From positions 1 through 64,000 of the forward strand of contig CALFSX010000213.1 in assembly GCA_937916515.1 (NCBI GenBank): DNA of 64,000 nucleotides, in the 5' to 3' direction. The notes below the pieces were generated by a model. It searched no databases. It saw only the letters and a program-made list of their open reading frames with translations, and was not told the DNA's origin. Each line of letters starts with the position of its first letter. Within the stretch, counting starts at the first letter, position 1. Shown one piece after another: positions 1-64,000 of this stretch. The stretch is from an uncultured Planctomycetaceae bacterium (lineage in GTDB: Bacteria; Planctomycetota; Planctomycetia; Planctomycetales; Planctomycetaceae). The translations under genes and the position numbers were made by a program.

Positions 1-147
1 ACATCATTTCAGTAATCATATCCAGGCCGAAACCGGTATCCGGACACGCTGCTAGAGGCGATCAAAGAATGATACTCATGCTATAAATTTTACTCGGTAT
101 TCGGAGTCGCCCCATTTATCGATAAGCTGATCGCTGCCGCAAAACAG
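1..147. other. Window edge, probably decayed upstream coding sequence
   Basis: The frame of the following ORF stays open back to a TGA at 70-72 and gives protein-like sequence between 73 and 147, but it contains no ATG. Another frame reads protein-like sequence (HHFSNHIQAETGI) over positions 2-40 and then stops. This suggests the 3' part of a larger gene that has been frameshifted or truncated. The window edge prevents a firm statement. Confidence 0.3.
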
Positions 148-690
148 ATGCAGTACAGTGAAACAATACTTCCCAATCCAACGTTTGCCTTTGGGACGTT
201 TTACTACCCAGGGACGATTGCATCTCAGTTAGAAAGCACGGTTGTTCACGAGTCAGTGCATGCGGTGGACTTTCTCAATCACTGGTATATGGGAAGCACT
301 CAAGCCCTTACTTGGCCGACGATGCAGCAGGTCGAAGCACTCGGATGGACGACACAGCATTTAGTTGACACTTTTAGCCATTTTGCCAACGTTGAAAATG
401 CATTGTGCGGGAATTCTCCGGACGCCGGAGGCATTATTCAGAGATGGAATTTGGCGCAAACAAACCTGGCCGATGTGTTTACGCAGACCATTGAGTGGAA
501 GAGCAGCCCCGTCACGAGCGCTAATCGTACGGTGCTTCCGTCCGACGTCGCAGATGTTGCGGCGAAACTGAACTTGGATTTTCGGATGGTCACCCTCGCG
601 GCCGCCTACGAACAAATGGCCACAAGCCGTGGCCTTACACATTCAATCGTGGTCAATCCATCGATAGTTGATCCGGTATTCAGAAGGTGA
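148..690 (+). CDS. Putative metallopeptidase-like protein with HESVH motif (possibly a gene fragment)
   Basis: 180 residues from the first ATG. Around residue 34 it reads VVHESVHAVDFL, an HExxH zinc-binding signature with hydrophobic flanks, as in many zinc metallopeptidases and in some toxin domains at the ends of large secreted proteins. No other domain is recognised. There is no signal peptide, and protein-like sequence in the same frame continues upstream of the ATG to a TGA at 70. The annotated start is therefore probably internal to an older, longer gene. The stop overlaps the GTG start of the next gene (GTGA), which suggests translational coupling. Function is inferred from one motif only. 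Confidence 0.45.
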   Translation: MQYSETILPNPTFAFGTFYYPGTIASQLESTVVHESVHAVDFLNHWYMGSTQALTWPTMQQVEALGWTTQHLVDTFSHFANVENALCGNSPDAGGIIQRWNLAQTNLADVFTQTIEWKSSPVTSANRTVLPSDVADVAAKLNLDFRMVTLAAAYEQMATSRGLTHSIVVNPSIVDPVFRR

Positions 691-1193
691 GTCAGATGAA
701 TCGCACCACTTCGTGGCTCCGAACGATGCCGGTCCTGCCCTTGGTTATCCTGATTGTGACGATTCTGTTCATAGTTGGGCTGACATTTTCCCGTTTCAAC
801 ATCGAAAGCATTCTCCATCTGATCGGACAGAGTTCGGAGCGCGAAAGCCAGGTCCGAATTGAACTGTCAATGTTCAAAAAGTTTGCTCACTATGCGTATG
901 ACTTCACCGCATCGGTCGATAGTCGAGGACACCAGCCTCCGGCATCAATTCAGGAGATCCTCGACCGTCAGTTTCCTGAACGGACTAATCAATTTGGGGC
1001 CGGTCGCAACTTCGCGTTCAAATATCTCGCGGCGAATGTGGATCCGTGGGGTTCACCGTTCGTCTTTGAAAACGTCCAAACAGGGGAATATAGTTGCCGA
1101 GTCACAGTACGGTCGCGTGGAGCCAATGGCGTCGATGAGCATGGCAAGGGGGACGACCTCCAGCGAGCATTCGATCTCTGGCTTGGAAGGTAA
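687..1193 (+). CDS. Pseudopilin-like (GspG C-terminal-like) single-TM protein
   Basis: 168 residues. The GTG start at 687 overlaps the preceding stop by three bases; an ATG at 696 is an alternative. One hydrophobic segment lies at about residues 14-33, followed by an extracytoplasmic part. The C-terminal half reads DPWGSPFVFEN and then RGANGVDEHGKGDDL, resembling the end of type II secretion major pseudopilins (DPWGxPY followed by SxGxDGxxGGxGxxxDI, the calcium-binding loop). The usual pseudopilin prepilin-peptidase motif (GFTLxE) is not visible, so this is probably a pseudopilin-derived protein and not a working GspG. Coupling to the HESVH protein suggests a joint role, which is not known. 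Confidence 0.5.
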   Translation: MSQMNRTTSWLRTMPVLPLVILIVTILFIVGLTFSRFNIESILHLIGQSSERESQVRIELSMFKKFAHYAYDFTASVDSRGHQPPASIQEILDRQFPERTNQFGAGRNFAFKYLAANVDPWGSPFVFENVQTGEYSCRVTVRSRGANGVDEHGKGDDLQRAFDLWLGR

Positions 1194-1333
1194 TACGACG
1201 CGAGAAACCCATGGGGACATCGGCTGTCTTAACTGCTGTCAACATTTGGATGGGTTTTCCTTCCACATTTCTCGATTTTTGATCATGGTGTTGAGCGTAA
1301 TGAGCATCTTTCTCATGACGGCGACAAATGTGC

Positions 1334-1351
1334 GGGCCATCCACCCTGAAG
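1334..1351 (+). repeat. Solitary terminus of the ~200-bp repeat
   Basis: gggccatccaccctgaag matches the left end of the full repeat copies. The rest of an element does not follow, so it looks like a solo end or a heavily deleted copy. Confidence 0.5.
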
Positions 1352-1423
1352 TCTACCGCACCGGCCAGAGCCAACCCTCTGTTGTGTCATCCGCCCCACG
1401 CGTCATTCCCGCGCAGAACCCGC

Positions 1424-1626
1424 GAGCCATCCACCTTGAAAACTACAAATAGGGCTTATGGTGAGTGAGGGTGATTCTGGTGGTTTAGGGGAGCCTGGCA
1501 GAGCGTCGATCCGCAGGCCCCGTTTTCCGCGTCTGAAGCTGCTTCCCGACGGCGACCCTGCTCGCTCACTCCATTTTACGCAAGCCCCGCACAGCAATTA
1601 TTTCGCCACCTCAGGGTGGATGGCCC
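1424..1626 (+). repeat. Repeat copy A, MITE-like element with inverted ends
   Basis: About 200 bp. It begins gagccatccaccttgaaaa and ends ctcagggtggatggccc, so the ends are imperfect inverted repeats of about 14 bp. The interior is nearly identical to copies B and C; for example gcttcccgacggcgaccctg and ttttacgcaagccccgcaca occur in all three. It has no coding capacity. The size, inverted ends and multiple copies resemble a non-autonomous miniature element, but no target-site duplication was established and no related transposase is present. Confidence 0.65.
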
Positions 1627-1716
1627 AACTGTGTCTATACGGGCATCTGACTATAATTTCAGCCTGTTCACTGAGATTATCGCACTTCGCAAAAACTGAA
1701 AGTGGAACACCAACTA

Positions 1717-2670
1717 ATGATCGATTGCATTGTCACCAGTCGCTTCGTATTCGGGGCGTGTGTTGCACTGTTTACGCTGGGCGAGTTGTTTGCCCAGGGC
1801 GAATTTCCGGTACCCGATCGCTGGTTGCCGGGAACGATCTATTGCGAATACGATCGCGAAGATGGATTGCCTCCGAATCGGAACCAATGGGATCCGTTTT
1901 TTGTTGAAGGAGTTGCTGCAGCATGGCAACCAGAGATCTCAAAGCCAGATCCGGTGCAAAAGATATCGCCCGATCTGCTCCCCCCGAAAGTCTTTCGTGG
2001 AACTGTTCAGATTACTGTCAATCGAAATTACTTCGGGCCAACGGCGTCAATGCAATATGCTTCTGGCCGCCTCCGATCGTCCGAGAGCAGATGGGAGGGG
2101 CAAAGACTTGTCGAAATGACCGATTTGCGAAGTGGTCCGGTCACGAAGGACGATTTGATGCCCGTGTTCGGGTGGCTTTTGAAGGTGACACGGTGTCATC
2201 CAGGCGGAGGAGATACCGCTGATGTGACATTGCAAAGACTTCCGCGGGATGCATGGCCAGACGGAGTGACGCTTGACCCGTATGCCTATGCTGTCACAAC
2301 AGGGGGTACATTGACCATTCCTGCAGCCTCAATATCAAAGAATGGTACGCTTGGGCTGCCAATGTCAGTCGAATTCAACCCTATTGATAAAGTGTTTTTG
2401 CTGCGAGTCGCACACGAACTGGTTGCGGAAGAGGATGGTTCATTAACACAGGAGATCCGTCAAATCGAGGCGACTCCTGCGCTGCGGTTCCCGGTGATGA
2501 GGGCATCCGGCACGCTGTACTTTCAGGTTATTTCAGTCGTTGCACCTGATCCAGATCGTCGCATCACTGGTTGGGTGGAAATACGTCGAATGTGGCCCGC
2601 GATTGAACCATTCGGATTTCATGAATCGAAATCACCCGGCCGCTCGATTCCGGAGCGTCCAACGCCGTGA
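1717..2670 (+). CDS. Secreted hypothetical protein
   Basis: 317 residues from the ATG at 1717; a GTG at 1702 in the same frame would add five residues. Residues 1-28 form a plausible Sec signal peptide with a hydrophobic core (FGACVALFTLGELF) and an AQG cleavage context. The mature part is rich in beta-type sequence without a recognisable motif. A single-copy family is possible but I do not recognise it. The gene stands alone between copies of a repeat element, so it may belong to an accessory block. No regulatory signal was seen. Confidence 0.6.
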   Translation: MIDCIVTSRFVFGACVALFTLGELFAQGEFPVPDRWLPGTIYCEYDREDGLPPNRNQWDPFFVEGVAAAWQPEISKPDPVQKISPDLLPPKVFRGTVQITVNRNYFGPTASMQYASGRLRSSESRWEGQRLVEMTDLRSGPVTKDDLMPVFGWLLKVTRCHPGGGDTADVTLQRLPRDAWPDGVTLDPYAYAVTTGGTLTIPAASISKNGTLGLPMSVEFNPIDKVFLLRVAHELVAEEDGSLTQEIRQIEATPALRFPVMRASGTLYFQVISVVAPDPDRRITGWVEIRRMWPAIEPFGFHESKSPGRSIPERPTP

Positions 2671-2719
2671 CGATTGCATTTCCAACAAACAGCTGACTCA
2701 AGGAAGTGCGACTTCCCGC

Positions 2720-2778
2720 GGGCCATCCACCCTGAAGACGATAAACATGGTGTTTTGCAACTCTGGGTGGCTTGCGGG
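2720..2778 (+). repeat. Deleted copy of the MITE-like repeat
   Basis: A left end (gggccatccaccctgaag, 2720-2737) is followed 23 bp later by ctctgggtggcttgcggg, a degenerate right end. The interior is missing, giving a ~59-bp remnant with inverted ends. Confidence 0.5.
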
Positions 2779-2928
2779 ATTTAGTTAAATGTAATTCCGC
2801 AGAAAACCGATTTTATTTTAATTGTTTGACGAGGCTGCGTGATGGTGAGTGTGGCTGTTCGTATATTTTCACTTCGCAGCTTTAGCGCAATTCCGCCAGA
2901 GCCGGAAAACACACGGGCGGAAACACAC

Positions 2929-3131
2929 GGGCCATCCACCTTAAAAACCACAAATAAGGCTTATGGTGAGTGAGGGCGGTTCTGGTAATTTAGGGAATCC
3001 TGGCGGGGCGTCGGTCCGCAGGCCCCGTTTTCCGCGTCTGTCGCAGCTTCCCGACGGCGACCCTGCTCGCTTATTCCATTTTACGCAAGCCCCGCACAGC
3101 AATTATTTCGCCACCGCAGGGGGGATGGCCC
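2929..3131 (+). repeat. Repeat copy B, MITE-like element
   Basis: It starts gggccatccaccttaaaaac and ends gcaggggggatggccc. It aligns over its full length with copy A and most closely with copy C in the right half. It lies 16 bp before copy C, so the two form a tandem pair. Confidence 0.7.
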
Positions 3132-3147
3132 AGCTGTGTCGTCCCGC

Positions 3148-3344
3148 GGGCCATCCACCGCGAAAACCATAAATAGGGTTTACGGTGAAAAAGGGTTTTC
3201 TGGTAATTTAGGGAGCCTTGACGGGCATTGGTCCGCAGGCCTCGTTTTCCGCGTCTGTCGCAGCTTCCCGACGGCGACCCTGCTCGCTTATTCCATTTTA
3301 CGCAAGCCCCGCACAGCAATTATTTTTCCTCCGCAGGGTGGATT
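3148..3344 (+). repeat. Repeat copy C, MITE-like element
   Basis: It starts gggccatccaccgcgaaaac. The right end (gcagggtggatt) has lost the terminal ggccc, so the outer inverted repeat is incomplete. The middle and right parts match copy B almost base for base, while the left third is more diverged. Confidence 0.7.
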
Positions 3345-3420
3345 GCTGCTGGATCGCAGCGTATGTCGGAGGAAGTCAGACTTTCAAGCTACTAAAAGGC
3401 CGTCTCACCAATCCTGTGCT

Positions 3421-3457
3421 GTTCGGGCTGACTCGGCCATGGCGAGTCAGCCCGAAC
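3421..3457. repeat. 37-bp near-perfect palindrome
   Basis: gttcgggctgactcg at 3421-3435 pairs exactly with cgagtcagcccgaac at 3443-3457, with a 7-base centre. With one mismatch the arms extend outward into ctgtgct and aacacag, giving arms of about 22 bp. No T-run follows, so it is not a canonical terminator. It could be a protein-binding palindrome or a remnant inverted repeat. Confidence 0.7.
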
Positions 3458-3500
3458 AACACAGACTGTGTCGAGTCGGGAACGTGCCGTAGCCAACAAG

Positions 3501-3640
3501 TCGGTGCTCCAACCGACGCAAGGTCGGTGGCGGCGATCGGTGCTCCGACCGACGTGGGGTCGGTGGTGGCACGGGGTTTGGTGGTTTGAGGTGTAGCAGG
3601 GAAGTCTATGCTCCGACCGACGCGGGGTCGGTGAAGGCTG
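3501..3640 (+). repeat. Three 36-bp repeats with internal dyad
   Basis: Units at 3501-3536 and 3537-3572 are directly adjacent; a third lies at 3605-3640. Each carries gctccgaccgacg followed by ggtcggt, so accgac and gtcggt form a small internal dyad. Three unevenly spaced units without unique spacers do not make a CRISPR array. Confidence 0.65.
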
Positions 3641-3720
3641 GTGCGTTTGGGGCGTGAGTTGCACAAACTTGCCACCGACCTGGCGCTCAAAACGATGTGC
3701 GCACGGTGCGCATGTTGACT

Positions 3721-3810
3721 GTAGCGACAACGGAGCGGCTCGGCGGCTCGAACGCCCTACGTCTTTTCGCGCGCCACGCCACGCCACCGGGTCAAGGGCG
3801 AAGCCCTTGT
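3721..3810 (-). repeat. Dispersed 3'-end repeat, copy 1
   Basis: About 90 bp, lying directly after the stop codon of the DUF1501 gene. On the minus strand it begins with caagggc-ttc-gcccttg, a perfect 7-bp stem, and ends in ccgctccgttgtcgctac. Related copies occur at 38461-38543 and 55258-55341, each downstream of a gene in the same relative orientation. It may act as an mRNA 3' end structure, or be a repeat family that prefers such positions. Confidence 0.7.
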
Positions 3811-5183
3811 TAGAACAGTTCGTGAATTTCTCGGTGGCCGAAGTCGACCAATGGGAAGGGGCGACCGGCGGGACCGGGAAGGTGGGATTCCAGCTTTAAT
3901 CCCAGGCTGTGAAAGATCGTGGCGGTCACGTCGGCTGGTTGAACGGGCCTGTCGGCGGGCACTCCGCCAATCGGATCGCTGGCTCCCACAACTCGTCCGC
4001 CTTTGACTCCGCCACCGGCAAAGTAAGTTGTGAAACATTGTGGCCAGTGGTCTCGACCACCAGCGGGATTCACCTTGGGCGTTCTGCCGAATTCGGCAAG
4101 ATTGCAGACCAGAGTGTTGTCCAGCATGCCTCGCTGATGCAGGTCGCTGATTAAGGCCGAATAGCCCTGATCGTACATGGGGGCCACGATGTTTTTCATG
4201 CCGTCGATGGATGTGAACGGCTTGGATCCGTGAATGTCCCAGGTGATTTCGTCGAACACGGTCAGGAAGGTGTTGACGGTCACAAAGCGAACTCCAGCTT
4301 CGACTAACCGTCGAGCCAGCAGGCAGCACTGTCCAAAGCGGTTCATGCCATAGCGTTTGCGAGTGTCGTCTGATTCTTTGGACAGGTCAAAGGCGTCTCG
4401 CGCTTGAGTGCTGGTCATCATGCGATAGGCTGCCTGGAAGTTGTCATCCAGCAGAGCCGCGTTTTCGGTGGCTTCGAAATCGTCGACCGTGGCGTCAATC
4501 AGATCGCGAAGTTTTTGCCGTCGATTCAGGCGAGCTTCACCGATAGTGCTGGGTGGAAGCAGGTCAGGCACCTGAAAGTTTGGTTTGGATGGGTCGGCCA
4601 TTAACGAAAACGGATCGTGTGCTTTGCCCAGAAATCCACCGGCTTGTCCGTTGGGAAGATTTCCGCCGCCGCGCCCCATGGTTTCTGGCAACACAACAAA
4701 CGGAGGCAGGTCTGTGCGTCGGCCTTTCAGAAAACTGAGTACGGCTCCTGCGTGAGGCGTGTTGACTCCACCGGTAAACTGTCGTCCGGTTTGCATCATC
4801 TGCCAGCCAGCATCATGCACGGCAGCTCCTGTGTGATGAGTTGACCGCACTAACGAAAAGTGTTCGGCGATCTCGGCGTGTTTAGGCAGAATTTCTGAGA
4901 TCTCAAAATCGCCGGTGGTGGCAATTGGTTTGAACGGTCCGCGCACTTCAGACGGTGCGTCGGGCTTCATGTCGAAGGTGTCCAACTGGCTGGGAGCACC
5001 CAGATTAAAGATCATGATGCACGAGCGTTCTTCGTGGCCGGGCAGAATGGCTCCCGCTTCTTTGGCCTGTGTGTACTGAGCCAGCGAAAGTCCGGCGGCT
5101 CCCAACGTGCCAATCTGCAGAAAGTCGCGGCGTGTGGTGCCGTCGCAGGTATGAGCAGTGCCTCGGCTGGTCAGGTTAAGCAT
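3810..5183 (-). CDS. DUF1501 domain-containing protein, Tat-exported
   Basis: 457 residues. The N-terminus carries a twin-arginine motif (TTRRDFLQIGTLGAAGLSLA, residues 17-36), so export by Tat is likely. The remainder has features of the planctomycete DUF1501 family: SQLDTFDMKPDAP, HHTGAAVHDAGWQMM, EFGRTPKVN and GRDHW, which resemble the metal-binding parts of alkaline-phosphatase-fold proteins. The biochemical role is not established. Members usually lie beside a DUF1553/DUF1549 cytochrome-type protein; here no such partner is adjacent. The stop codon abuts a dispersed repeat hairpin. Family assignment is firm, function unknown. Confidence 0.9.
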   Translation of the reverse strand: MLNLTSRGTAHTCDGTTRRDFLQIGTLGAAGLSLAQYTQAKEAGAILPGHEERSCIMIFNLGAPSQLDTFDMKPDAPSEVRGPFKPIATTGDFEISEILPKHAEIAEHFSLVRSTHHTGAAVHDAGWQMMQTGRQFTGGVNTPHAGAVLSFLKGRRTDLPPFVVLPETMGRGGGNLPNGQAGGFLGKAHDPFSLMADPSKPNFQVPDLLPPSTIGEARLNRRQKLRDLIDATVDDFEATENAALLDDNFQAAYRMMTSTQARDAFDLSKESDDTRKRYGMNRFGQCCLLARRLVEAGVRFVTVNTFLTVFDEITWDIHGSKPFTSIDGMKNIVAPMYDQGYSALISDLHQRGMLDNTLVCNLAEFGRTPKVNPAGGRDHWPQCFTTYFAGGGVKGGRVVGASDPIGGVPADRPVQPADVTATIFHSLGLKLESHLPGPAGRPFPLVDFGHREIHELF

Positions 5184-5465
5184 GATGGTTCTCGCCCGAA
5201 AATCTTCAAATCGCTAACAACACCGCAGTTTACCGTGAACAATTGGCAGTCACAATAGAGCGTATTTTCAGCCTGTTTTTGCGGGTGCAAAATGCCAACG
5301 GCTGAATGAGTGACGTCGCGTGGCGGCAAAGATTGATAACGTTTATGATCAGCAGACAACGCAGCTGCTGGAATCTGGTTTCTGTGGCTGCGTTTGGCGT
5401 GCGACTGTGGAATGCTGCCCGGCGGCAAAAGCAACGGTTTGAGACATTGTCTCGCAAGAAACGAT

Positions 5466-7631
5466 ATGGCCGACTTCGACAAAACAGAGATTCAGGATGA
5501 TGATGAGCGTGAAGACGCGCGTCAGCTGAGTTTGCAGGGGAACTCGCCGCCGTCTGAAATCGAAGGCTATTCGGTGGTGCGGCGGTTGGGGACTGGTGCT
5601 TATGGAACCGTATGGTTGGCTCGCGAAGATCGCACCGGACGCATGGTGGCCATCAAGTATTACCCTCATCGACGTGGCTTGAACTGGTCTCTGCTGAATC
5701 GCGAAGTTGAAAAGCTGGCGGCGCTGTATTCGTCTCGCAACATCGTTCGCCTGTTGGACGTCGGCTGGAATGCGGAGCCACCCTATTATGTGATGGAGTT
5801 CGTCGAAAACGGTTCGCTTGGCGAATACCTGGCCAGCGGCGCACTGGGTGTTGAAGAAACAGTGCGTATCACACAACAGGTTTGCGGTGCGCTGATTGAA
5901 GCTCATGGAGCCGGCGTGCTGCACTGCGACCTGAAACCGGACAACGTGTTGCTGGACGCTCAGTATCAGGTGCGACTGTGCGACTTCGGGCAGTCGAGAA
6001 TGTCTCACGAACAAAGCTCGGCACTGGGCACGCTGTTCTATATGGCTCCGGAGCAAGCCAACCTGGAAGCGATTCCGGATGCTCGCTGGGACGTGTACGC
6101 CGTTGGTGCGCTGATGTATCACATGCTGACCGGGCAACCTCCGTATCGCGCGCCGGATGTGCAGCGTAAGCTGGAACTGTGTGAGACACTTCAAAGTCGT
6201 TTGGACGTTTATCAGAAGTATATTAACGACGCTCCTTTGCCGGATCTGCACCATCACTTAAAGGGCATGGACAAAGATCTGGCAGGGCTTGTTGACCAGT
6301 GTCTGGCGGTTGATCCCAAACAGCGACTTCCGAATGCTCAGGCGATTCTTGATCAGTTTTCATCGCGTTCTCGCAACCGTTCGCGTCGTCCGTTGTTGCT
6401 GCTGGGAGTGGTTGGCCCCTTGTTGTTGATGGCGGCGATGGTGCCCATTTTTGTGGGAGCATTAAGTCGCAATATTGACGAAATGGAAACTCAGCTGGTC
6501 CAGAACGCTCAGGACCGCAACGTGTTGACGGCTCGCGGCCAGGCGACGTCTCTGGAAGACGAACTGGAGAATCGACTGTGGGATCTGGAACAGGTTGTCG
6601 CTCAGGAAGAACTGATTGAGTTGATGACCGAATTGATGCAGCGACCGTCTGACGATGTGGTGGCGGAATGTCGGAAATTCCACAATGCCCCGCTGGAGGA
6701 ACGGCCCGCATGGATGCAGAAGCTGGATGTTGCGCGGCAGACAGCGGATCAGCAAAAAAACAAACGCGGCAAGAGTCTCGATACCAGTTGGTTTTTAAAC
6801 GATGCCAAAGGTCGTCAGTTGTGGAGACGTGATTACAGCGAAGCCACCGTTGGGGAATACTATGCGTGGCGAGATTATTTTCACGGGACCAACCAGCAGT
6901 ACGTAAAAACTTCTGTTCCGGATGATATTAAACCGATTACTGAATCGCACGTATCTTTGGCGTACATCAGCGAAGCGACCAAACGGTACATGGTGGCTTT
7001 AAGTGTCCCCATTCGCTCAAGGTCGGGTGAAGTGATCGGCGTGTTCGCTCGCACGCTGCATCTTGGCGATTTGCAGGAACGTCTGGGGCAGGATATCAAA
7101 GGCAGTGAGATTGCTTTGGCGGACCGTCGTACGTTGCAGTTGCTGGATCATCCGTGGTTGAAGCAGGAAGTCTTCAAAGATAATTCGACTCAGGAAGTGC
7201 AGGAAATGTTCAGCAAACTGGTGCTGGACGAAACCGCTCAACAGACAATTCGAAGTGCCATCGGTGAGTTTCACGACGCACCGGAAACGACGGAAGCCAT
7301 AACAGCCGGACGCACCATCGACATCAAGGTTCCCGTGTATAGTGATCCTGTCGGTAAGCTGCAAAGCGATGCCGTAGCGGACGGATTTTCCGGCGAATGG
7401 ATCGCAGCAATGTCCACGATGAAGAGCGAGAAAATGCCTTGGCTGGTGATTGTTCAGGAAGACAAGTCACGAGCTTTGGCGCCTGTGGCAGCGATGAAAC
7501 GCCGAGCCACCAAACAGGCCTGGATTGCCGTGCTGGCCAGCCTGGCCACCATGGGTTGCGTGTGGCTGTTTGTGTGGAAAGCGTTGGCAAGAACCAGAGA
7601 AACTCGCCCACTGGGTGCTCGGGAAAGTTAA
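5466..7631 (+). CDS. Receptor-type Ser/Thr protein kinase with Cache-like sensor domain
   Basis: 721 residues from ATG 5466, preceded by aagaaacg; an in-frame ATG at 5394 would add 24 unlikely residues. The kinase domain spans about residues 35-305: glycine loop GTGAYGTVW, lysine in VAIKYY, catalytic loop HCDLKPDNVLL, DFG in DFGQSR, and APEQ. The catalytic loop is HCD, not HRD, so this is a non-RD kinase. One TM segment follows (LLLLGVVGPLLLMAAMVPIF), then an extracytoplasmic region of about 320 residues with WRDYF, HVSLAYIS and LSVPI patterns typical of dCache sensor domains. A second TM segment lies near the C-terminus. It probably senses a periplasmic ligand and phosphorylates cytoplasmic targets, which are unknown. 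Confidence 0.85.
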   Translation: MADFDKTEIQDDDEREDARQLSLQGNSPPSEIEGYSVVRRLGTGAYGTVWLAREDRTGRMVAIKYYPHRRGLNWSLLNREVEKLAALYSSRNIVRLLDVGWNAEPPYYVMEFVENGSLGEYLASGALGVEETVRITQQVCGALIEAHGAGVLHCDLKPDNVLLDAQYQVRLCDFGQSRMSHEQSSALGTLFYMAPEQANLEAIPDARWDVYAVGALMYHMLTGQPPYRAPDVQRKLELCETLQSRLDVYQKYINDAPLPDLHHHLKGMDKDLAGLVDQCLAVDPKQRLPNAQAILDQFSSRSRNRSRRPLLLLGVVGPLLLMAAMVPIFVGALSRNIDEMETQLVQNAQDRNVLTARGQATSLEDELENRLWDLEQVVAQEELIELMTELMQRPSDDVVAECRKFHNAPLEERPAWMQKLDVARQTADQQKNKRGKSLDTSWFLNDAKGRQLWRRDYSEATVGEYYAWRDYFHGTNQQYVKTSVPDDIKPITESHVSLAYISEATKRYMVALSVPIRSRSGEVIGVFARTLHLGDLQERLGQDIKGSEIALADRRTLQLLDHPWLKQEVFKDNSTQEVQEMFSKLVLDETAQQTIRSAIGEFHDAPETTEAITAGRTIDIKVPVYSDPVGKLQSDAVADGFSGEWIAAMSTMKSEKMPWLVIVQEDKSRALAPVAAMKRRATKQAWIAVLASLATMGCVWLFVWKALARTRETRPLGARES

Positions 7632-7645
7632 GCCCGGATGTGACG

Positions 7646-8284
7646 TTAATCGGCCGCTAACGGTTGGCGCTGCCAGAGTGCTCGATAGATGGGCAGGCCC
7701 ATTTTGCGTTTCTTGCGTTCGAAGCTGGTTTGATAGTCCAGATCGTCTTCCGGATCACGTTCAGCAGGTGGCTCCAGGGAAACGAACTTCGGGTGGCAGT
7801 CGCCCGTTTCTTTGATGACTTCAAAGTACTCAATCACATCCGTCCACGAATGCAGGTGGCCTTCTGGTTTAATGACGTCGGCCAGCAGATCGCAGAATTC
7901 GGTTGTGAACAGGCGTCGCTTGTGATGTCGTTTCTTCCACCATGGATCGGGGAAATAGACGTGAGCCGCCTGCACGGAGTGCTTGTCGATCATCTTTGAC
8001 AGCAGCACTTTGCAGTCGCCGCCGATGATGCGTGCGTTGGGCATTTCACGTTTCAGAAGACGCATTGCCGCGCGTCGACCTTCTCGATAGTCGATTTCGA
8101 GACCCAGGTAATTGATGTTTGGGTTTTGAGTTGCCGCGTTGAAGACAAACAAACCGCGACCGCAGCCGATATCAATTTCGACGGGATTGTCGTTGCCAAA
8201 AAATTCGACCCAATCCAGATGTTCACCAAGATCTTCGATGACGTGGAAGTAGGGCTTCAGAGGTTTGATGGGGGCGGTTTGCAT
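7646..8284 (-). CDS. trmB: tRNA (guanine-N7-)-methyltransferase
   Basis: 212 residues, the usual length. TrmB forms m7G at position 46 in the variable loop of tRNA, using S-adenosylmethionine. Visible motifs: EIDIGCGRGLFVFNAA (SAM-binding motif I, about residue 36), LEIDYREGRRA, VYFPDPWWKKRHHKRRL (family signature) and the C-terminal TSFERKKRKMGLPIYRALW used for tRNA contact. It converges with the kinase gene with only 14 bp between the stops. The upstream fabZ-like gene is on the same strand about 160 bp away, with an inverted repeat in between. Confidence 0.95.
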   Translation of the reverse strand: MQTAPIKPLKPYFHVIEDLGEHLDWVEFFGNDNPVEIDIGCGRGLFVFNAATQNPNINYLGLEIDYREGRRAAMRLLKREMPNARIIGGDCKVLLSKMIDKHSVQAAHVYFPDPWWKKRHHKRRLFTTEFCDLLADVIKPEGHLHSWTDVIEYFEVIKETGDCHPKFVSLEPPAERDPEDDLDYQTSFERKKRKMGLPIYRALWQRQPLAAD

Positions 8285-8364
8285 GAGTCGTTGATAATGG
8301 GATGTGAGGCGTCAGCGCCGACTAAGAGTTCAGTCGCTTTAGGGCCGGTTCCTACCAGCCGAAA

Positions 8365-8406
8365 AGTGTAGAGTGGAACTCTGGCCGGAGAAACCGGCCC
8401 TACACT
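8365..8406. terminator. Inverted repeat downstream of the fabZ-like gene
   Basis: agtgtag (8365-8371) pairs with ctacact (8400-8406), and inside it ggccgg pairs with ccggcc around an agaaa loop. It lies about 40 bp after the minus-strand stop at 8447. There is no T-run, so a transcription-end role is only possible. Confidence 0.35.
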
Positions 8407-8446
8407 TGCGACATCGACCAGGAACGTTGTCGAAAACAGGTACGAT

Positions 8447-8947
8447 CTAGCCGAAGTCCTGATCGCGATTGACGGTGACTCCCAGCATTTCGCCTTCGAA
8501 CATCAAATTGCCATCCACGAAGCCCTGAAAACGAAACTGAGCCAGCTTGCGAGCTCGCACGCGAGTTACCTGAGCGACCAGATCCAATCGTGAATTCGGG
8601 AAAATCGGTTTGCGAAAGCGGACGGCATCCATTCCGCCGAAGCCCAGATAGTCGCCACCGATCAGATCGTATTTGCGAGCAAAGAAGCCGCCCAGCTGAG
8701 CCGCGCATTCGCATTGAACAACGCCGGGCATCAATGGGAAACCGGGCATGTGTCCGGCGATCCAGAATTCTTTATCGGTGACTTCCTTGTAACCGACGAT
8801 GGTATTGGTCGACTCATCAACGTGAACGATGGCAGATAGCTGCTCCATCTCGTGCCGTTGTGGATTAATACGGCGAATGTCGTCCAGAGTGTAAAGTGGT
8901 TTTGAAAAGTCGAATTGACTCATGTCAACAAGCGGTTCAGACGGCAT
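8447..8947 (-). CDS. FabZ-like 3-hydroxyacyl-ACP dehydratase (hotdog fold)
   Basis: 166 residues, close to FabZ length plus an N-terminal extension. The active-site region reads GHMPGFPLMPGVVQCECAAQ, matching the FabZ pattern HFPGxPxxPGVLxxEAxAQ with the catalytic His and Glu in place. A later part, FGGMDAVRFRKPIFPNSRL, matches the strand that follows in hotdog dehydratases. It probably dehydrates 3-hydroxyacyl-ACP in fatty-acid synthesis. It is not clustered with lpx or fab genes, so it may be a paralogue with a different chain preference. A second Met (residue 9) could be the true start. Confidence 0.8.
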   Translation of the reverse strand: MPSEPLVDMSQFDFSKPLYTLDDIRRINPQRHEMEQLSAIVHVDESTNTIVGYKEVTDKEFWIAGHMPGFPLMPGVVQCECAAQLGGFFARKYDLIGGDYLGFGGMDAVRFRKPIFPNSRLDLVAQVTRVRARKLAQFRFQGFVDGNLMFEGEMLGVTVNRDQDFG

Positions 8948-9018
8948 GGACGTGTTCTCTTAGTTTAATTCTCTGCAAACGAAAATCACTGTTCCAGGTT
9001 GGCGGCCATGAAGGACTT

Positions 9019-9978
9019 TTAACGCGGCTCGACAACCGAAGTGATCTGTGTGATGTCAGTTAGTAACCTGTCCGGGCAGGTTCGCGGATCTTTGATCAAT
9101 TCCGCCGGTGCCTCAAGCCCTGTTTTTTCTGAAGCCAGCAGCGCTGTCTTCATTCCAGCCGCCTTGGCCGGAACCAGGTCGGTTTTCAGCCGGCAGCTGA
9201 TATGCAGGACTTCGCTGGCCGAAATTCCTAGTTTATCCAGTTGCAGCAAAGCGTAATCAAACAAAGACGGGGATGGCTTGCGAACGCCCAACTGATGGGA
9301 AAAAACATTGTTGTTGGCAGGGAAAACCTCATGAATGGGAGGCAAAATGCCCTGTTTAGCCAGTGCTTGTTGTATTTGAGCCAGCGAGAACGATTGGCCG
9401 TCCGCCAGAATTCCCTGTCGAATGCCGTTGGCTGACAGGTCCTGAATGGCTTGAAGAGCGTAGGGACGTGCTTCTGTGGCTTGCAGGTTACAGTGGAAAA
9501 AGTACGCTATTTTTTCGCTTAGCGGGCCTAAGTCGCCATACATGCTGGCGTCGTATTTGTATTCCTTGTCGAACAGGCGATCGACAATTTGCGCCCACAC
9601 AGCCACCAGATTTACGTCAGTGACATCGCCTTTGCGTTTGGGGGCGACCATCGCAAGGCGTTCGGAATAATCGCGATATTGGTTGATCATCGATTGCCAG
9701 GGTGGCCCCGGCTTGCGGTACATGCTGTTCCACATGTTGAATTCGTGAATCGTTTTTTCCAGAGCGACCTGCAGGCGGATTTCAGGTTCCGGAAACAACG
9801 TGAATTTGCCGTCGGGGGTTCGCAGCAAGGTGCCATAGCAATCCCACAACACGACTTTGATGCCTTTGATGGGCGCGATTGAAGGTCTGGCTTTGAGTGG
9901 TATCGGCGCAGGTACTTTTGGCCAGATCAGGTCGCGTCCATGCAGGACGTCGGCGTATTCAGCAATTGACAATGGCAT
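9019..9978 (-). CDS. HAD-superfamily hydrolase
   Basis: 319 residues. Motif I appears as VVLWDCYGTLL (about residue 40), with the nucleophilic Asp and a Cys where the second Asp often stands. Motif II/III candidates are GILADGQS and LGVRKPSPSLFDYAL; motif IV lies in HISCRLKTDLVPAKAAGMKTALL. The arrangement fits the haloacid-dehalogenase-like branch with an alpha-helical cap. The substrate cannot be predicted. The second Asp of DxD normally acts as acid/base; its replacement suggests altered activity, though some dehalogenase-type HADs also have a different residue there. Confidence 0.7.
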   Translation of the reverse strand: MPLSIAEYADVLHGRDLIWPKVPAPIPLKARPSIAPIKGIKVVLWDCYGTLLRTPDGKFTLFPEPEIRLQVALEKTIHEFNMWNSMYRKPGPPWQSMINQYRDYSERLAMVAPKRKGDVTDVNLVAVWAQIVDRLFDKEYKYDASMYGDLGPLSEKIAYFFHCNLQATEARPYALQAIQDLSANGIRQGILADGQSFSLAQIQQALAKQGILPPIHEVFPANNNVFSHQLGVRKPSPSLFDYALLQLDKLGISASEVLHISCRLKTDLVPAKAAGMKTALLASEKTGLEAPAELIKDPRTCPDRLLTDITQITSVVEPR

Positions 9979-10064
9979 GCGGTAAACTTCCGGCAGATGC
10001 CCGGATAAGCGGAGACCTTCGGCCGTTCCGGCTTTCAGCTAAGCCAGCCGAATCGTTGAAGCAT

Positions 10065-11204
10065 CTACGATTCAAGTGCCTGACGCAGATCTTCAACCAG
10101 GTCGTCGGAGTGTTCAAGTCCCACGGAAACTCGAACCGTTTTTTCGGTGATTCCAGCTGCCGCCCTGCCCTCTGCAGACATCGATGCGTGGCTCATTGTG
10201 ACGGGGAACGAAATCAGACTTTCAATGCCACCCAAAGATTCAGCAACATCGAATAGCTTTGAATTCAGGCAGACTTTTTCGGCGACAGGTCGACCGTCTT
10301 TCACATCGAAGCTTAGCATTGCGCCAAAGCCGTCCTGTTGGCGTTTTGCAAGTTCGTGCTGCGGATGAGATTCCAGACCCGGATAGTAAACGGTTTCTAC
10401 CAGCGGATGAGCGTCCAAAAAACGAGCAATCTTAATCGCGTTCTTTTGTTGAGCTTCCATGCGGCAGCCCAGCGTCTTGATGCCTCGCAGCACAAGCCAC
10501 GCGTCGAATGGTGAGCACGCTAAACCTAAAGCATTGCAAATCCAGGCGATGCGTTTGGCGTTGTCCTGTTCTCGGCAAATAACGGCTCCCCCCACAACGT
10601 CAGAATGTCCGTTGATGTACTTGGTGGTCGAATGCATCACCACATCGATACCGAATTCGAAGGGACGTTGCAGATACGGCGATAGAAACGTGTTGTCGCA
10701 GATAGTCAGCGCGTTTTGCGGCTTAGCGATCTCAACCATGGCAGCCAGGTCGATCACCTTCATCATCGGGTTGCTGGGAGTTTCAATCCAGATGCCCTTG
10801 GTGGCAGGTTGAACGGCGGCCTTCACGGCTTCAGCGTTTGTCATGTCCACAAAGGTGAACTTCAGTCCCTTTTCTTTAAGGAACTGATTGAACAGACGAA
10901 ACGTTCCACCGTAAACGTCAGCGGGTGCGACAATGTGATCGCCCGGATTAAACAATGCCATCGCGCAGTGGACGGCGGACATGCCGGTTGAAGTTGCAAC
11001 GCAGCCGACTCCACCTTCCAGCGAGGCGATGTTTTCCTGCAGAGCGTCGCGAGTGGGATTTCCTGATCGCGTGTAGTCGTAGCCCGAATTCGATTCCAGA
11101 TCGTTCCAGAAAAACGTTGAGGTCGGATAGATGGGCGTGATGACGCTGTTGTATTGAGCGTCTTTGTGGACTCCGGTGTGCACGCACCGTGTTTCGAATT
11201 TCAT
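10065..11204 (-). CDS. Cystathionine gamma-synthase/lyase-type PLP enzyme
   Basis: 379 residues from the Met at 11204 (MKFETRCVHTG); an in-frame start at 11246 would add 14 residues. It belongs to the Cys/Met metabolism PLP family: substrate/PLP residues in YTRSGNPTRDALQ, SGMSAVHCAM, and the Schiff-base lysine in MHSTTKYINGHSDVVGG (about residue 200). Family members perform gamma- or beta-replacement and elimination in trans-sulfuration and methionine synthesis. Sequence alone does not separate MetB, MetC, MccB and related enzymes. It is monocistronic, with an opposing terminator-like hairpin upstream at 11262-11291. Confidence 0.88.
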   Translation of the reverse strand: MKFETRCVHTGVHKDAQYNSVITPIYPTSTFFWNDLESNSGYDYTRSGNPTRDALQENIASLEGGVGCVATSTGMSAVHCAMALFNPGDHIVAPADVYGGTFRLFNQFLKEKGLKFTFVDMTNAEAVKAAVQPATKGIWIETPSNPMMKVIDLAAMVEIAKPQNALTICDNTFLSPYLQRPFEFGIDVVMHSTTKYINGHSDVVGGAVICREQDNAKRIAWICNALGLACSPFDAWLVLRGIKTLGCRMEAQQKNAIKIARFLDAHPLVETVYYPGLESHPQHELAKRQQDGFGAMLSFDVKDGRPVAEKVCLNSKLFDVAESLGGIESLISFPVTMSHASMSAEGRAAAGITEKTVRVSVGLEHSDDLVEDLRQALES

Positions 11205-11261
11205 GACTTTGCCTGGCGTCGATGGTTCAGTGTGTGGCCGATGCATTTATCGGCGCATGCA

Positions 11262-11291
11262 AAACGACGAGCGAATAATCGCTCGTCGTTT
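11262..11291 (-). terminator. Terminator-like hairpin
   Basis: aaacgacgagcga and tcgctcgtcgttt form a perfect 13-bp stem with a 4-base loop (ataa). On the minus strand the 3' arm ends in TTTT. It lies 28 bp after the stop of the small gene at 11319 and before the PLP enzyme, so it probably ends the small gene's transcript. Confidence 0.65.
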
Positions 11292-11318
11292 CATTTGAAT
11301 TCTGGCGGCGCAAAGTGA

Positions 11319-11489
11319 TTACTTCGCGGCTTCCATTTCCACAAAAGGGCTCATGCGGCGAGCTTTCGCCAGCAGTTCCGCTTTTTCTGTATCAGATGTC
11401 GCCGCTGCGTACTTAACGCGAAGCTTTGTCAGCTGAACACGTCGTTTGCGTCGTCGAGCAATTTCTCGTTGTCGTTCAACTCGTCCCAT
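11319..11489 (-). CDS. Small basic DUF6800-like protein
   Basis: 56 residues beginning MGRVERQREIARRRKRR and ending in MSPFVEMEAAK. It is highly basic at the N-terminus and helical, with TSDTEKAELLAKARR following. It resembles the short planctomycete family I recall as DUF6800 (MGR-ER-RE-ARRR); function is unknown, and nucleic-acid or ribosome binding is a guess from charge. A start at the CAT complement 11487-11489 gives one clean ORF. A perfect 13-bp hairpin terminator lies 28 bp downstream, supporting it as an expressed gene. Confidence 0.75.
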   Translation of the reverse strand: MGRVERQREIARRRKRRVQLTKLRVKYAAATSDTEKAELLAKARRMSPFVEMEAAK

Positions 11490-11640
11490 TTGACCAATGT
11501 TCTTTCGATTTACAGTAAGTGCCGTTGGCGGATCGAATCGCTAAGGATACTGGGAAGCCCAAACAAGTCAATTCGATCTCAGCCAGACTAAGGAGTTCCC
11601 GGACAAAAACGCCAAAACTCCCGTTTTTTTGCGGCAAATT

Positions 11641-13179
11641 TTACTGTTGCCAGTAGTTTCGATCCAAAGTTCGGTAATTAATCGCCTCGCTAAGGTGTTC
11701 CGCGGCGATTGTTTCGCTGTCCGCCAGATCGGCAATTGTTCGCCCGATTCGAAGTATTTTATCGTGTGCGCGAGCAGAAAGGCCCATTTCTTCCATGGCA
11801 GACTTGAGTAACTCCTCCGCGTCTTTGTTTAGCTTGCAAAACCTGCGTATTTCAGGAGGTTTCATTTTTCCGTTAACGTTGGTTCTTACTGCAGAAAACC
11901 GTCGCGCTTGATGTTTGCGGGCGTTTACTACTTGTTCTCGCATTTCTTCGCTGGAAGTGCCATTGGTCGCGTCAGAAAGTTCGCGAAACGGAACCGGGGG
12001 CACTTCGATATGAATGTCGATGCGGTCCAGCAATGGACCGCTGATGCGGCCCAGATAGCGTTCAATCTGCATGGGACTGCAGTTGCACTGACGTTTTGGG
12101 TCGCTTCGGTATCCGCACGGGCACGGGTTCATGGCGGCCACCAACATTAAATTTGCGGGAAAAGTGACGCTTCCCATGGCTCGAGAAATGGTGACGCACT
12201 GATCTTCCAGCGGCTGCCGCATCACTTCCAGAGTGCGGCGATTGAATTCCGGAAGCTCATCCAGAAACAAAATCCCATTGTGCGAAAGGCTGATTTCGCC
12301 CGGTTGAGGCGTGCTGCCACCGCCGACAAGCCCGGCTTCGCTGATTGTATGGTGTGGCGAACGGAAGGGGCGAGTCAGCATTAACGGCTGGCCCGGTTCC
12401 AATCGTCCAACGGCGCTGTAGATTTGGGTGGTTTCGAGGCTTTCTTCGGGTTCCAGCTCTGGAAGAATGGTGCCCAGTCGCTGCGAAAGCAGCGTTTTTC
12501 CGGTGCCGGGGCTTCCAATCATCATGATGTGATGGCCGCCGGCTGCGGCAACGGTGAGGGCTCGTTTGGCCATTTCCTGGCCTTTGACGTCCACAAAATC
12601 AATTTCGTAGCCGCCAAAATCGGTTCGGGCTTCGTTCCAGCTGAAAACCACTGCTTCCAGTGGCAGCAGGCCCGTTAGAAAACCAACGGCTTCTGCCAGC
12701 ATTCCCACGGAAATGACGTCGATACCTTCGACAACGGCGGCTTCCTGAGCATTGGCGGACGGCACAACAATGTGCGTGCTGCCTGCGTCGCGAGCGGCGA
12801 TTGCCATCGAAAGAGCGCCTCGCACGGGCCGCAAGGTTCCATCAAGAGCCAATTCACCAACATAAACGGCGTTAATTTCGGGGTTGGGTTCGATCTGGCC
12901 ATCGGAAACCAGTAGTCCCAGAGCAATGGGAAGATCCAGAGACGCGGCGTCTTTAGGAAGGTCAGCGGGAGACAGATTGATGACGATGCGGTCCATCGGG
13001 CGGCTATAACCGCTATTCACGAGTGCTCGTTCAATTCGATGGGTGCTTTCCTTAACGGCGGCTTCTGCCAGCCCCACCAAAATCGTTTTTGGAAGCGCGC
13101 CGGGGGAGATGTCGACTTCAACTTCGACAGCCCGGGCTTCAATGCCCAACAGAGTGTAAGTTGCGAGACGTGAGAGCAT
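11641..13179 (-). CDS. comM: YifB/ComM family Mg-chelatase-like AAA+ ATPase
   Basis: 512 residues from MLSRLATYTLLGIEA; an in-frame ATG at 13248 would add 23 residues not typical of the family. Domains: N-terminal Lon-protease-like fold (residues 1-170, EVEVDISPGALPKTILVGL), AAA+ Mg-chelatase domain with Walker A IGSPGTGKTLLSQRL, Walker B ILFLDELPEF, the MNPCPCGY zinc-like segment typical of ComM, and a C-terminal helical lid ending in AEHLSEAINYRTLDR. In naturally competent bacteria ComM is a hexameric helicase that aids branch migration of incoming DNA. The gene is widespread also in species not known to be competent. It is transcribed alone. Confidence 0.93.
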   Translation of the reverse strand: MLSRLATYTLLGIEARAVEVEVDISPGALPKTILVGLAEAAVKESTHRIERALVNSGYSRPMDRIVINLSPADLPKDAASLDLPIALGLLVSDGQIEPNPEINAVYVGELALDGTLRPVRGALSMAIAARDAGSTHIVVPSANAQEAAVVEGIDVISVGMLAEAVGFLTGLLPLEAVVFSWNEARTDFGGYEIDFVDVKGQEMAKRALTVAAAGGHHIMMIGSPGTGKTLLSQRLGTILPELEPEESLETTQIYSAVGRLEPGQPLMLTRPFRSPHHTISEAGLVGGGSTPQPGEISLSHNGILFLDELPEFNRRTLEVMRQPLEDQCVTISRAMGSVTFPANLMLVAAMNPCPCGYRSDPKRQCNCSPMQIERYLGRISGPLLDRIDIHIEVPPVPFRELSDATNGTSSEEMREQVVNARKHQARRFSAVRTNVNGKMKPPEIRRFCKLNKDAEELLKSAMEEMGLSARAHDKILRIGRTIADLADSETIAAEHLSEAINYRTLDRNYWQQ

Positions 13180-13509
13180 TAAGTAAAGGTCCAGTCTTGT
13201 TCTGCGGGAGGCCCGCTGCAGTTTGACGTAGACCGGCGGCGTTATCAAATTAACGCGAAAAATGACTTTGAATTTTGTTTCCAGTGTGCGGGAACGCTGG
13301 TGGTGAATAACCGGAAACAGTAATCAAAACATCGACTTTCGGTATGTTTCGTCGTACATTTGACCGTAGAGAATAATGCCCTCCGGGTTGAGCCTGCCAG
13401 AATCGTAACCGGTTATTTAGCGGTTAAAGCTGAAGATCAGGCATGAATGCACTTCTGCGTTTAGCCCATTTGTTCCAATCTTCCGAACTTCGATTAGGAA
13501 AGTAAGCTC

Positions 13510-14265
13510 ATGAAAAAAGCGTTCTTATTGCTGTCTGCAGCAGCTCTGTTGGCTCCTTCCACCCTTTTGGGTGCTGAATGGGGTACGGTTTCTGGAAAGA
13601 TCGTTCTGAAGGGCGATGTACCGTCTCCTGTGCTGTTGCACGCTAAAGGTGCAGACATCAAAGACAAAGAGGTCTGTGCGGCCTTGGATACATACAAAGA
13701 TGATCTGGTGATTAATGCAGACACCAAAGGCATCGCCAACGTGTTTGTGTATCTGGCGAAGGCTCCGAAAAGCATTCACCCAGAAGCAGGCAAGCCCGCT
13801 CCGAAGGTAATTTTCGACCAGAAAAACTGCTTGTTCATTCCTCACACATTGGTTGTGCAGGCCGGGCAAACCGTGGAAGTGTTGAATTCAGACACGATTG
13901 CTCACAACACTCACACTTATCCACTGCGAAATCAGGCCGTCAACGTTCTGGTTGCTCCTGACACCAAGGCGGGCAGTGGAACTGATGTTGCGACAACGAC
14001 TCGCGAAACACTGCCTCATCAGGTGAAGTGCGACTATCATCCATGGATGATGGCCTATTGGTTGGTTGTGGATCACCCATATGCTGCAGCAACCGACGCT
14101 GAAGGCAATTTCAAGATCGAAAACCTGCCGGTTGGAACTCATGAATGCCGTATTTGGCACGAACGAGCTGGCTACCTGGATCGCAAGTACGTCATTGAAG
14201 TGAAAGCTGGCGACAATACGCTGAAGCCAGTTGAAGTGAATTTGAGCCAGCTGGAAGAAAAGTAA
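13510..14265 (+). CDS. Secreted cupredoxin-like protein
   Basis: 251 residues with a Sec signal peptide (residues 1-22, LLGA cleavage context). A good Shine-Dalgarno (taggaaag) precedes the ATG. The middle part holds a cupredoxin-like core: VEVLNSDTIAHNTHTY gives the first His, and VKCDYHPWMMAYWLVV supplies Cys, His and Met, the order of type 1 copper ligands. The C-terminal part, DAEGNFKIENLPVGTHECRIWH, resembles a carboxypeptidase-regulatory-like beta-sandwich. It is probably a periplasmic electron-transfer or copper protein; the redox partner is not visible nearby. A strong terminator follows at 14319-14352. Confidence 0.8.
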   Translation: MKKAFLLLSAAALLAPSTLLGAEWGTVSGKIVLKGDVPSPVLLHAKGADIKDKEVCAALDTYKDDLVINADTKGIANVFVYLAKAPKSIHPEAGKPAPKVIFDQKNCLFIPHTLVVQAGQTVEVLNSDTIAHNTHTYPLRNQAVNVLVAPDTKAGSGTDVATTTRETLPHQVKCDYHPWMMAYWLVVDHPYAAATDAEGNFKIENLPVGTHECRIWHERAGYLDRKYVIEVKAGDNTLKPVEVNLSQLEEK

Positions 14266-14318
14266 TTTCAGCGGATGAGCGGCATTTCCAATTGATCGCT
14301 ATCAAAAATCGAATGTCA

Positions 14319-14352
14319 GGGCGGCTTTGTCACAACAAGGCCGCCTTTTTTA
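14319..14352 (+). terminator. Rho-independent terminator after the cupredoxin gene
   Basis: ggcggctttgt pairs with acaaggccgcc (one G-U pair) around a short loop and is followed directly by TTTTTT. It lies about 55 bp after the stop. Confidence 0.85.
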
Positions 14353-14370
14353 TGGGGTTGTAAGACGGTT

Positions 14371-14535
14371 ATGAAACAGCAAATTGGCATGTTGCTGCAG
14401 TTGTTGGTGCTGGGAGCTTTGCCTGCACTGATTTATTTCCAGCTGGTGTACGGCGTGAGATTGCTGGTGATGCCAATTTCTTTAATGATCGGCGTCGTGG
14501 TTTTTGCTGTTGGCACCACGCTCCGGAATTCTTAG
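14371..14535 (+). CDS. Small two-segment membrane protein
   Basis: 54 residues: MKQQIGMLLQLLVLGALPAL, then IYFQLVYGVRLLVMPISLMI and GVVVFAVGTTLRNS. Two hydrophobic stretches separated by YGVR suggest a small hairpin membrane protein. It begins 19 bp after the terminator of the preceding gene, so it probably has its own promoter or depends on read-through. No family is recognised. Length, composition and a clean ATG-to-TAG frame support it, but there is no clear ribosome binding site, so it could be spurious. Confidence 0.5.
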   Translation: MKQQIGMLLQLLVLGALPALIYFQLVYGVRLLVMPISLMIGVVVFAVGTTLRNS

Positions 14536-15233
14536 CAGCGGTGCGGCTTGCAGAAGCTTTGAGTGGCCCGGGTTTCGCAGTTTGCGACTGAAATCCTGAG
14601 GTGCCCCCTGCTCCGCGTTTTTCCAGCTGGGTTCTTCCAATTGCGGCCTGTTCGCTGTTCGGCAAACTTAGCTTTATTGGAACAGGTTCGCTGCAGTCCG
14701 TGATTTCACGCGACTGGAACTTGCCCGCGAAATCGCATCAATTTGCCCTCAGCTGGCAACGGTTGCTGGTTCATCGCCTGCCAGATTCCACATATTCGGC
14801 GCATTCGTTACAGGCCGAACGTGCCATTGACAGTTTGCGAAAGCTAAGTGCCGGTTTGTCCCCAATTTGGTCGAGAAATCAAATGTGTGGCTCCGCGCGC
14901 ATGACGTGTGGGAACTGTACGTTCGTGTAGTATTGTCGGCCCTGTTGGTTTGGAGCGGCGAATTCGTCGTATACCAAGCCATCTTTCCATCGAAAGACGG
15001 AAGCGGGGTGTTTTGCAGACCCCAACGCAGTGTTACAGGTGGGAGAATGCGGTCTCGGAGTGAGTTTTCCCCTATTCGTATGGGTCTCACGGAAAACGAT
15101 CTGGAATCGTGAGTTCGCTTTAGTTGTGATAGCCGTCGAGAGATTGTGGTGAGCACAGTCTTTCGGGTGCTTTTTGCCCAATTATCCTGACGCCCTTTTA
15201 TTTATTTGCAGCAGGAACGACGAGGAATTATCA
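14536..15233. other. 698-bp region upstream of the giant surface-protein gene
   Basis: No gene is convincing; a 109-codon frame at 14601-14930 has no family features. The stretch tgcggcctgttcg-tgttcggc at 14641-14663 also occurs, with one base less, at 44232-44254 upstream of the coiled-coil operon. A long leader or distant promoter for the giant gene is possible. Confidence 0.4.
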
Positions 15234-18200
15234 ATGACGGTTTTGAAATCTCTGCTGTCCTCATTTCGCAATTCTCGCAACAACGCACGCAGAACGCGTC
15301 GAGTTGATCAGGTAAGTCCGGGAGCTGCTGAAGCTTTGGAGCAGCGATTGCTGCTGACGAATCCGGATCCCTTCGACAGCAATCCCGGAGCTGCGAAGAC
15401 CATCTACCTCGACTTCGACGGGCATACTGAGACGAATTCGGTATGGACTAACAATGGCAACCTCACTGTCACGACTCCTCAGTTTAGCGCCGACGCTGAT
15501 TTAAGTACTTTTTCCGATCTGGATCGCATCACGATCGAAGAAGTGTTTCGACGAGTGTCTGAAGATTTTGCTCCCTTTGGCAACGTCAACGTGACGACCG
15601 TGGAGCCTGCCGGAGCGAATCCTGGTGAGGTCATCTTTGTTTCGATTGGTGGTTCAGGTCGCCGCACAAACGCAAGTTCGTGGTCTTCCAGAAGCTATAA
15701 CGACGCCAAGTTGAATGGGTTCACCAATGCGGCCTCGTCGAACACCGTTTTTGTGTTTGCTCGTGACTATACCAGCCACCTTCAGACTCAGCCGCCGGGA
15801 ACAACGTCTGGTGAACGAGCTGGTCAATTGGGTCGCGATATCGCCAACGGCGTGAGTGAAGCCGTCGGTATTGCGATGGGGCTTTCTGAACGAGCGACAA
15901 CTGGCACTGATGAAGTTTCGCCGTTGGTTGGCACCGGTACGTTTGCGCGTGGTTGGCGCGATGTGTGGTCGAATCAGCTTGGCCAGGATGATCTTGCAAT
16001 TCTGACGAATGGCACAAACGGATTTACGTTCGTTGCTGACGATCATGGTGACGCTTTCGCAACCGCAACATCGATTGCGACAACTCCAAATACAGAGACC
16101 GTGCGAGGCCTGATCGGTCAGAATGGCGACGTGGACGTGTTCCACTTCAATACGGCAGCAACCAGTGCGACTTTTAGTGTTCGTGGGTTGGAACTTCCGT
16201 CGCAGCTTTCTGAATCAACAGGTCAGGCATTCAGCAGCAACGGATCCAGCAACTCTGGCTCGAACCTTGATCCCACCTTAACGCTGTTCGATGCTAACGG
16301 AACAATCGTTAGCTTTGACAATCCGGCCTTCACTTCAACAAGTGATGCAGCGTCCAATGCAAGTCTGACCGCTTCAATTACTCAGAGTCTGCCTGCTGGC
16401 GATTACTATCTGCAGATTTCGACGGGTGGTGAGTATGGAAATCTTGGACAGTACGAATTGACGATTACCGGAGTTGATCAGCCGACCAGCACCAACGTGA
16501 TCGCCTTGCAGAGTAAGCCCAATGCACCAGTAAATTTCTACCTGGACTTCAATGGTGCGCGAGTAACAGAAGACGAAATCATCGTTGCTCGGGCCGACGG
16601 CATTGATCAGCCATTTTATGTTCCGGCTTACGATACCGATGGAGATCGCCGGTCAATTTCTGTTGCCGAAGAAGCTGAGATCATCGAGATCTATCGACGA
16701 ATTGCCGAAGACTTCGCTCCGTTTGATGTCAATGTTACCACTGTCGACCCATTCCTGTTCGGAGCCAGAGCAGGTCTGCAAACCGTTATCGGTGGCGATG
16801 GCAGCTGGCACGGAGTAACGAACGCCACTGGTTTCGCGGCATTGGATACCTTTGGTGTTGGTGCCGGCGACAACATGGCGATCGCGTTCAGCGATTTGTT
16901 TTCGTCAAATAAAGAGACGGCTCTGGAAACAAGTGCAGCCATCGCCAATGCATTGGGGATCGAAACTCATTACACGAATGGTGACCCGACACAGCCACGA
17001 TTACCGGGTTATCCTGCCTATGGTGCGATTGGTGGCGATTCAGTAAACAGTCTGCGAGACATCTTCCAGAATGTTGCCGGTTCGTCTTCAGTAGTACCAA
17101 TTGATCCACTGGCCATCATTACCAACAGTACCAACCGTATCCGGTATCGTTCAGACGATCACGGCAACGATGCAGGCACGGCGTCGTTGGTTACTCTGTC
17201 AACGAACACAGAGACCTTAACTGGAATTATTGAATCGAACACCGACGTTGACGTGTTTTCTTTTGAAACTCGCGCGTCCAATGCTGCGATTATTTCCATT
17301 ACGGGTCTTGATCTGACGGTGACAAGCACAGGGGCGACAGTTCCAGGCGTTACCAATCCGGGAGCAAACCTGGACCCGGTGATTCAGCTGTTGGATGAAA
17401 ATTTCAACGTCATATTGCAGGACGGTGATTTCTTTGCGTCTGTAAACCAGCTTCGCAATGACAATACCGTATCCAGCCTGAAGGCAGTAATTGCAACTCC
17501 GCTCGCGACTGGCCGGTACTTCCTTCGCATTAGTGGGCAGCGAGATCCAAGTCTGTTGGAATACGGAAATATTGGTACCTACACTGTTACCCTGGAAGGC
17601 ATCGACGGCACGGATGTAAGTCTATCGTTTTTGCCTCCGGATCCGGCTAACCCAAGTGTCATCGCAATATCTGAAAATGCCGGCACAGTGGTCGGTATTG
17701 GGCGGGTTGATCGTCCTCGGGGCCAACCAATTACCGCTCCGTTGGTGGTGCAGCTGCAAAGTACAGACACGACGGAACTGGTTGTTCCGCCTTCAGTGAC
17801 AATTCTTCCGGGGCAGACGTTTGCGTTGTTTAACGTTACCGCCGTGGACGATGATCTTTTGGATGGCGAACAGCGAGTAGTTGTTAATGCTTTGGTGAAT
17901 GGCGTGATCAGCAGTTCAGCGTCTCTGCGAGTGCTTGACTATGAAACCATCACCACATCACTGAACCCCAGCCCCGTTCGTGAAGATGCTGGACCGGGGG
18001 GAGCGACACTAACGGTTGCTCGCAGTAATACAGATATTGGTGCTGCTAACCACTGGGTTGCCTTTGGGTCGTCTTTGCGTGAATACGATATTGCTGGTAA
18101 TCTGGTCCGCACAGTGCCAATTGAATGGCCGACCGGTAGTCGTCCAGCAGTCGAGGTGGCTCATGATGTTCAGGTTCTGCAGGACGGGAACGTCGCCGTC

Positions 18201-21200
18201 TTTAACGGAACCGGGACAGCGTTTCTGTCTGTTTTCAACGTTTCAAACAATACCTGGCAGCATTTTGCGGAGCCCGGATTGTCTGCAAATACCACCGCAG
18301 ATCCAACAATCGGTGGGATTACGTCGATTGGTGACTACGTTTTCCTGAGCGATTTCGAGACGTTTAATGGCGATGCTCGCGGCATCGTGCGTATTAATAC
18401 GTTCACCGGAGCTGTTGACCGATTCGCTGATACCTCGGTCGGCGCTCGGCTTTTTGCAGCCAATGGTTCTTCGATTGTTGAATTAGAACCAATCACAGGA
18501 GAAGTCCTTAAGAGTCTGGCGATCCCTGTAAATTCCGGTGGTTTCAGCCGAACGGCAGCAGCGGTTGCCTTTGACGGAGCTGCCGTTTGGGTGTTGGTGG
18601 ATGATACTTCGTTTGGAACGACAGCTGAACTGCTGAAGATTAGCCCGGATACTGGAGCCTTGCTGGAAACGCATAGTGTTCCTGGAACGTTTGATTTTGG
18701 ACGTTCGGGGATGACTGTGATGAACGGGCTGATTTACATCACAGATGGCTTTAATACGCTTTCTGTCTTTGGTGGTACGAGTCTTCTGACCTACAACCCA
18801 ACCGTCAGGCAGGTTACGGGCAATCTGATTCCAATAGCTGCGCAAAATAACCTTAATATTGGCGTTAGTATTGGGTCACTGCCGTCTGCCAATAAACTTT
18901 TAGTGACAGGGTATTCATCTAGCGCATTCGGATTTCTGACTCAACGAATTTACGAAATTGATCCGACTACGGGATTTCAAACGGCATCGTTTCTGGTTCC
19001 GAATTCATCATATTTTGACTTCGATGGAATCACTTCAGTCAGCGATGTGACGATCGGTGGTGTGACGTATAACGATCTGATTTATGTTAACAGCCGAGTT
19101 AATGGGCTTCAGGTCTTTCAGAGAAATGGAACCCGGCTTGACATCAATCCGGCTACGTCTCCAATCGATCCTGTACCGAATGGAGGTTTTCCAACTGGTG
19201 TTGATATCGGTGGGGGCGACGTACCGGGAGTTACTTCGCAGGATCAAAGTTTTCGCGATGTGACCATCGGATTGCACGATGGCTTGCTTTACGGTCTGCT
19301 TGATACAGGTACGGGCATCGCTGTTCACGATCCGGACACATTGGCTCAGGTCAATACGATTACTCTGGATGCCGTGGTTAACGCCATTTCAATCGATCGT
19401 GATGGCAATATTCTGGGTGGCGGGCCAAACGGGATCATGACTCTGTTTGATCCAAACGGAGTGACAATTTCTTCACTTGCCACGGGGCTTGCTTCAATCG
19501 CTGACATTGATACCAACGTCAGTGAGGCGTTGATTATCAGCGACGTCAACGGTCAGGTCGTTACAGGAGAATTGGATGCCATTCGAAACAGCGACCTGTC
19601 TTTGTTGACGTTCCTTGAAACGACAGGATCGACTTCGTTTGTCAGCTTTGGTCGACACTCAACGCTGCCAACCGGCGATCTGTTTATTACGTTGACGTCC
19701 AGCGATATTTCCGAATTGGTTGTGCCGGTCGAGGTGCGGATCCCTGTTGGTCAGCCTTCCGTAACAATTCCAATTGACGTGATTGACGACAATCTGCGAG
19801 ACGGAACTCAGTCCGTTGACCTTGCGGGACAGACTGATAACTACGTGACGATCGTAAACACTGTTGCCGTGTTGGATGCGGAAACGGTGGGAGTAGACAT
19901 TATTCCGGCCACTGTTTATGAAACCGATGGCACGATCACCAATGGGATTCGAGTCTTTCGAACAGACGTGGATGGTCCGTTTGAAGTGCCGGACTTCAGC
20001 ACAGCTTCCACGACGCAGTCGATTGGGATTGATGATAACGATGTCACGTTGTCTCAACTGCAGATTCGTGATCAGCAGTCGATTATCACCGATGTGAACG
20101 TAACTCTAAGTCTGACTCACTCATTCATTCCAGACCTTGATATCTATCTTGTTAGTCCGTCCGGAACCCGTGTTGCTCTGTTCACGGATCTCGGTACCAA
20201 CGAAACCACGATGACATCGACTGTGTTTGATGATGAAGCGGCTGTTCGAATTCGTGACGGTTTGGCCCCTTACACGGGACGGTTCATCTCAAAAGAGTTG
20301 TTGTCCGCGTTTGATGGCGAAGATCCATCCGGAACCTGGACTCTGGAAATTAACGACGACAACGTGCGAGATTCAGGTGTGTTGTTAGGCTGGACTCTGG
20401 ATATTGAAACGCTGGGGCTGTCTGCCACTAACATTGTGCTGGTTGTTTCTGACCCGTCGGAAGCGGACGTCAGAACCGTTAATGTCACAATTCCTCCAGC
20501 GACCGCAGAGATCTTTATCGACCTGTTAGTGCTGGATGACACAATCGTTGATGGGACACAGGTTGCTACAATTGGCGTGGCTTCTACCAATCTGACTGGC
20601 TTCGACAATGGGTCTGATACGGTTGATGTGCTCGATGTGGAAAATCTGCAGATCACGCTGGATAAGACCACAATCTCTGAAGGCGACGGTCTTGGGGCGA
20701 TCACCGGAACGATTCGGCGTTCAGACACTGCTTTAACCGATGCCCTGGTTGTTACACTGACCAGCAACGATAGTTCCGAAATCGCCGTGCCGGTTACGGT
20801 TACAATTCCAGTTGGCGAAACATCAGCGACGTTCTTAATCGATGCTGTTGATGATCCGGACTTCGATGGAGATCAACAGGTTACGTTTACTGCAGTGGCT
20901 CCTGGATATGTTTCTCTGGACAGTCCTGTGATTACTGTCACAGATCAGGAACCGCGAATTGCTTTGACGACGTTGTCAACAACTGTTGCTGAAGACGCTG
21001 GCACAATCGTGATTACAATTTCACGGCTGGACGCAACAGATCTCAGTGTTGCACAAACCGTGACGTTGCAAAGCAACGACCTGACGGAATTGACGGTGCC
21101 AGCAACTTTTGTGATTCCTGTAGGAGCGATCAGCGTCAATTTTCTGGCAACGGTACAGAACGATGACCTGCTGGATGGTCCTCAGGTTGTAACGATTACT

Positions 21201-23555
21201 GCTGCCGATGTGAATACGGCCAATCCGGGTCTGAATTCGGGTACGATTCAAATCACTGTTGAAGATGCTGAGGCCGTTCAGATTACCGTGCCACCAGGCG
21301 GCGACACATTCCTTGAAAACGCAGGTGCTGCTGTTACGGGAACTGTTCGCATCACGGCACCGAATCCGGCCGGCGACACAATTGTGACGTTGTTCAACAG
21401 CGACCTGACAGAGGTTTCTATCCCGACTCAGGTTGTAATTCCGGCAGGCGAAACGTCCGTCGATTTCGTTATTCGAGCGGTGGACGATACGGCAATCGAT
21501 CGTGACCAATTGGTGACTTTGACCGGTTCCGCAGCTGGCTATCGAGACGGTAGTTTGGTGGTAACCGTAAGAGATTACGAACCACCGACCACAATTGGTC
21601 CCGTCGCTATTACAGAAGATTCCACACCTGCACTTCAGTGGGCTCCTGTCGAAGGTGCTACGCGTTACGACCTTTGGGTGAACGACCTTTCTCGTAACAT
21701 TGTGCAGCTGTATCGTCTGGAAAACCTGCCAGCAAAAGCTCCGTTCTTCTACGAAGACTTCGAATCCGGTAGCTTCGCGACAAATGGCTGGGCCAATTCC
21801 GGGGCAACAATTGACGACCTTGCATTGGGAGAGGAAAATGGTTCCCAGACGGCTCACCTGAATGGAAGCCCGGATGGTGGTGACCGTATTGAAACGTCAA
21901 CAATGGATCTTTCCGGCAAGGTCGGCGTTCAACTGAAGTATGCGTTTGAACAAACAGGGTCGGGTGAATCACCGGATGCGAGCGAAGACCTTGTAATTTC
22001 CTATCGAAATGCGGCTGGCGAATGGGTTGTTCTTGAGCGACAGCCGGGCTCTGGTCCTGACGCTACTGTGTTCAGGACTTCTGTTATTCAGCTGCCGAAA
22101 GCTGCCTTGCATGCGAATTTTGCTCTGCGATTTGAAAGCATCGGCAAGGCCATTCAGGATGGGATTGAAGGCGAATACGACGATTGGTTCATCGACAGTG
22201 TTGAGCTGAGCGAATACGAAGAGTTTACGCCACCTCAGGAACTTGGTGTCGGTGCTTATCGCTATTGGGTGCGAGCCTACGATAACCTGGAACAACCGGG
22301 GTTCTGGTCGCCTGGGCACAACTTCCAGGTTCGAACAAGACCCGTCATTTCAAGTCCAGTCAACAACTCTGCGTCGGCTGTCGCTGGTTCGCCTGTGATT
22401 TCATGGTCGACCGTCGTGGACACGGACTACGATCTTTGGGTTAACGATTTGACCCGAGGTACAAGTCAGGTGATTCGCAAGACAGGTCTGCAAACGACCA
22501 GCTTCTCCACGGCAACCGCCAACCTCGCGGGTGGCACCTATAAAGCCTGGGTCCGAGCGGGAGCTCCCGATGGCCTCCAGGGTTATTGGAGCACGCCGGT
22601 TACGTTTACGATTCTTAGTGCACCTGAAGGACTTCGACCATCAGGTTCTACGTTCGATCGTACACCGGAACTTGGCTGGGACGAAGTTGTCGGGGCAACC
22701 TACTACTATGTCTGGTTGACACGTCGTGATCCTGGCCAGACGCCAGTGGTTGTTCTGCAGGATCAATTTGTTTCCGGCAACCTGCGAATTCCAGAACAGG
22801 ACCTGCAGGACGGTCGATACGTCTTTTGGGTTCAGGCAATCGGTGAAGATGGTTCTCGATCGGCCTGGTCTGCTGGAAGCGAGTTCTATGTTGCCGGACG
22901 TCCGGAAGTTATCAGTCCGGCCAACAACGGAACGGCGACTTCCAGTCCAACAATCAGCTGGATTGGCGTTGATGGCAGTAGTCACTACGAGATCTGGGTG
23001 AATCGAACAGACGTTGCCGTTTCGAAGGTGATCTACGATGCCAACGTGACATCAACTTCATACACTTCAACGACTGCCCTTGCGGCCGGAACGTACCGAG
23101 TATGGATTCGAGCGATCTCGGAAATGGGCGAACGTTCGCCATGGAGCAAGCCGGTCGACTTTACCGTCGCCTCCGCTGGCAACAGATCGATTGAAGTAGA
23201 ATCCGGCACTGGGCCAATGCTTGCTGCTGTCGATCTGCGGACTGCATTGCACAGCACCTATATTGTGATGCCATTGGAAGAAGATCCAGAAACACCTGTG
23301 GCCGTTGCTGGCGATCAGTCAGCAGTCGTGCAGGTCGATCGGATCACTGACCAAGTGGGATCTGCGGTAGACGGCAACGCCGTTGAACAGGTTGACAATG
23401 TAATGGCAGAATGGGATGCGTCGAATTGGTGGGATGGAAGCTCTGTCGTTGAAGAAGAGAAAACAGAGCTTTCGCAAGCCGCCGCAATGCTGGGTCTGGG
23501 GCTTGCCGCAGGTCGTAGCGTAATTCGTACGGACAGAAAGAAACGTCAGCGATAA
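15234..23555 (+). CDS. Giant multidomain surface/secreted protein with two degenerate metallopeptidase-like domains
   Basis: 2773 residues from the ATG at 15234, preceded by gacgaggaat; an in-frame ATG at 15174 is less likely. Residues ~34-41 read LEQRLLLT, an LEPR-XLL-type N-terminal motif of planctomycete exported proteins. In order: a metallopeptidase-like domain (YLDFDGHT, EDFAPFGNVNVTT; ~45-275), a PPC domain (~285-395), a second peptidase-like domain (YLDFNGAR, EDFAPFDVNVTT; ~400-630), a second PPC, a Calx-beta-like module, a beta-propeller-like region (~935-1475), further Calx-beta modules with a proprotein-convertase P-like domain (~1584-1728), then jelly-roll and FN3-like modules (repeated YDLWVND) from ~2129. 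The tail LGLGLAAGRSVIRTDRKKRQR may anchor or sort it. Neither peptidase-like domain keeps HExxH. It is probably a surface adhesin or scaffold. Confidence 0.85.
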   Translation: MTVLKSLLSSFRNSRNNARRTRRVDQVSPGAAEALEQRLLLTNPDPFDSNPGAAKTIYLDFDGHTETNSVWTNNGNLTVTTPQFSADADLSTFSDLDRITIEEVFRRVSEDFAPFGNVNVTTVEPAGANPGEVIFVSIGGSGRRTNASSWSSRSYNDAKLNGFTNAASSNTVFVFARDYTSHLQTQPPGTTSGERAGQLGRDIANGVSEAVGIAMGLSERATTGTDEVSPLVGTGTFARGWRDVWSNQLGQDDLAILTNGTNGFTFVADDHGDAFATATSIATTPNTETVRGLIGQNGDVDVFHFNTAATSATFSVRGLELPSQLSESTGQAFSSNGSSNSGSNLDPTLTLFDANGTIVSFDNPAFTSTSDAASNASLTASITQSLPAGDYYLQISTGGEYGNLGQYELTITGVDQPTSTNVIALQSKPNAPVNFYLDFNGARVTEDEIIVARADGIDQPFYVPAYDTDGDRRSISVAEEAEIIEIYRRIAEDFAPFDVNVTTVDPFLFGARAGLQTVIGGDGSWHGVTNATGFAALDTFGVGAGDNMAIAFSDLFSSNKETALETSAAIANALGIETHYTNGDPTQPRLPGYPAYGAIGGDSVNSLRDIFQNVAGSSSVVPIDPLAIITNSTNRIRYRSDDHGNDAGTASLVTLSTNTETLTGIIESNTDVDVFSFETRASNAAIISITGLDLTVTSTGATVPGVTNPGANLDPVIQLLDENFNVILQDGDFFASVNQLRNDNTVSSLKAVIATPLATGRYFLRISGQRDPSLLEYGNIGTYTVTLEGIDGTDVSLSFLPPDPANPSVIAISENAGTVVGIGRVDRPRGQPITAPLVVQLQSTDTTELVVPPSVTILPGQTFALFNVTAVDDDLLDGEQRVVVNALVNGVISSSASLRVLDYETITTSLNPSPVREDAGPGGATLTVARSNTDIGAANHWVAFGSSLREYDIAGNLVRTVPIEWPTGSRPAVEVAHDVQVLQDGNVAVFNGTGTAFLSVFNVSNNTWQHFAEPGLSANTTADPTIGGITSIGDYVFLSDFETFNGDARGIVRINTFTGAVDRFADTSVGARLFAANGSSIVELEPITGEVLKSLAIPVNSGGFSRTAAAVAFDGAAVWVLVDDTSFGTTAELLKISPDTGALLETHSVPGTFDFGRSGMTVMNGLIYITDGFNTLSVFGGTSLLTYNPTVRQVTGNLIPIAAQNNLNIGVSIGSLPSANKLLVTGYSSSAFGFLTQRIYEIDPTTGFQTASFLVPNSSYFDFDGITSVSDVTIGGVTYNDLIYVNSRVNGLQVFQRNGTRLDINPATSPIDPVPNGGFPTGVDIGGGDVPGVTSQDQSFRDVTIGLHDGLLYGLLDTGTGIAVHDPDTLAQVNTITLDAVVNAISIDRDGNILGGGPNGIMTLFDPNGVTISSLATGLASIADIDTNVSEALIISDVNGQVVTGELDAIRNSDLSLLTFLETTGSTSFVSFGRHSTLPTGDLFITLTSSDISELVVPVEVRIPVGQPSVTIPIDVIDDNLRDGTQSVDLAGQTDNYVTIVNTVAVLDAETVGVDIIPATVYETDGTITNGIRVFRTDVDGPFEVPDFSTASTTQSIGIDDNDVTLSQLQIRDQQSIITDVNVTLSLTHSFIPDLDIYLVSPSGTRVALFTDLGTNETTMTSTVFDDEAAVRIRDGLAPYTGRFISKELLSAFDGEDPSGTWTLEINDDNVRDSGVLLGWTLDIETLGLSATNIVLVVSDPSEADVRTVNVTIPPATAEIFIDLLVLDDTIVDGTQVATIGVASTNLTGFDNGSDTVDVLDVENLQITLDKTTISEGDGLGAITGTIRRSDTALTDALVVTLTSNDSSEIAVPVTVTIPVGETSATFLIDAVDDPDFDGDQQVTFTAVAPGYVSLDSPVITVTDQEPRIALTTLSTTVAEDAGTIVITISRLDATDLSVAQTVTLQSNDLTELTVPATFVIPVGAISVNFLATVQNDDLLDGPQVVTITAADVNTANPGLNSGTIQITVEDAEAVQITVPPGGDTFLENAGAAVTGTVRITAPNPAGDTIVTLFNSDLTEVSIPTQVVIPAGETSVDFVIRAVDDTAIDRDQLVTLTGSAAGYRDGSLVVTVRDYEPPTTIGPVAITEDSTPALQWAPVEGATRYDLWVNDLSRNIVQLYRLENLPAKAPFFYEDFESGSFATNGWANSGATIDDLALGEENGSQTAHLNGSPDGGDRIETSTMDLSGKVGVQLKYAFEQTGSGESPDASEDLVISYRNAAGEWVVLERQPGSGPDATVFRTSVIQLPKAALHANFALRFESIGKAIQDGIEGEYDDWFIDSVELSEYEEFTPPQELGVGAYRYWVRAYDNLEQPGFWSPGHNFQVRTRPVISSPVNNSASAVAGSPVISWSTVVDTDYDLWVNDLTRGTSQVIRKTGLQTTSFSTATANLAGGTYKAWVRAGAPDGLQGYWSTPVTFTILSAPEGLRPSGSTFDRTPELGWDEVVGATYYYVWLTRRDPGQTPVVVLQDQFVSGNLRIPEQDLQDGRYVFWVQAIGEDGSRSAWSAGSEFYVAGRPEVISPANNGTATSSPTISWIGVDGSSHYEIWVNRTDVAVSKVIYDANVTSTSYTSTTALAAGTYRVWIRAISEMGERSPWSKPVDFTVASAGNRSIEVESGTGPMLAAVDLRTALHSTYIVMPLEEDPETPVAVAGDQSAVVQVDRITDQVGSAVDGNAVEQVDNVMAEWDASNWWDGSSVVEEEKTELSQAAAMLGLGLAAGRSVIRTDRKKRQR

Positions 23556-23973
23556 CCTGCTTTTCATTGGGGTAAGAGTAAGTTCTTTCGCATAGCGACT
23601 CTGTACGGTAACTCATGACTGTTCGTCGCTCGATTGAATGAACGATTGTGAAGTCGTCCAAAACTGCAACAGCCTTGCCATTCCGGCAAGGCTGTTTCTT
23701 TTTGGATCAACGATGCATGTCCCCTCCCGCCGCCAAAGTGTTCAGAAGAATGCTGATTGCTTTGGGAGGCAAGTGAATCTGAAGTGGCAATTTGGCGACG
23801 CGTTCGTAACATACCTTCACGTTTCTGAAAATCGTGATCTGTATAGTGCGAGCTCAGCTATGAGTGAGTTTTGACAGGCTCAGTTTTTCGCTCCGGCGGC
23901 CGTTCTTCTGGTTCGCTTCTTCGACGACGATTTTCGTCATCACACTTCTTGTTTTACGTCGCTGGCTCCGCTC
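23556..23973. other. Intergenic region with terminator
   Basis: Apart from the terminator at 23669-23704 I see no gene. The remainder precedes the HlyD-type adaptor and must hold its promoter; no clear -35/-10 pair was identified. Confidence 0.5.
23669..23704 (+). terminator. Rho-independent terminator after the giant gene
   Basis: acagccttgcc and ggcaaggctgt form a perfect 11-bp stem around attcc, followed by ttctttttt. It lies about 110 bp after the stop of the giant gene. Confidence 0.85.
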
Positions 23974-25377
23974 ATGGCGAATCTCGAACCACAGTCGTCG
24001 CCGGTAAGACGACTGATTATTTCCGAAATACTGATCGTTGCTGTCTTGGCACTCAGTGTTGTTGTCTTCAAGGGATTGTATGCCCAGAAGCCCGAGGTTC
24101 AGGAAAAGAACATTGAAGCAGTACGCCTGAACGTTGACGTGTTCGTTTCCGAATCGCTGGATGTGCAGGAACTGTTGACCGGATTCGGGACGGCTCGAGC
24201 AGATCGCGACGTGGTTATTGCGGCTCAGGTTTCCGGCGAGATCGTTGACATAAATCCGCAATTGAAAGTTGGGCAGCAGGTTCTTAGTGGTCAGTTGGTA
24301 ACAGCAGCCGACGGTCCGTCAGTGCACCGCAACGCGGACTTGCTGTTGAAGATTGATTCTCGCGACTTACAGCAGAAAGCAGATCAGGCCGGAAATTCAA
24401 TTGAAGAATCGCTTGCGGACACAAGCCGCTTAAAGGTTCAACAGAAGAATCTTGAGCGTCAGTTGCAGAAGTCGAAGTCGATTTTGGCGACACTGGAAGA
24501 AGAATATGAACGGATTCGAGACGCCGAATCGAAACGAGTTGCGACCAGGTCTGATCTGAATCGTGCTTTGCTTGACGTGCAACGCTATGAAGAATCTGTC
24601 ATCCAGTTGGAAAATCAAGTGGCATCGATTCCACTGCAGATTCAGGCAGCTGAGCAGCGTTTGAATTCCAGTCGAGCCGAAAAATCGCGAGCCGAAAATG
24701 ATCTGGGACGCACAGAAGTTTACCCACCGTTTGATGGAGTCTTAAGCGAGGTTTTTGTGGAGAAAGGACGCTATGTCAGGGCTGGCGAACAGCTTGCCAG
24801 ATTGACGGACGTCAGTAAGGTAGAGATTCCTGTTTCATTGGGCTTTGATGATTTTCTGCAGCTGCAAAACATTCTAAGTGAAGGCACGAAGCCCAAAGTT
24901 TCCATTTCAGAAAACGAAACCGCAGCGCCTCGCTGGACCGGGTTCATGGTTCGTGCGGCTCCTGAAGCAGATTCGCTTTCAAGAACTGTTCAGGTCTATG
25001 TGGAAGTAGAAAACGAAGTTGGTCAGACTCCTCTTTTGCCCGGTGCTTTTGTGTATTCGCGGATCGATGGTTCAGTCTTTAATGACGTAACATTGGTCCC
25101 CCGCGAAGCAATTACTGACGGCTGCGTTTATGTGGTTGATGAGCAGAACATCGTGCGAAAACGAAATGTCACCACGGGGCGTCGGTTTCAGTCGTTGATC
25201 ATCGTTGAAAGCGGGCTCAGCTCCGGTGAGCGAGTTGTGCTGACAAACCTGGACATCGTCAAAGACGGCGAAGAAGTTGTCGTGCAAACAACCGTGGGCC
25301 CGAAAGACGAAATTGCCGCCTTGCGAAGTCCATCACTTCAAGTTGTGTCTGATTCAATTTCTGAAGTCGACGAATGA
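23974..25377 (+). CDS. HlyD/RND-type periplasmic adaptor (membrane fusion protein)
   Basis: 467 residues. N-terminal TM helix (~15-33, IISEILIVAVLALSVVVF), then a lipoyl/barrel-sandwich half (VVIAAQVSGEIVDINPQLKVGQQV), a long coiled-coil hairpin (~130-235), the second lipoyl half (YPPFDGVLSEVFVEKGRYV), then beta-barrel and membrane-proximal domains. Adaptors of this type bridge an inner-membrane pump and an outer-membrane channel. No RND, ABC or TolC-like gene is adjacent; instead its stop overlaps the start of rsmE by four bases (ATGA). The pump must be encoded elsewhere, or the protein has another envelope role. The ribosome binding site is weak. Confidence 0.85.
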   Translation: MANLEPQSSPVRRLIISEILIVAVLALSVVVFKGLYAQKPEVQEKNIEAVRLNVDVFVSESLDVQELLTGFGTARADRDVVIAAQVSGEIVDINPQLKVGQQVLSGQLVTAADGPSVHRNADLLLKIDSRDLQQKADQAGNSIEESLADTSRLKVQQKNLERQLQKSKSILATLEEEYERIRDAESKRVATRSDLNRALLDVQRYEESVIQLENQVASIPLQIQAAEQRLNSSRAEKSRAENDLGRTEVYPPFDGVLSEVFVEKGRYVRAGEQLARLTDVSKVEIPVSLGFDDFLQLQNILSEGTKPKVSISENETAAPRWTGFMVRAAPEADSLSRTVQVYVEVENEVGQTPLLPGAFVYSRIDGSVFNDVTLVPREAITDGCVYVVDEQNIVRKRNVTTGRRFQSLIIVESGLSSGERVVLTNLDIVKDGEEVVVQTTVGPKDEIAALRSPSLQVVSDSISEVDE

Positions 25378-26117
25378 CAGAACTTTTCTATTGTGCTGAT
25401 CTGCGCGCTGCCACGGTGACGCTGTCTGATGCGGAGGCACATCATGCGATTCATGTGCTCCGGCTGAAGTTGCACGACGCCATCGGCCTGTTTGATGGAG
25501 CAGGAACGCGAGCGAGCGCGGTGATCACAGCAATTGACCGCAGAACAGTGACGGCCTCTGTATCTTCCTCGACATTCACTCAGAAGCCAACAGTCGGACG
25601 GCTGACGGTTGCTGCGTCTCCAGCGAAGGGAGACCGATTAAAGTGGATGATTGAAAAGCTGACTGAGTTGAGCGTCGATACGTACATTCCGCTGTTAACG
25701 GAAAGAACGGTCGTCGATCCTCGAAAGTCTAAGCTTGATAAGTTGTCGGCCAACGTTATCAGTGCGGCCAAACAGTCAGGCCAGTTGTGGCTGATGGATG
25801 TTGCAGCACCAATGAAACTTGCCGAAATGTTACAGGTGACTGCATCATCGACGAGATATTACATTGCTCACCCGTATGCCGCCGACGCTGAACCAACGGA
25901 TTGCCCAGGTGTCTTTCCGCCGGATGCTTCACAGAACAATCACGTTTTGCTGATTGGGCCTGAAGGCGGATTCACCGATGCTGAAGTGCAACTAGCTATC
26001 AATGCGGGAGCCACGTCGATTTCTCTACCGGGCACAATTTTGCGGATCGAAACAGCGGCCATCGCATTTTCTGCGATTTTGCAGCAGTCGATTTCACGGC
26101 GTGCGGCAGGCGTTTAA
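25374..26117 (+). CDS. rsmE: 16S rRNA (uracil-1498-N3)-methyltransferase
   Basis: 247 residues, the usual length for RsmE. It methylates U1498 of 16S rRNA (SPOUT fold with a trefoil knot). Typical features: N-terminal PUA-like part with HHAIHVLRLK; KGDRLKWMIEKLTELSVDTYIPL; the SAM-binding knot with LLIGPEGGFTDAEV and the C-terminal SLPGTILRIETAAIAF. The start ATG overlaps the adaptor stop (ATGA), which indicates translational coupling. The pairing with an efflux adaptor looks incidental to function but fixes the start. Confidence 0.95.
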   Translation: MTELFYCADLRAATVTLSDAEAHHAIHVLRLKLHDAIGLFDGAGTRASAVITAIDRRTVTASVSSSTFTQKPTVGRLTVAASPAKGDRLKWMIEKLTELSVDTYIPLLTERTVVDPRKSKLDKLSANVISAAKQSGQLWLMDVAAPMKLAEMLQVTASSTRYYIAHPYAADAEPTDCPGVFPPDASQNNHVLLIGPEGGFTDAEVQLAINAGATSISLPGTILRIETAAIAFSAILQQSISRRAAGV

Positions 26118-26633
26118 GTAACCAGTTCCCGTTTGCTTCATACCAACTGTGCAAAAACTCAACACAGCCAACGAACGTCGCGATGATCGCGTTTAGTGGA
26201 ATATCTTTGAATGCCAGCGTGGACGTGTTTGGCGTGAGTCATCGAGCCAGGAAGTGTGAGAGACCGAACTTGCGTTGGTCGTTTGAAACTGATTGAAAGA
26301 GGATCGAAGAGAGAAGAGCGGCATCCCTGCCGAGTGCCCATCCATGGAAGCTCAAAAAGCGTCCGCGAAACAAGCTTGACGACGGAGAAGTTGTTGAGTG
26401 AGTAAGTGTCGCCCCTCTCTCATTCGATCCGTTCTGCATCCATCCCGGATCGGGAAATGTATCTATCTTTACAGCGAAGTTCGCTGACTTGTGGCCGCAG
26501 AGAACGCGAGCCGGACGATGTGGGCTGGTTTTCACGAGCCAGAACCGTCCACAACAAAAGGTAAATTGCTTCAGCTGCCCAAAGAATCCCGTTTGCTGGT
26601 GTGTACTTTGTGCCTGGTTGTTCGCTTTCGGTG
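26118..26633. other. 516-bp gap between rsmE and mraZ (convergent)
   Basis: Both neighbours end here. No strong hairpin, RNA gene or credible ORF was found; short frames have no family features. Confidence 0.5.
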
Positions 26634-27104
26634 CTATTCGGTCAGTGTTTTGAACAGGTCGCCAAAGTCAGGCATTTCTGCTTTCAGCACATCCAACCAC
26701 ATGTCGGGGTGCCAGATTTCAACGCAAACCGCAGCGCCTACGATCACTACTTCTTTTCCAGCCTCGCACCCCAAAAACGATCGAAAGCTATCTGGAATCA
26801 ACAGTCTGGAACGATTCGCCAAATTGACCTGCTGGTGTCGAGTTGACAGTAAGCGACCAAGGCGTTGAACATCGCCCCAGCGGCCTTCCATGCGTCCCGA
26901 ATCCATCTTCTTCCGCAGCAATTCGACTCCACTGTCGAGTCGTTTTTGCCACTCATCAGAACGCCACAGGCTCAGGCAGCCCGTTCGTTCTTTGGCAACA
27001 ATCAGATTGCCCTGTTCGTCGGAAATGCCATCAGCGAAATCCTGCGGCAACGTCACGCGAAAACGATCATCGATCGTTCGTTTGACTTCGCCCGTGATAA
27101 ACAT
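26634..27104 (-). CDS. mraZ: MraZ transcriptional regulator, solitary
   Basis: 156 residues, with the two SpoVT-AbrB-like domains of Mra[21 protein letters not shown] opens the first, and [18 protein letters not shown] the second. MraZ forms a ring-shaped oligomer that binds direct repeats upstream of the dcw (division/cell wall) cluster and represses it. Here no rsmH, ftsL, pbp or mur gene is adjacent, so the gene is an orphan. Planctomycetes are known to lack FtsZ, and a regulator without its cluster is notable. The upstream 450 bp may hold its own operator. Confidence 0.9.
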
Positions 27105-27557
27105 GATCTCGCCTTAAATGCAGGTTATTTGCCTCCGCCATAGAGTAATGGGCAGATATTCCACTTTCAACCAGTTTTCAAAGATCATTTTGGGCACGAA
27201 ACCCACTCCATCAGGTTACGACTGCTGCGACGACTGGGCAACTGTGGAAGTGCCGGATTTGCTGATTTTGTGGAATTGGTTGTAAACGGCGTCGCCGCAA
27301 CACTTTCCGCGTTGCCTTCTGTTTGGTGAGATCAAAGTGGCGATGGGTTGTGTCAACTTCAACGAAGGGACGGATCAGAGAAGCGAATCGGGATGGCTAA
27401 ACCGGATGGCGCTTGTCCCGTTGATGATCGTGAAAACATAGCATGACTTTGAATTCGACAGGAGATCTACCGTGATGGCGTGATAGTTTTAAGTGATAGC
27501 CACCAATACTGGTGCCCACATTTCTCGCCGCCGATTTCGACCTTCAGGGGTCCCGCC
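27105..27557. other. Divergent promoter region of mraZ and a one-TM protein
   Basis: 453 bp between divergent genes, so it should carry both promoters. On the minus strand TGGTT-N5-TGGAA (27159-27173) has the 10-bp spacing, but not the TGGG core, of known MraZ boxes. No other feature is supported. Confidence 0.4.
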
Positions 27558-28604
27558 ATGGGTAAGTTCAGACAATTTCTATTTGGTACGCTTACAGGTG
27601 CTTGCCTTGTGTTTGTGGCGTTGCAATATCACGTCGTGCAGACTCATCAAGGCTTTCGGGTTGTGCCGCGGACGCCTCAGCATTCCATCGGGTTGGCTTT
27701 TATTGACATTCGCAGCTGGGATGCTGCTGACTGGGCGGATCGTCCAGAAGTTGCTCGCGCGTTTGTCGCAAACGGGTCTGCCGATCTGGTCGCCGGTTCT
27801 GTGACAGAAGGCCTGATGGAATCCGTTTCGTCTGGAAGTCCGATCGATCAACTGCGAGGGAAACTGAATCTGCCTTCATCCAGTGCCGGAGGCAGCGATT
27901 CAATGTTTGATGCTCCCGGATTTTTGCCCATCGGAAAGGAATCCTCAGGTATCCCACAATCGGATTTTGATGATTTGCTTTCAACGCCTTTTCCACTGGA
28001 CCCCAAGTTGAAAGATCCACTAGACGCGGCATTCAAAAACAATCCACTGCCATCAACGCCGCGAGCATCAACCACGGTTGCTAAGCGGCCTGATCTTGAC
28101 GTCAACGACGTGTTTACGTCGGGTGTGGCTGGTTTGACAGACGCCTTTCAGCCAGCGGCTTCAACGCCACAAGTCGCAGTGGAGACAGCGAAGTCTGCAA
28201 CCAGTGCAGGCACAGGCATGTCTGCTCAACAGGAAGCAGAACTATTGGAACGCATGCTGTTTGGTGACAGCACCCCTGCCACAACTTCTTCTACTTCATC
28301 ATCACCGTCGAGCGGCGCTGGTATGTTTGAAGATGTCACCAACACACTTGAAAGCCGTGCAGCGGAAGCCATGCAGCGTGTGACGTCCGGAATTCGCGAT
28401 GAAGCCAATCAGGCCGTTCAGCAGTCGTCTACTTCACTTGATCGCTATGTGAGAGATCAGGTGAAGTCTTCGTTGCCGGAAAGCGTTTCCGGGATGTTCA
28501 ACGAAGATCTTGTGCCTGTTCCAACCGCCAACAGTTCTGGAACCAGCGTTATTCCGGAAGCGATCAAAGCTTTGCAAAATGGCTTTGATCCGTTTCTTGA
28601 GTAG
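27558..28604 (+). CDS. One-TM planctomycete hypothetical protein
   Basis: 348 residues from MGKFRQFLFGTLTGACLVFV; an in-frame ATG at 27480 would add 26 residues. A short TM segment at ~8-25 is followed by YHVVQTHQGFRVVPRTP and FIDIRSWDAADWADRPEVA, which resembles the conserved start of a planctomycete family of unknown function. The rest is low-complexity, rich in Ser, Pro, Thr and Ala, with a helical part (~240-300). Probably membrane-anchored with an extracytoplasmic tail. It converges with dnaB, 48 bp between stops. Confidence 0.6.
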   Translation: MGKFRQFLFGTLTGACLVFVALQYHVVQTHQGFRVVPRTPQHSIGLAFIDIRSWDAADWADRPEVARAFVANGSADLVAGSVTEGLMESVSSGSPIDQLRGKLNLPSSSAGGSDSMFDAPGFLPIGKESSGIPQSDFDDLLSTPFPLDPKLKDPLDAAFKNNPLPSTPRASTTVAKRPDLDVNDVFTSGVAGLTDAFQPAASTPQVAVETAKSATSAGTGMSAQQEAELLERMLFGDSTPATTSSTSSSPSSGAGMFEDVTNTLESRAAEAMQRVTSGIRDEANQAVQQSSTSLDRYVRDQVKSSLPESVSGMFNEDLVPVPTANSSGTSVIPEAIKALQNGFDPFLE

Positions 28605-28652
28605 TTAAAACCTGCTGCAGCTATCTTTCAGATCTTTGTTTGTTGCCTGTGG

Positions 28653-30089
28653 CTATAGATGGTCGAACTGAGTGTCTGCCATAGGACTATAGTCTTCAAA
28701 CCGCATGAATTCCTTCCGCCATGTGAGCCGGATAATTCCAGTCGGCCCACTTCGATGTTTGGCGATTACGATCTCTGCTTCGCCCGGTCGGTCTTCGGGA
28801 TCATACGCGTCGGGACGATGCAGGAACATTACCATGTCGGCGTCCTGTTCGATGGATCCGCTTTCTCGAAGGTCGGCAAGACGTGGTCGCTTGTCTTCAC
28901 GAAGTTCCACGCCTCGGTTCAGCTGAGCAAGAGCAATCACAGGCACGCGAAGTTCTTTCGCAAGAAACTTCAGCCGGCGAGAAATCCCCGCAATCTGCTG
29001 TTCGCGAGGTGCGCTTTTGTCTTCGGGTTCGATGAGCTGCAAATAGTCGATGATGATCACGCCCAGAGGACTCTTGCGGTGAAGTCGTCGAGCAAGTGCG
29101 GCCACCTGAGCCATCGTGCGTCCAGGCTTGTCATCGATAAACAACGACAACCTTGCAAGATCGTCTGACGCCATCATCAACTGATCGCGTTGTGTTGCGG
29201 TGAGGTTTCCCGATCGCAGATCGTGGCCGTTGACTTTGGCCGTAATACACAACAGACGTTCGGCGAGTTCCAGGTTGGACTGTTCCAGACTGAAGAACAA
29301 AACGCCCTTTCCGTCGCGGGCAACGGCTTCCGCTACGTTACACACAAAGGCCGTCTTACCCATGGACGGTCGAGCTGCAAGGATGATTAATTCTGTCGGC
29401 TGCAGACCGGTTGTATGTTCGTCCAGGTCGGTGAATCCCATGGTTGTTCCAGAGACGTCACCTTCCTTGTTCATGCGTTCGTCGATGCGATGAAAAGCAT
29501 CCATAAGGATGTCGCTGATGGCGATATTGCCACCACCTTCCTGCTGCTCAACGATGCTGAAGATATCGCGTTCTGCCTTTTGCAGAAGATCTTCAATGTC
29601 TGTTGTAAGATCATAACTTTCGGCCAGGATCTCTGTGCAGGCATAGATCAGAGTTCGCTGCATCCACTTTTCGCGGACGATGTTGGAATAATACTTTACG
29701 TGCGCGGCGTGTGGTACGGCTTCAAGTATTTCCGCAAGGTAAGCGGCTCCGCCAATTTCTTCGAACTCATTGCGTCGCATCAGTTCGTTGGCGAGCGTCA
29801 CAGCATCGATTCCTCGCACGTTGTTTTCGTGCAGATGCCGGATGGAGTTGTAGATCTTCTGGTGGGCGTCGCTGTAGAAGTAGTCCTGCTTGATGATTTC
29901 ACCCACATCATCGATTGCTTCGTTCAGCAGCATGATACTGCCCAATACGCCGCGTTCAGCGTCAAGGTTCTGGGGTGGAAGTCTTAGCTGATCGTGGACG
30001 TTGGGGGTTTTCTTCTTGCGACCTTTCGACTTCTGAAAGCCAGGTTTTTGCTGGGAGTTTTCGTCCTGCCAATTCGAACCGGCTGCCAT
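28653..30089 (-). CDS. dnaB: Replicative DNA helicase DnaB
   Basis: 478 residues from MAAGSNWQDEN; an upstream in-frame ATG at 30122 is less likely. N-terminal domain: PPQNLDAERGVLGSIMLLNEAID. The RecA-like helicase domain has Walker A ARPSMGKTAFVCNVA, Walker B GVIIIDYLQLIEP, and the C-terminal DLRESGSIEQDADMVMFLHR and IIRLTWRKEFMRFED, as in DnaB. The hexamer unwinds the replication fork. The basic N-terminal extension (residues ~15-32) before the family start is longer than in E. coli. It lies after rplI, but a strong terminator separates them. Confidence 0.95.
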   Translation of the reverse strand: MAAGSNWQDENSQQKPGFQKSKGRKKKTPNVHDQLRLPPQNLDAERGVLGSIMLLNEAIDDVGEIIKQDYFYSDAHQKIYNSIRHLHENNVRGIDAVTLANELMRRNEFEEIGGAAYLAEILEAVPHAAHVKYYSNIVREKWMQRTLIYACTEILAESYDLTTDIEDLLQKAERDIFSIVEQQEGGGNIAISDILMDAFHRIDERMNKEGDVSGTTMGFTDLDEHTTGLQPTELIILAARPSMGKTAFVCNVAEAVARDGKGVLFFSLEQSNLELAERLLCITAKVNGHDLRSGNLTATQRDQLMMASDDLARLSLFIDDKPGRTMAQVAALARRLHRKSPLGVIIIDYLQLIEPEDKSAPREQQIAGISRRLKFLAKELRVPVIALAQLNRGVELREDKRPRLADLRESGSIEQDADMVMFLHRPDAYDPEDRPGEAEIVIAKHRSGPTGIIRLTWRKEFMRFEDYSPMADTQFDHL

Positions 30090-30138
30090 GAAATAGTTCT
30101 CCGTCCTGAAGGCCACGCGCAAGAAAGAAGGCTATGAG

Positions 30139-30177
30139 CAAAAAATCCTCAGACAGGATAAACTGCCTGAGGATTTA
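30139..30177 (-). terminator. Rho-independent terminator between rplI and dnaB
   Basis: On the minus strand AAATCCTCAGGCA pairs with TGTCTGAGGATTT around a short loop and continues into T's (six in all). It lies about 60 bp after the rplI stop and 50 bp before the dnaB start, so dnaB needs its own promoter or read-through. Confidence 0.8.
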
Positions 30178-30234
30178 GAATTTTAAGATGGCCGTTTTCA
30201 CAGCCGATGTGGGCAGCTTGTGCAGCCCAGAGCG

Positions 30235-30741
30235 TTACGCTCCGGTGGCTGATGGAACAACCCATACCTTGACTTCGGTCTGTACCTTTTCGTGAAGCTT
30301 AAGCTTAACGGTGTACATACCAAGTTCTTTGATGGCACCGTCCAGGCGAACCTGATCCGCTTCGATTGGGTGACCAGCGGCCTTCAGAACATCACTGATG
30401 TCCTTGGCCATTACAGAACCGTACAGAGCGTTGTCTGCTGTCGCGTGAGCTTCGATTGTGGCGCTGTACTTGCTGACAGCATCGGCAATCTTCGTAAGCT
30501 GTCGAATGCGGCTGGATTCGATGGCCTTCAGCTTCTCTTTGTGTAGCTCAACCATCTTTTTGTTTTCTTCGGACGCAACAGTTGCGAGTCCGTGTGGCAG
30601 CAGATAGTTGCGTGCGTAGCCGGGCTTTACCTTTACGATATCGCCACGCTTGCCAAGATGCTCAATGTCGTGAACAAGTAGTACTTCGGCTGAGCCGTTT
30701 GTTGAACCAGCGACACCGCGTGGTCGAGTTGTATGAACCAT
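30235..30741 (-). CDS. rplI: 50S ribosomal protein L9
   Basis: 168 residues from MVHTTRPRGVAG; an in-frame start at 30777 is possible. The N-terminal RNA-binding domain reads VLLVHDIEHLGKRGDIVKVKPGYARNYLLPHGLA, a clear L9 signature, followed by the connecting helix and C-terminal domain (ADNALYGSVMAKDI). There are about 18 residues before the usual L9 start, so the protein has a short N-terminal extension or the true start is later, although no Met is available. It follows ssb with 153 bp between; rpsR, often in this position, is absent. Confidence 0.95.
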   Translation of the reverse strand: MVHTTRPRGVAGSTNGSAEVLLVHDIEHLGKRGDIVKVKPGYARNYLLPHGLATVASEENKKMVELHKEKLKAIESSRIRQLTKIADAVSKYSATIEAHATADNALYGSVMAKDISDVLKAAGHPIEADQVRLDGAIKELGMYTVKLKLHEKVQTEVKVWVVPSATGA

Positions 30742-30894
30742 GATTTGAGTCCCTTGAATATCTGCTGCAATCAACAATGACTGCGATGTCTACTTTTGAA
30801 AACTTATGTCAGGGACAGGTCCCTGATTCAATTTCGAGCGGTCTGTTGGAATGCTTCCGCTATTGCTCAGAAAATGTATCGAATTAAATTCTAA

Positions 30895-31401
30895 CTAAAA
30901 TGGCACTTCATCGTCAGATGCGCCGGCTGGCGGATCATCGTAAAACGCCTGGTCCGGAGACCGCGAAGATGTTGTACTTGGTGTTGATGGAGCAGTGTTC
31001 GCACTTTGCTGTGGCCTGCTCATGCCGCCACCTCCGCCCGGAGCACCACTACCTCCGCCTTCAGCTCTGCCGCCCAGCATCTGAAGCGTTTCACCAACGA
31101 CTTTCAGTTTCGAGCGTTTCTGTCCGGATTCCTTGTCTTCCCATTGATCCAGTTGAAGTCTACCTTCGATTAGTACCGGTCGTCCTTTGGCAAGGTACTC
31201 ACCCGCGACTTCAGCCGTTCTTCCCCACAAAGTCACGTCGATAAACGTTGTTTCTTCTTTGCGTTCGTTGGAACTCTTGTCCATCCAGCTGCGGTTGACC
31301 GCCAGCCCGATTTCGGCCACAGCCGTACCGCCGGTGGTATAGCGGACTTCCGGGTCGCGGGTCAGATTTCCAACCAGAATGACTTTATTGAACGATGCCA
31401 T
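30895..31401 (-). CDS. ssb: Single-stranded DNA-binding protein
   Basis: 168 residues from [21 protein letters not shown]; an in-frame ATG at 31479 is rejected because this Met matches the family start. OB-fold: [46 protein letters not shown] Gly- and Ser/Thr-rich linker (residues ~112-155) leads to the acidic tip DDEVPF, which in SSBs recruits replication and repair proteins. It is encoded between rpsF and rplI, as is typical. Confidence 0.95.
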
Positions 31402-31504
31402 GGTGCCCTCTCGAACCAGGACAGAAGAAACATTCAGGGAGTGAGAGTAACCACAGCAGTTGCGACAGTTGAGTCGCAACTAAGCTGTCCCCCGACAACA
31501 GTAT

Positions 31505-31918
31505 CTATTCTTCAGCTTCAGCGGGTGCTTCAGGTGTCTCTTCATCTTCGGCAGGTACACTGTGAACGCCATTCAACGCATCAACCATGGCGTTGAACAG
31601 TTCCGGTGTGTGCTTGATGATCAGCTGGCGAATAACTGTTTCGCTAAGGTGGCACTGTCGAACAACCACGTCCATTCCACTGCTTGGCATGCGGAAGCAA
31701 ACGACGTAGTGCAGACCTTTGCGGTGTCCGCTGATTTCGTAGGCCAGTTTGCCGTCCTGCCACGGGCGGTGAGCAACGATTGTGGCACCCGCTTTTTGCA
31801 AGATCGTCAGAATGGCGTTGATTGTTGCGTCCGGATCGTTGGCAAACTGTGAGCTGCCAACAAGGAACATGCCTTCGTAGAGATGTTCGTTAACTGTTTT
31901 TACTTCTGCGACTGACAC
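31505..31918 (-). CDS. rpsF: 30S ribosomal protein S6
   Basis: 137 residues if the GTG at 31918 is used; the open frame can begin at TTG 31924, but GGGAG lies only a few bases before TTG and about nine before GTG. Family signature: HLYEGMFLVGSSQFANDPDATINAI, WQDGKLAYEISGHRKGLHYVVCF. S6 binds 16S rRNA with S18. The acidic tail (PAEDEETPEAPAEAEE) extends beyond the folded core, as in other S6 proteins. Its S18 partner gene is not in this cluster. Confidence 0.93.
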   Translation of the reverse strand: MSVAEVKTVNEHLYEGMFLVGSSQFANDPDATINAILTILQKAGATIVAHRPWQDGKLAYEISGHRKGLHYVVCFRMPSSGMDVVVRQCHLSETVIRQLIIKHTPELFNAMVDALNGVHSVPAEDEETPEAPAEAEE

Positions 31919-32019
31919 CAGCAATTACTCCCAAGGATACGTTTTATTTGGTGATACTCGGTGATTAGAGATCACCTGATCGTCCGGAATCTATTCTCAA
32001 CTTACAAATCACAAAGCAG

Positions 32020-32595
32020 TCATGCTTCTTCAGATTGCCGATTGTATTTGTTCATCGTGGGTTCGATTCCTTCGGAAACCCAGTTCTCAACAGAATCAGC
32101 CGCACGGACCACAGCCAACTCAATCGGGTCCTTTTCGGTGTCGCGGAATTTTCCGAGCACCCAGGACGTCACATCCATCTTTCCAGGCGGTCGATCAATT
32201 CCAAGTCTAAGTCGTGGAAAAGTCTCTTGCCCAAGGCGTTGAATGATATCACTCAACCCCTTCTGACCACCGGCTGACCCCGATGGTTTCCATCGAAGTT
32301 TTCCAGTCGGCAGATTCATGTCGTCGCAGACGACCACGATTTCTGACATTTCAGGCTGATAGAAACGAACAAACTGCCAAACCGACTCGCCGCTGCGATT
32401 CATATAGGTGAGAGGTGCGATTAACAGCACTTTCTCGCCACGAATCTGAACATCGTAAAAATCAGCTTGATACTTGTTCTGAGGCTTTCCAGCACCAAAA
32501 CGCTTTGCAAGTTCGGCCACAACGTCAAATCCAACGTTGTGGCGTGTTCCTGCATATTTTTCGCCCGGGTTTCCAAGGCCGACGACAAGTCTCAT
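32020..32595 (-). CDS. pth: Peptidyl-tRNA hydrolase
   Basis: 191 residues from MRLVVGLGNPGEKY; an ATG at 32622 would add nine. The enzyme cleaves peptidyl-tRNA released from stalled ribosomes. Motifs: GLGNPGxxYxxTRHNVGF with the catalytic His, VLLIAPLTYMNRSGESV, VVCDDMNLPTGKLRWKPSGS and AGGQKGLSDII. The order rplY-pth-rpsF matches many bacterial genomes and suggests a translation-fidelity operon. Confidence 0.95.
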   Translation of the reverse strand: MRLVVGLGNPGEKYAGTRHNVGFDVVAELAKRFGAGKPQNKYQADFYDVQIRGEKVLLIAPLTYMNRSGESVWQFVRFYQPEMSEIVVVCDDMNLPTGKLRWKPSGSAGGQKGLSDIIQRLGQETFPRLRLGIDRPPGKMDVTSWVLGKFRDTEKDPIELAVVRAADSVENWVSEGIEPTMNKYNRQSEEA

Positions 32596-32631
32596 GGCTG
32601 GGAAGTCCGAACTACTCCGCAAACTCTTCTG

Positions 32632-33213
32632 TTACTCACTGACAGCTGCAGTTGCCGCCGCAGCTTTCTTTGGATCGTACAGTTCCACAACTTTGGTGCT
32701 CGGATCGGTGTCAATTTTGACGCCTTCCGGAGTACGCAGGCTGCTGACGCTGACTGAATCGCCGATTTTCAAAGGACCAACTCGCACAGCGATTGTCTTT
32801 GGCACTCGAAATTCAGGGCAAGTGACAGAAACTCTTTTGATGAACTGTCGAATCTGACCGCCGTCTTTCAAGCCAAGAGGCTCGCCGCGCAGTTCCAGAG
32901 GGACTTCAACGGTGACAATTGCATCTGGATCGACGCGTTTCAGGTCAACGTGCTTCACGTGTGTGCTGAAAATGTCCCATTGAAGTTCCTGAACGACTGC
33001 TTTTTCGACAGCTCCGTTCAGTTCGACGTCAACAACGCGCGAACCGCCGGCAACCAGCTTTTCAACAGCGTCTGAAGTAACCGTCAGGTTGACTGATTCT
33101 TTTTTGAATCCGTACAGGTTCGCCGGTACAAGGCCCTGTTTTCGAAGTCGTTTACTACCCGCAGAACCGAGAATATCACGAGTTTCTGCTGACAGACGAA
33201 AGTCTTCCGCCAT
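32632..33213 (-). CDS. rplY: 50S ribosomal protein L25/general stress protein Ctc
   Basis: 193 residues, the long CTC/TL5 form. N-terminal L25 domain (FRLSAETRDILGSAGSKRLRKQGLVPANLYG) binds 5S rRNA; the C-terminal beta domain follows (VEVPLELRGEPLGLKDGGQIRQF). It is the first gene of the rplY-pth-rpsF-ssb-rplI cluster. The gap to pth is only 36 bp, which supports co-transcription. An 8-bp inverted repeat in its leader (33255-33292) may matter for regulation. Confidence 0.93.
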   Translation of the reverse strand: MAEDFRLSAETRDILGSAGSKRLRKQGLVPANLYGFKKESVNLTVTSDAVEKLVAGGSRVVDVELNGAVEKAVVQELQWDIFSTHVKHVDLKRVDPDAIVTVEVPLELRGEPLGLKDGGQIRQFIKRVSVTCPEFRVPKTIAVRVGPLKIGDSVSVSSLRTPEGVKIDTDPSTKVVELYDPKKAAAATAAVSE

Positions 33214-33738
33214 GTCTTTGTTTCCTAATCATTTAAAACGTCAAAAACTGATAAGTCGCTGGATTACAGCTGTTTCCGGGTTACCCAGCGACAGCAATCT
33301 GCGTTAAAACCGAGTTTCGCCAATAAAGCTCTGTTTTCGGCTCCGAAGAGTCACGTCATCAGTTGCAATAGCGCGGATTTTCAGCCGGACGAGCGAAAGC
33401 GGAAACGGCGGAGGATACCTGGCAGCACCCTGCTCTTCAACACTAATGCTGGGATTCCTGGAGAACACTGCCCTTTCCTCTCCCGATCGTCGACTTTCAT
33501 CAGGCCGGGGCCTTAGTGCAAGTTACAGAAACAGAGTAACCGTCGTGGTCGACTTCGGTTATCCCAAACACCGTAAAATGCAGCGTTCTTGGCCTTAGTT
33601 TGACCAAATTCGCTATTCGCAGCGTTCGACTTTCCGCCCCTTCGTGGAAGACGCCGCGTTCGTGGCGTAGAATAATCCTCATTCTTTGGAAGATCTTCTT
33701 CCCCGTGCTCTCACATTTCGTGGAAAGATCGGTCCGAA
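33214..33738. other. Divergent region upstream of rplY and the PQQ-repeat gene
   Basis: 525 bp. gtcgctgg (33255-33262) and ccagcgac (33285-33292) form an inverted repeat 42-79 bp before rplY. No gene is supported. Promoters for both sides should be here, but I could not assign them. Confidence 0.4.
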
Positions 33739-36700
33739 ATGCCAGCTTCCTTCAAACGCTTGTGGCTGCTGCCTTCGAGAACTGTGTTTTGGGGCGACCG
33801 CCACAATACCGGTTGTCGCCTGATTTTTCCGATTTGTATTTTTTTTGCAGCCGTATTTGCCGATGCTGCGGTCGCGGCTCCGCAGGATGAGCCAACGGAC
33901 GACGGTGCTGAGGTTCAATGGAATCTTGCTCAAACGCTGGCCACCGACCGCAATGTGCTGACCGCAATGGAATCTCACCGCAAGCGACTTGCAGCCAAAG
34001 AGTTCGCAGCAGCGGCTGACGACTTTCGGCGTCTTCGAACGGCTGATCCGTTTACGCTTGTACCTTCTCCCGCTTACCCGGGTGTATTCATCCCTTTGCA
34101 CAAAGCTTTGTTTGCCGTTGCCTGGGAAATTCCCCCGGACGTCGCACGGAATCTTGTTGAAACCGTTGAATCGGTAGCAGAAATCCAGTTGCAGTCGGTG
34201 TTGGATGAAGGAAAGTCCCGGTTGCTGCCCGCCGTTATCTGCCAGTTCGCGGGAACGAAGGCATCAATAAAGGCCCATTTTGTTCTGGCAAGAATTCACC
34301 TGAACCGAGGCAATCGAGAAGCCGCTGAGGAATGGCTACGCCCAATTTCGCGCCCCGGCATTCCCGCTGAATATCGGATTGCAGCAGAATCGATATTGGC
34401 GGACCTGTCTGCTGACAAACAGTCTTCTGCCACTGGTTCTTCTGCCACTGGTTCATCGAACGCCGTTCAGCAGATTCCGAAACACCTGGTATGGCAATCT
34501 CGAACTGCGGCGTCACCGAAACTGCGAGATCAAGTGGAGGTCTTCCAGAAAACCGCCTACGCAGCCGGAGTCGTGCCGGAAACAGTATGGGATGTGGTCG
34601 CACAAGGACAAACCGCTTTTCGCAGAACGTTGCGTGGGTTGGAGTGTATGGACATCACAACTGGAAGTGCGCGGTGGGAGTATCCAATAGGTTTCGGCCT
34701 TGATTCAATGATCTCGTCCAACAGAAGCAACGCCAGCGTATTCAATGAAGCGAAGCGTGATCCTTTGGCGACAGTCAGTTTTGCTCGCATGGACCAAAGC
34801 CCGTTCGCGAACGTGTTCTGCCGTGACAATCTTCTGGGTGGTGTGTGTCAGGACGCCAGTCGTGTTTACGCCGTGGCCACTGATAGCGAGTACCAGGCAT
34901 CGTCGTATTCCAATCGCGGTTTTCGACCGTCAGGGGCCAGCGGCTTTCAGGGCAACCGGCTGATTGCTCTTGATAAGGAAACGGGGGCTCGCATCTGGAG
35001 CCTTGGGCGAGCCACTTTTGAAGAACATTTAGGTGTCGCCGAATCTTCCTGTTGGATCGCGGGCTTGCCGGAAAAAAACGGCAAGCAACTGTATTGCGTT
35101 GTTGAATGGAATAGCGAAATACGCCTTGCTTGTATATCCGCCGAAACGGGTGAATTGAACTGGACGGTACCGCTGGCCTTTCCGGAACAAACCATTGATA
35201 AAGATGTTGTGCGCCGCTACTGGGCCGTTAAACCGCTTCGAGTGGGCGGGCTGATCTGGAGTTTAACAACGGCGGGTTCGTTGGTATGCGTGGATGAAGT
35301 CAGTCAGTCCATCGTCTATGCCACCGCGATTCAGGAGGAAAGCAGCACGGAAAGTCGGCCACCCACGGGAAGGGGCCAGCCAGTCGTGTTTACTCGACCC
35401 TTGGCGATGACCGGTCGTTGGCCGAAATCGCGAATCGTAGCGATTAATGGTGCGATTGTTGTGATGGCTCATGAATCGCACGACATCGTTGTGATCGAAC
35501 CTGAAAGTGGTGGCCTGATTAGACGGATTGAAGTCGAGCCAGGCACGGTCGTCGTGCATGTTGATGAAAAACAGATTGTCTTAGGCACGATCGGCGACCT
35601 GAAGTGTGTCGCCGCAAAATCGGGCAACCAGTTGTGGGTTCGGCCGCTCACCGAAACTCAGGGAGCTGTCACTGGTGAAGGAGTTCGCGTGGGTGCCAGG
35701 CTGCTTTGTCCCATGAGCACGGGGGCGATTGCGGCGGTTAATCTTTCATCGGGCGAATTTTCTGAAACGATCGATCAAGTGTTGCCCAAAGATGGCTGGG
35801 GTAAGCTGATGCTGCCTTCTGATTTGCAGGGAGACATTCTTTATACAGCGCCCGATCGAATGACGCGCCTGTCGTCGCAGCCGCCCACAACTGTGCCAGA
35901 AGATCCGTTGGAAGTCGCATCTGGTTTGATGGCCAGTGGGAAGTGGTTGAGTGCTTTAAAGATGGCAGAATCAGTGCCAGCCACTGATTCGTCTCGTGTT
36001 GAAGCTGACGACATCATTTTTCAGTCTCGATTGCAGTTGGCGGCTGAAGATCCGGATCGGTACCTTGCCGAACTCCTGCAGAGCCCGCTAAGTAATTCTC
36101 AGAAGCTTCAAGTGCAGGTCTTTGAAGCGTCTGTGTCGTTTAACGAACGTCGTTACGATGCTGCGACCGACCAATTGCTTGGCATTCTGGCGCTGAATAG
36201 CTCAATTTTGTCGATGCCAGCACCTCTTCAGTTGGCCGAATCCGAACGCCCTGTCAAAGCGGATGATTTTTCCAGAGCGGAATCGTCCGGGCAAACAAAA
36301 ATTCAGGCTGCATTGCCGCTGATTACCTGGGCCGCCACGCGTCTGAGTCAGTGTCTGGATCATGTCGCGTTGAACGACAGTCAAACAGAACGTCTTAGCC
36401 AGTTGCCGGACACCGTGCTGCTGTCAATTTATCACCCAGTTGTAACCACCACGCTTCGGCAGCGGGCTGAACAAACCGCTTCTGACGAAACCGCTCTGCA
36501 TTTGTTGCAACACAGCATCGCTGTGCATTCTAAGTTCGAACCGGGGCGTTCGGATGGAATTCAGCCCGAATTGCAGGTTCTGCAGGATCGCATCAAGTCG
36601 CGGCTTGCTTCGTTGAATGTTGGTAAAGCCCGACTTCCTTCAGAATCAGCCGTCCGTCGGCTGATTAGTGCGGTTGTCGCTGAATTTCCCGCTGACGTTA

Positions 36701-38301
36701 ATGCCGGGTTGCGACAGGCGGTTTCAGAATCAGCCTCGACCGCCGTGTCGTCCCCGACTTCCCCGTCCCCAGATTCCTCGCTGGCAGACGCTGCGTTTGT
36801 CAGCAGGCTTCAGGGGCGATTTGCGGAGTGGAAAGAACAACCTTATCAAACTGTGCCGACAACCAGGCTTTCGTCGTCTAATCGCAAGTCTTCCACAATG
36901 ATGGCGTCGGAAACGAATGATCCGTTTCTTCGCGAATACAGTTGGACGGTCGTTCAGGGTGATTATGGTCGAGTGCTGGCCAAAAGTGTTTCCGACATCG
37001 GCGAACAATGGTCGATTCCCGGCAACTTCGAAGGCGACGGAACGTACTGGTATCGCAATGATCTGTTGTTGCGAGTTGGTTCGGTTGTGTTGCTGCAGTC
37101 CTATCGGTCGGTGACGGGGATTTCGGTTTTTGATGGACGAGTTTTGTGGACGAAAAATGTTTCGATGCAGTCAGGTATTGGCGGCTCGTCAATTCAGCCA
37201 GGCAGTTTTTCAGCGTTCGTGGCCGGGCGGAATCATTTGCCCTCCTGGCAGTCTTTAAGCCCCTATCGAATTGTTGGTTGGGGAGATCGCTGGGTCTGCA
37301 TCAAGCACGGGTTGCAGCTGGAAGTGATCGACATGTATTCAGGGCAGACGTGCTGGTCACTCAGCCTTTCTGATAGTCATAGCCATGTGATTGCCACAGA
37401 CGACATCGTGCTTGTTAACTCGCCATCAACAGCGGCGGTCACGTGTTTTGATCGGGCCGATGGCCACCTGGTTTCCATTGCAGCGGCCGATCGATTGGCT
37501 GAAACGGCGATTCGCAACGTAAAGTCGCTGCTGGTTTGCTGGAATAAGCCAGTGGATGGCACTGCTGGTCGGCTGACGTGGATTGATCCGTTAACCGAAA
37601 AGATTCACAACGAAGTGAGCCTGGGCGACTCGAAACAGTTTCACTTCGTTGATGAAAACACGCTGGTGGGGATCAATGATCAGCAGCAGTTCCTGGTGGT
37701 TAACCTGCTAAACGGATCAACGGAAAAGTGCTCGTTTCGAATTGAAGGCAAAGACTCGCCAGATGCAGCCGCCACAGAACTGGATGAACATAATGGCCCT
37801 CCGGATCTGCCACTTTGGGACCCGGCTCGCGTGCAGATTTATTCAGACGCTGTGAATTATTATGTGTCCAACCGAGCGAGCAATAATGCCTCAAGCAGGC
37901 AGCCGTATGGACGCCAAATGATGCGGTTTGACGGTGGTCTGCGAGCTGTCGCTCGCGATACGGGAAGCGTCCGGTGGTGGGTTTACAATGATGTGACTCA
38001 GCTTGCATCCACCGATCAGCCGGAACTTCCGGTGCTTGTTTTGGTTCAGGATTCTATGACGAATGTGGTCGGAGCTAATTCTGCCGTCAGTCAGAACGTG
38101 TTTCGTGGTATCGCCAAACTTAGCGGCGACCAATTGTTTGAACAGCCGGTGCCTTCACAGTACGGAATTCGATTTGTGTCGATCGATTCACCGGCAGCAA
38201 ATATTCTGGACATTGGTGTTCAGGGAATGCGAGTTCGCCTGGAACCTGAATCCCTTCTGCTGAAGACTTCGCCCCAGCAAGGGCTTCGCGCAAAGCCGTG
38301 A
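33739..38301 (+). CDS. Very large secreted PQQ-repeat protein with helical middle part
   Basis: 1520 residues. A signal peptide is likely (hydrophobic CRLIFPICIFFAAVFADAAVAA, ~25-46). A TPR-like helical region (~60-215) is followed by PQQ/beta-propeller repeats: NRLIALDKETGARIWSLG, LACISAETGELNWTVPL and VAAKSGNQLWVRPL. The centre (~725-1040) is helical. A second propeller-like half follows (ISVFDGRVLWTKNVS, EVIDMYSGQTCWSLSL). A 15-bp in-frame direct repeat at 34423-34452 encodes SSATG twice. PQQ ligands cannot be verified; many such planctomycete proteins are thought not to bind the cofactor. Role unknown, possibly a periplasmic scaffold. GGAAAG lies upstream of the start. Confidence 0.7.
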   Translation: MPASFKRLWLLPSRTVFWGDRHNTGCRLIFPICIFFAAVFADAAVAAPQDEPTDDGAEVQWNLAQTLATDRNVLTAMESHRKRLAAKEFAAAADDFRRLRTADPFTLVPSPAYPGVFIPLHKALFAVAWEIPPDVARNLVETVESVAEIQLQSVLDEGKSRLLPAVICQFAGTKASIKAHFVLARIHLNRGNREAAEEWLRPISRPGIPAEYRIAAESILADLSADKQSSATGSSATGSSNAVQQIPKHLVWQSRTAASPKLRDQVEVFQKTAYAAGVVPETVWDVVAQGQTAFRRTLRGLECMDITTGSARWEYPIGFGLDSMISSNRSNASVFNEAKRDPLATVSFARMDQSPFANVFCRDNLLGGVCQDASRVYAVATDSEYQASSYSNRGFRPSGASGFQGNRLIALDKETGARIWSLGRATFEEHLGVAESSCWIAGLPEKNGKQLYCVVEWNSEIRLACISAETGELNWTVPLAFPEQTIDKDVVRRYWAVKPLRVGGLIWSLTTAGSLVCVDEVSQSIVYATAIQEESSTESRPPTGRGQPVVFTRPLAMTGRWPKSRIVAINGAIVVMAHESHDIVVIEPESGGLIRRIEVEPGTVVVHVDEKQIVLGTIGDLKCVAAKSGNQLWVRPLTETQGAVTGEGVRVGARLLCPMSTGAIAAVNLSSGEFSETIDQVLPKDGWGKLMLPSDLQGDILYTAPDRMTRLSSQPPTTVPEDPLEVASGLMASGKWLSALKMAESVPATDSSRVEADDIIFQSRLQLAAEDPDRYLAELLQSPLSNSQKLQVQVFEASVSFNERRYDAATDQLLGILALNSSILSMPAPLQLAESERPVKADDFSRAESSGQTKIQAALPLITWAATRLSQCLDHVALNDSQTERLSQLPDTVLLSIYHPVVTTTLRQRAEQTASDETALHLLQHSIAVHSKFEPGRSDGIQPELQVLQDRIKSRLASLNVGKARLPSESAVRRLISAVVAEFPADVNAGLRQAVSESASTAVSSPTSPSPDSSLADAAFVSRLQGRFAEWKEQPYQTVPTTRLSSSNRKSSTMMASETNDPFLREYSWTVVQGDYGRVLAKSVSDIGEQWSIPGNFEGDGTYWYRNDLLLRVGSVVLLQSYRSVTGISVFDGRVLWTKNVSMQSGIGGSSIQPGSFSAFVAGRNHLPSWQSLSPYRIVGWGDRWVCIKHGLQLEVIDMYSGQTCWSLSLSDSHSHVIATDDIVLVNSPSTAAVTCFDRADGHLVSIAAADRLAETAIRNVKSLLVCWNKPVDGTAGRLTWIDPLTEKIHNEVSLGDSKQFHFVDENTLVGINDQQQFLVVNLLNGSTEKCSFRIEGKDSPDAAATELDEHNGPPDLPLWDPARVQIYSDAVNYYVSNRASNNASSRQPYGRQMMRFDGGLRAVARDTGSVRWWVYNDVTQLASTDQPELPVLVLVQDSMTNVVGANSAVSQNVFRGIAKLSGDQLFEQPVPSQYGIRFVSIDSPAANILDIGVQGMRVRLEPESLLLKTSPQQGLRAKP

Positions 38302-38610
38302 AGGGTTTTTGAGCGGGAAGACATTGAGATAAAGCGAAAGATCGCAGGCTGGAGTTTGGATGCGGTTAAGTCACTAAGTGACTGAAGCCCATTCGGCATG
38401 AATGCCTCTTCTCCATTCACTTTTAACAGTGTTTTTGCTTTTCAAAACTTTTCACGGCGTTGGGCTTCGCCCTTGACCCAGTGCGTGGCACGCGGAAAGG
38501 CCTGGGTGGCTTGAATTGCTAAGCCGCTCCGTTGTCGCTGCTTATACCGTGGGCGCATCATTTTGGATAAGACCCCAACCTTAAAGCATCGGGCTCGCGA
38601 TATTCAACGT
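38302..38610. other. Convergent intergenic region with a dispersed repeat
   Basis: 309 bp between convergent genes. It holds dispersed repeat copy 3 and otherwise nothing recognisable. Confidence 0.6.
38461..38543 (+). repeat. Dispersed 3'-end repeat, copy 3
   Basis: It starts tgggcttcgcccttgaccca and ends ccgctccgttgtcgctgctta, matching the reverse complement of the copies at 3721 and 55258 at both ends, with a more diverged middle. The hairpin part faces the upstream gene on the plus strand, as the other copies face theirs. Confidence 0.65.
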
Positions 38611-40281
38611 TTATTGGCCGGGCTGTATTTCATAAACATAGACCCCGACCGGGTCATGAAAAACCTGTTTCAGGAAGTAAGGCCGCGTCACTCCAAATTG
38701 CCATGCAGGCATTAGATAGCCGCTGCGGATGACCACAAAGTGCACGTTCATGCCCACCAGCTCCGCCATGATTTCGTCATTCAGGCCTTGTTCGGTAATC
38801 GTTTTTCGAAGTCTCATATATCGTTCCGGGAAGAAGCCGGAATATCCGTTCACCATGGGAACTCCATGCAACGTGCCGTAGTACATCCAGCGTGTTGTTG
38901 AGTCGAAATCCAGAGCTCTGGAACTTGCCGAAAACGGTACACAGGCAATGCCTTTGCCTGTTGGAGTATTCTGTTTGATGAAGTCCGTCCAGGCATGATG
39001 ACGCTGCAGGTCGGGAGCTCCTGCCAGTGTCGGTTGCAACGGTGGAACTTCAATCAATGCCAGAACGCCAACAACAACCATCAGGGAAGCCATCAGCCGC
39101 TGCTTGCCTGTGATGACTGATAGTCGCGTGGTGAGTTCGCGCAGTCCCAGCAATGCCAGCAGGCTGACAGACAATTGTGTCAGATACGCAAAACGAAACA
39201 CATTGCGGACCTGTCCCATACCTGGGCAACGTTCGGAAATATCCCACCACGGCTGCCACGTGCCAATTTTCAGGTGAGGCCCCAACGTCAACAGGCCGGA
39301 ACACACAGCCGTCATCAGCAGAAAAATGGCCCACGACTTTCGCCGGCGTCGACACATGGCAATGGCAAAACCGATTGCAGCGAGTGCCAGCTTTAGTCCG
39401 CCAGGCGACAGGCTGAATCCGCGCACGGTGGCTCCCCAGATCAGCGCGTGTGGTGGACTTCGAAACAGGTTGCTCGGTTGTGCTGACAAGCGTTCGACAA
39501 GATCCGGAGTTCGTTCAAACGATTCTCCTTTCAGAGTCTGCCGCAACGGAATCAGTACAATTCCCACCAGCACGGCGGCAATACTCAAAGCCAGCAACGA
39601 CGACATCCAGAATCGTTTTGTGCGGAATGACAGGAACAGACACCACCCGGTGGCGACTAACACCAGTGACAGAAACAACGTGTGATGTACACACGTGTAG
39701 AAGCACGTGGTATACGCCAGAGCCGCTTCGATGGCCGTCCACCTGGTTGGTCGAAGTCCATGTCGCCGCACGACATCCCACACCCAGATGATGGGCCAAA
39801 CAGGAACCAGTTGCAGCACTTCAACCTGATCCAGACCCAGCGGCAACCAAACCACCATGATGGCCCCAATGGTGCTTATCAGACGGCGATGTCCGTGCCT
39901 GCGAAGTACAACAAATGTAACAAAACCATTCAGGTACAAAGACAGAATCAGATAGACGTTGTAAGCCAAAGTTGGCGAGCCCGTCAGCCAGACCACCGGT
40001 GCCACAATCACGGTTGCCGGTTGAGGTTCCGAATACGCGAAAGTGGAAACTTCCGGGAAGAAGATCGGTGCCTGCCAATAGTCAGCGAATCCATGTTTCG
40101 CTCGATCAGCATTCCACCAGATGGTCCACGCGTTAAACAACGGAACCGTGGTGATTTGATTGGATCGAATCGGCAGGCAGGAATTCAGTTGTCCGATAAT
40201 CGGAAACACAACCCACAACGCCGCCGCCACAATGGCTGCCTGAGGAAGCACTTTTCGACAAGATCCAGCGATACCAGACAT
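38611..40281 (-). CDS. Polytopic membrane protein, GT-C-like
   Basis: 556 residues with about ten or more hydrophobic segments across the first 430 residues (e.g. IVAAALWVVFPIIGQL, VIVAPVVWLTGSPTLAYNVYLILSLYLNGFVTFVVL) and a soluble C-terminal part. The layout resembles GT-C glycosyltransferases and YfhO-like proteins, with a large periplasmic loop near the N-terminus (LFNAWTIWWNADRAKHGFADYWQAPIFFP). It probably transfers or flips a lipid-linked sugar, but the substrate and catalytic residue are not identified. Confidence 0.6.
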   Translation of the reverse strand: MSGIAGSCRKVLPQAAIVAAALWVVFPIIGQLNSCLPIRSNQITTVPLFNAWTIWWNADRAKHGFADYWQAPIFFPEVSTFAYSEPQPATVIVAPVVWLTGSPTLAYNVYLILSLYLNGFVTFVVLRRHGHRRLISTIGAIMVVWLPLGLDQVEVLQLVPVWPIIWVWDVVRRHGLRPTRWTAIEAALAYTTCFYTCVHHTLFLSLVLVATGWCLFLSFRTKRFWMSSLLALSIAAVLVGIVLIPLRQTLKGESFERTPDLVERLSAQPSNLFRSPPHALIWGATVRGFSLSPGGLKLALAAIGFAIAMCRRRRKSWAIFLLMTAVCSGLLTLGPHLKIGTWQPWWDISERCPGMGQVRNVFRFAYLTQLSVSLLALLGLRELTTRLSVITGKQRLMASLMVVVGVLALIEVPPLQPTLAGAPDLQRHHAWTDFIKQNTPTGKGIACVPFSASSRALDFDSTTRWMYYGTLHGVPMVNGYSGFFPERYMRLRKTITEQGLNDEIMAELVGMNVHFVVIRSGYLMPAWQFGVTRPYFLKQVFHDPVGVYVYEIQPGQ

Positions 40282-40642
40282 GAATGACCGTGTGTTGTAA
40301 ACTTGTAGGCTGCTGATTGTGTAAGGCTGCGTGAATAGGTTTCTTACTCGCAGCGAAGATAAGCACGCCTCAGCGGCGAGTCAATCAACACGTCAATTTC
40401 CGATTCAATCCGGGAAATGCAGTGATAGATCAGTAGTCACCGTTGAATCCACCAACTCACCACGCGCCATCGTCATGAGAGTTGTCCCACAAGCCGGTGT
40501 GTTTCATGCTGGAAAGCAACGTCTGAACAAAATAGACACTGATTACTATGCATGTCCTGGTTTTCTGCTCTGTGATTCCTTCCCAGCTGTCTGTGCAAGG
40601 GGGATGGCCTGGCGGTGCTACACTGTTCAGCCGGTCTGCAGG
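40282..40642. other. 361-bp gap
   Basis: It lies between two minus-strand genes. I see no credible gene, hairpin or repeat. Confidence 0.4.
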
Positions 40643-41503
40643 CTAACGAATTCTACGAAAATAAAGTGGTTCGAAATAACTGCGGCGAAGCAGCAAGCAC
40701 TGCAGGCGTTTTACGTTTTCACTGAGGGCGGTAATGTATCCGGATTCTTTCGAATTTCTCTTACTCCGAGTTGGGGCTTTGCCGCCTTTGCCGTGCCAGG
40801 CAGCTGCATAGTCGCTTTGTTGAGGAGCACTTGAGAATGGTTTTACTTCTGCGATTCGTTCTGCAACCACCAGCACGTATGTACGTTCTGAATTTTTCAG
40901 CGACACACGACTTTTGATATCGGTTGGCTCCACCACTTCGTACCACGGAGCGTTTTTTCGGTGTTCGAACAGAATGACCTGGTCAATTCGAAATCCGTTT
41001 TTTGCACTGAACGCTTCAAAAAAGAATTCGGGAGAAAACTGATAGAAACCGTGGCCCATAAAGTTATTGGAAGGGCTGATGGCTAAAAAGTGCCCGCCGG
41101 GACGAACCATTTCCATACAGTTCTTGTACGCCTGCCGCACGTCAAACACGTGTTCGAGAGTGCCTCCGTCGAGGACGACGTGGTATTTTGATTTTAGTTC
41201 GTCCGGGATTGCTTCGTTAAGGTCGTGGCAGATCTGAGCACCTTCAAACGAGGAATGGTCCATTGATTCAATAGTTTGAGCTCCCAGACATCGCAGCAGG
41301 TCTTCGGCGTACTCAGAATCGGACTGCTGAATGATTGCTTCAGCGTCCGGTACACACCATTCCAGGTACTCTTTGACCAGATTGGTCCTTGTTGATTTGT
41401 CTGAATGCAGGTCCTGTCGCCCGATCATCAGCGTCGAATCAAAATTCACTCCACGCGTTCTTGAGTGAAGCAGGAATCGTGTTCCGTTGGTATCAAGTCC
41501 CAT
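40643..41503 (-). CDS. Putative SAM-dependent methyltransferase-like protein
   Basis: 286 residues. The middle part reads YHVVLDGGTLEHVFDVRQAY followed by CMEMVRPGGHFLAISPSNN, close to motifs IV and V of class I methyltransferases (FDxVxxxxxLEHV, LKPGGxxxxxxP). The motif I glycine loop (DxGxGxG) is not visible in the N-terminal part, which reads TLMIGRQDLHSDKSTR instead. It may be a divergent member or a non-catalytic relative. A basic C-terminal tail (residues ~245-286) has no known role. The substrate cannot be assigned; it neighbours a GT-C-like protein, which may hint at glycan modification. Confidence 0.6.
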   Translation of the reverse strand: MGLDTNGTRFLLHSRTRGVNFDSTLMIGRQDLHSDKSTRTNLVKEYLEWCVPDAEAIIQQSDSEYAEDLLRCLGAQTIESMDHSSFEGAQICHDLNEAIPDELKSKYHVVLDGGTLEHVFDVRQAYKNCMEMVRPGGHFLAISPSNNFMGHGFYQFSPEFFFEAFSAKNGFRIDQVILFEHRKNAPWYEVVEPTDIKSRVSLKNSERTYVLVVAERIAEVKPFSSAPQQSDYAAAWHGKGGKAPTRSKRNSKESGYITALSENVKRLQCLLLRRSYFEPLYFRRIR

Positions 41504-41811
41504 TGTTTTACCATTCTTCCCTGGATGTAAAACGAAGCCTTCGATCCCGCTTCAGCACCGCTGTTCGGGAGTTGTTCTTAATTCGCTAAACTCAATTTCC
41601 CCAAAACGGTTGCCACTCCGTCGCTCGTTTCCGTGTTTCCAAAATCAATGATTTCGGCGGCTCTCGGCTTTGGCATTGCGTTGTTTCCTCATGATGTCCT
41701 GGACATTTGCGGCGACTGTGCTTGAACTGTTCAGGAGGACGCTTGTTTCGGTCACGTGCATTGCCATCCACCGACGCACAGCACGTTTGATCAAAGCTGA
41801 ACGAGCGTTCC
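41504..41811. other. 308-bp gap
   Basis: It lies between glgX and the methyltransferase gene, both on the minus strand. No supported gene; short frames overlap the glgX end and lack family features. Confidence 0.4.
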
Positions 41812-44046
41812 CTATTCGCCGTTGGCGGTGTGGATTTTCAGGGTTTTGTCGTGGCCGCCGTGAAGTTGTTTCAGTGTGTCGGGCCATCCGCTTTTCAGGA
41901 TGAACACGGCCAGGCTGCGACCTTTTAATTGGTACATGTCGTCGCTGGAATACACTGTCTCGTCGACTTTTGATTTGCTGGTGTCAACCACGGGAACCCA
42001 CCGTTCCGATGGTTTGTGGCGGGGCAGTACGAACGAAACGGAGTCTGGTTGGTTGCTGAGCAACAGCAGCAGCGAATCGCCTTCGATGCGGCGACCGTAT
42101 TCATCCAGCTCATCAATGGATTCGCCGTTGAAGCGGACTCCAATGGAATTTACGGATCCGGAATTCCATTCGTTGTCAGCAAGTTCTGTTCCCTTGGCAG
42201 ACAACCAGGCGATGTCTTTCACTCCAGCCCCGCGAATGCGTCTGCCCTGGAAAAAGTTGCGTCGCTTCAGCACCGGTTGGTCGTGCCACAACTGAATCAT
42301 GCGGCGGCAGAAATCCAGAAACTCTTCTTCTTCTTCGCTTAAGTCCCAGTGCAGCCAGCTGAGTTCATTGTCCTGGCAATAAGCGTTGTTGTTGCCATTT
42401 TGAGTGTGGCTTAATTCGTCGCCGCCACGAACCATGGGAACGCCCTGAGAAATCATCAATGTGGCGAACAGGTTCTTACGTTGTTGAACTCGCAGTTGAT
42501 TAATTTCAGGATCATCGGTTTCTCCTTCAACTCCACAGTTCCAGCCGTTGTTGTGGCTGTCGCCGTCGCGATTGTCTTCAAGGTTTGCGAGGTTAAGTTT
42601 GTGGTGATACGTGACCAGGTCTCTTAGGCAGAAACCATCGTGGGCCGTGACAAAGTTGATACTGGCGTGAGGGCGGCGACCGTTGTGCTCGTACAGATCG
42701 CTGCTTCCCGTTAGTCGAGTGGCGAATTCGTTGACGGCGCCACCATCACCGGCCCAGAAGCGTCGAATGGTGTCTCGATACTTTCCGTTCCATTCTGACC
42801 ACAGGTGCGGAAAATTGCCGACCTGATATCCGCCGCTGCCCAGGTCCCATGGTTCTGCAATCAGTTTGACCTGCGACAGAACCGGGTCCTGCATGATAAT
42901 GTCAAAGAACGCGCTCAGCTTGTCGACGTCGTGAAGTTCGCGAGCCAGTGCGCTGCACAGGTCGAAGCGGAAGCCATCGACGTGCATTTCCTGAACCCAG
43001 TAGCGCAGGCTGTCCATAATCAACTGCAGCACTCGCGGTGATTGCATGTTCAGCGTGTTGCCACAACCTGTGAAGTCCTGATAGTAGCGTTTGTTTTCGG
43101 GCAGCAGTCGATAGTACGAAGCGTTGTCGATGCCTCGCAGTGACAGCGTTGGTCCGAAGTGATTGCCTTCGCCCGTGTGATTATAAACGACGTCCAGAAT
43201 GACTTCGATGTTGGCAGCATGCAGCTGCTTCACCATGTGTTTGAATTCGTTGATGACTTCCTGAGGCTTGGTGGCGGTTGCGTAACGAGAATCGGGTGAG
43301 AAGAACGAAAGTGTGTTGTAGCCCCAATAATTGCTCAGACCGTTGGCGACAAGGTGTCGGTCGTCGACGTGGTGATGCACGGGCATCAGTTCCACTGCTG
43401 TTACGCCAAGTTTCAGCAGGTGGTCGATTGCTGCTGGCGAACCCATTCCTGCGTAAGTTCCTCGCAACGCTTCGGGAACACCGGGATGCAGTTTTGTGAA
43501 GCCTTTCACGTGTGCTTCGTAAATCAGAGTTTTGTGCCAGGGGGTTTGAGGTGGCTGATCGTTGCCCCAATCAAAGTTGCCGTCAACGACAACGCTTAAG
43601 GGGGCATGAGCGGCGTTGTCGCGAGTATCGAACGATGCGTCGTCTTTTCCCACTTCGAAGCCAAACATCGAATCGGCCCACGAAATTGTGCGTCCCACGC
43701 CGCGCGTGTAGGGATCAAGCAGCACTTTGTTGGCGTTAAAACGGTGGCCGTTATGAGGTTCGTAGGGCCCGTTCACTCGAATTCCGTAAAGTTGGCCGGG
43801 GCGCAGATCCGGGAAATATCCGTGCCATGCCAGATGAGTTTTTTCTGTCAGGGGAATGCAGTGGCTTTCCGTTCGATCGGTGACGGAATCGAACAGGCAG
43901 ATATCAACGGACGTTGCATGTTCGGAAAAAACGGCAAAATTAACTCCGTTTCCATCCCACGAAGCGCCCAATGGATAGGGGCGACCCGGCCATTGGCGAA
44001 TTTCGGTTGATGGCTTTTTACTGGTTATGGTGGCTGATCCACTCAT
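41812..44046 (-). CDS. glgX: Glycogen debranching enzyme GlgX
   Basis: 744 residues. It removes alpha-1,6-linked limit branches from glycogen. N-terminal CBM48-like part (YPLGASWDGNGVNFAVFSEHA), then a GH13 barrel: DVVYNHTGEG (region I), HVDGFRFDLCSALAR (nucleophilic Asp), KLIAEPWDLG (acid Glu), FVTAHDGFCLRDL (transition-state Asp). The family loop VRGGDELSHTQNGNNNAYCQD is present, all as in GlgX/isoamylase. It is slightly longer than E. coli GlgX (657). No other glycogen gene is adjacent. Confidence 0.95.
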   Translation of the reverse strand: MSGSATITSKKPSTEIRQWPGRPYPLGASWDGNGVNFAVFSEHATSVDICLFDSVTDRTESHCIPLTEKTHLAWHGYFPDLRPGQLYGIRVNGPYEPHNGHRFNANKVLLDPYTRGVGRTISWADSMFGFEVGKDDASFDTRDNAAHAPLSVVVDGNFDWGNDQPPQTPWHKTLIYEAHVKGFTKLHPGVPEALRGTYAGMGSPAAIDHLLKLGVTAVELMPVHHHVDDRHLVANGLSNYWGYNTLSFFSPDSRYATATKPQEVINEFKHMVKQLHAANIEVILDVVYNHTGEGNHFGPTLSLRGIDNASYYRLLPENKRYYQDFTGCGNTLNMQSPRVLQLIMDSLRYWVQEMHVDGFRFDLCSALARELHDVDKLSAFFDIIMQDPVLSQVKLIAEPWDLGSGGYQVGNFPHLWSEWNGKYRDTIRRFWAGDGGAVNEFATRLTGSSDLYEHNGRRPHASINFVTAHDGFCLRDLVTYHHKLNLANLEDNRDGDSHNNGWNCGVEGETDDPEINQLRVQQRKNLFATLMISQGVPMVRGGDELSHTQNGNNNAYCQDNELSWLHWDLSEEEEEFLDFCRRMIQLWHDQPVLKRRNFFQGRRIRGAGVKDIAWLSAKGTELADNEWNSGSVNSIGVRFNGESIDELDEYGRRIEGDSLLLLLSNQPDSVSFVLPRHKPSERWVPVVDTSKSKVDETVYSSDDMYQLKGRSLAVFILKSGWPDTLKQLHGGHDKTLKIHTANGE

Positions 44047-44626
44047 TTGGTGGTCTCTTTTACTTCAACTGCTAGCGACTTTAAGGACCTGGATTTTGCT
44101 CTCGCCAGAGGGCATTCGACCAATTGAAAGGACAGAATGACAGCAAAACTCGCCCAGATCGGGATTTGTCTGCCTTCCCGTATCCGACATATCGAGTGAT
44201 TCCGGCTGCCGCGAATACGTTTTTTAGGGAATTTGCGGCCTGTTCGTGTTCGGCGGGTCAGGTAGAGTTGAACGTTTGATCTGCCGGTTCCTCAGTTATA
44301 ACGAGCATTGGTCGATACCAAGATGCGAGGACGTAGTCTAAAGCGGACGTACAAACAATCACCAGATTGCCCAAAACAACAGGGTGGCCTACTTTCTGTT
44401 TGACTCCTTTTTCTACTCGTCCGTATAACGTAGACAGGATTTTCGGGGTTTAGCTCAACATTAGGCGGGTTTCGGTCCGCTGGTGTTTGTTAATTCCGCC
44501 AATCGTGCGAAGACATTAAGTGATGTGCGTGCCAGATTTTGGCAGCGTGCTGGTATTGGTTTACTTTCGCAGACAAATTCCAGATCTGACTTAACGACGA
44601 CACATTTCGCTCAACAAGCGTGGCCA
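44047..44626. other. Divergent region upstream of glgX and the coiled-coil operon
   Basis: 580 bp. It must carry promoters for both sides. tttgcggcctgttcgtgttc at 44232 is close to a sequence before the giant surface-protein gene (14641). An in-frame upstream ATG at 44483 exists, but the sequence there is not membrane-like, so the start at 44627 is preferred. Confidence 0.4.
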
Positions 44627-45289
44627 ATGAAAAATTCACTCCCAAAAATTGCAACTGTCCTACTCGCGATTAGTGCCGTTGCGTTTATGGGGTTGTCCGT
44701 TTCAGCTTATTTTGGGCGGCCGAACCCTGCCGCTGAGATGTCTGAGCCGATTCTTTCGGACTTCAAATTTGAGTCGACAATTGGTGAAACGGTATCGTGG
44801 ACTGTGACGCCAAATGTGGGGCAGAACAAGAATCCCAAGACTGTCACCAATCCGTATGAAGCCGTGCTTTGGGCTTACAAAGAAAAGGCTGCTCGGCTGA
44901 CGGCTGAAACCAATGAGATGAATGCTCACACGCAGACAATGCGGGATCAGGTAACTCAGGTGCGAACCGACCAACAGGTTGATATCGCTGCCATCGAAAA
45001 ACGCATTTCTGAGCTGAAGCAATACGTTGTTGCGGCAGATGCTCAGTTGTTTCAGCAATCTCAGGAACTGCAGCGACTGTCTGTCGAAACGATGGGTGTT
45101 CGGGTTGAAACTGGTAAGCGTCGAGAAGACGTGACTCGCCTGCAAAGCGAACTGGTGGAACTTCGAAACAATCGCTTCGGCCTGCAGGAAAATATACGCG
45201 TTCTGACTGACCGTTTATTGCGACTTCAGCTGGCCAACCAGGATCTGGAACTTCGCTTAAACCTTTTGAATTCACAGTTGGAACAATGA
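44627..45289 (+). CDS. Coiled-coil single-TM protein (operon gene 1)
   Basis: 220 residues from MKNSLPKIATV. TM segment at ~7-26 (IATVLLAISAVAFMGLSVSA), then an extracytoplasmic region of about 55 residues, then a coiled coil over ~85-215 (EKAARLTAETNEMNAHTQTM, and later heptads such as LRLQLANQDLELRLNLLNSQ). No enzyme motif. Its stop is 40 bp before the next gene. It may form a filament or bridge in the envelope with the second protein. Family not recognised. Confidence 0.6.
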   Translation: MKNSLPKIATVLLAISAVAFMGLSVSAYFGRPNPAAEMSEPILSDFKFESTIGETVSWTVTPNVGQNKNPKTVTNPYEAVLWAYKEKAARLTAETNEMNAHTQTMRDQVTQVRTDQQVDIAAIEKRISELKQYVVAADAQLFQQSQELQRLSVETMGVRVETGKRREDVTRLQSELVELRNNRFGLQENIRVLTDRLLRLQLANQDLELRLNLLNSQLEQ

Positions 45290-45329
45290 CCAGACCAGAA
45301 CGTTCGATCAAAGATTCGGAGAGTGCTCG

Positions 45330-46181
45330 ATGAATAACGTCGTCGGCAAAATGTTGATTGTCATGCAGCTCGTGTTCAGCATCCTGTTCATGTGCTTTGC
45401 AGGAGCGGTCTACACTTTCCAGGGCGCATGGCGAACCAAAGCTGTGGCTTTGCAAAGTCAGCTGGATGATACAAACAAGCAGGTCGAAGACGCCAATGCC
45501 GCTCGCGACCGCGATGTTAAGCAGTTGAGCGCAGAGCGCGATGCTGCGACAACTGAACGCGATGCGATTCGAGCACAGCTTGAACAGGCACAAACACAGG
45601 CTCAGAGCAAAACTGAGCAGCTGGCTGCCGCTTCGCAGGAACGCGACAAGGCTTTAGCTGACGGTGAAATTGCTACTGCAGAAGCAGCCGCGCGAGTTGC
45701 AGAAACCACAGCCGTGGTGAAAGAGCGAGAGAGTCTTCGAAAGCGAATCACTGAACTGATTAAAGAAATTCAGAAAACGGAAGACGAGCTTTTGGACAGT
45801 AAGGGCAAGCTGGCTTCCGCTGTGGAAATGGAAGAACAGTACCTGACAAAAATTGGCGACCTGAGCGATCTGTTGCGAGCCAACGGCCTTGATCCGGAAC
45901 AACAACTGGCAAGCGCGGTTCCTGGTAAGATTGAGAAGGTTGATGGGTTTGTGGATGCGACAACTCGCAACCAGGCTCGCACTCAGGAACTGATTCAAAT
46001 TACTGTCGGAAGCGACGACAAGATTTTGGAAGGAATGCTTCTGACGGTTTATCGTAACGACGACTATGTCTGCCAGGCTCGTGTTGTAAAGGTTTACCCA
46101 GACACGGCAGTCTGCATCGTCGAAGAAAAAACACGCAACGGAATTGTTCAGCGAGGCGACAATGTCACAACAAAACTCTGA
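45330..46181 (+). CDS. Coiled-coil membrane protein with a C-terminal beta domain (operon gene 2)
   Basis: 283 residues, with GGAGAG nine bases before the ATG. TM at ~8-30 (MLIVMQLVFSILFMCFAGAVYTF). A long coiled coil at ~40-190, rich in Ala, Gln, Glu and Arg. A compact C-terminal domain (~210-283) contains LEGMLLTVYRNDDYVCQARVVKV and RNGIVQRGDNVTTKL, resembling small beta-barrel domains at the ends of flagellar FlgT-like or envelope proteins. The next small gene overlaps its end by 20 bp. Probably a membrane-anchored structural protein; function unknown. Confidence 0.65.
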   Translation: MNNVVGKMLIVMQLVFSILFMCFAGAVYTFQGAWRTKAVALQSQLDDTNKQVEDANAARDRDVKQLSAERDAATTERDAIRAQLEQAQTQAQSKTEQLAAASQERDKALADGEIATAEAAARVAETTAVVKERESLRKRITELIKEIQKTEDELLDSKGKLASAVEMEEQYLTKIGDLSDLLRANGLDPEQQLASAVPGKIEKVDGFVDATTRNQARTQELIQITVGSDDKILEGMLLTVYRNDDYVCQARVVKVYPDTAVCIVEEKTRNGIVQRGDNVTTKL

Positions 46182-46290
46182 TCCGACAATCTACGATGGT
46201 CTTATGTTTGTCGCTTTGGCGGCGGTCATTATCGGCATCGTATTCCTGGTGATGTCACTGGGACAATACGGCTGGAGCGGCCCGTCGTAG
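46162..46290 (+). CDS. 42-residue single-TM protein (operon gene 3)
   Basis: MSQQNSDPTIYDGLMFVALA, then AVIIGIVFLVMSLGQYGWSG and PS. One TM helix (~13-33). The start overlaps the preceding gene by 20 bp, and gcgaggcgac provides a plausible ribosome binding site six bases upstream. Frame, composition and overlap support a real small protein, probably co-translated with the two coiled-coil proteins as a subunit of the same membrane complex. No family is known to me. Confidence 0.65.
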   Translation: MSQQNSDPTIYDGLMFVALAAVIIGIVFLVMSLGQYGWSGPS

Positions 46291-46426
46291 TCAAGGCGAC
46301 TACGACCAATATTTGATCATGTTATTCAGGTGGCCGAGGCCGGACTGAACTTGCAAACGAAGCCGTTTGGGTTTCATTTGCAGTTCATTTTGGCCCCGGT
46401 CACTTGTACTTGTTGCTGGTGTCCAG

Positions 46427-46468
46427 GATCAGCTGGCCAAGATCAGCTGGCCAAGATCAGCTGGCCAG
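46427..46468 (+). repeat. Tandem 14-bp repeat, three units
   Basis: gatcagctggccaa occurs at 46427-46440 and 46441-46454, and with one change (gatcagctggccag) at 46455-46468. It lies in the short convergent gap between the small membrane-protein gene and the zinc-ribbon gene. Each unit contains the dyad cagctg. Confidence 0.85.
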
Positions 46469-46504
46469 ACGCGAAATCAACTCACCGTGTTTGTGGTGAG
46501 CGAT

Positions 46505-47224
46505 TTAGTCAGCTTCGCTGGCGACCGTGTATTGAATTCGCCCGCAGGCTCGGCATTGAACGAACTCGCCAAGGTTCAATCGCACGACATCCTGCGATGT
46601 TGATAACGTGTTGCATTCTGTGCAATACGCGTCTTCAACTTTGGCCATGGCGGTCGCACCTTCAGATGCCTTTAGTCGCTTGTACGCACCCATCGCTTCG
46701 CCGGGCGGGATCACTTTTTCGGCGGCTTTGATTTCGTCGTTCAGGCGAGCAACGTCTGCATTCAGGCCGGGTTCTCGTTCGGCAACTTCGGCTTTGATTT
46801 CTGCCAGCTTTTGTTTCAGGTCGGCAACAGCCTGTTGTAGTTCGGTCAGCACGGTTTCAGCAGCATCAACGTCGGCCAGCATTGCCAGCACTTCGTCTTC
46901 CAGTTCGGCGCAGGCCAGCGTTTCGGTGTTAATCTGCCCCTGAATGATGGCGTACTCTTTGTTGGATCCCGCTTCGTTCAGACGTAATTTATGTTTTTGA
47001 ACGGCTGCTTCGCGAGTCTTCAGGTTTAGCGACGCTTCATCGGTGGCTCGCTTAAGCTTTTGGATTTGTTCCTTTTGAGCGACACATTCCTGTTCTGCGG
47101 CGGCAATTTTCTTCTCTGCGGCGGCGATTCGTCGCGGACCATGAGCCAGCATGTTTTCCGCATCTGCCATCTGTTGCAGCAGTTCGTGCAGGTGCTGATA
47201 CGCCAGAGAAGTGTCGGTGGCCAT
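46505..47224 (-). CDS. Coiled-coil protein with C4-type zinc ribbon
   Basis: 239 residues. A long antiparallel coiled coil (~10-175) is followed by CTECNTLSTSQDVVRLN... and CRACGRIQY, a four-cysteine zinc ribbon (CxxC...CxxC, ~201-229). This matches the bacterial zf-RING_7/DUF164 family. Members are thought to bind nucleic acids or act as adaptors, but the role is not established. No partner is encoded next to it. Confidence 0.85.
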   Translation of the reverse strand: MATDTSLAYQHLHELLQQMADAENMLAHGPRRIAAAEKKIAAAEQECVAQKEQIQKLKRATDEASLNLKTREAAVQKHKLRLNEAGSNKEYAIIQGQINTETLACAELEDEVLAMLADVDAAETVLTELQQAVADLKQKLAEIKAEVAEREPGLNADVARLNDEIKAAEKVIPPGEAMGAYKRLKASEGATAMAKVEDAYCTECNTLSTSQDVVRLNLGEFVQCRACGRIQYTVASEAD

Positions 47225-47528
47225 ATAGGAAAACTCCGCGAGAAGGGTGTAGAATCAGCCATTGTCCACTGATCGAACAACGATTTAGCGTTATTGTGAC
47301 CAGCAGTTCAGTCCGGCAGGAAATCGCATTCTATGAAGCCTGGCCTGGTTTCTCTACAAACCCGGGACGGAAACAGCCCTCAACTTGTCAATGTATCCTT
47401 CCCCAACGCGGGCCTGGTTCTTGCCCAGTTTAAGCAACCGTTCGGAAATACGTCATCGTCGTTCAGGAAAATGCACGGCAGCCCTGCATGATTCTTAGTC
47501 CGACTTCAATACACAGGAACAGCGTTCA
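47225..47528. other. 304-bp divergent gap
   Basis: Between the zinc-ribbon gene and the cobA-hemD gene. I looked for a cobalamin riboswitch (B12 box GCCACTG) and did not find one. No other feature is seen. Confidence 0.5.
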
Positions 47529-49046
47529 GTGACTTCAGGAAAGGTATATTTGGTTGGCGCAGGTCCGGGCGATCCAGGGCTGCTGACGTTGCGAGGGGCT
47601 GAAGTTCTGGCAGAAGCGGATCTGGTTCTTTTCGACGGTTTGGCCAATCCTTTGCTTCTGAAGTTGACCAAAGGCATTTGCGAACGAACCGCGCGGACAC
47701 GCGAAGGCAGCGATCGCATTGTGCCGCAGCAGGAGATCAACGACCGACTTGTTTCGGCCGCCCGCCAGGGAAAGAAAGTCGTGCGGCTGAAAGGCGGTGA
47801 CCCCTATATTTTTGGGCGAGGCAGTGAAGAAGCCGCCGCGTTGGAGGCGGCAGGAATTCCATTTGAAGTGGTTCCGGGAATTACGGCGGCAACCGCGGCG
47901 GGTGAGTATGCCGGGTTCTCCTTCACTCATCGCGATGTGGCGTCAGCAGTGGCTTTTGTGACGGGCCACGAAGATCCCACGCGTGAATCCAGTCGACTGG
48001 ATTTTGACGCACTAGCTGCGTTCCCGGGTACGCTGGTTTTTTATATGGGGCTTGGACGCATTCGAACGATTTGCGACCAGCTGATTGCTTCCGGTAAGCC
48101 GACGACAACTCCCGCTGCGGTGATTTGCCGAGCATCTTTACCGACGCAACAGGTGGTGACGGCCACTCTGGAATCGTTGCCGGATGCCGTCAGTAACGCG
48201 GGGCTCAGGCCGCCTTCTCTGATTGTTGTCGGTGAATGTGTTAGTTTAAGACAGGCGAAATCATGGTTCGAAAATCGCCCGCTGTTTAAACAAACCATCG
48301 GCATTACTCGTCCGGCGCATCAATGCGTTGAGATTGCTGATCGCATCTCTCGACTGGCAGGACAGCCAGTGATTATGCCGTTGATTGAAATCAATCCAAT
48401 CGACGACGATCAACTGCAGATGCTTGACGAAGCGATTTCCAATTTAAGTACCTATCACTGGTTGATCTTTACCAGCGTCAACGGCGTGACGGCATTCTTC
48501 GATCGACTCTGGGCTTTGGGGCACGATGTTCGGTCGCTGGCCACGTTGAAGATCGCTGCCATCGGATCTTCGACTGCTGCGGCGATCGAGGCGTATTCGC
48601 TGAGGCCGGATGTGGTTCCTGAGTCGTTTCGGGCAGAGGCGCTTGCTGAAGCGATGATCCCGTTGGTGAACGGCCAGAATGTGCTGTGGGCGAGAGCCAG
48701 TCGTGGGCGAGAAGTATTGCCTGAAATGTTAACTGCGGCTGGTGCCCACGTTCAGGAACTTGTTGTTTATCGCAACGAAGACGTTGCTATGTTTCCGGAT
48801 GAGACTGTTGGAATGCTTCGTTCCGGACAGTTGGCCTGGATCGGCTTAAGCAGTCCGTCGATTGCTCGACAGTTTGCCAAACTGCTGCAGAACCACGAAA
48901 TTGATGCCGGTCAGTTAACCACAAAAATCGCGGCGATCAGCCCGGTAACAGCCGAAACCGCTCGCGAATGTGGGCTTCCTGTGGCCATTGTGGCGACAGT
49001 TTTTACCTGGGACGGTATCATTGAAGCGATTGCTGGATCAAACTGA
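47529..49046 (+). CDS. Fused uroporphyrinogen-III methyltransferase / uroporphyrinogen-III synthase
   Basis: 505 residues from a GTG start; aggaaagg lies in the first codons, so the exact start is uncertain. Residues ~1-245 are CobA/SUMT: VYLVGAGPGDPGLLTLRGAE, VVRLKGGDPYIFGRGSEE, VVPGITAATAAGEYAG, THRDVASAVAFVTGHEDP. Residues ~255-500 are HemD: IGITRPAHQCVEIADRISR, WLIFTSVNGVTAFF, AIGSSTAAAIEAY, LWARASRGREVLPEML, WIGLSSPSIARQF. The protein would close hydroxymethylbilane to uroporphyrinogen III and methylate it twice to precorrin-2 for siroheme or cobalamin. Fusions of this order occur in several phyla. Confidence 0.92.
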   Translation: MTSGKVYLVGAGPGDPGLLTLRGAEVLAEADLVLFDGLANPLLLKLTKGICERTARTREGSDRIVPQQEINDRLVSAARQGKKVVRLKGGDPYIFGRGSEEAAALEAAGIPFEVVPGITAATAAGEYAGFSFTHRDVASAVAFVTGHEDPTRESSRLDFDALAAFPGTLVFYMGLGRIRTICDQLIASGKPTTTPAAVICRASLPTQQVVTATLESLPDAVSNAGLRPPSLIVVGECVSLRQAKSWFENRPLFKQTIGITRPAHQCVEIADRISRLAGQPVIMPLIEINPIDDDQLQMLDEAISNLSTYHWLIFTSVNGVTAFFDRLWALGHDVRSLATLKIAAIGSSTAAAIEAYSLRPDVVPESFRAEALAEAMIPLVNGQNVLWARASRGREVLPEMLTAAGAHVQELVVYRNEDVAMFPDETVGMLRSGQLAWIGLSSPSIARQFAKLLQNHEIDAGQLTTKIAAISPVTAETARECGLPVAIVATVFTWDGIIEAIAGSN

Positions 49047-49158
49047 TCCAATCGTGTCCTCCAACGCTTCAGGAATTCAGTTGGTACAAGCCGTAGAGAA
49101 GCAGAAGCCTTCCAGCGGCAACCATATTCCTCTTTAAATCCCGCGCAGAAAGCCCTTC

Positions 49159-50091
49159 ATGATTCGATCGCTTTTCACACTGCTTTTGTTCTCCGCCGTT
49201 GGCACTTCTATGGCAGAAGACATTTCGCATGGATTTCTGGCTACCGGCAGCCAGACCTACATTGTGGATGGTGACAGCAACAAAATCTGGAACTATCCGC
49301 ATGCCAGTCGTGACGGCTATGTGCTGCAAAACGGCAACATTATTCTGACCCTGAACAAAGGCCCGAAGTACAGCGGCGGCGCGGTCATTGAAATTGATCG
49401 GGCGACTGGTGAAGAGCTGCTGATTTTTAAAGGGACTCAAAGCGAAGTTAACAGTGCTCAGCCAACTGCGGATGGCACCTTTGTGATTACGGAAGCGGGT
49501 GAAAAGCCACGTCTTCTGGAAGTTGATCGTCAGGGGAAGGTTGTCGTGGAGTTTCCGTTGCAGTGCCAGAACGGTAATCATCACATGGAAACTCGCATGG
49601 CCCGCAAACTTGATGATGGTACTTTTCTGGCCCCTCATCTGCTGGACTTCGCGGTCAAGCATTACGACGCCGCAGGAAAGTTGCTGGGCCAGATGGATAC
49701 GACCGTGGAAGGTGATCCAGACCGCAAAATTCACTCATGGCCTTTCACCGCAATTCGTCAGTCAAACGGAAATACTTTGGTTTGTTGCACCAACGGTAAT
49801 CGGGTTGTTGAGTTTGATGCTGCGGGAAAAGCTGTTTGGCAACTGACCAACGACGATCTGCCAGGACCATGGTTGCAGGATCCGTGCGGATCACAGGTTT
49901 TGCCGAACGGCAATATCGTGATTACCAGCTATGCGGCTGGTCGAGCCGACGTGAACGCCCCCAAGCTTCTGGAAGTTACTCGTGATAAGAAAGTTGTCTG
50001 GACGTATCGAGATTCCAACAAATTTGGAATTCACCACTTTCAAATTCTGACACCTGATGGCAAAGCATTGCCTGGACCGCAGTTGAAATAA
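49159..50091 (+). CDS. Secreted beta-propeller-like protein
   Basis: 310 residues with a Sec signal peptide (MIRSLFTLLLFSAVGTSMAE). Repeated segments such as VLQNGNIILTLNKG, EFDAAGKAVWQL and VLPNGNIVITSY indicate a propeller of PQQ/NHL or arylsulfotransferase-like type. No catalytic residues could be identified. Likely periplasmic. It lies before another propeller protein and a DUF1080 protein on the same strand, spaced by about 100 bp and 70 bp, so joint expression is possible. Confidence 0.7.
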   Translation: MIRSLFTLLLFSAVGTSMAEDISHGFLATGSQTYIVDGDSNKIWNYPHASRDGYVLQNGNIILTLNKGPKYSGGAVIEIDRATGEELLIFKGTQSEVNSAQPTADGTFVITEAGEKPRLLEVDRQGKVVVEFPLQCQNGNHHMETRMARKLDDGTFLAPHLLDFAVKHYDAAGKLLGQMDTTVEGDPDRKIHSWPFTAIRQSNGNTLVCCTNGNRVVEFDAAGKAVWQLTNDDLPGPWLQDPCGSQVLPNGNIVITSYAAGRADVNAPKLLEVTRDKKVVWTYRDSNKFGIHHFQILTPDGKALPGPQLK

Positions 50092-50206
50092 CCATGGCTG
50101 ACGCGTTTTCCGTAAGACAGTCGTTTTGTTGTTCGCTATTATTCTGAAATTGCATTCAGCAACGTAAGTTCCCGCTCGATCACTCCTACCTCAGCAGACT
50201 CGATTT

Positions 50207-51541
50207 ATGCTTGCCACTTCTATTTCTAATCGATTCCGTTTCGCTTCCTGGTCGACTCTGCTTGTGTTGTTGCCAGCTGTATTGTTGCCAACCGTGGCGA
50301 TCGCAGATGATGACATTTCATGGCCGTTTCGCGGCGGCCCAACGTTGAACGGGCACGTGGCAGCAACAGATGCTGTGGGGCTTCCGTCAGAATTTGACGA
50401 AGCTTCCGGGACGAATATCAAGTGGAAAGTGAAGCTGGAAGGGTTTGGTCATTCAACGGCGATTATCGGTGGCGGTAAAGCATGGTTGACGTCAGCGACG
50501 GAAGACGGCAAACAACAATTTATCTACTGCCTTGACGCTGAATCCGGCAAGGTGCTGCATCATAAACTGCTGTTTGAAAACGCCGAACCGGAACCTCTGA
50601 ACAACAATATCAACACCTACGCTTCTCCATCGTGTGCTTTGGAAGCTGACGCTGTTTATGTTCACTTTGGATCTTACGGAACAGCGAAGTTGAATCCGGA
50701 AACAGCCGACGTCGTATGGGAACGCAAAGACATTCAGTGCCGACATTTTCGTGGGCCTGGTTCGTCGCCGATTATTTTCAAAGACCTGCTGATTCTGACT
50801 TTCGACGGCATCGACGCTCAGTTTGTAATGGCCCTGGATAAACACTCAGGCAAAACGGTTTGGCGTACTGATCGCTCCACGGACTATGGTGACCTTGACG
50901 AAGATGGCAAACCCAAGCGAGAAGGCGATTTACGAAAAGCGTACAGCACGCCCTCTCTGGTTGAGGTCAACGGACGAACTCAGGTTGTGTCGGTCGGCTC
51001 ACGAGCTGGCTTTGCGTATGATGCGTTGACTGGCAAAGAGATCTGGGGCATTCGTCACGATGACTTCAACGCTGCCGCGCCGCCAAGCTTTTACAAGAAC
51101 TTTGCAATTCTGAATACCGGATCACGGGGAGCCAATCTGATGGCGGTGGAATTGAACGAAACCACCAAAGGCGATGTGACTGAATCTCACGTGAAGTGGA
51201 ACCGAGACAAGGCGAACAGTCGCCTGGCGGCTCCGTTGCTGGTGGAGAACCGAATTTACATGATCACAGACACTGGCGTTGCGAATTGCGTGGACGCAGA
51301 AACTGGCGATGAAGTCTGGAAGGATCGCGTTGGAGGAACTCATGTTGCGTCTCCAATCTTCGCCAATGGGCTGATCTACTTCTGCAGCGAAGAAGGCGAT
51401 GTGACCGTGATCGAAGCCGGTGATGAATTCAAAGTGATTACAAAGAACCATATTGCGGATGGCATGCGGGCTTCACCCAGTGCCGCTCATGGGCGGCTGT
51501 ACCTTCGCACATTTGGACATCTGTACTGCATTGGGCAGTAG
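50207..51541 (+). CDS. Secreted PQQ-binding-like beta-propeller protein
   Basis: 444 residues. Signal peptide with a hydrophobic stretch (LLVLLPAVLLPTVAIA) and cleavage before DDDISW. The mature start WPFRGGPTLNGH is typical of planctomycete PQQ-like proteins. Repeats: FIYCLDAESGKVLHHKLLF, VMALDKHSGKTVWRTD, FAYDALTGKEIWGIR, VDAETGDEVWKDRV. It is probably an eight-bladed propeller in the periplasm. PQQ binding is not proven. Confidence 0.82.
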   Translation: MLATSISNRFRFASWSTLLVLLPAVLLPTVAIADDDISWPFRGGPTLNGHVAATDAVGLPSEFDEASGTNIKWKVKLEGFGHSTAIIGGGKAWLTSATEDGKQQFIYCLDAESGKVLHHKLLFENAEPEPLNNNINTYASPSCALEADAVYVHFGSYGTAKLNPETADVVWERKDIQCRHFRGPGSSPIIFKDLLILTFDGIDAQFVMALDKHSGKTVWRTDRSTDYGDLDEDGKPKREGDLRKAYSTPSLVEVNGRTQVVSVGSRAGFAYDALTGKEIWGIRHDDFNAAAPPSFYKNFAILNTGSRGANLMAVELNETTKGDVTESHVKWNRDKANSRLAAPLLVENRIYMITDTGVANCVDAETGDEVWKDRVGGTHVASPIFANGLIYFCSEEGDVTVIEAGDEFKVITKNHIADGMRASPSAAHGRLYLRTFGHLYCIGQ

Positions 51542-51611
51542 GGCATCAAACTTTAGTAAGTGAGTCCTGGTGGATCGCCGGGTAAACATGTTTTCCTGAT
51601 TGGAACTGTAA

Positions 51612-52400
51612 ATGAAAATTCAGATTGTGGTGTCAGCCGTTTTGCTTTGTTGTGGTGGCTGGGTACAGGCGGACGAGCCGGAATTTAAAACCGGCGAGTG
51701 GGTTTCTTTGTTCAACGGCAAAGATATGTCTGGCTGGACGCCCAAAATTCGCTATTCCGATTTCGGTGAAAACTATGGCAACACATTTCGCGTCGAAGAT
51801 GGCATGCTGAAGGTTCGATACGACCAGTACGAAGAGTTTGGTGAACGCTTCGGGCACCTGTTTTACAAGACTGAATTTTCGAACTACAAGTTTCGAGTTG
51901 AGTATCGCTTTGTTGGTGATCAATGCAAGGGTGGCCCCGGTTGGGCAACTCGCAACAGTGGGGTTATGATTCACGGTCAGAAGCCGGAAACAATGGATAA
52001 GGATCAGGACTTCCCTGTTTCCATTGAGGTTCAGTTGCTGGCTGGTAATGGCAAGGACGCTCGCACCACATCGAACCTGTGTACTCCAGGTACCAACGTT
52101 GTGATGAATGGCGAGCTGAAGAAGCAGCACTGCATCAGTTCAAAATCGAAAACCCATCACCTTGATGAATGGGTGACTGCCGAAATTGAAGTTCGAGGCA
52201 ACAAGGTCATCAAGCACATTCTGGATGGCGATGTTGTGTTGGAATACAACGAGCCTCAGTTGGACGAACGGGACAAAAGCGCGAAGAAGCTCATCAAGGA
52301 TGGCAAGCTGGCGTTAAGCGGTGGCACCATCTCACTGCAATCAGAAAGTCATCCCTGCGAATTCCGCAAGGTGGAGATCATGGTTCTGGACGCTGAGTGA
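51612..52400 (+). CDS. DUF1080 (3-keto-disaccharide hydrolase) protein
   Basis: 262 residues, with a good site (ttggaactg) before the ATG and a signal peptide ending around VQADEP. Domain signature: WVSLFNGKDMSGWTPK at the start and GTISLQSESHPCEFRKVEI at the end of the jelly-roll. Members of this family cleave 3-keto sugars or bind glycans in planctomycetes and Bacteroidota. The substrate is not predictable. The gene is followed by a very stable hairpin at 52454-52514. Confidence 0.88.
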   Translation: MKIQIVVSAVLLCCGGWVQADEPEFKTGEWVSLFNGKDMSGWTPKIRYSDFGENYGNTFRVEDGMLKVRYDQYEEFGERFGHLFYKTEFSNYKFRVEYRFVGDQCKGGPGWATRNSGVMIHGQKPETMDKDQDFPVSIEVQLLAGNGKDARTTSNLCTPGTNVVMNGELKKQHCISSKSKTHHLDEWVTAEIEVRGNKVIKHILDGDVVLEYNEPQLDERDKSAKKLIKDGKLALSGGTISLQSESHPCEFRKVEIMVLDAE

Positions 52401-52453
52401 GTTGCTGTGGCCTGTCTGCGTAATTCCATACGCGGCCAAAAATTGACACTTTT

Positions 52454-52514
52454 GACCCGACTCGTAAAGGAGTCCGCAGGCAATCCGCTGCAGGACTTCT
52501 GTTCGAGTCGGGTT
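52454..52514. terminator. Extended hairpin between convergent genes
   Basis: acccgactcg pairs with cgagtcgggt; inside, aggagtcc pairs with ggacttct (one G-U pair), and gcag with ctgc at the top. The whole forms one long stem-loop between the stops of the DUF1080 gene and the KAS III-like gene. It probably ends transcription from both sides, though no T-run is attached. Confidence 0.6.
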
Positions 52515-52580
52515 AAACATTTTAAGCACTCTTGTTGAAGCTGATTTCGCTTTTGGCGTCAGTTTTCGACTGGCGTGCGA

Positions 52581-53747
52581 CTAAGCAACAACCGGGCTTT
52601 GATCTGCTGTGGCTTTAACGGCAATGCCAGCGTTAAGGACTCCCGACTGCCAGCGGAGGCATGCATGGCCCGCAGACATGTGGTCTGAGATCTCGTTCAT
52701 GCAGATACCGGCGGCCAGCAAAATCAAATGATCTCCGTTTCTTAGAGGAGCCAGTTCATTGCGAGCCATCACCTCATCAAGTCGGGACACCAAAGTTGGT
52801 ACCGACGAAGAGATTGTGTTGCCGTAGAATTCCAGATTGTTCAGGAATTCAATCTCTGGAAACTCAGTTTTGGCCGCAGCAATGAGAGCCTTCAATAGTT
52901 TTCCGCTCGGTTGGTGTGGAGCAACAACCACTCGCTGTCCCGGACTATGCTCAATTGACAGCAATGCGGCTCGCAGGTTGTCCAGCATCAGTTCGATGCC
53001 GTTCAGAAAGACAGGTTCCGCATTCATTCTCATGACCTGTCGATGGCAGGGGTTGCCATGGAAGTCGAAGACGTCGGTCGTGTCTTTGCGGAATAGCGGA
53101 TCCGGATTCGGGCGGCGTTCTGAAGTGATGCGGAAGTCTTCGCTTTGAATGGAGTTCAGCGGCAGGCCACCAGCGACTTCGACCACTCCAGCGGTTGCAC
53201 CGGCTGAAACAATGCCGCAAAACAGGCGGTCAGCAGCGTCATGCCAGAGTTCCGGGGTTTCAACGGAAATCAAGGCAATGCGTGAGTCTGGCCGAGCGTC
53301 TTCCAGCAACAATGACGCTTCGGTCATGAGCTTCAGAAAACCGGCACATCCGTGATTGAATGGCGTGATTGCGTGCGAATCAATGCTAAGACGTTGCGAC
53401 AGTTGCGCTGCCAGTTCAACGCAGGCGTTGGGATCGACGTGAGAATGGCATAGCAGTATGTGATCGAAGTCTGACAGCGAGCAGTTCGCAGCCTGTTCCA
53501 GCTTTCGAGCGATACGAAGCGCTAAATCGATCGGGGCGGTCGAGCCTTTCATCAGTCTTCGCTGACTGATGCCGGTTGACCGAAAAATGCTTTTCGTGCC
53601 CGAAAAACCGGCGTTACCGCCCAATTGCGATAGCTTCAGAACCTGCTGGTTGTCCAGAGTTTCGAAGAGATCTTCCTGATCGAAGATATCCACAACTACT
53701 GACAAGCCAAGCGCGTTCTGCGCGCTATTGTTTCGTTGTTGCTTCAC
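52581..53747 (-). CDS. KAS III-like (FabH-like) thiolase-fold enzyme
   Basis: 388 residues. The catalytic triad is visible: Cys in ITPFNHGCAGFLKLM, His in VVVAPHQPSGKLLKAL and Asn in LEFYGNTISSSVPTLV. These match 3-oxoacyl-ACP synthase III, which condenses acyl-CoA with malonyl-ACP. The length is somewhat above FabH (about 320) due to an N-terminal extension. The family also contains enzymes of beta-lactone, quinolone and olefin synthesis, so the primer and product are uncertain. It is not clustered with other fab genes. Confidence 0.82.
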   Translation of the reverse strand: MKQQRNNSAQNALGLSVVVDIFDQEDLFETLDNQQVLKLSQLGGNAGFSGTKSIFRSTGISQRRLMKGSTAPIDLALRIARKLEQAANCSLSDFDHILLCHSHVDPNACVELAAQLSQRLSIDSHAITPFNHGCAGFLKLMTEASLLLEDARPDSRIALISVETPELWHDAADRLFCGIVSAGATAGVVEVAGGLPLNSIQSEDFRITSERRPNPDPLFRKDTTDVFDFHGNPCHRQVMRMNAEPVFLNGIELMLDNLRAALLSIEHSPGQRVVVAPHQPSGKLLKALIAAAKTEFPEIEFLNNLEFYGNTISSSVPTLVSRLDEVMARNELAPLRNGDHLILLAAGICMNEISDHMSAGHACLRWQSGVLNAGIAVKATADQSPVVA

Positions 53748-54235
53748 CCGTCACCCATTTTCGCCCATCTTGGGCTAATTGATTCCCAGAAAACAGCTGG
53801 GTCCCCCGACCGCTGTTGATCAAAGATTAACACGAAACCAGGGAAGGGAAAGGTACACTTGGGCTGAGACGTGGAAAACCATAAGGAACACTGAATTTTG
53901 AGCGTATTTCTTCGCCAATCGGTCACGCAGCGGCAACTTTAGGTCGGATGTGGGCAATTTTGTACAACGAATGATAATTACGTGAGTGCTCGGTCGAGAG
54001 GTGTTGATGGCTTTTGGGGTAGTCAGAGTTGCCAGACTTCGGAGTTCGATTGCCAATGGCTGAATTCTGGCGAGTCCAGTCAGGGAAAATGATCCGAATT
54101 CTTAACTGTGACGAAGCGCTACTGCTGCGTCACAGCTCGATCTTCGGGTAGTGGATCTTGTTAAAGATCCTGCAATACGGGGATCTTTGACAAGATCCCC
54201 TACCGTAACCCCAAATTTTTAACTGCGACACAGCA
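53748..54235. other. Intergenic region with an inverted-repeat element
   Basis: 488 bp upstream of the KAS III-like gene and downstream of folD. It contains a 7-bp hairpin (tgtgacg...cgtcaca) and the long inverted repeat at 54148-54203. No gene is supported. Confidence 0.5.
54148..54203. repeat. Long inverted repeat (23-bp arms)
   Basis: The left arm at 54148-54170 and right arm at 54181-54203 match over 23 bp with two mismatches around a 10-base loop. Similar sequences (ttaactgtgacg / ttaactgcgaca) flank it on both sides, so the whole may be a small mobile-type element. It lies just after the folD stop. Confidence 0.65.
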
Positions 54236-55099
54236 CTACCCAGCTTTCTGGCTGAACCGAGCCGCCTCAAGTGTGTTTTGCAACAACATCGCAATTGTCA
54301 TTGGGCCAACTCCACCGGGCACGGGAGTAATGGCGGCCGCGATTTCAGACGCCGCCGCAAAGTCAACGTCACCGACAAGTTTGTCGTCGACTCTGTTGAT
54401 TCCGACATCAATGACAACCGCACCTGGTTTGATCATGTCGCTTTTGACAAACTCGGGGATTCCCACTGCAGCAATCAATATGTCTGCCTGCCGACAGATC
54501 GCTGCGATATCCGCGGTTCGACTGTGGCAGATTGTCACTGTGGCGTCGGCTCCCTTTTGCACCAGCAAGGCGGCCATCGGTTTGCCCACGATGTCGCTTC
54601 TGCCGATGACAACGGCGTGTTTGCCGGCAGTGGCGATGTTTTCGTGCTGCAGCATTTTCATCACACCGTGAGGCGTGCAGGGAAGAAAACGTGGGCGGCC
54701 CTGAAGCAAGAGTCCCACGTTTTCAGGATGAAACCCATCCACATCTTTGCTGGGCAGAATCGCATCCAGAATGGGAGTGGAATTCAAATGCTTCGGCAAA
54801 GGCAACTGCACCAGAATTCCATGCACACCTGCATCATTGTTCAGCTGTTCGACAAGTGCTGCCAGTTGTTCCTGAGTTGTCTCCGCAGGAAGACGATGTA
54901 GTGTACTTTTCAGACCACACGCCTCACATGCTCGTTCTTTGTTGCGCACATAGACCTGGCTGGCCGGATCGTCGCCAACCAGCACGGCGGCAAGGTGTGG
55001 TGTGATTCCTGTGTTGGCAACGAAAGCTGCGGTGTCTGCGGTGACTTTTTTTTTGACTGCCGCTGAGATGGCTTTTCCGTCGATGATTTTCGCTGCCAT
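54236..55099 (-). CDS. folD: Bifunctional methylenetetrahydrofolate dehydrogenase/cyclohydrolase
   Basis: 287 residues. It interconverts 5,10-methylene-, methenyl- and 10-formyl-THF. Motifs: YVRNKERACEACGL (Tyr and Lys of the active site), LPLPKHLN, KDVDGFHPENVG, PCTPHGVMKML, VVIGRSDIVGKPMAALL (NADP site) and the C-terminal PVPGGVGPMTIAMLLQNT. All hallmark residues are intact. It is monocistronic; a 23-bp inverted repeat follows. Confidence 0.96.
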   Translation of the reverse strand: MAAKIIDGKAISAAVKKKVTADTAAFVANTGITPHLAAVLVGDDPASQVYVRNKERACEACGLKSTLHRLPAETTQEQLAALVEQLNNDAGVHGILVQLPLPKHLNSTPILDAILPSKDVDGFHPENVGLLLQGRPRFLPCTPHGVMKMLQHENIATAGKHAVVIGRSDIVGKPMAALLVQKGADATVTICHSRTADIAAICRQADILIAAVGIPEFVKSDMIKPGAVVIDVGINRVDDKLVGDVDFAAASEIAAAITPVPGGVGPMTIAMLLQNTLEAARFSQKAG

Positions 55100-55257
55100 G
55101 GTTCTGTCATTCTATCTGTCTGTCAAAGTTTTGAAATTGCTCGATCGCTCGACCAGTTTGGCTTCCGTGCGTTCAAGACGATTGCCGAAGCGGTTGATGT
55201 TATTTCCGGCTTTGATCGTCGTTAGATCCTCACTCAGGTGGACCTCATCTCTTGTTC

Positions 55258-55341
55258 GTAGCGACAACGGAGCGGCTCGGCGGTTCGAACGTCCCACGTT
55301 TTCTCGCATGCCACGCCACCGGGTCAAGGGCGAAGCCCTTG
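55258..55341 (-). repeat. Dispersed 3'-end repeat, copy 2
   Basis: About 84 bp. It matches copy 1 closely, including agcgacaacggagcggctcg and gggtcaagggcgaagccctt. It lies four bases after the stop of the U32 peptidase gene, oriented like the other copies with respect to that gene. Confidence 0.75.
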
Positions 55342-55345
55342 TCGG

Positions 55346-57922
55346 TTAAAGGATGGCCAAAGGGTTTCGGCGTTCTTCCAGAGTGCCGCGTGTCACTCCG
55401 ACACGATTGCTGGCTTGTAGTTGGTTCCATACCTGATGCCCGGAAATCGTACCATTCAGCAAGCCCCGATAAAGACTTAGAGTCCTACGGATTCGGTCTT
55501 CATCATCGTTGAGAAATTCAATGCGATAGCTGCGAATGCCGTGCTCCTGCAACACAGAAACGACTTCTGCAGAACTCTGTGGCGTTGCGTTAAATAACGT
55601 ATTGCGGCAGCCAACGTCAGCCGTGAGCGGATGTTCCAGGCCTGTTCGGTCGCGTAGTTCCACTTTGTGAAAGTCACATGGTCGACCGCAGTTGGTCTTG
55701 TTGGTTCCCGGCGACAGTACAGAACAAAACACGCAGTGTTCCATATGAAACATGGGCATGTGTTGGTGAATGACGACTTCCAGCCATTGAGACGGCACGA
55801 CCTTAACAAGATCAAGCAGTTGGTCTCGATTCATGTCGTAAGACGCGGTGACTCGCTGCACTCCGTGATCAATCAGGTATTCGGCGGTCAGTTCGTTGGT
55901 CGCATTCAGAGAAAAGTCGGCGACTGTTGGGATGTTGGCATCATGGAAAAACGCCATGCCGGCAAGATTGCGGATCAGTACGCCACTGGGCTGATGCTTC
56001 AGCATCGCTTTGAAAATTCCCATCTCGCCAGGCTTCTGAATGCGAGGCGTGGCCGGATAGACGTGGACATTGGCTTCACGTCCGATTCGTACGGCGTCGC
56101 CATATTGCCGGATATCGGCGAAGTCTGCGTAGATCGTTGTTGTGTTTCGGGCGACAGGATTGACTGCGTTTGAGTTCTCTTCGTTGCTGGGCAGGATGCT
56201 GACCACCGTTTGAAGCTGTTCCAGAGATCGGCACAGCACATTCAGCGAAGTTGTTGATTGAGGTTGGGTGGCACTGCTCTTTTGCTGAATTGCCGTCTGC
56301 ATTTCCGGCAAAACGGGCGTTGAACTAAGTCGCCGCTGCTGTTGTGCGGGAGCGGTTTGAAGTCTTTCAATCATCTGCCGACGAAGTAAGCCGAGCACGC
56401 TAAGCGGCACCATTGGCCCGCCTTCGATGATGGCAGAAAGCTGGTTGAGTTCGAAAATGGTTGCTCCCAGGCGGCTGAACTGTTCTTTGAGTGTGTCTGC
56501 TGATAGCGGATGCTTGCGAGCGACTTCCAGCACGGTTTCCGATTCAACTGTGCAGGTTGCCCCGTTCTGTGCGGTTGCTTTGACTTTAAGTTGTTGACCG
56601 GCCATTGCCGTGACTTCAAGGTTCAGCCCAACGCGTCGTCTGGAATCCGGCCCTTCGAAGGATGCTCTTAGTCGTTTGTTGAGCCGAGGGTCGTCGGTCT
56701 TCCAGATCTTCAAGCCTGTATTCAGCGCGGATACGTCTACGGCATTGCGGTCGAATGCAAGGCCCACAATTCCGCCGTCAACCAATCCGGTTTGTCGTTC
56801 GTTATCGCGGAAGATTTCGTAAACGCGACCGCCCTGCTCTGCGTTGTTTTCTCGATCACCCTGAAAGACGATTCCGTCGCCGGCCGCAACCGAACTTTCC
56901 AGTCGCACGAAGACTCGGTCGTATTCGATGCCAACAACTTCTCCCAGCAACACGCCTCGTTTGGTTGAGCTGGTGGCTGGCACCAGCATTTTGTGATCGC
57001 AGCCTTCCAGCCAGCCCGGACTGAAACCTCGCGAAAACGACATTTCAAGATCATTTACTTCAGAGCGACTAAACGCAATTTTGCGACCAGCAAAGGCCGC
57101 ATCGATGGCTTTGCGATAGTGCTGAACAGTGTTGGCCACGTATTCGGAGGTCTTCAGGCGACCTTCGATTTTAAACGAACAAATGCCGGCTTCGATGAGT
57201 TCTGTTGTGAGGTCAAAGGCCGCCAGGTCCTGAGGGCTAAGCAAGTATTTCTGGTCGCCAAGTTCGACGTCTTTGCCATCGCAGATCAGGTCGTAAGACA
57301 GTCGACAGGCCTGAGCACACTGGCCACGATTTGCACTGCGGCCGCCGAGCGATTCGCTGGTCAGACACTGTCCGGAATATGCTACGCACAGAGCTCCATG
57401 AACGAATGCTTCCAGTGGCATATCGGTCTTGCTGCTGATGTTGCGGATTTCGCTCACCGATAATTCTCGCGGCAAGACGACTCGTTCAATGCCCAGGTCG
57501 CGAGCGACTTCAATGCACTCTGCACTGGTGAGCGTCATTTGTGTGGAAGCGTGCAGAGCGAAGTCGGGGCAGATCTTTCGCAGCAATCGAGCAACACCCA
57601 GGTCCTGCACCAAAGCGGCATCAACGCCTGCGGCGGCCAGGTGGCGAGCCACATCTTCCATTCGCGGAAGTTCGTCCGTAAAGGCCAGGGTGTTGAGCGT
57701 CACGTAGCCTTTCATGCAACGTTGATGCAGAAAGGCCATAACTTCAGCGATGTTTTCAAGGCTGAAGTTTGTCGCTCTGGCACGTGCGTTAAAGCCGGCG
57801 TCCAGGCCCAGATAGACGGCATCGGCTCCATTTTCGGCGGCCGCACGAATGCAGTCCCAATCACCGGCGGGAGCCAGCAGTTCAGGCGGAATGGTTGTTG
57901 GTTTTGGCAGGGGAAGAGTCAT
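55346..57922 (-). CDS. U32-family peptidase / RlhA-like protein with Fe-S cysteine motifs
   Basis: 858 residues, long for U32. N-terminal U32 domain: PPELLAPAGDWDCIRAAAEN, GADAVYLGL and VHGALCVAYSGQCLTSESL, with a cysteine group (CLTSES...CAQACR) characteristic of Fe-S U32 proteins. The middle is a DUF3656-like segment. A C-terminal cysteine set lies in HCVFCSVLSPG and NCGRPCDFHKVEL. Related proteins (RlhA, UbiU/V) hydroxylate RNA or ubiquinone precursors instead of hydrolysing peptides. The substrate is uncertain. Confidence 0.87.
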   Translation of the reverse strand: MTLPLPKPTTIPPELLAPAGDWDCIRAAAENGADAVYLGLDAGFNARARATNFSLENIAEVMAFLHQRCMKGYVTLNTLAFTDELPRMEDVARHLAAAGVDAALVQDLGVARLLRKICPDFALHASTQMTLTSAECIEVARDLGIERVVLPRELSVSEIRNISSKTDMPLEAFVHGALCVAYSGQCLTSESLGGRSANRGQCAQACRLSYDLICDGKDVELGDQKYLLSPQDLAAFDLTTELIEAGICSFKIEGRLKTSEYVANTVQHYRKAIDAAFAGRKIAFSRSEVNDLEMSFSRGFSPGWLEGCDHKMLVPATSSTKRGVLLGEVVGIEYDRVFVRLESSVAAGDGIVFQGDRENNAEQGGRVYEIFRDNERQTGLVDGGIVGLAFDRNAVDVSALNTGLKIWKTDDPRLNKRLRASFEGPDSRRRVGLNLEVTAMAGQQLKVKATAQNGATCTVESETVLEVARKHPLSADTLKEQFSRLGATIFELNQLSAIIEGGPMVPLSVLGLLRRQMIERLQTAPAQQQRRLSSTPVLPEMQTAIQQKSSATQPQSTTSLNVLCRSLEQLQTVVSILPSNEENSNAVNPVARNTTTIYADFADIRQYGDAVRIGREANVHVYPATPRIQKPGEMGIFKAMLKHQPSGVLIRNLAGMAFFHDANIPTVADFSLNATNELTAEYLIDHGVQRVTASYDMNRDQLLDLVKVVPSQWLEVVIHQHMPMFHMEHCVFCSVLSPGTNKTNCGRPCDFHKVELRDRTGLEHPLTADVGCRNTLFNATPQSSAEVVSVLQEHGIRSYRIEFLNDDEDRIRRTLSLYRGLLNGTISGHQVWNQLQASNRVGVTRGTLEERRNPLAIL

Positions 57923-58192
57923 GTGGACACTGTGGCGATCAGTTTTGCGATCTGCAAAGGTGTGTCATCGTATTTCATTGGAATTCGCAACGTTGTAGTC
58001 TGCTTGCCGTGATTCGCTTAGCCGACACCTCGCGGGCGATCGATCAGTGGCAGCAACATCGATTATAGGCGCGAAATTCACCTCCCCAACGGGAAAATGC
58101 GTCGGCCCCGATTGTCTCACGACTCGGTTGAGGCAAGAATGCCGTACGGGCGGATCGCTCGCCGACAATGGATCGTATTTGAAAGGACTCGC

Positions 58193-59125
58193 ATGTCTGG
58201 CCGTCAGAACAAAAAGGGAAAGTCGCAGCCGGGCAAGCTTGACGCCATTTCAGGGCTAATGGGGGCCAATCCGGTTTTCGCTAAAATGCTGATGGAAGGT
58301 ATGGTTAAAGGGTTTGGGGCTGACTTTTTGGGGCAAGAGGAGGCGAGTGCGTCACAGTTGGCGAGTGTCTTGTCAGGCAACACGCCGCAAAAGATACGGG
58401 TCCGTCCAGCCAAACCTTCGGCCAAAGAGCGAGAGCGCTATGATCAGGTGAGACTGGCTGCTGTGGGAGAGCTTGATCAACTGAGCGGTGATGAAGATTT
58501 TCAAGTGACTAGAGATTCAAAGTGCTGCAGTTGCTGAGCCGATTGCGTCAGATTGCCTGCCATATTGGAATGATTGACGACGCATGGACGGAAGGATCGT
58601 CCAAACTGACAATGTTGATGGAGCGACTGGAACAACTGAAGGAACGTGGCCACCGTCCACTGATTTTCAGCCAGTTCACAACTCATTTGGGGCTGATAAA
58701 GACAGCGTGCGACGCTGCAGGAATCAGCCTCAGTACCTTGTGGCCAGACAACACCCAAAGCTCGTCAGCAGCGCGTGGAAGCATTTCAGAATGGCGAAGG
58801 CGACGCGTTTCTGATTTCTCTAAAAGCGGGTGGCACTGGATTGAATGTGACGGCTGCCGATTACGTGATTCATATGGATCCGTGGTGGAATCCGGGTGTT
58901 GAAGATCAGGCGACAGACCGGGCTCACCGAATTGGTCAGAAAAACAGTGTTATGGTTTATCGCATCATCGCCAAAGACACGATCGAAGAACAGATTTTGA
59001 GTCTTCATGAAGAGAAACGCGATTTGGTTGAAGGCGTATTAAGTGGAGCTGAGGCATCCGCCAAGTTAACCACTGAACAACTGGCAGAACTGATTCGCAA
59101 AAGAGTGCCCTCTGCTGTGAAGTGA
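58193..59125 (+). pseudogene. SNF2-family helicase remnant with several frameshifts
   Basis: It begins with an ATG preceded by gaaaggactc. The first 100 codons (ISGLMGANPVFAKML and on) lead into SAKERERYDQVRLAAVGELDQ, the entry of an SNF2 C-terminal lobe. A 17-bp insertion at 58508-58524 breaks the frame: removing it restores DFQVLQLLSRLRQIACH exactly. Helicase sequence then continues in a second frame to about 58728. Two single-base losses around 58729-58741 shift it again, and from ~58742 it reads QTTPKARQQRVEAF, FLISLKAGGTGLNV and DQATDRAHRIGQKN (motifs V and VI) to the stop at 59125. Nearly all of the N-terminal ATPase lobe, including Walker A, is absent. Clearly non-functional as a helicase. 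Confidence 0.8.
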
Positions 59126-59173
59126 AGCCATTTGACGTGTTTAGTGCTGGCGAGTTCTATTTGAAAGTTTAAC

Positions 59174-59761
59174 ATGTCCGGAAAGATAATTGTTGTTTGT
59201 GGTGCGTGTCAGAAAAAGCTGGGAGTTCCGGAAACAGCATCCGGGAAACGCATTCGCTGCCCCGGATGCAGCGAACCGATTTCTGTTCCCGTGAATTCCG
59301 CTGCTCCGCCCAGCGATGCCTCCAGACGACCTCGAACGGCTGCTTCAAACCAGCGTGCGTCAGCAGAAGTTCGTGATCGAAGCAGCGGGCAGGAATTACT
59401 CAAGTCACCTCGAAAGTCTGCCGCCGGAAAAAGCCCGCAACGACTTAAATCGGCAGGTGCTCCTGCCAGAAAAAAACGCTCTGCGCCAACAAGCAGAAAA
59501 GCTGGTACTGAAAGACGATACGCCGATCCCATAGATGACGATTTGTTCGGCGGAGATGCTTACGGAGATGATTTATACGGAGATGAAACTTCGGGCAGGC
59601 AACTGCCGAGCGTCAAACGAAAGAAGAAAAGCAGTTCTTCCAGCAGCAGTGGTTCTGCCAAATCCAGTGGCGGTTTTCTGAGTTCATATGAAGGTCAGCG
59701 AATTCGGGCGATGGGGACTGGCTTTTTGATGATGGCCGGAGCTGCCGTCTGGTTTATTTGA
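59174..59761 (+). CDS. Zinc-ribbon protein with C-terminal TM region, interrupted by in-frame TGA
   Basis: 195 residues to the first stop. A zinc ribbon at residues ~9-32 (CGACQKKLGVP...CPGCSEPISVP; two CxxC pairs), a basic Ser-rich linker (~40-165) and one TM segment (GTGFLMMAGAAVWFI). After the TGA at 59759-59761 the same frame continues for 30 more codons (AIVYADRIYFYPPILFIMGI and on), giving a second hydrophobic segment and ending at a TGA at 59854. The tail looks like the natural second half of a two-TM hairpin. A Trp-to-stop change, sequencing error or recoding are possible. Confidence 0.6.
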   Translation: MSGKIIVVCGACQKKLGVPETASGKRIRCPGCSEPISVPVNSAAPPSDASRRPRTAASNQRASAEVRDRSSGQELLKSPRKSAAGKSPQRLKSAGAPARKKRSAPTSRKAGTERRYADPIDDDLFGGDAYGDDLYGDETSGRQLPSVKRKKKSSSSSSSGSAKSSGGFLSSYEGQRIRAMGTGFLMMAGAAVWFI

Positions 59762-59854
59762 GCGATCGTTTACGCAGATCGCATCTATTTCTACCCTCCG
59801 ATTCTGTTCATTATGGGAATTGCGACGGTTTTTAAGGCGGCTCTTGCAGAGTGA
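59762..59854 (+). pseudogene. Displaced C-terminal part of the zinc-ribbon protein
   Basis: In the same frame as the preceding gene after its TGA: AIVYADRIYFYPPILFIMGI, then ATVFKAALAE, then TGA. It is hydrophobic with a PP turn, and fits a second membrane helix. It has no ribosome binding site of its own. Confidence 0.6.
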
Positions 59855-60291
59855 TTCTCTGCTTCGGTGAAATGCCGGGTGATACAATGGACGCTGGTTT
59901 TGGGGGTACTGATATCGCCCTGGTTGTGTTCAATATTGGTTGTGTGCAACTGATAAAGCGTGGGGCGTTCGAGCCGTGTTCTGCGAAGATTGCACGTTTT
60001 CCTGGCATTCGCAGTTGTGATGTTGATGCGTGAGCATTCCTTGATCAGAAAGGGGCGTGCCGTTGGGACGTTGTTTGTAGAGTCCATAATGTGGATTTTG
60101 ATGAATCAAAATGCACGCTGCCGACGAGTTTCGCTACAATTTTCATTGTTGGGCAAGCTTCCTCGGCAGCCAGCAATCGCTTTGAGCGAACGCCTTGGTA
60201 ACGGGTTTTGGTTTCACGACAAAAGATGCTAGTCGGGCGAGCCGGAATTTTTCTAAGAATCGAATTTACTTTTTCAATAGGATTTTGCTTC
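59855..60291. other. 437-bp gap
   Basis: Between the zinc-ribbon gene remnant and the oxidoreductase gene. No credible gene, RNA or repeat was found. An in-frame ATG at 60208 upstream of the oxidoreductase is not preferred, because the Tat leader begins at 60292. Confidence 0.4.
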
Positions 60292-61662
60292 ATGTCTGCG
60301 TCACGTCAAACAAGTCGCCGTAGCTTTCTTCAAAGCGTTGCGGCGGTAGGATCTGCTGCTGTTTTTGCACCTTCGGCCAGTCACGCATTTGGATATCGGT
60401 CGCCGAATGATCGGCCAGTTTTTGCAACGATTGGTCTAAGAAATCAGGGTTGGACAATCACCAGCAAGTCATTCAGGTTTGCTGACTTTGCTGCTCTGGC
60501 AGACGTTGACGCCAACGTGCTGGGCGACAATGTGGCCAGGACTGAAAAGGCTCAGAAGAAGAAGCCGGATTCGTACAAAGATTATCGCGCAGTGCTTGAT
60601 CGCCAGGACATCGACGCCGTGATGATTGCGACTCCCGATCACTGGCATACCAAAATTGCCGTTGAAGCGATGCTGGCCGGCAAAGACGTTTACTGTGAAA
60701 AGCCGCTGACTTTGACAATCGCTGAAGGCAAGTTGATTGAAAAAGTCGTAAAGCAAACTGGTCGAGTGTTCCAGGTTGGCACGATGCAGCGATCCGAATG
60801 TGACAATCGCTTCCTGCAGGCCATCGCTTTGGTAAAAGCCGGACGCATTGGAACCGTGAAAAAAGTGACCTGCGGTATCAACGGCATGGAGGCATCTCCC
60901 GTGATGCCCGTTGCACCAGTACCTGAAGGTCTGGACTGGGAAACGTGGCTGGGCCCGGCTCCCAAGGTTGATTATCGAGCACTACCGGAACTGCGAGTCG
61001 GTTACGGCGGCGGCGTTCCATTGTTCAGCAACTGTCATTATTCATTCCGCAACTGGCACGAATACAGCGGCGGCAAGCTGACCGACTGGGGCGCTCATCA
61101 TGTTGATATTGCGTGCTGGGCTTTGGGAGCAACAGAAACCGGTCCGAGCAAGGTAACGCCTGTCGATTTCACGTTGCCGGTCGAATATAAAGACGGGCAT
61201 CCAACAGTTGCCGACCAGTACAATGCGGCAACTAAGTTCAACATTAAAGTCGATATGCCAAACGGTGTCGAAATGCTGATTACCAGCGAAGGCGACAACG
61301 GCATTATGTTTGAAGGCACGGAAGGTCGCTTCTTTGTTAATCGTGGCAAGATTGTTGGCAAGCCGGTTGAAGATCTGAAAGACAATCCTCTGGCAGAAGG
61401 TGCTATTGAAGACGTCTATGGCGGACCTGTGAGTGCTAACCACACGGCCAACTTTACAGACGCGATGAAGTCTCGCAAACAGCCAATTTCTGATGTGTGG
61501 TCTCACAATCGCATGCTCGAAATCTGCCACCTTAGCAACATTGCAATGCGTCTGAACCGACCTTTGAACTGGGATGCGGCCAAGCGAGAAATCGTGGGTG
61601 ACGAACAGGCGAATTCGTTCCTTGCTCGCGAAAACCGCAAGGGCTTCGAGATTAATATGTAG
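60292..61662 (+). CDS. Gfo/Idh/MocA-family oxidoreductase, Tat-exported
   Basis: 456 residues from MSASRQTSRRSFLQSVAAVG, with the twin-arginine motif SRRSFLQ at ~8-14. A Rossmann-type NAD(P) domain follows (FATIGLRNQGW; less canonical glycines), then DAVMIATPDHWHTKIAVEAM, DVYCEKPLTLTIAEG (the EKP motif with catalytic Lys) and VGTMQRSECDNRFLQ. The C-terminal sugar-binding beta-sheet contains GGKLTDWGAHHVDIACWALG. Such exported enzymes oxidise or reduce sugars or polyols; the substrate is unknown. A strong terminator follows. Confidence 0.9.
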   Translation: MSASRQTSRRSFLQSVAAVGSAAVFAPSASHAFGYRSPNDRPVFATIGLRNQGWTITSKSFRFADFAALADVDANVLGDNVARTEKAQKKKPDSYKDYRAVLDRQDIDAVMIATPDHWHTKIAVEAMLAGKDVYCEKPLTLTIAEGKLIEKVVKQTGRVFQVGTMQRSECDNRFLQAIALVKAGRIGTVKKVTCGINGMEASPVMPVAPVPEGLDWETWLGPAPKVDYRALPELRVGYGGGVPLFSNCHYSFRNWHEYSGGKLTDWGAHHVDIACWALGATETGPSKVTPVDFTLPVEYKDGHPTVADQYNAATKFNIKVDMPNGVEMLITSEGDNGIMFEGTEGRFFVNRGKIVGKPVEDLKDNPLAEGAIEDVYGGPVSANHTANFTDAMKSRKQPISDVWSHNRMLEICHLSNIAMRLNRPLNWDAAKREIVGDEQANSFLARENRKGFEINM

Positions 61663-62004
61663 GCGAATTCAGGTAGACAAGTTCTGATGGCCGTGCGAGT
61701 TTTAAGCAGACTCGCACGGCCTTTTTTGTGGGTCTGTCAGCAATGTCTTCCAAACTTTGGGCCGCATGTTGTCAGGCGTTATCAATCGAGCGGACTTTCA
61801 TTTGCGCGAGCCGCTCTTTCAGGATGCAATTACGGAATTTTAAAGATGGTCGCTTCACTGGAAAGCTTGATCTCCAGATTCCAGCCGCTGGCCGTGTTGT
61901 GCATTGTGGCGTTGGCAGACTCAATGCGTTAGTCTGTACCGCTCGAAAGCGGCCGCGCTGCTGTTTTTTGTGATCTGACTTCTCTCCGTGTTTGAGGTGT
62001 TCCT
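61663..62004. other. 342-bp gap with terminator
   Basis: It holds the terminator at 61689-61727 and the upstream region of the next gene. Short frames (e.g. at 61728) have no family features. Confidence 0.5.
61689..61727 (+). terminator. Rho-independent terminator after the oxidoreductase gene
   Basis: ggccgtgcgagt and actcgcacggcc form a perfect 12-bp stem around tttaagcag, followed by TTTTTT. Confidence 0.9.
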
Positions 62005-64000
62005 GTGAGACGCTCCCGCCAGTGTTTGTTGTTTGCTGTTCTGGTTTTGATGATTGGTTCGTCCACCGTCTTTGGCCAGTCGCCCGGCCTGAAACTTAAA
62101 CAGAATGATCACGTATCGATCATTGGCAACACAACTGCCGATCGTATGCAGCATCACGGATGGCTGGAAACTTACATTCACGCGTTGCACCCGGATTTGA
62201 ATCTTACGTTTCGCAATCTGGCGGTGCCCGGCGACGAATTGAAAACTCGTCCTCGTGAAGACAATTTTGGTTCCGCCGATGAATGGCTGACGAAGAACGA
62301 GACTGATGTCGTCTTCGCCTTTTTTGGTTACAACGAAGCACTGAATGGCCCAGACGGAATCGCCGGATTTCGCAAAGATCTGGGCGAAACAATCGATGGT
62401 ATGCGGGCTCAAAAGTACAACGGCGAGTCGGCTCCTCAAATCGTGATGTTTTCGCCGATCGCTCACGAAAACCTGAACAATCGCGATCTGCCGGATGGTT
62501 CAAAGAACAACGTCAATCTGCATCTTTATACTCAAGCAATGAAAGAAGTTTGCGGGCAAAAGAATGTGGTTTTTGTTGACCTGTTTGCTCCCACTTCCCA
62601 GCTGTATTCAATCGCGGAAAAGCCGCTGACGATGAATGGCATTCATCTGCTTGATCACGGCAACAAGGCTTTGGCGTCAATTATTACCAGTTCGCTGTTT
62701 GGCAAGGAACTGCCGGCAGTTGATGCTGGCATGTTGGATCGTCTGCGTCAGGCCGTGCTGGAAAAAAACTATTACTGGTTCAGTCGCTACCGAGTTGTTG
62801 ACGGATACAACGTGTTTGGAGGTCGCTCCAAGCTGGCATGGTTTGGGCAGTCGAATGCTGACGTGATGATGCGAGAGATGGAAATCTTTGACGTCATGAC
62901 GACAAACCGCGACAAGAAAGTCTGGGCGGTTGCTGCCGGTGGCGATCTGGAAGTGAAAGACAACAATCTTCCGCCAGAACTGGAAGTGAAGTCGAACAAA
63001 GAAGGCGACCTTGCGGACGGCAGTTTCTCCTATAAGACTGCGGAGGAGGGATTGGAATTGATGAAGCTGGACGAAGGCCTGCAAGCCAATGTCTTTGCCT
63101 CAGAAGCCATGTTTCCTGAAATGGTGAATCCCGTGCAGATGGCGGTTGATCCGGATGGCAGAATCTTCTGCTCTGTCTGGCCCAGCTATCCTCACTGGAA
63201 TCCCGTCGAACCACGTCGCGACCGCATTCTGTGCCTGCCTGATGACAACGGCGACGGAGTTGCCGATCGGTGTACGATTTTCGCTGACGAACTGAACAGC
63301 GTTACCGGCTTTGAATTCTGGGGAGGGGGCATGATTGTCGCCGCTTTGCCGGAACTGTGGTTCCTGAAAGATACCGACGGCGACGACAAAGCAGACGTAA
63401 AGATTCGAATTCTGCAGGGGCTTTCCAGCGCGGATTCACATCATTCTGCCAACGCGATGTCAATCGGCCCTGATGGATGGATCTATTGGTCTCGCGGGAT
63501 CTTTAACGTCGCAGCAATGGAAACACCGACTCGGACATACCGATCTGGTAGTTCGGGCGTTCACCGTTTTAATCCTCGCACGTTTGAAATGGAATTCCAT
63601 TTTCCGATTGGCCCGAATCCTCATGGCGACTTCTTCGACCAATGGGGCTATCAGTTCGCAAACGATGGCACCAGTGGTACAGGTTCCTATGTGAACATTG
63701 GCAAAGGTATCGGAAACAAACAGTGGTTTCAAAAGCAGTGGCGACCAGTTGCTGCCACCGCTTCATTGTCCAGTAGTCATTTCCCGGATCGCCATCAGAA
63801 CAACTTCCTGATCTGCAACTGTATCGGCTTTCTGGGAGTTCTGCAGCACGAAGTGAACTACAACGGGGCCGACATCACTGCCACTGCCGTGAATCCACTG
63901 TTGGATTCTTCAGATCCGAATTTTCGTCCTACAGATCTGGAAGTTGGTTCCGACGGCGCCTTGTATGTTTCAGATTGGGCCAATGCTTTGATTGGACATA
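62005..64000 (+). CDS. SGNH-like/membrane-bound dehydrogenase protein (truncated by window end)
   Basis: 665 codons are visible and the frame remains open at the window end. The GTG start is preceded by gaggtg and followed by a signal peptide (LLFAVLVLMIGSSTVFG). An SGNH-hydrolase-like domain (~25-235) reads VSIIGNTTADRMQHHGWLET, TDVVFAFFGYNEALNG and NGIHLLDHG; the block I Ser is replaced by Asn-Thr as in other planctomycete members. From about 340 it resembles the PVC-type dehydrogenase (VNPVQMAVDPDGRIFCSVWP, DDNGDGVADRCTIFAD, DTDGDDKADVK) with calcium-binding-like Asp repeats and a beta-propeller. Full members often end in a CxxCH haem domain, beyond this window. Confidence 0.8.
   Translation, partial: MRRSRQCLLFAVLVLMIGSSTVFGQSPGLKLKQNDHVSIIGNTTADRMQHHGWLETYIHALHPDLNLTFRNLAVPGDELKTRPREDNFGSADEWLTKNETDVVFAFFGYNEALNGPDGIAGFRKDLGETIDGMRAQKYNGESAPQIVMFSPIAHENLNNRDLPDGSKNNVNLHLYTQAMKEVCGQKNVVFVDLFAPTSQLYSIAEKPLTMNGIHLLDHGNKALASIITSSLFGKELPAVDAGMLDRLRQAVLEKNYYWFSRYRVVDGYNVFGGRSKLAWFGQSNADVMMREMEIFDVMTTNRDKKVWAVAAGGDLEVKDNNLPPELEVKSNKEGDLADGSFSYKTAEEGLELMKLDEGLQANVFASEAMFPEMVNPVQMAVDPDGRIFCSVWPSYPHWNPVEPRRDRILCLPDDNGDGVADRCTIFADELNSVTGFEFWGGGMIVAALPELWFLKDTDGDDKADVKIRILQGLSSADSHHSANAMSIGPDGWIYWSRGIFNVAAMETPTRTYRSGSSGVHRFNPRTFEMEFHFPIGPNPHGDFFDQWGYQFANDGTSGTGSYVNIGKGIGNKQWFQKQWRPVAATASLSSSHFPDRHQNNFLICNCIGFLGVLQHEVNYNGADITATAVNPLLDSSDPNFRPTDLEVGSDGALYVSDWANALIGH

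Follow-up and report, generated by a model that had tools for sequence, protein, structure and literature searches.

Two metzincin-like domains without zinc ligands head a predicted planctomycete surface giant, in a slot that holds a protease in relatives

The giant gene and its neighbours

The window, by which we mean the whole stretch of 64,000 nucleotides that was analysed, carries a complete open reading frame of 2773 residues with an ATG start (the frame that begins with a TTG at 15174 is likewise open upstream of the ATG). The first-pass annotation had described a giant with two metallopeptidase-like domains, and both the frame and the pair of domains were borne out by the reading of the ORF and by the fold of the domains. 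The assigned features, with the basis of each assignment, are listed below.

15234..23555, forward strand: giant ORF, 2773 residues, complete, ATG start (ORF reading, start context)
15234..15359, forward strand: N-terminal region with a basic stretch and the LEPR-XLL-like motif ALEQRLLLT (kept in five orthologues)
15387..16058, forward strand: predicted pseudo-metzincin domain 1, residues 52-275 (model, metzincin fold, HMM, tree)
15858..15890, forward strand: degenerate active-site stretch of domain 1, residues 209-219, with E, A, I, E at the catalytic positions (alignment)
16059..16508, forward strand: PPC-like domain 1, residues 276-425 (by eye; no Pfam match at E ≤ 1)
16530..17303, forward strand: predicted pseudo-metzincin domain 2, residues 433-690 (model, metzincin fold, tree)
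16935..16967, forward strand: degenerate active-site stretch of domain 2, residues 568-578, with A, A, N, T at the catalytic positions (alignment)
17304..17663, forward strand: PPC-like domain 2, residues 691-810, end of the swappable head (start of homology to other giants)
17664..23552, forward strand: constant body, residues 811-2773, common to giants with other heads (homology)
18039..19673, forward strand: beta-propeller-like region, residues ~936-1480, boundaries approximate (profile matches to solved propellers)
20088..20402, forward strand: P domain PF01483, residues 1619-1723 (Pfam, 56 bits for a cut-off of 21)
22224..23183, forward strand: FN3-like repeats, residues ~2331-2650 (overlapping repeat matches, Pfam below cut-off)
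23322..23552, forward strand: C-terminal tail with the motif VMAEWDASNWW, a hydrophobic stretch and a basic end (sequence)

The P-like module of the first reading is thus a genuine P domain. As it is the only module to pass its Pfam cut-off, the other module names are given by eye or from sub-threshold matches. The FN3-like repeats did match PF00041, but with 16.4 bits for a cut-off of 25. The PPC-like and Calx-beta-like modules could be seen by eye, but no Pfam model matched either at E ≤ 1. Similarly, ALEQRLLLT reads by eye as the LEPR-XLL-type motif that had been announced, but the NCBIfam model NF012209 scored 7.1 bits for a cut-off of 17. No match to PF07595 (Planc_extracel) was found in the window protein at E ≤ 1, nor any to a Pfam family of disintegrin or cysteine-rich domains, which sets the protein apart from the ADAMs (M12B). 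In profile searches, the propeller-like region matched the solved structures of Lp49, YncE, NHL and PQQ proteins. The C-terminal motif, in which V or I followed by M precedes a W and a WW at fixed spacing, recurs with variations in many giants whatever their head (the window protein, L037, L039, L167, L169-L173, L219, L221 and L223-L225). It is followed by a hydrophobic stretch and a basic end, reminiscent of a sorting or anchoring tail, in the window protein, L037, L039, L167 and L171.

Downstream of the giant, at 23974-26117, lies a gene for an HlyD-type periplasmic adaptor, which overlaps a gene for an RsmE-type RNA methyltransferase. The adaptor gene also follows the giant in two related genomes, G003 and G004, whereas a tblastn search of the available loci with S8- or M36-headed giants (described below) detected no homologue. 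Upstream, 13510-14265 encodes a cupredoxin-like protein (a weak match to PF00127, below cut-off) with a carboxypeptidase-regulatory-like end. The same gene precedes the giant in G003 and G005 and the giant fragments in G002 and G007, but is found on the other side in G004.

Metzincin fold and loss of the zinc site

AlphaFold models of the two domains reached a pLDDT of 88.3 and a pTM of 0.90 for domain 1, and 87.4 and 0.86 for domain 2. With VIA-align, the best match of domain 1 was 2aig (Z = 12.4, 155 residues, 3.3 Å) and that of domain 2 was 6x5x (Z = 12.4, 153 residues, 3.3 Å); two structures of ADAM22 were also matched, with Z of 10.4-10.8. The Foldseek scores were modest: the best E-values were 8e-5 and 3.7e-4, and the TM-score normalised by query length ranged from 0.24 to 0.43 among the matches listed. 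The matches listed by the two programs comprised adamalysins, ADAMs, ADAMTS, TACE, MMPs, fragilysin and archaemetzincins, as well as 3lmc, titled 'zinc-dependent peptidase', which we take to be a metzincin. Metzincins likewise predominated among the matches when solved structures were searched with a sequence profile, though the E-values were weak (from 0.0019). The agreement in fold is partly guaranteed because the models were built on alignments of 75 and 76 rows that are rich in active relatives. As far as the models go, both domains adopt the overall metzincin fold, and an unrelated fold, which would have refuted the first reading, was thus not what the comparison showed.

Relatives were searched for in 58 related genomes and, with a profile, in 170 genomes of the family. 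Five tandem orthologues were found, four in the genus of the window (G003, G004, G005 and G006) and one in another genus (G012). They share 46-55% of their residues with the window protein across the aligned columns, and two of them (G005, G006) are partial, the 3' ends of the genes being cut by contig ends. Two more genomes of the same genus, G002 and G007, gave N-terminal fragments only; these were left out of the ligand counts because their contigs end within domain 1. Both assemblies (L175, L176) end at the identical point, RVAEDFR; a tandem repeat that interrupts assembly would have this effect. A scan of named-genome contigs recovered four of the five orthologues again (L071, L072, L073 and L082) among the best 80 of 192 candidates; these 80 also included active single-domain relatives from planctomycetes, cyanobacteria, actinobacteria, verrucomicrobia and others. 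Such an active relative is encoded in the window's own genus by G001 (L015/L177, L132).

The active relatives provide the register in which the lost site can be read. Both copies in the window retain the YLDF and EDFAPF.VNVTT marks, and the helices expected to carry the zinc-binding motif read NGVSEAVGIAMGLSER in domain 1 and AAIANALGIETHY in domain 2, all as first noted; HExxH is absent from both domains and from the whole ORF. The positions of the three His, the catalytic Glu and the Met-turn Met (in the order H, E, H, H, M) are occupied by E209, A210, I213, E219 and V232 in domain 1 and by A568, A569, N572, T578 and G600 in domain 2. We aligned 117 distinct domains, which represent 126 before identical ones were merged (hits covering fewer than 190 model positions and duplicate loci had been excluded beforehand). 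HExxH is present in 102 of them and absent from 15. Of these 15, 12 come from the six giants, and the other three (L069, L089 and L137) belong to a single-domain type. The orthologues were where the claim could have failed, and HExxH was retained in none of the 12 domains of the six genomes, the window included. With HExxHxxGxxH and the Glu taken as the mark of an active peptidase, neither the ligands nor the Glu are kept in any of the 12: all four residues are replaced, by several different residues, and the Met-turn Met survives in two only, neither of them in the window.

The rest of the domain was far better preserved. Forty-six columns are conserved in at least 90% of the 102 HExxH-bearing relatives. 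None of the five catalytic columns was kept in at least 10 of the 12 dead domains, compared with 25 of the 41 others, and Ser, Leu, Phe, Arg, Glu, Asp, Pro and Gly positions were kept in all 12. Among the columns lost outside the catalytic set are a GG that precedes the helix, two Trp, and one Tyr and one Gly located between helix and Met-turn. The Fisher test of catalytic against other columns (p = 0.015) is partly circular, because the 'active' rows were chosen by HExxH. Two contrasts escape this circularity: the third His, found in 102 of 102 active domains and in none of the 12 dead ones, and the Met-turn Met, found in every active row that has a residue at that position and in 2 of the 12. 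Chance resemblance was rejected, since the 25 kept framework columns fix the register with the active relatives.

As to what the dead domains have gained, an Asp (Asp243/609) is fixed in all 12, and is found in 5% of active domains and in 36% of the active sisters (see below); the adjoining Arg (R242 and equivalent) is already present in all active sisters. With newly fixed residues so few, and partly present in the active sisters already, the sequences give scant direct evidence of a new binding site. At the former active-site positions, residues differ freely from one of the 12 domains to the next, and any binding need therefore not use the old cleft. Mean pairwise identity across the six genomes was 43.2% and 40.1% for the two dead domains, at the low end of the protein, and 55-58% for the Calx-beta, P and FN3 blocks, computed without G005 and G006. 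A codon model by region gave tree lengths of 6-50 substitutions per codon, which amounts to saturation, and omega was not used. The six open frames, the 40-43% identity of the domains and the framework held while the catalytic residues were lost support the earlier view that the pair is kept by selection. With a loss common to the orthologues, a retained fold and an open frame in six genomes, the 12 domains qualify as pseudoenzymes.

A tree computed without the active-site columns on 81 of the 117 domains (the 15 dead ones, the first 48 active ones and every third of the other 54) placed all dead domains in one clade (98 bootstrap / 96 SH-aLRT). Within it, domain 1 of the giants (98/91) and the single-domain type (100/99) formed subgroups, as did domain 2, weakly (89/52). 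The dead clade had as its sister 14 active enzymes of the stand-alone kind, of which 13 belong to the genera g48 and g72, and the two groups were joined at 100/99. An alternative tree with domain 1 beside the active sisters was 19.2 log units worse and was not rejected (p-AU = 0.178). A single ancient loss of the zinc site before the tandem duplication is thus favoured by the tree, short of proof, and this test of one alternative leaves room for independent losses. In L069/L091/L178 and L137 (ORFs of 1160 residues) and in L089 (cut), a single dead metzincin of this clade is followed by Ig/FN3-like repeats.

A constant body with exchangeable heads

A profile search of the body, extended to 397 genomes of the class, showed that about 1960 residues from residue ~811 onwards are common to 17 giants in the two other genera, g48 and g72. 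In the eight compared with the window protein, body identity was 36-40% over 1366-1413 residues, and homology began at residues 775-827 (811-812 in five of the eight), close to the end of the second PPC-like stretch. Fourteen of the 17 carry an S8 subtilase head and two an M36 fungalysin head; the last (G154) is cut off, with no readable head. Pfam, run on eight of these heads, identified M36 with an FTP propeptide in two, S8 with a fervidolysin-type prodomain in three and S8 with a P domain in three, and the S8 heads outside these eight were assigned by BLAST match to them. GTSxA was found by script in 13 of the S8 heads, and G151 was assigned from Pfam and by eye. We call these heads intact-looking on the strength of one signature each, GTSxA (S8) or HEFGH (M36). 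These unrelated heads (S8, S8 with P, M36) meet the body at the same junction in L167-L174, L188 and L219-L226.

The dead heads formed one group on the body tree (100/100), and the S8, S8 with P and M36 heads did not group by type. The head of G151 is nearest to that of G066 (48.5%), and also close to that of G065, while its body is nearest to that of the M36-headed G142 (58%); similarly, G064 has its nearest head in G153 (59%) and its nearest body in the M36-headed G156 (51%). Since head and body relationships disagree, the heads have evidently been swapped. The dead heads themselves gave no match to the other head types at E ≤ 1e-5. RsmE lies downstream of three of the six dead-head giants (window, G003 and G004; in G005 and G006 the contig ends too early, and G012 shows none in the stretch available) and of nine of the 17 others (the remaining eight show none in the stretch available, some of them at a contig end). 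Because RsmE occurs downstream in both sets, these giants, or at least those that share it, look like one locus with an exchanged front. From these comparisons we define a family of head-swap giants, with a constant body and an exchangeable N-terminus of protease type. In the lineage of the window, the paired pseudo-protease fills the slot that holds a protease in relatives.

Proposed role of the paired domains and related systems

The tip of the window giant probably binds proteins rather than cutting them, because its catalytic residues are lost and related bodies carry intact-looking proteases at the same place. On this basis, we propose with slightly more confidence than doubt that it is a surface giant with a non-cleaving tip that binds proteins or peptides, derived by duplication from a metzincin whose zinc site had been lost a single time. 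An active metzincin would have lost its zinc site in a single event, and duplication of the dead domain would have produced the tandem, each copy followed by a PPC-like module. This pair would have been retained as a binding head, held away from the cell by the propeller, Calx-beta-like and FN3-like body, where it would capture or adhere to proteinaceous material or to a partner protein; in the relatives, a protease tethered to this same chassis would cut such material instead. In this scheme the surface location is predicted from the protein and the binding by the head is our inference. The first-pass annotation had likewise suggested that the pair may have a binding or scaffold role.

Several other explanations were weighed against this one. 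The domains could bind no ligand and serve the stalk as a structural spacer or folding platform, in agreement with the small number of newly fixed residues and with an identity (43.2 and 40.1%) that is low beside the 55-58% of the Calx-beta, P and FN3 blocks (without G005 and G006). We nevertheless regard this as unlikely: the homologous slot holds a recognisable protease head, that is a functional tip, in 16 of the 17 relatives, and there would be little reason to preserve the metzincin framework twice in a spacer. Control of an active partner protease, or presentation of substrates to it, is a common role of pseudoproteases, as for CspA/CspC or iRhoms in the accounts of PMC6636752 and PMC6451368. 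The window genome, however, contains only two matches to the metzincin family at E ≤ 0.01, both of them the dead domains themselves, and in the other five genomes, apart from the giants, the search yielded no more than three partial matches of marginal strength (E of 0.001-0.01). As the window genome thus offers no active paralogue at this threshold, such a regulator is disfavoured and we consider it very doubtful, even allowing for a possible partner from another protease family.

A rebuilt site, with an alternative metal or with catalysis by other residues, might be read into the His found one residue past the third ligand position in 5 of the 12 domains; but no His is invariant or near-invariant across the alignment of the 12, and each former ligand column holds several different residues, which makes this highly improbable. 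Recent decay or a sequencing error in the window genome, for its part, has almost no probability, as it is refuted by the orthologues, where the identical state occurs in five further genomes and two genera, in frames that are open as far as the contigs reach.

The binding tip that we favour has its closest parallel known to us among the inactive ADAMs (ADAM22/23/11, M12), which also have a metzincin fold with replaced zinc-site residues and are extracellular, as is predicted here. ADAM22 is described in PMC5906670 as a catalytically inactive metzincin with receptor function; a beta-propeller is bound by its metalloprotease-like domain (PMC5906670, PMC11266112) at a surface other than the pseudo-active site (PMC11266112). 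Such binding would agree with how freely the old site varies in the 12 dead domains. In contrast to the ADAMs, the window protein is bacterial, carries a tandem pair, shows no disintegrin domain in Pfam and extends over 2773 residues with a propeller-like region of its own. Sequence identity is only 6-17% in the structural alignments listed, and the Met-turn Met is mostly lost in the window family whereas inactive ADAMs have it, according to PMC11266112. The likeness extends to the fold and the proposed way of working only. A bolder version of the proposal holds that the exchangeable slot is refilled by recombination with unrelated protease classes and that one lineage has turned it into a receptor for a specific protein ligand, possibly a beta-propeller of its own or of a neighbouring cell. 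We think this quite unlikely; if true, the slot-turned-receptor would be a bacterial parallel to ADAM22-LGI1.

The direct homologues of the window domains are bacterial stand-alone metzincins with the pattern YLDFDGH...RVAEDFAPFNVNVTT...SHEVGHxLGLxHD, from planctomycetes, cyanobacteria, actinobacteria and others, and in several matches the homology extends into the PPC-like module. They carry HExxH (102 of the 117 distinct domains), unlike the window domains; of five active proteins tested, a single one (L014, with Reprolysin_3) scored above the cut-off of a Pfam model for a catalytic domain. The g48 and g72 giants resemble the window giant in the body and differ from it in the head, which is S8 (GTSxA) or M36 (HEFGH). 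CspA and CspC of Clostridioides difficile are, as reported in PMC6636752, bacterial pseudoproteases likewise kept for a non-catalytic role, CspA being made fused to the active CspB. They differ in their serine protease fold, their role in spore germination and their active partner. Fibrillar adhesins, as presented in PMC8286594, are likewise long surface proteins built of adhesive and stalk domains; no adhesive domain derived from a protease was encountered for them in that paper, whose main text contains neither 'peptidase' nor 'inactive'. In a 2024 review of pseudo-metallopeptidases (PMC11266112), the metzincin rows encountered list animal proteins (unc-71, ADAMs), and the sole prokaryotic case encountered there belongs to M16. 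Bacterial pseudoproteases of other folds, CspC and pseudo-orthocaspases, already appear in the literature. In the open-access literature searched, we found no report of the window protein, of bacterial pseudo-metzincins or of an exchangeable protease slot. A conserved pseudoprotease is therefore of a known kind; a bacterial tandem pseudo-metzincin in an exchangeable protease slot is apparently new.

The window thus offers a bacterial lineage of pseudo-metzincins, in tandem and conserved across two genera, with active relatives available for comparison. The body shared by S8, M36 and dead heads constitutes a natural experiment, in which one stalk bears cutting and non-cutting tips, and the function of the tip can therefore be tested by comparing otherwise similar giants. 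It also offers a specific interpretation of one of the numerous 'giant genes' of planctomycetes described in PMC5177795.
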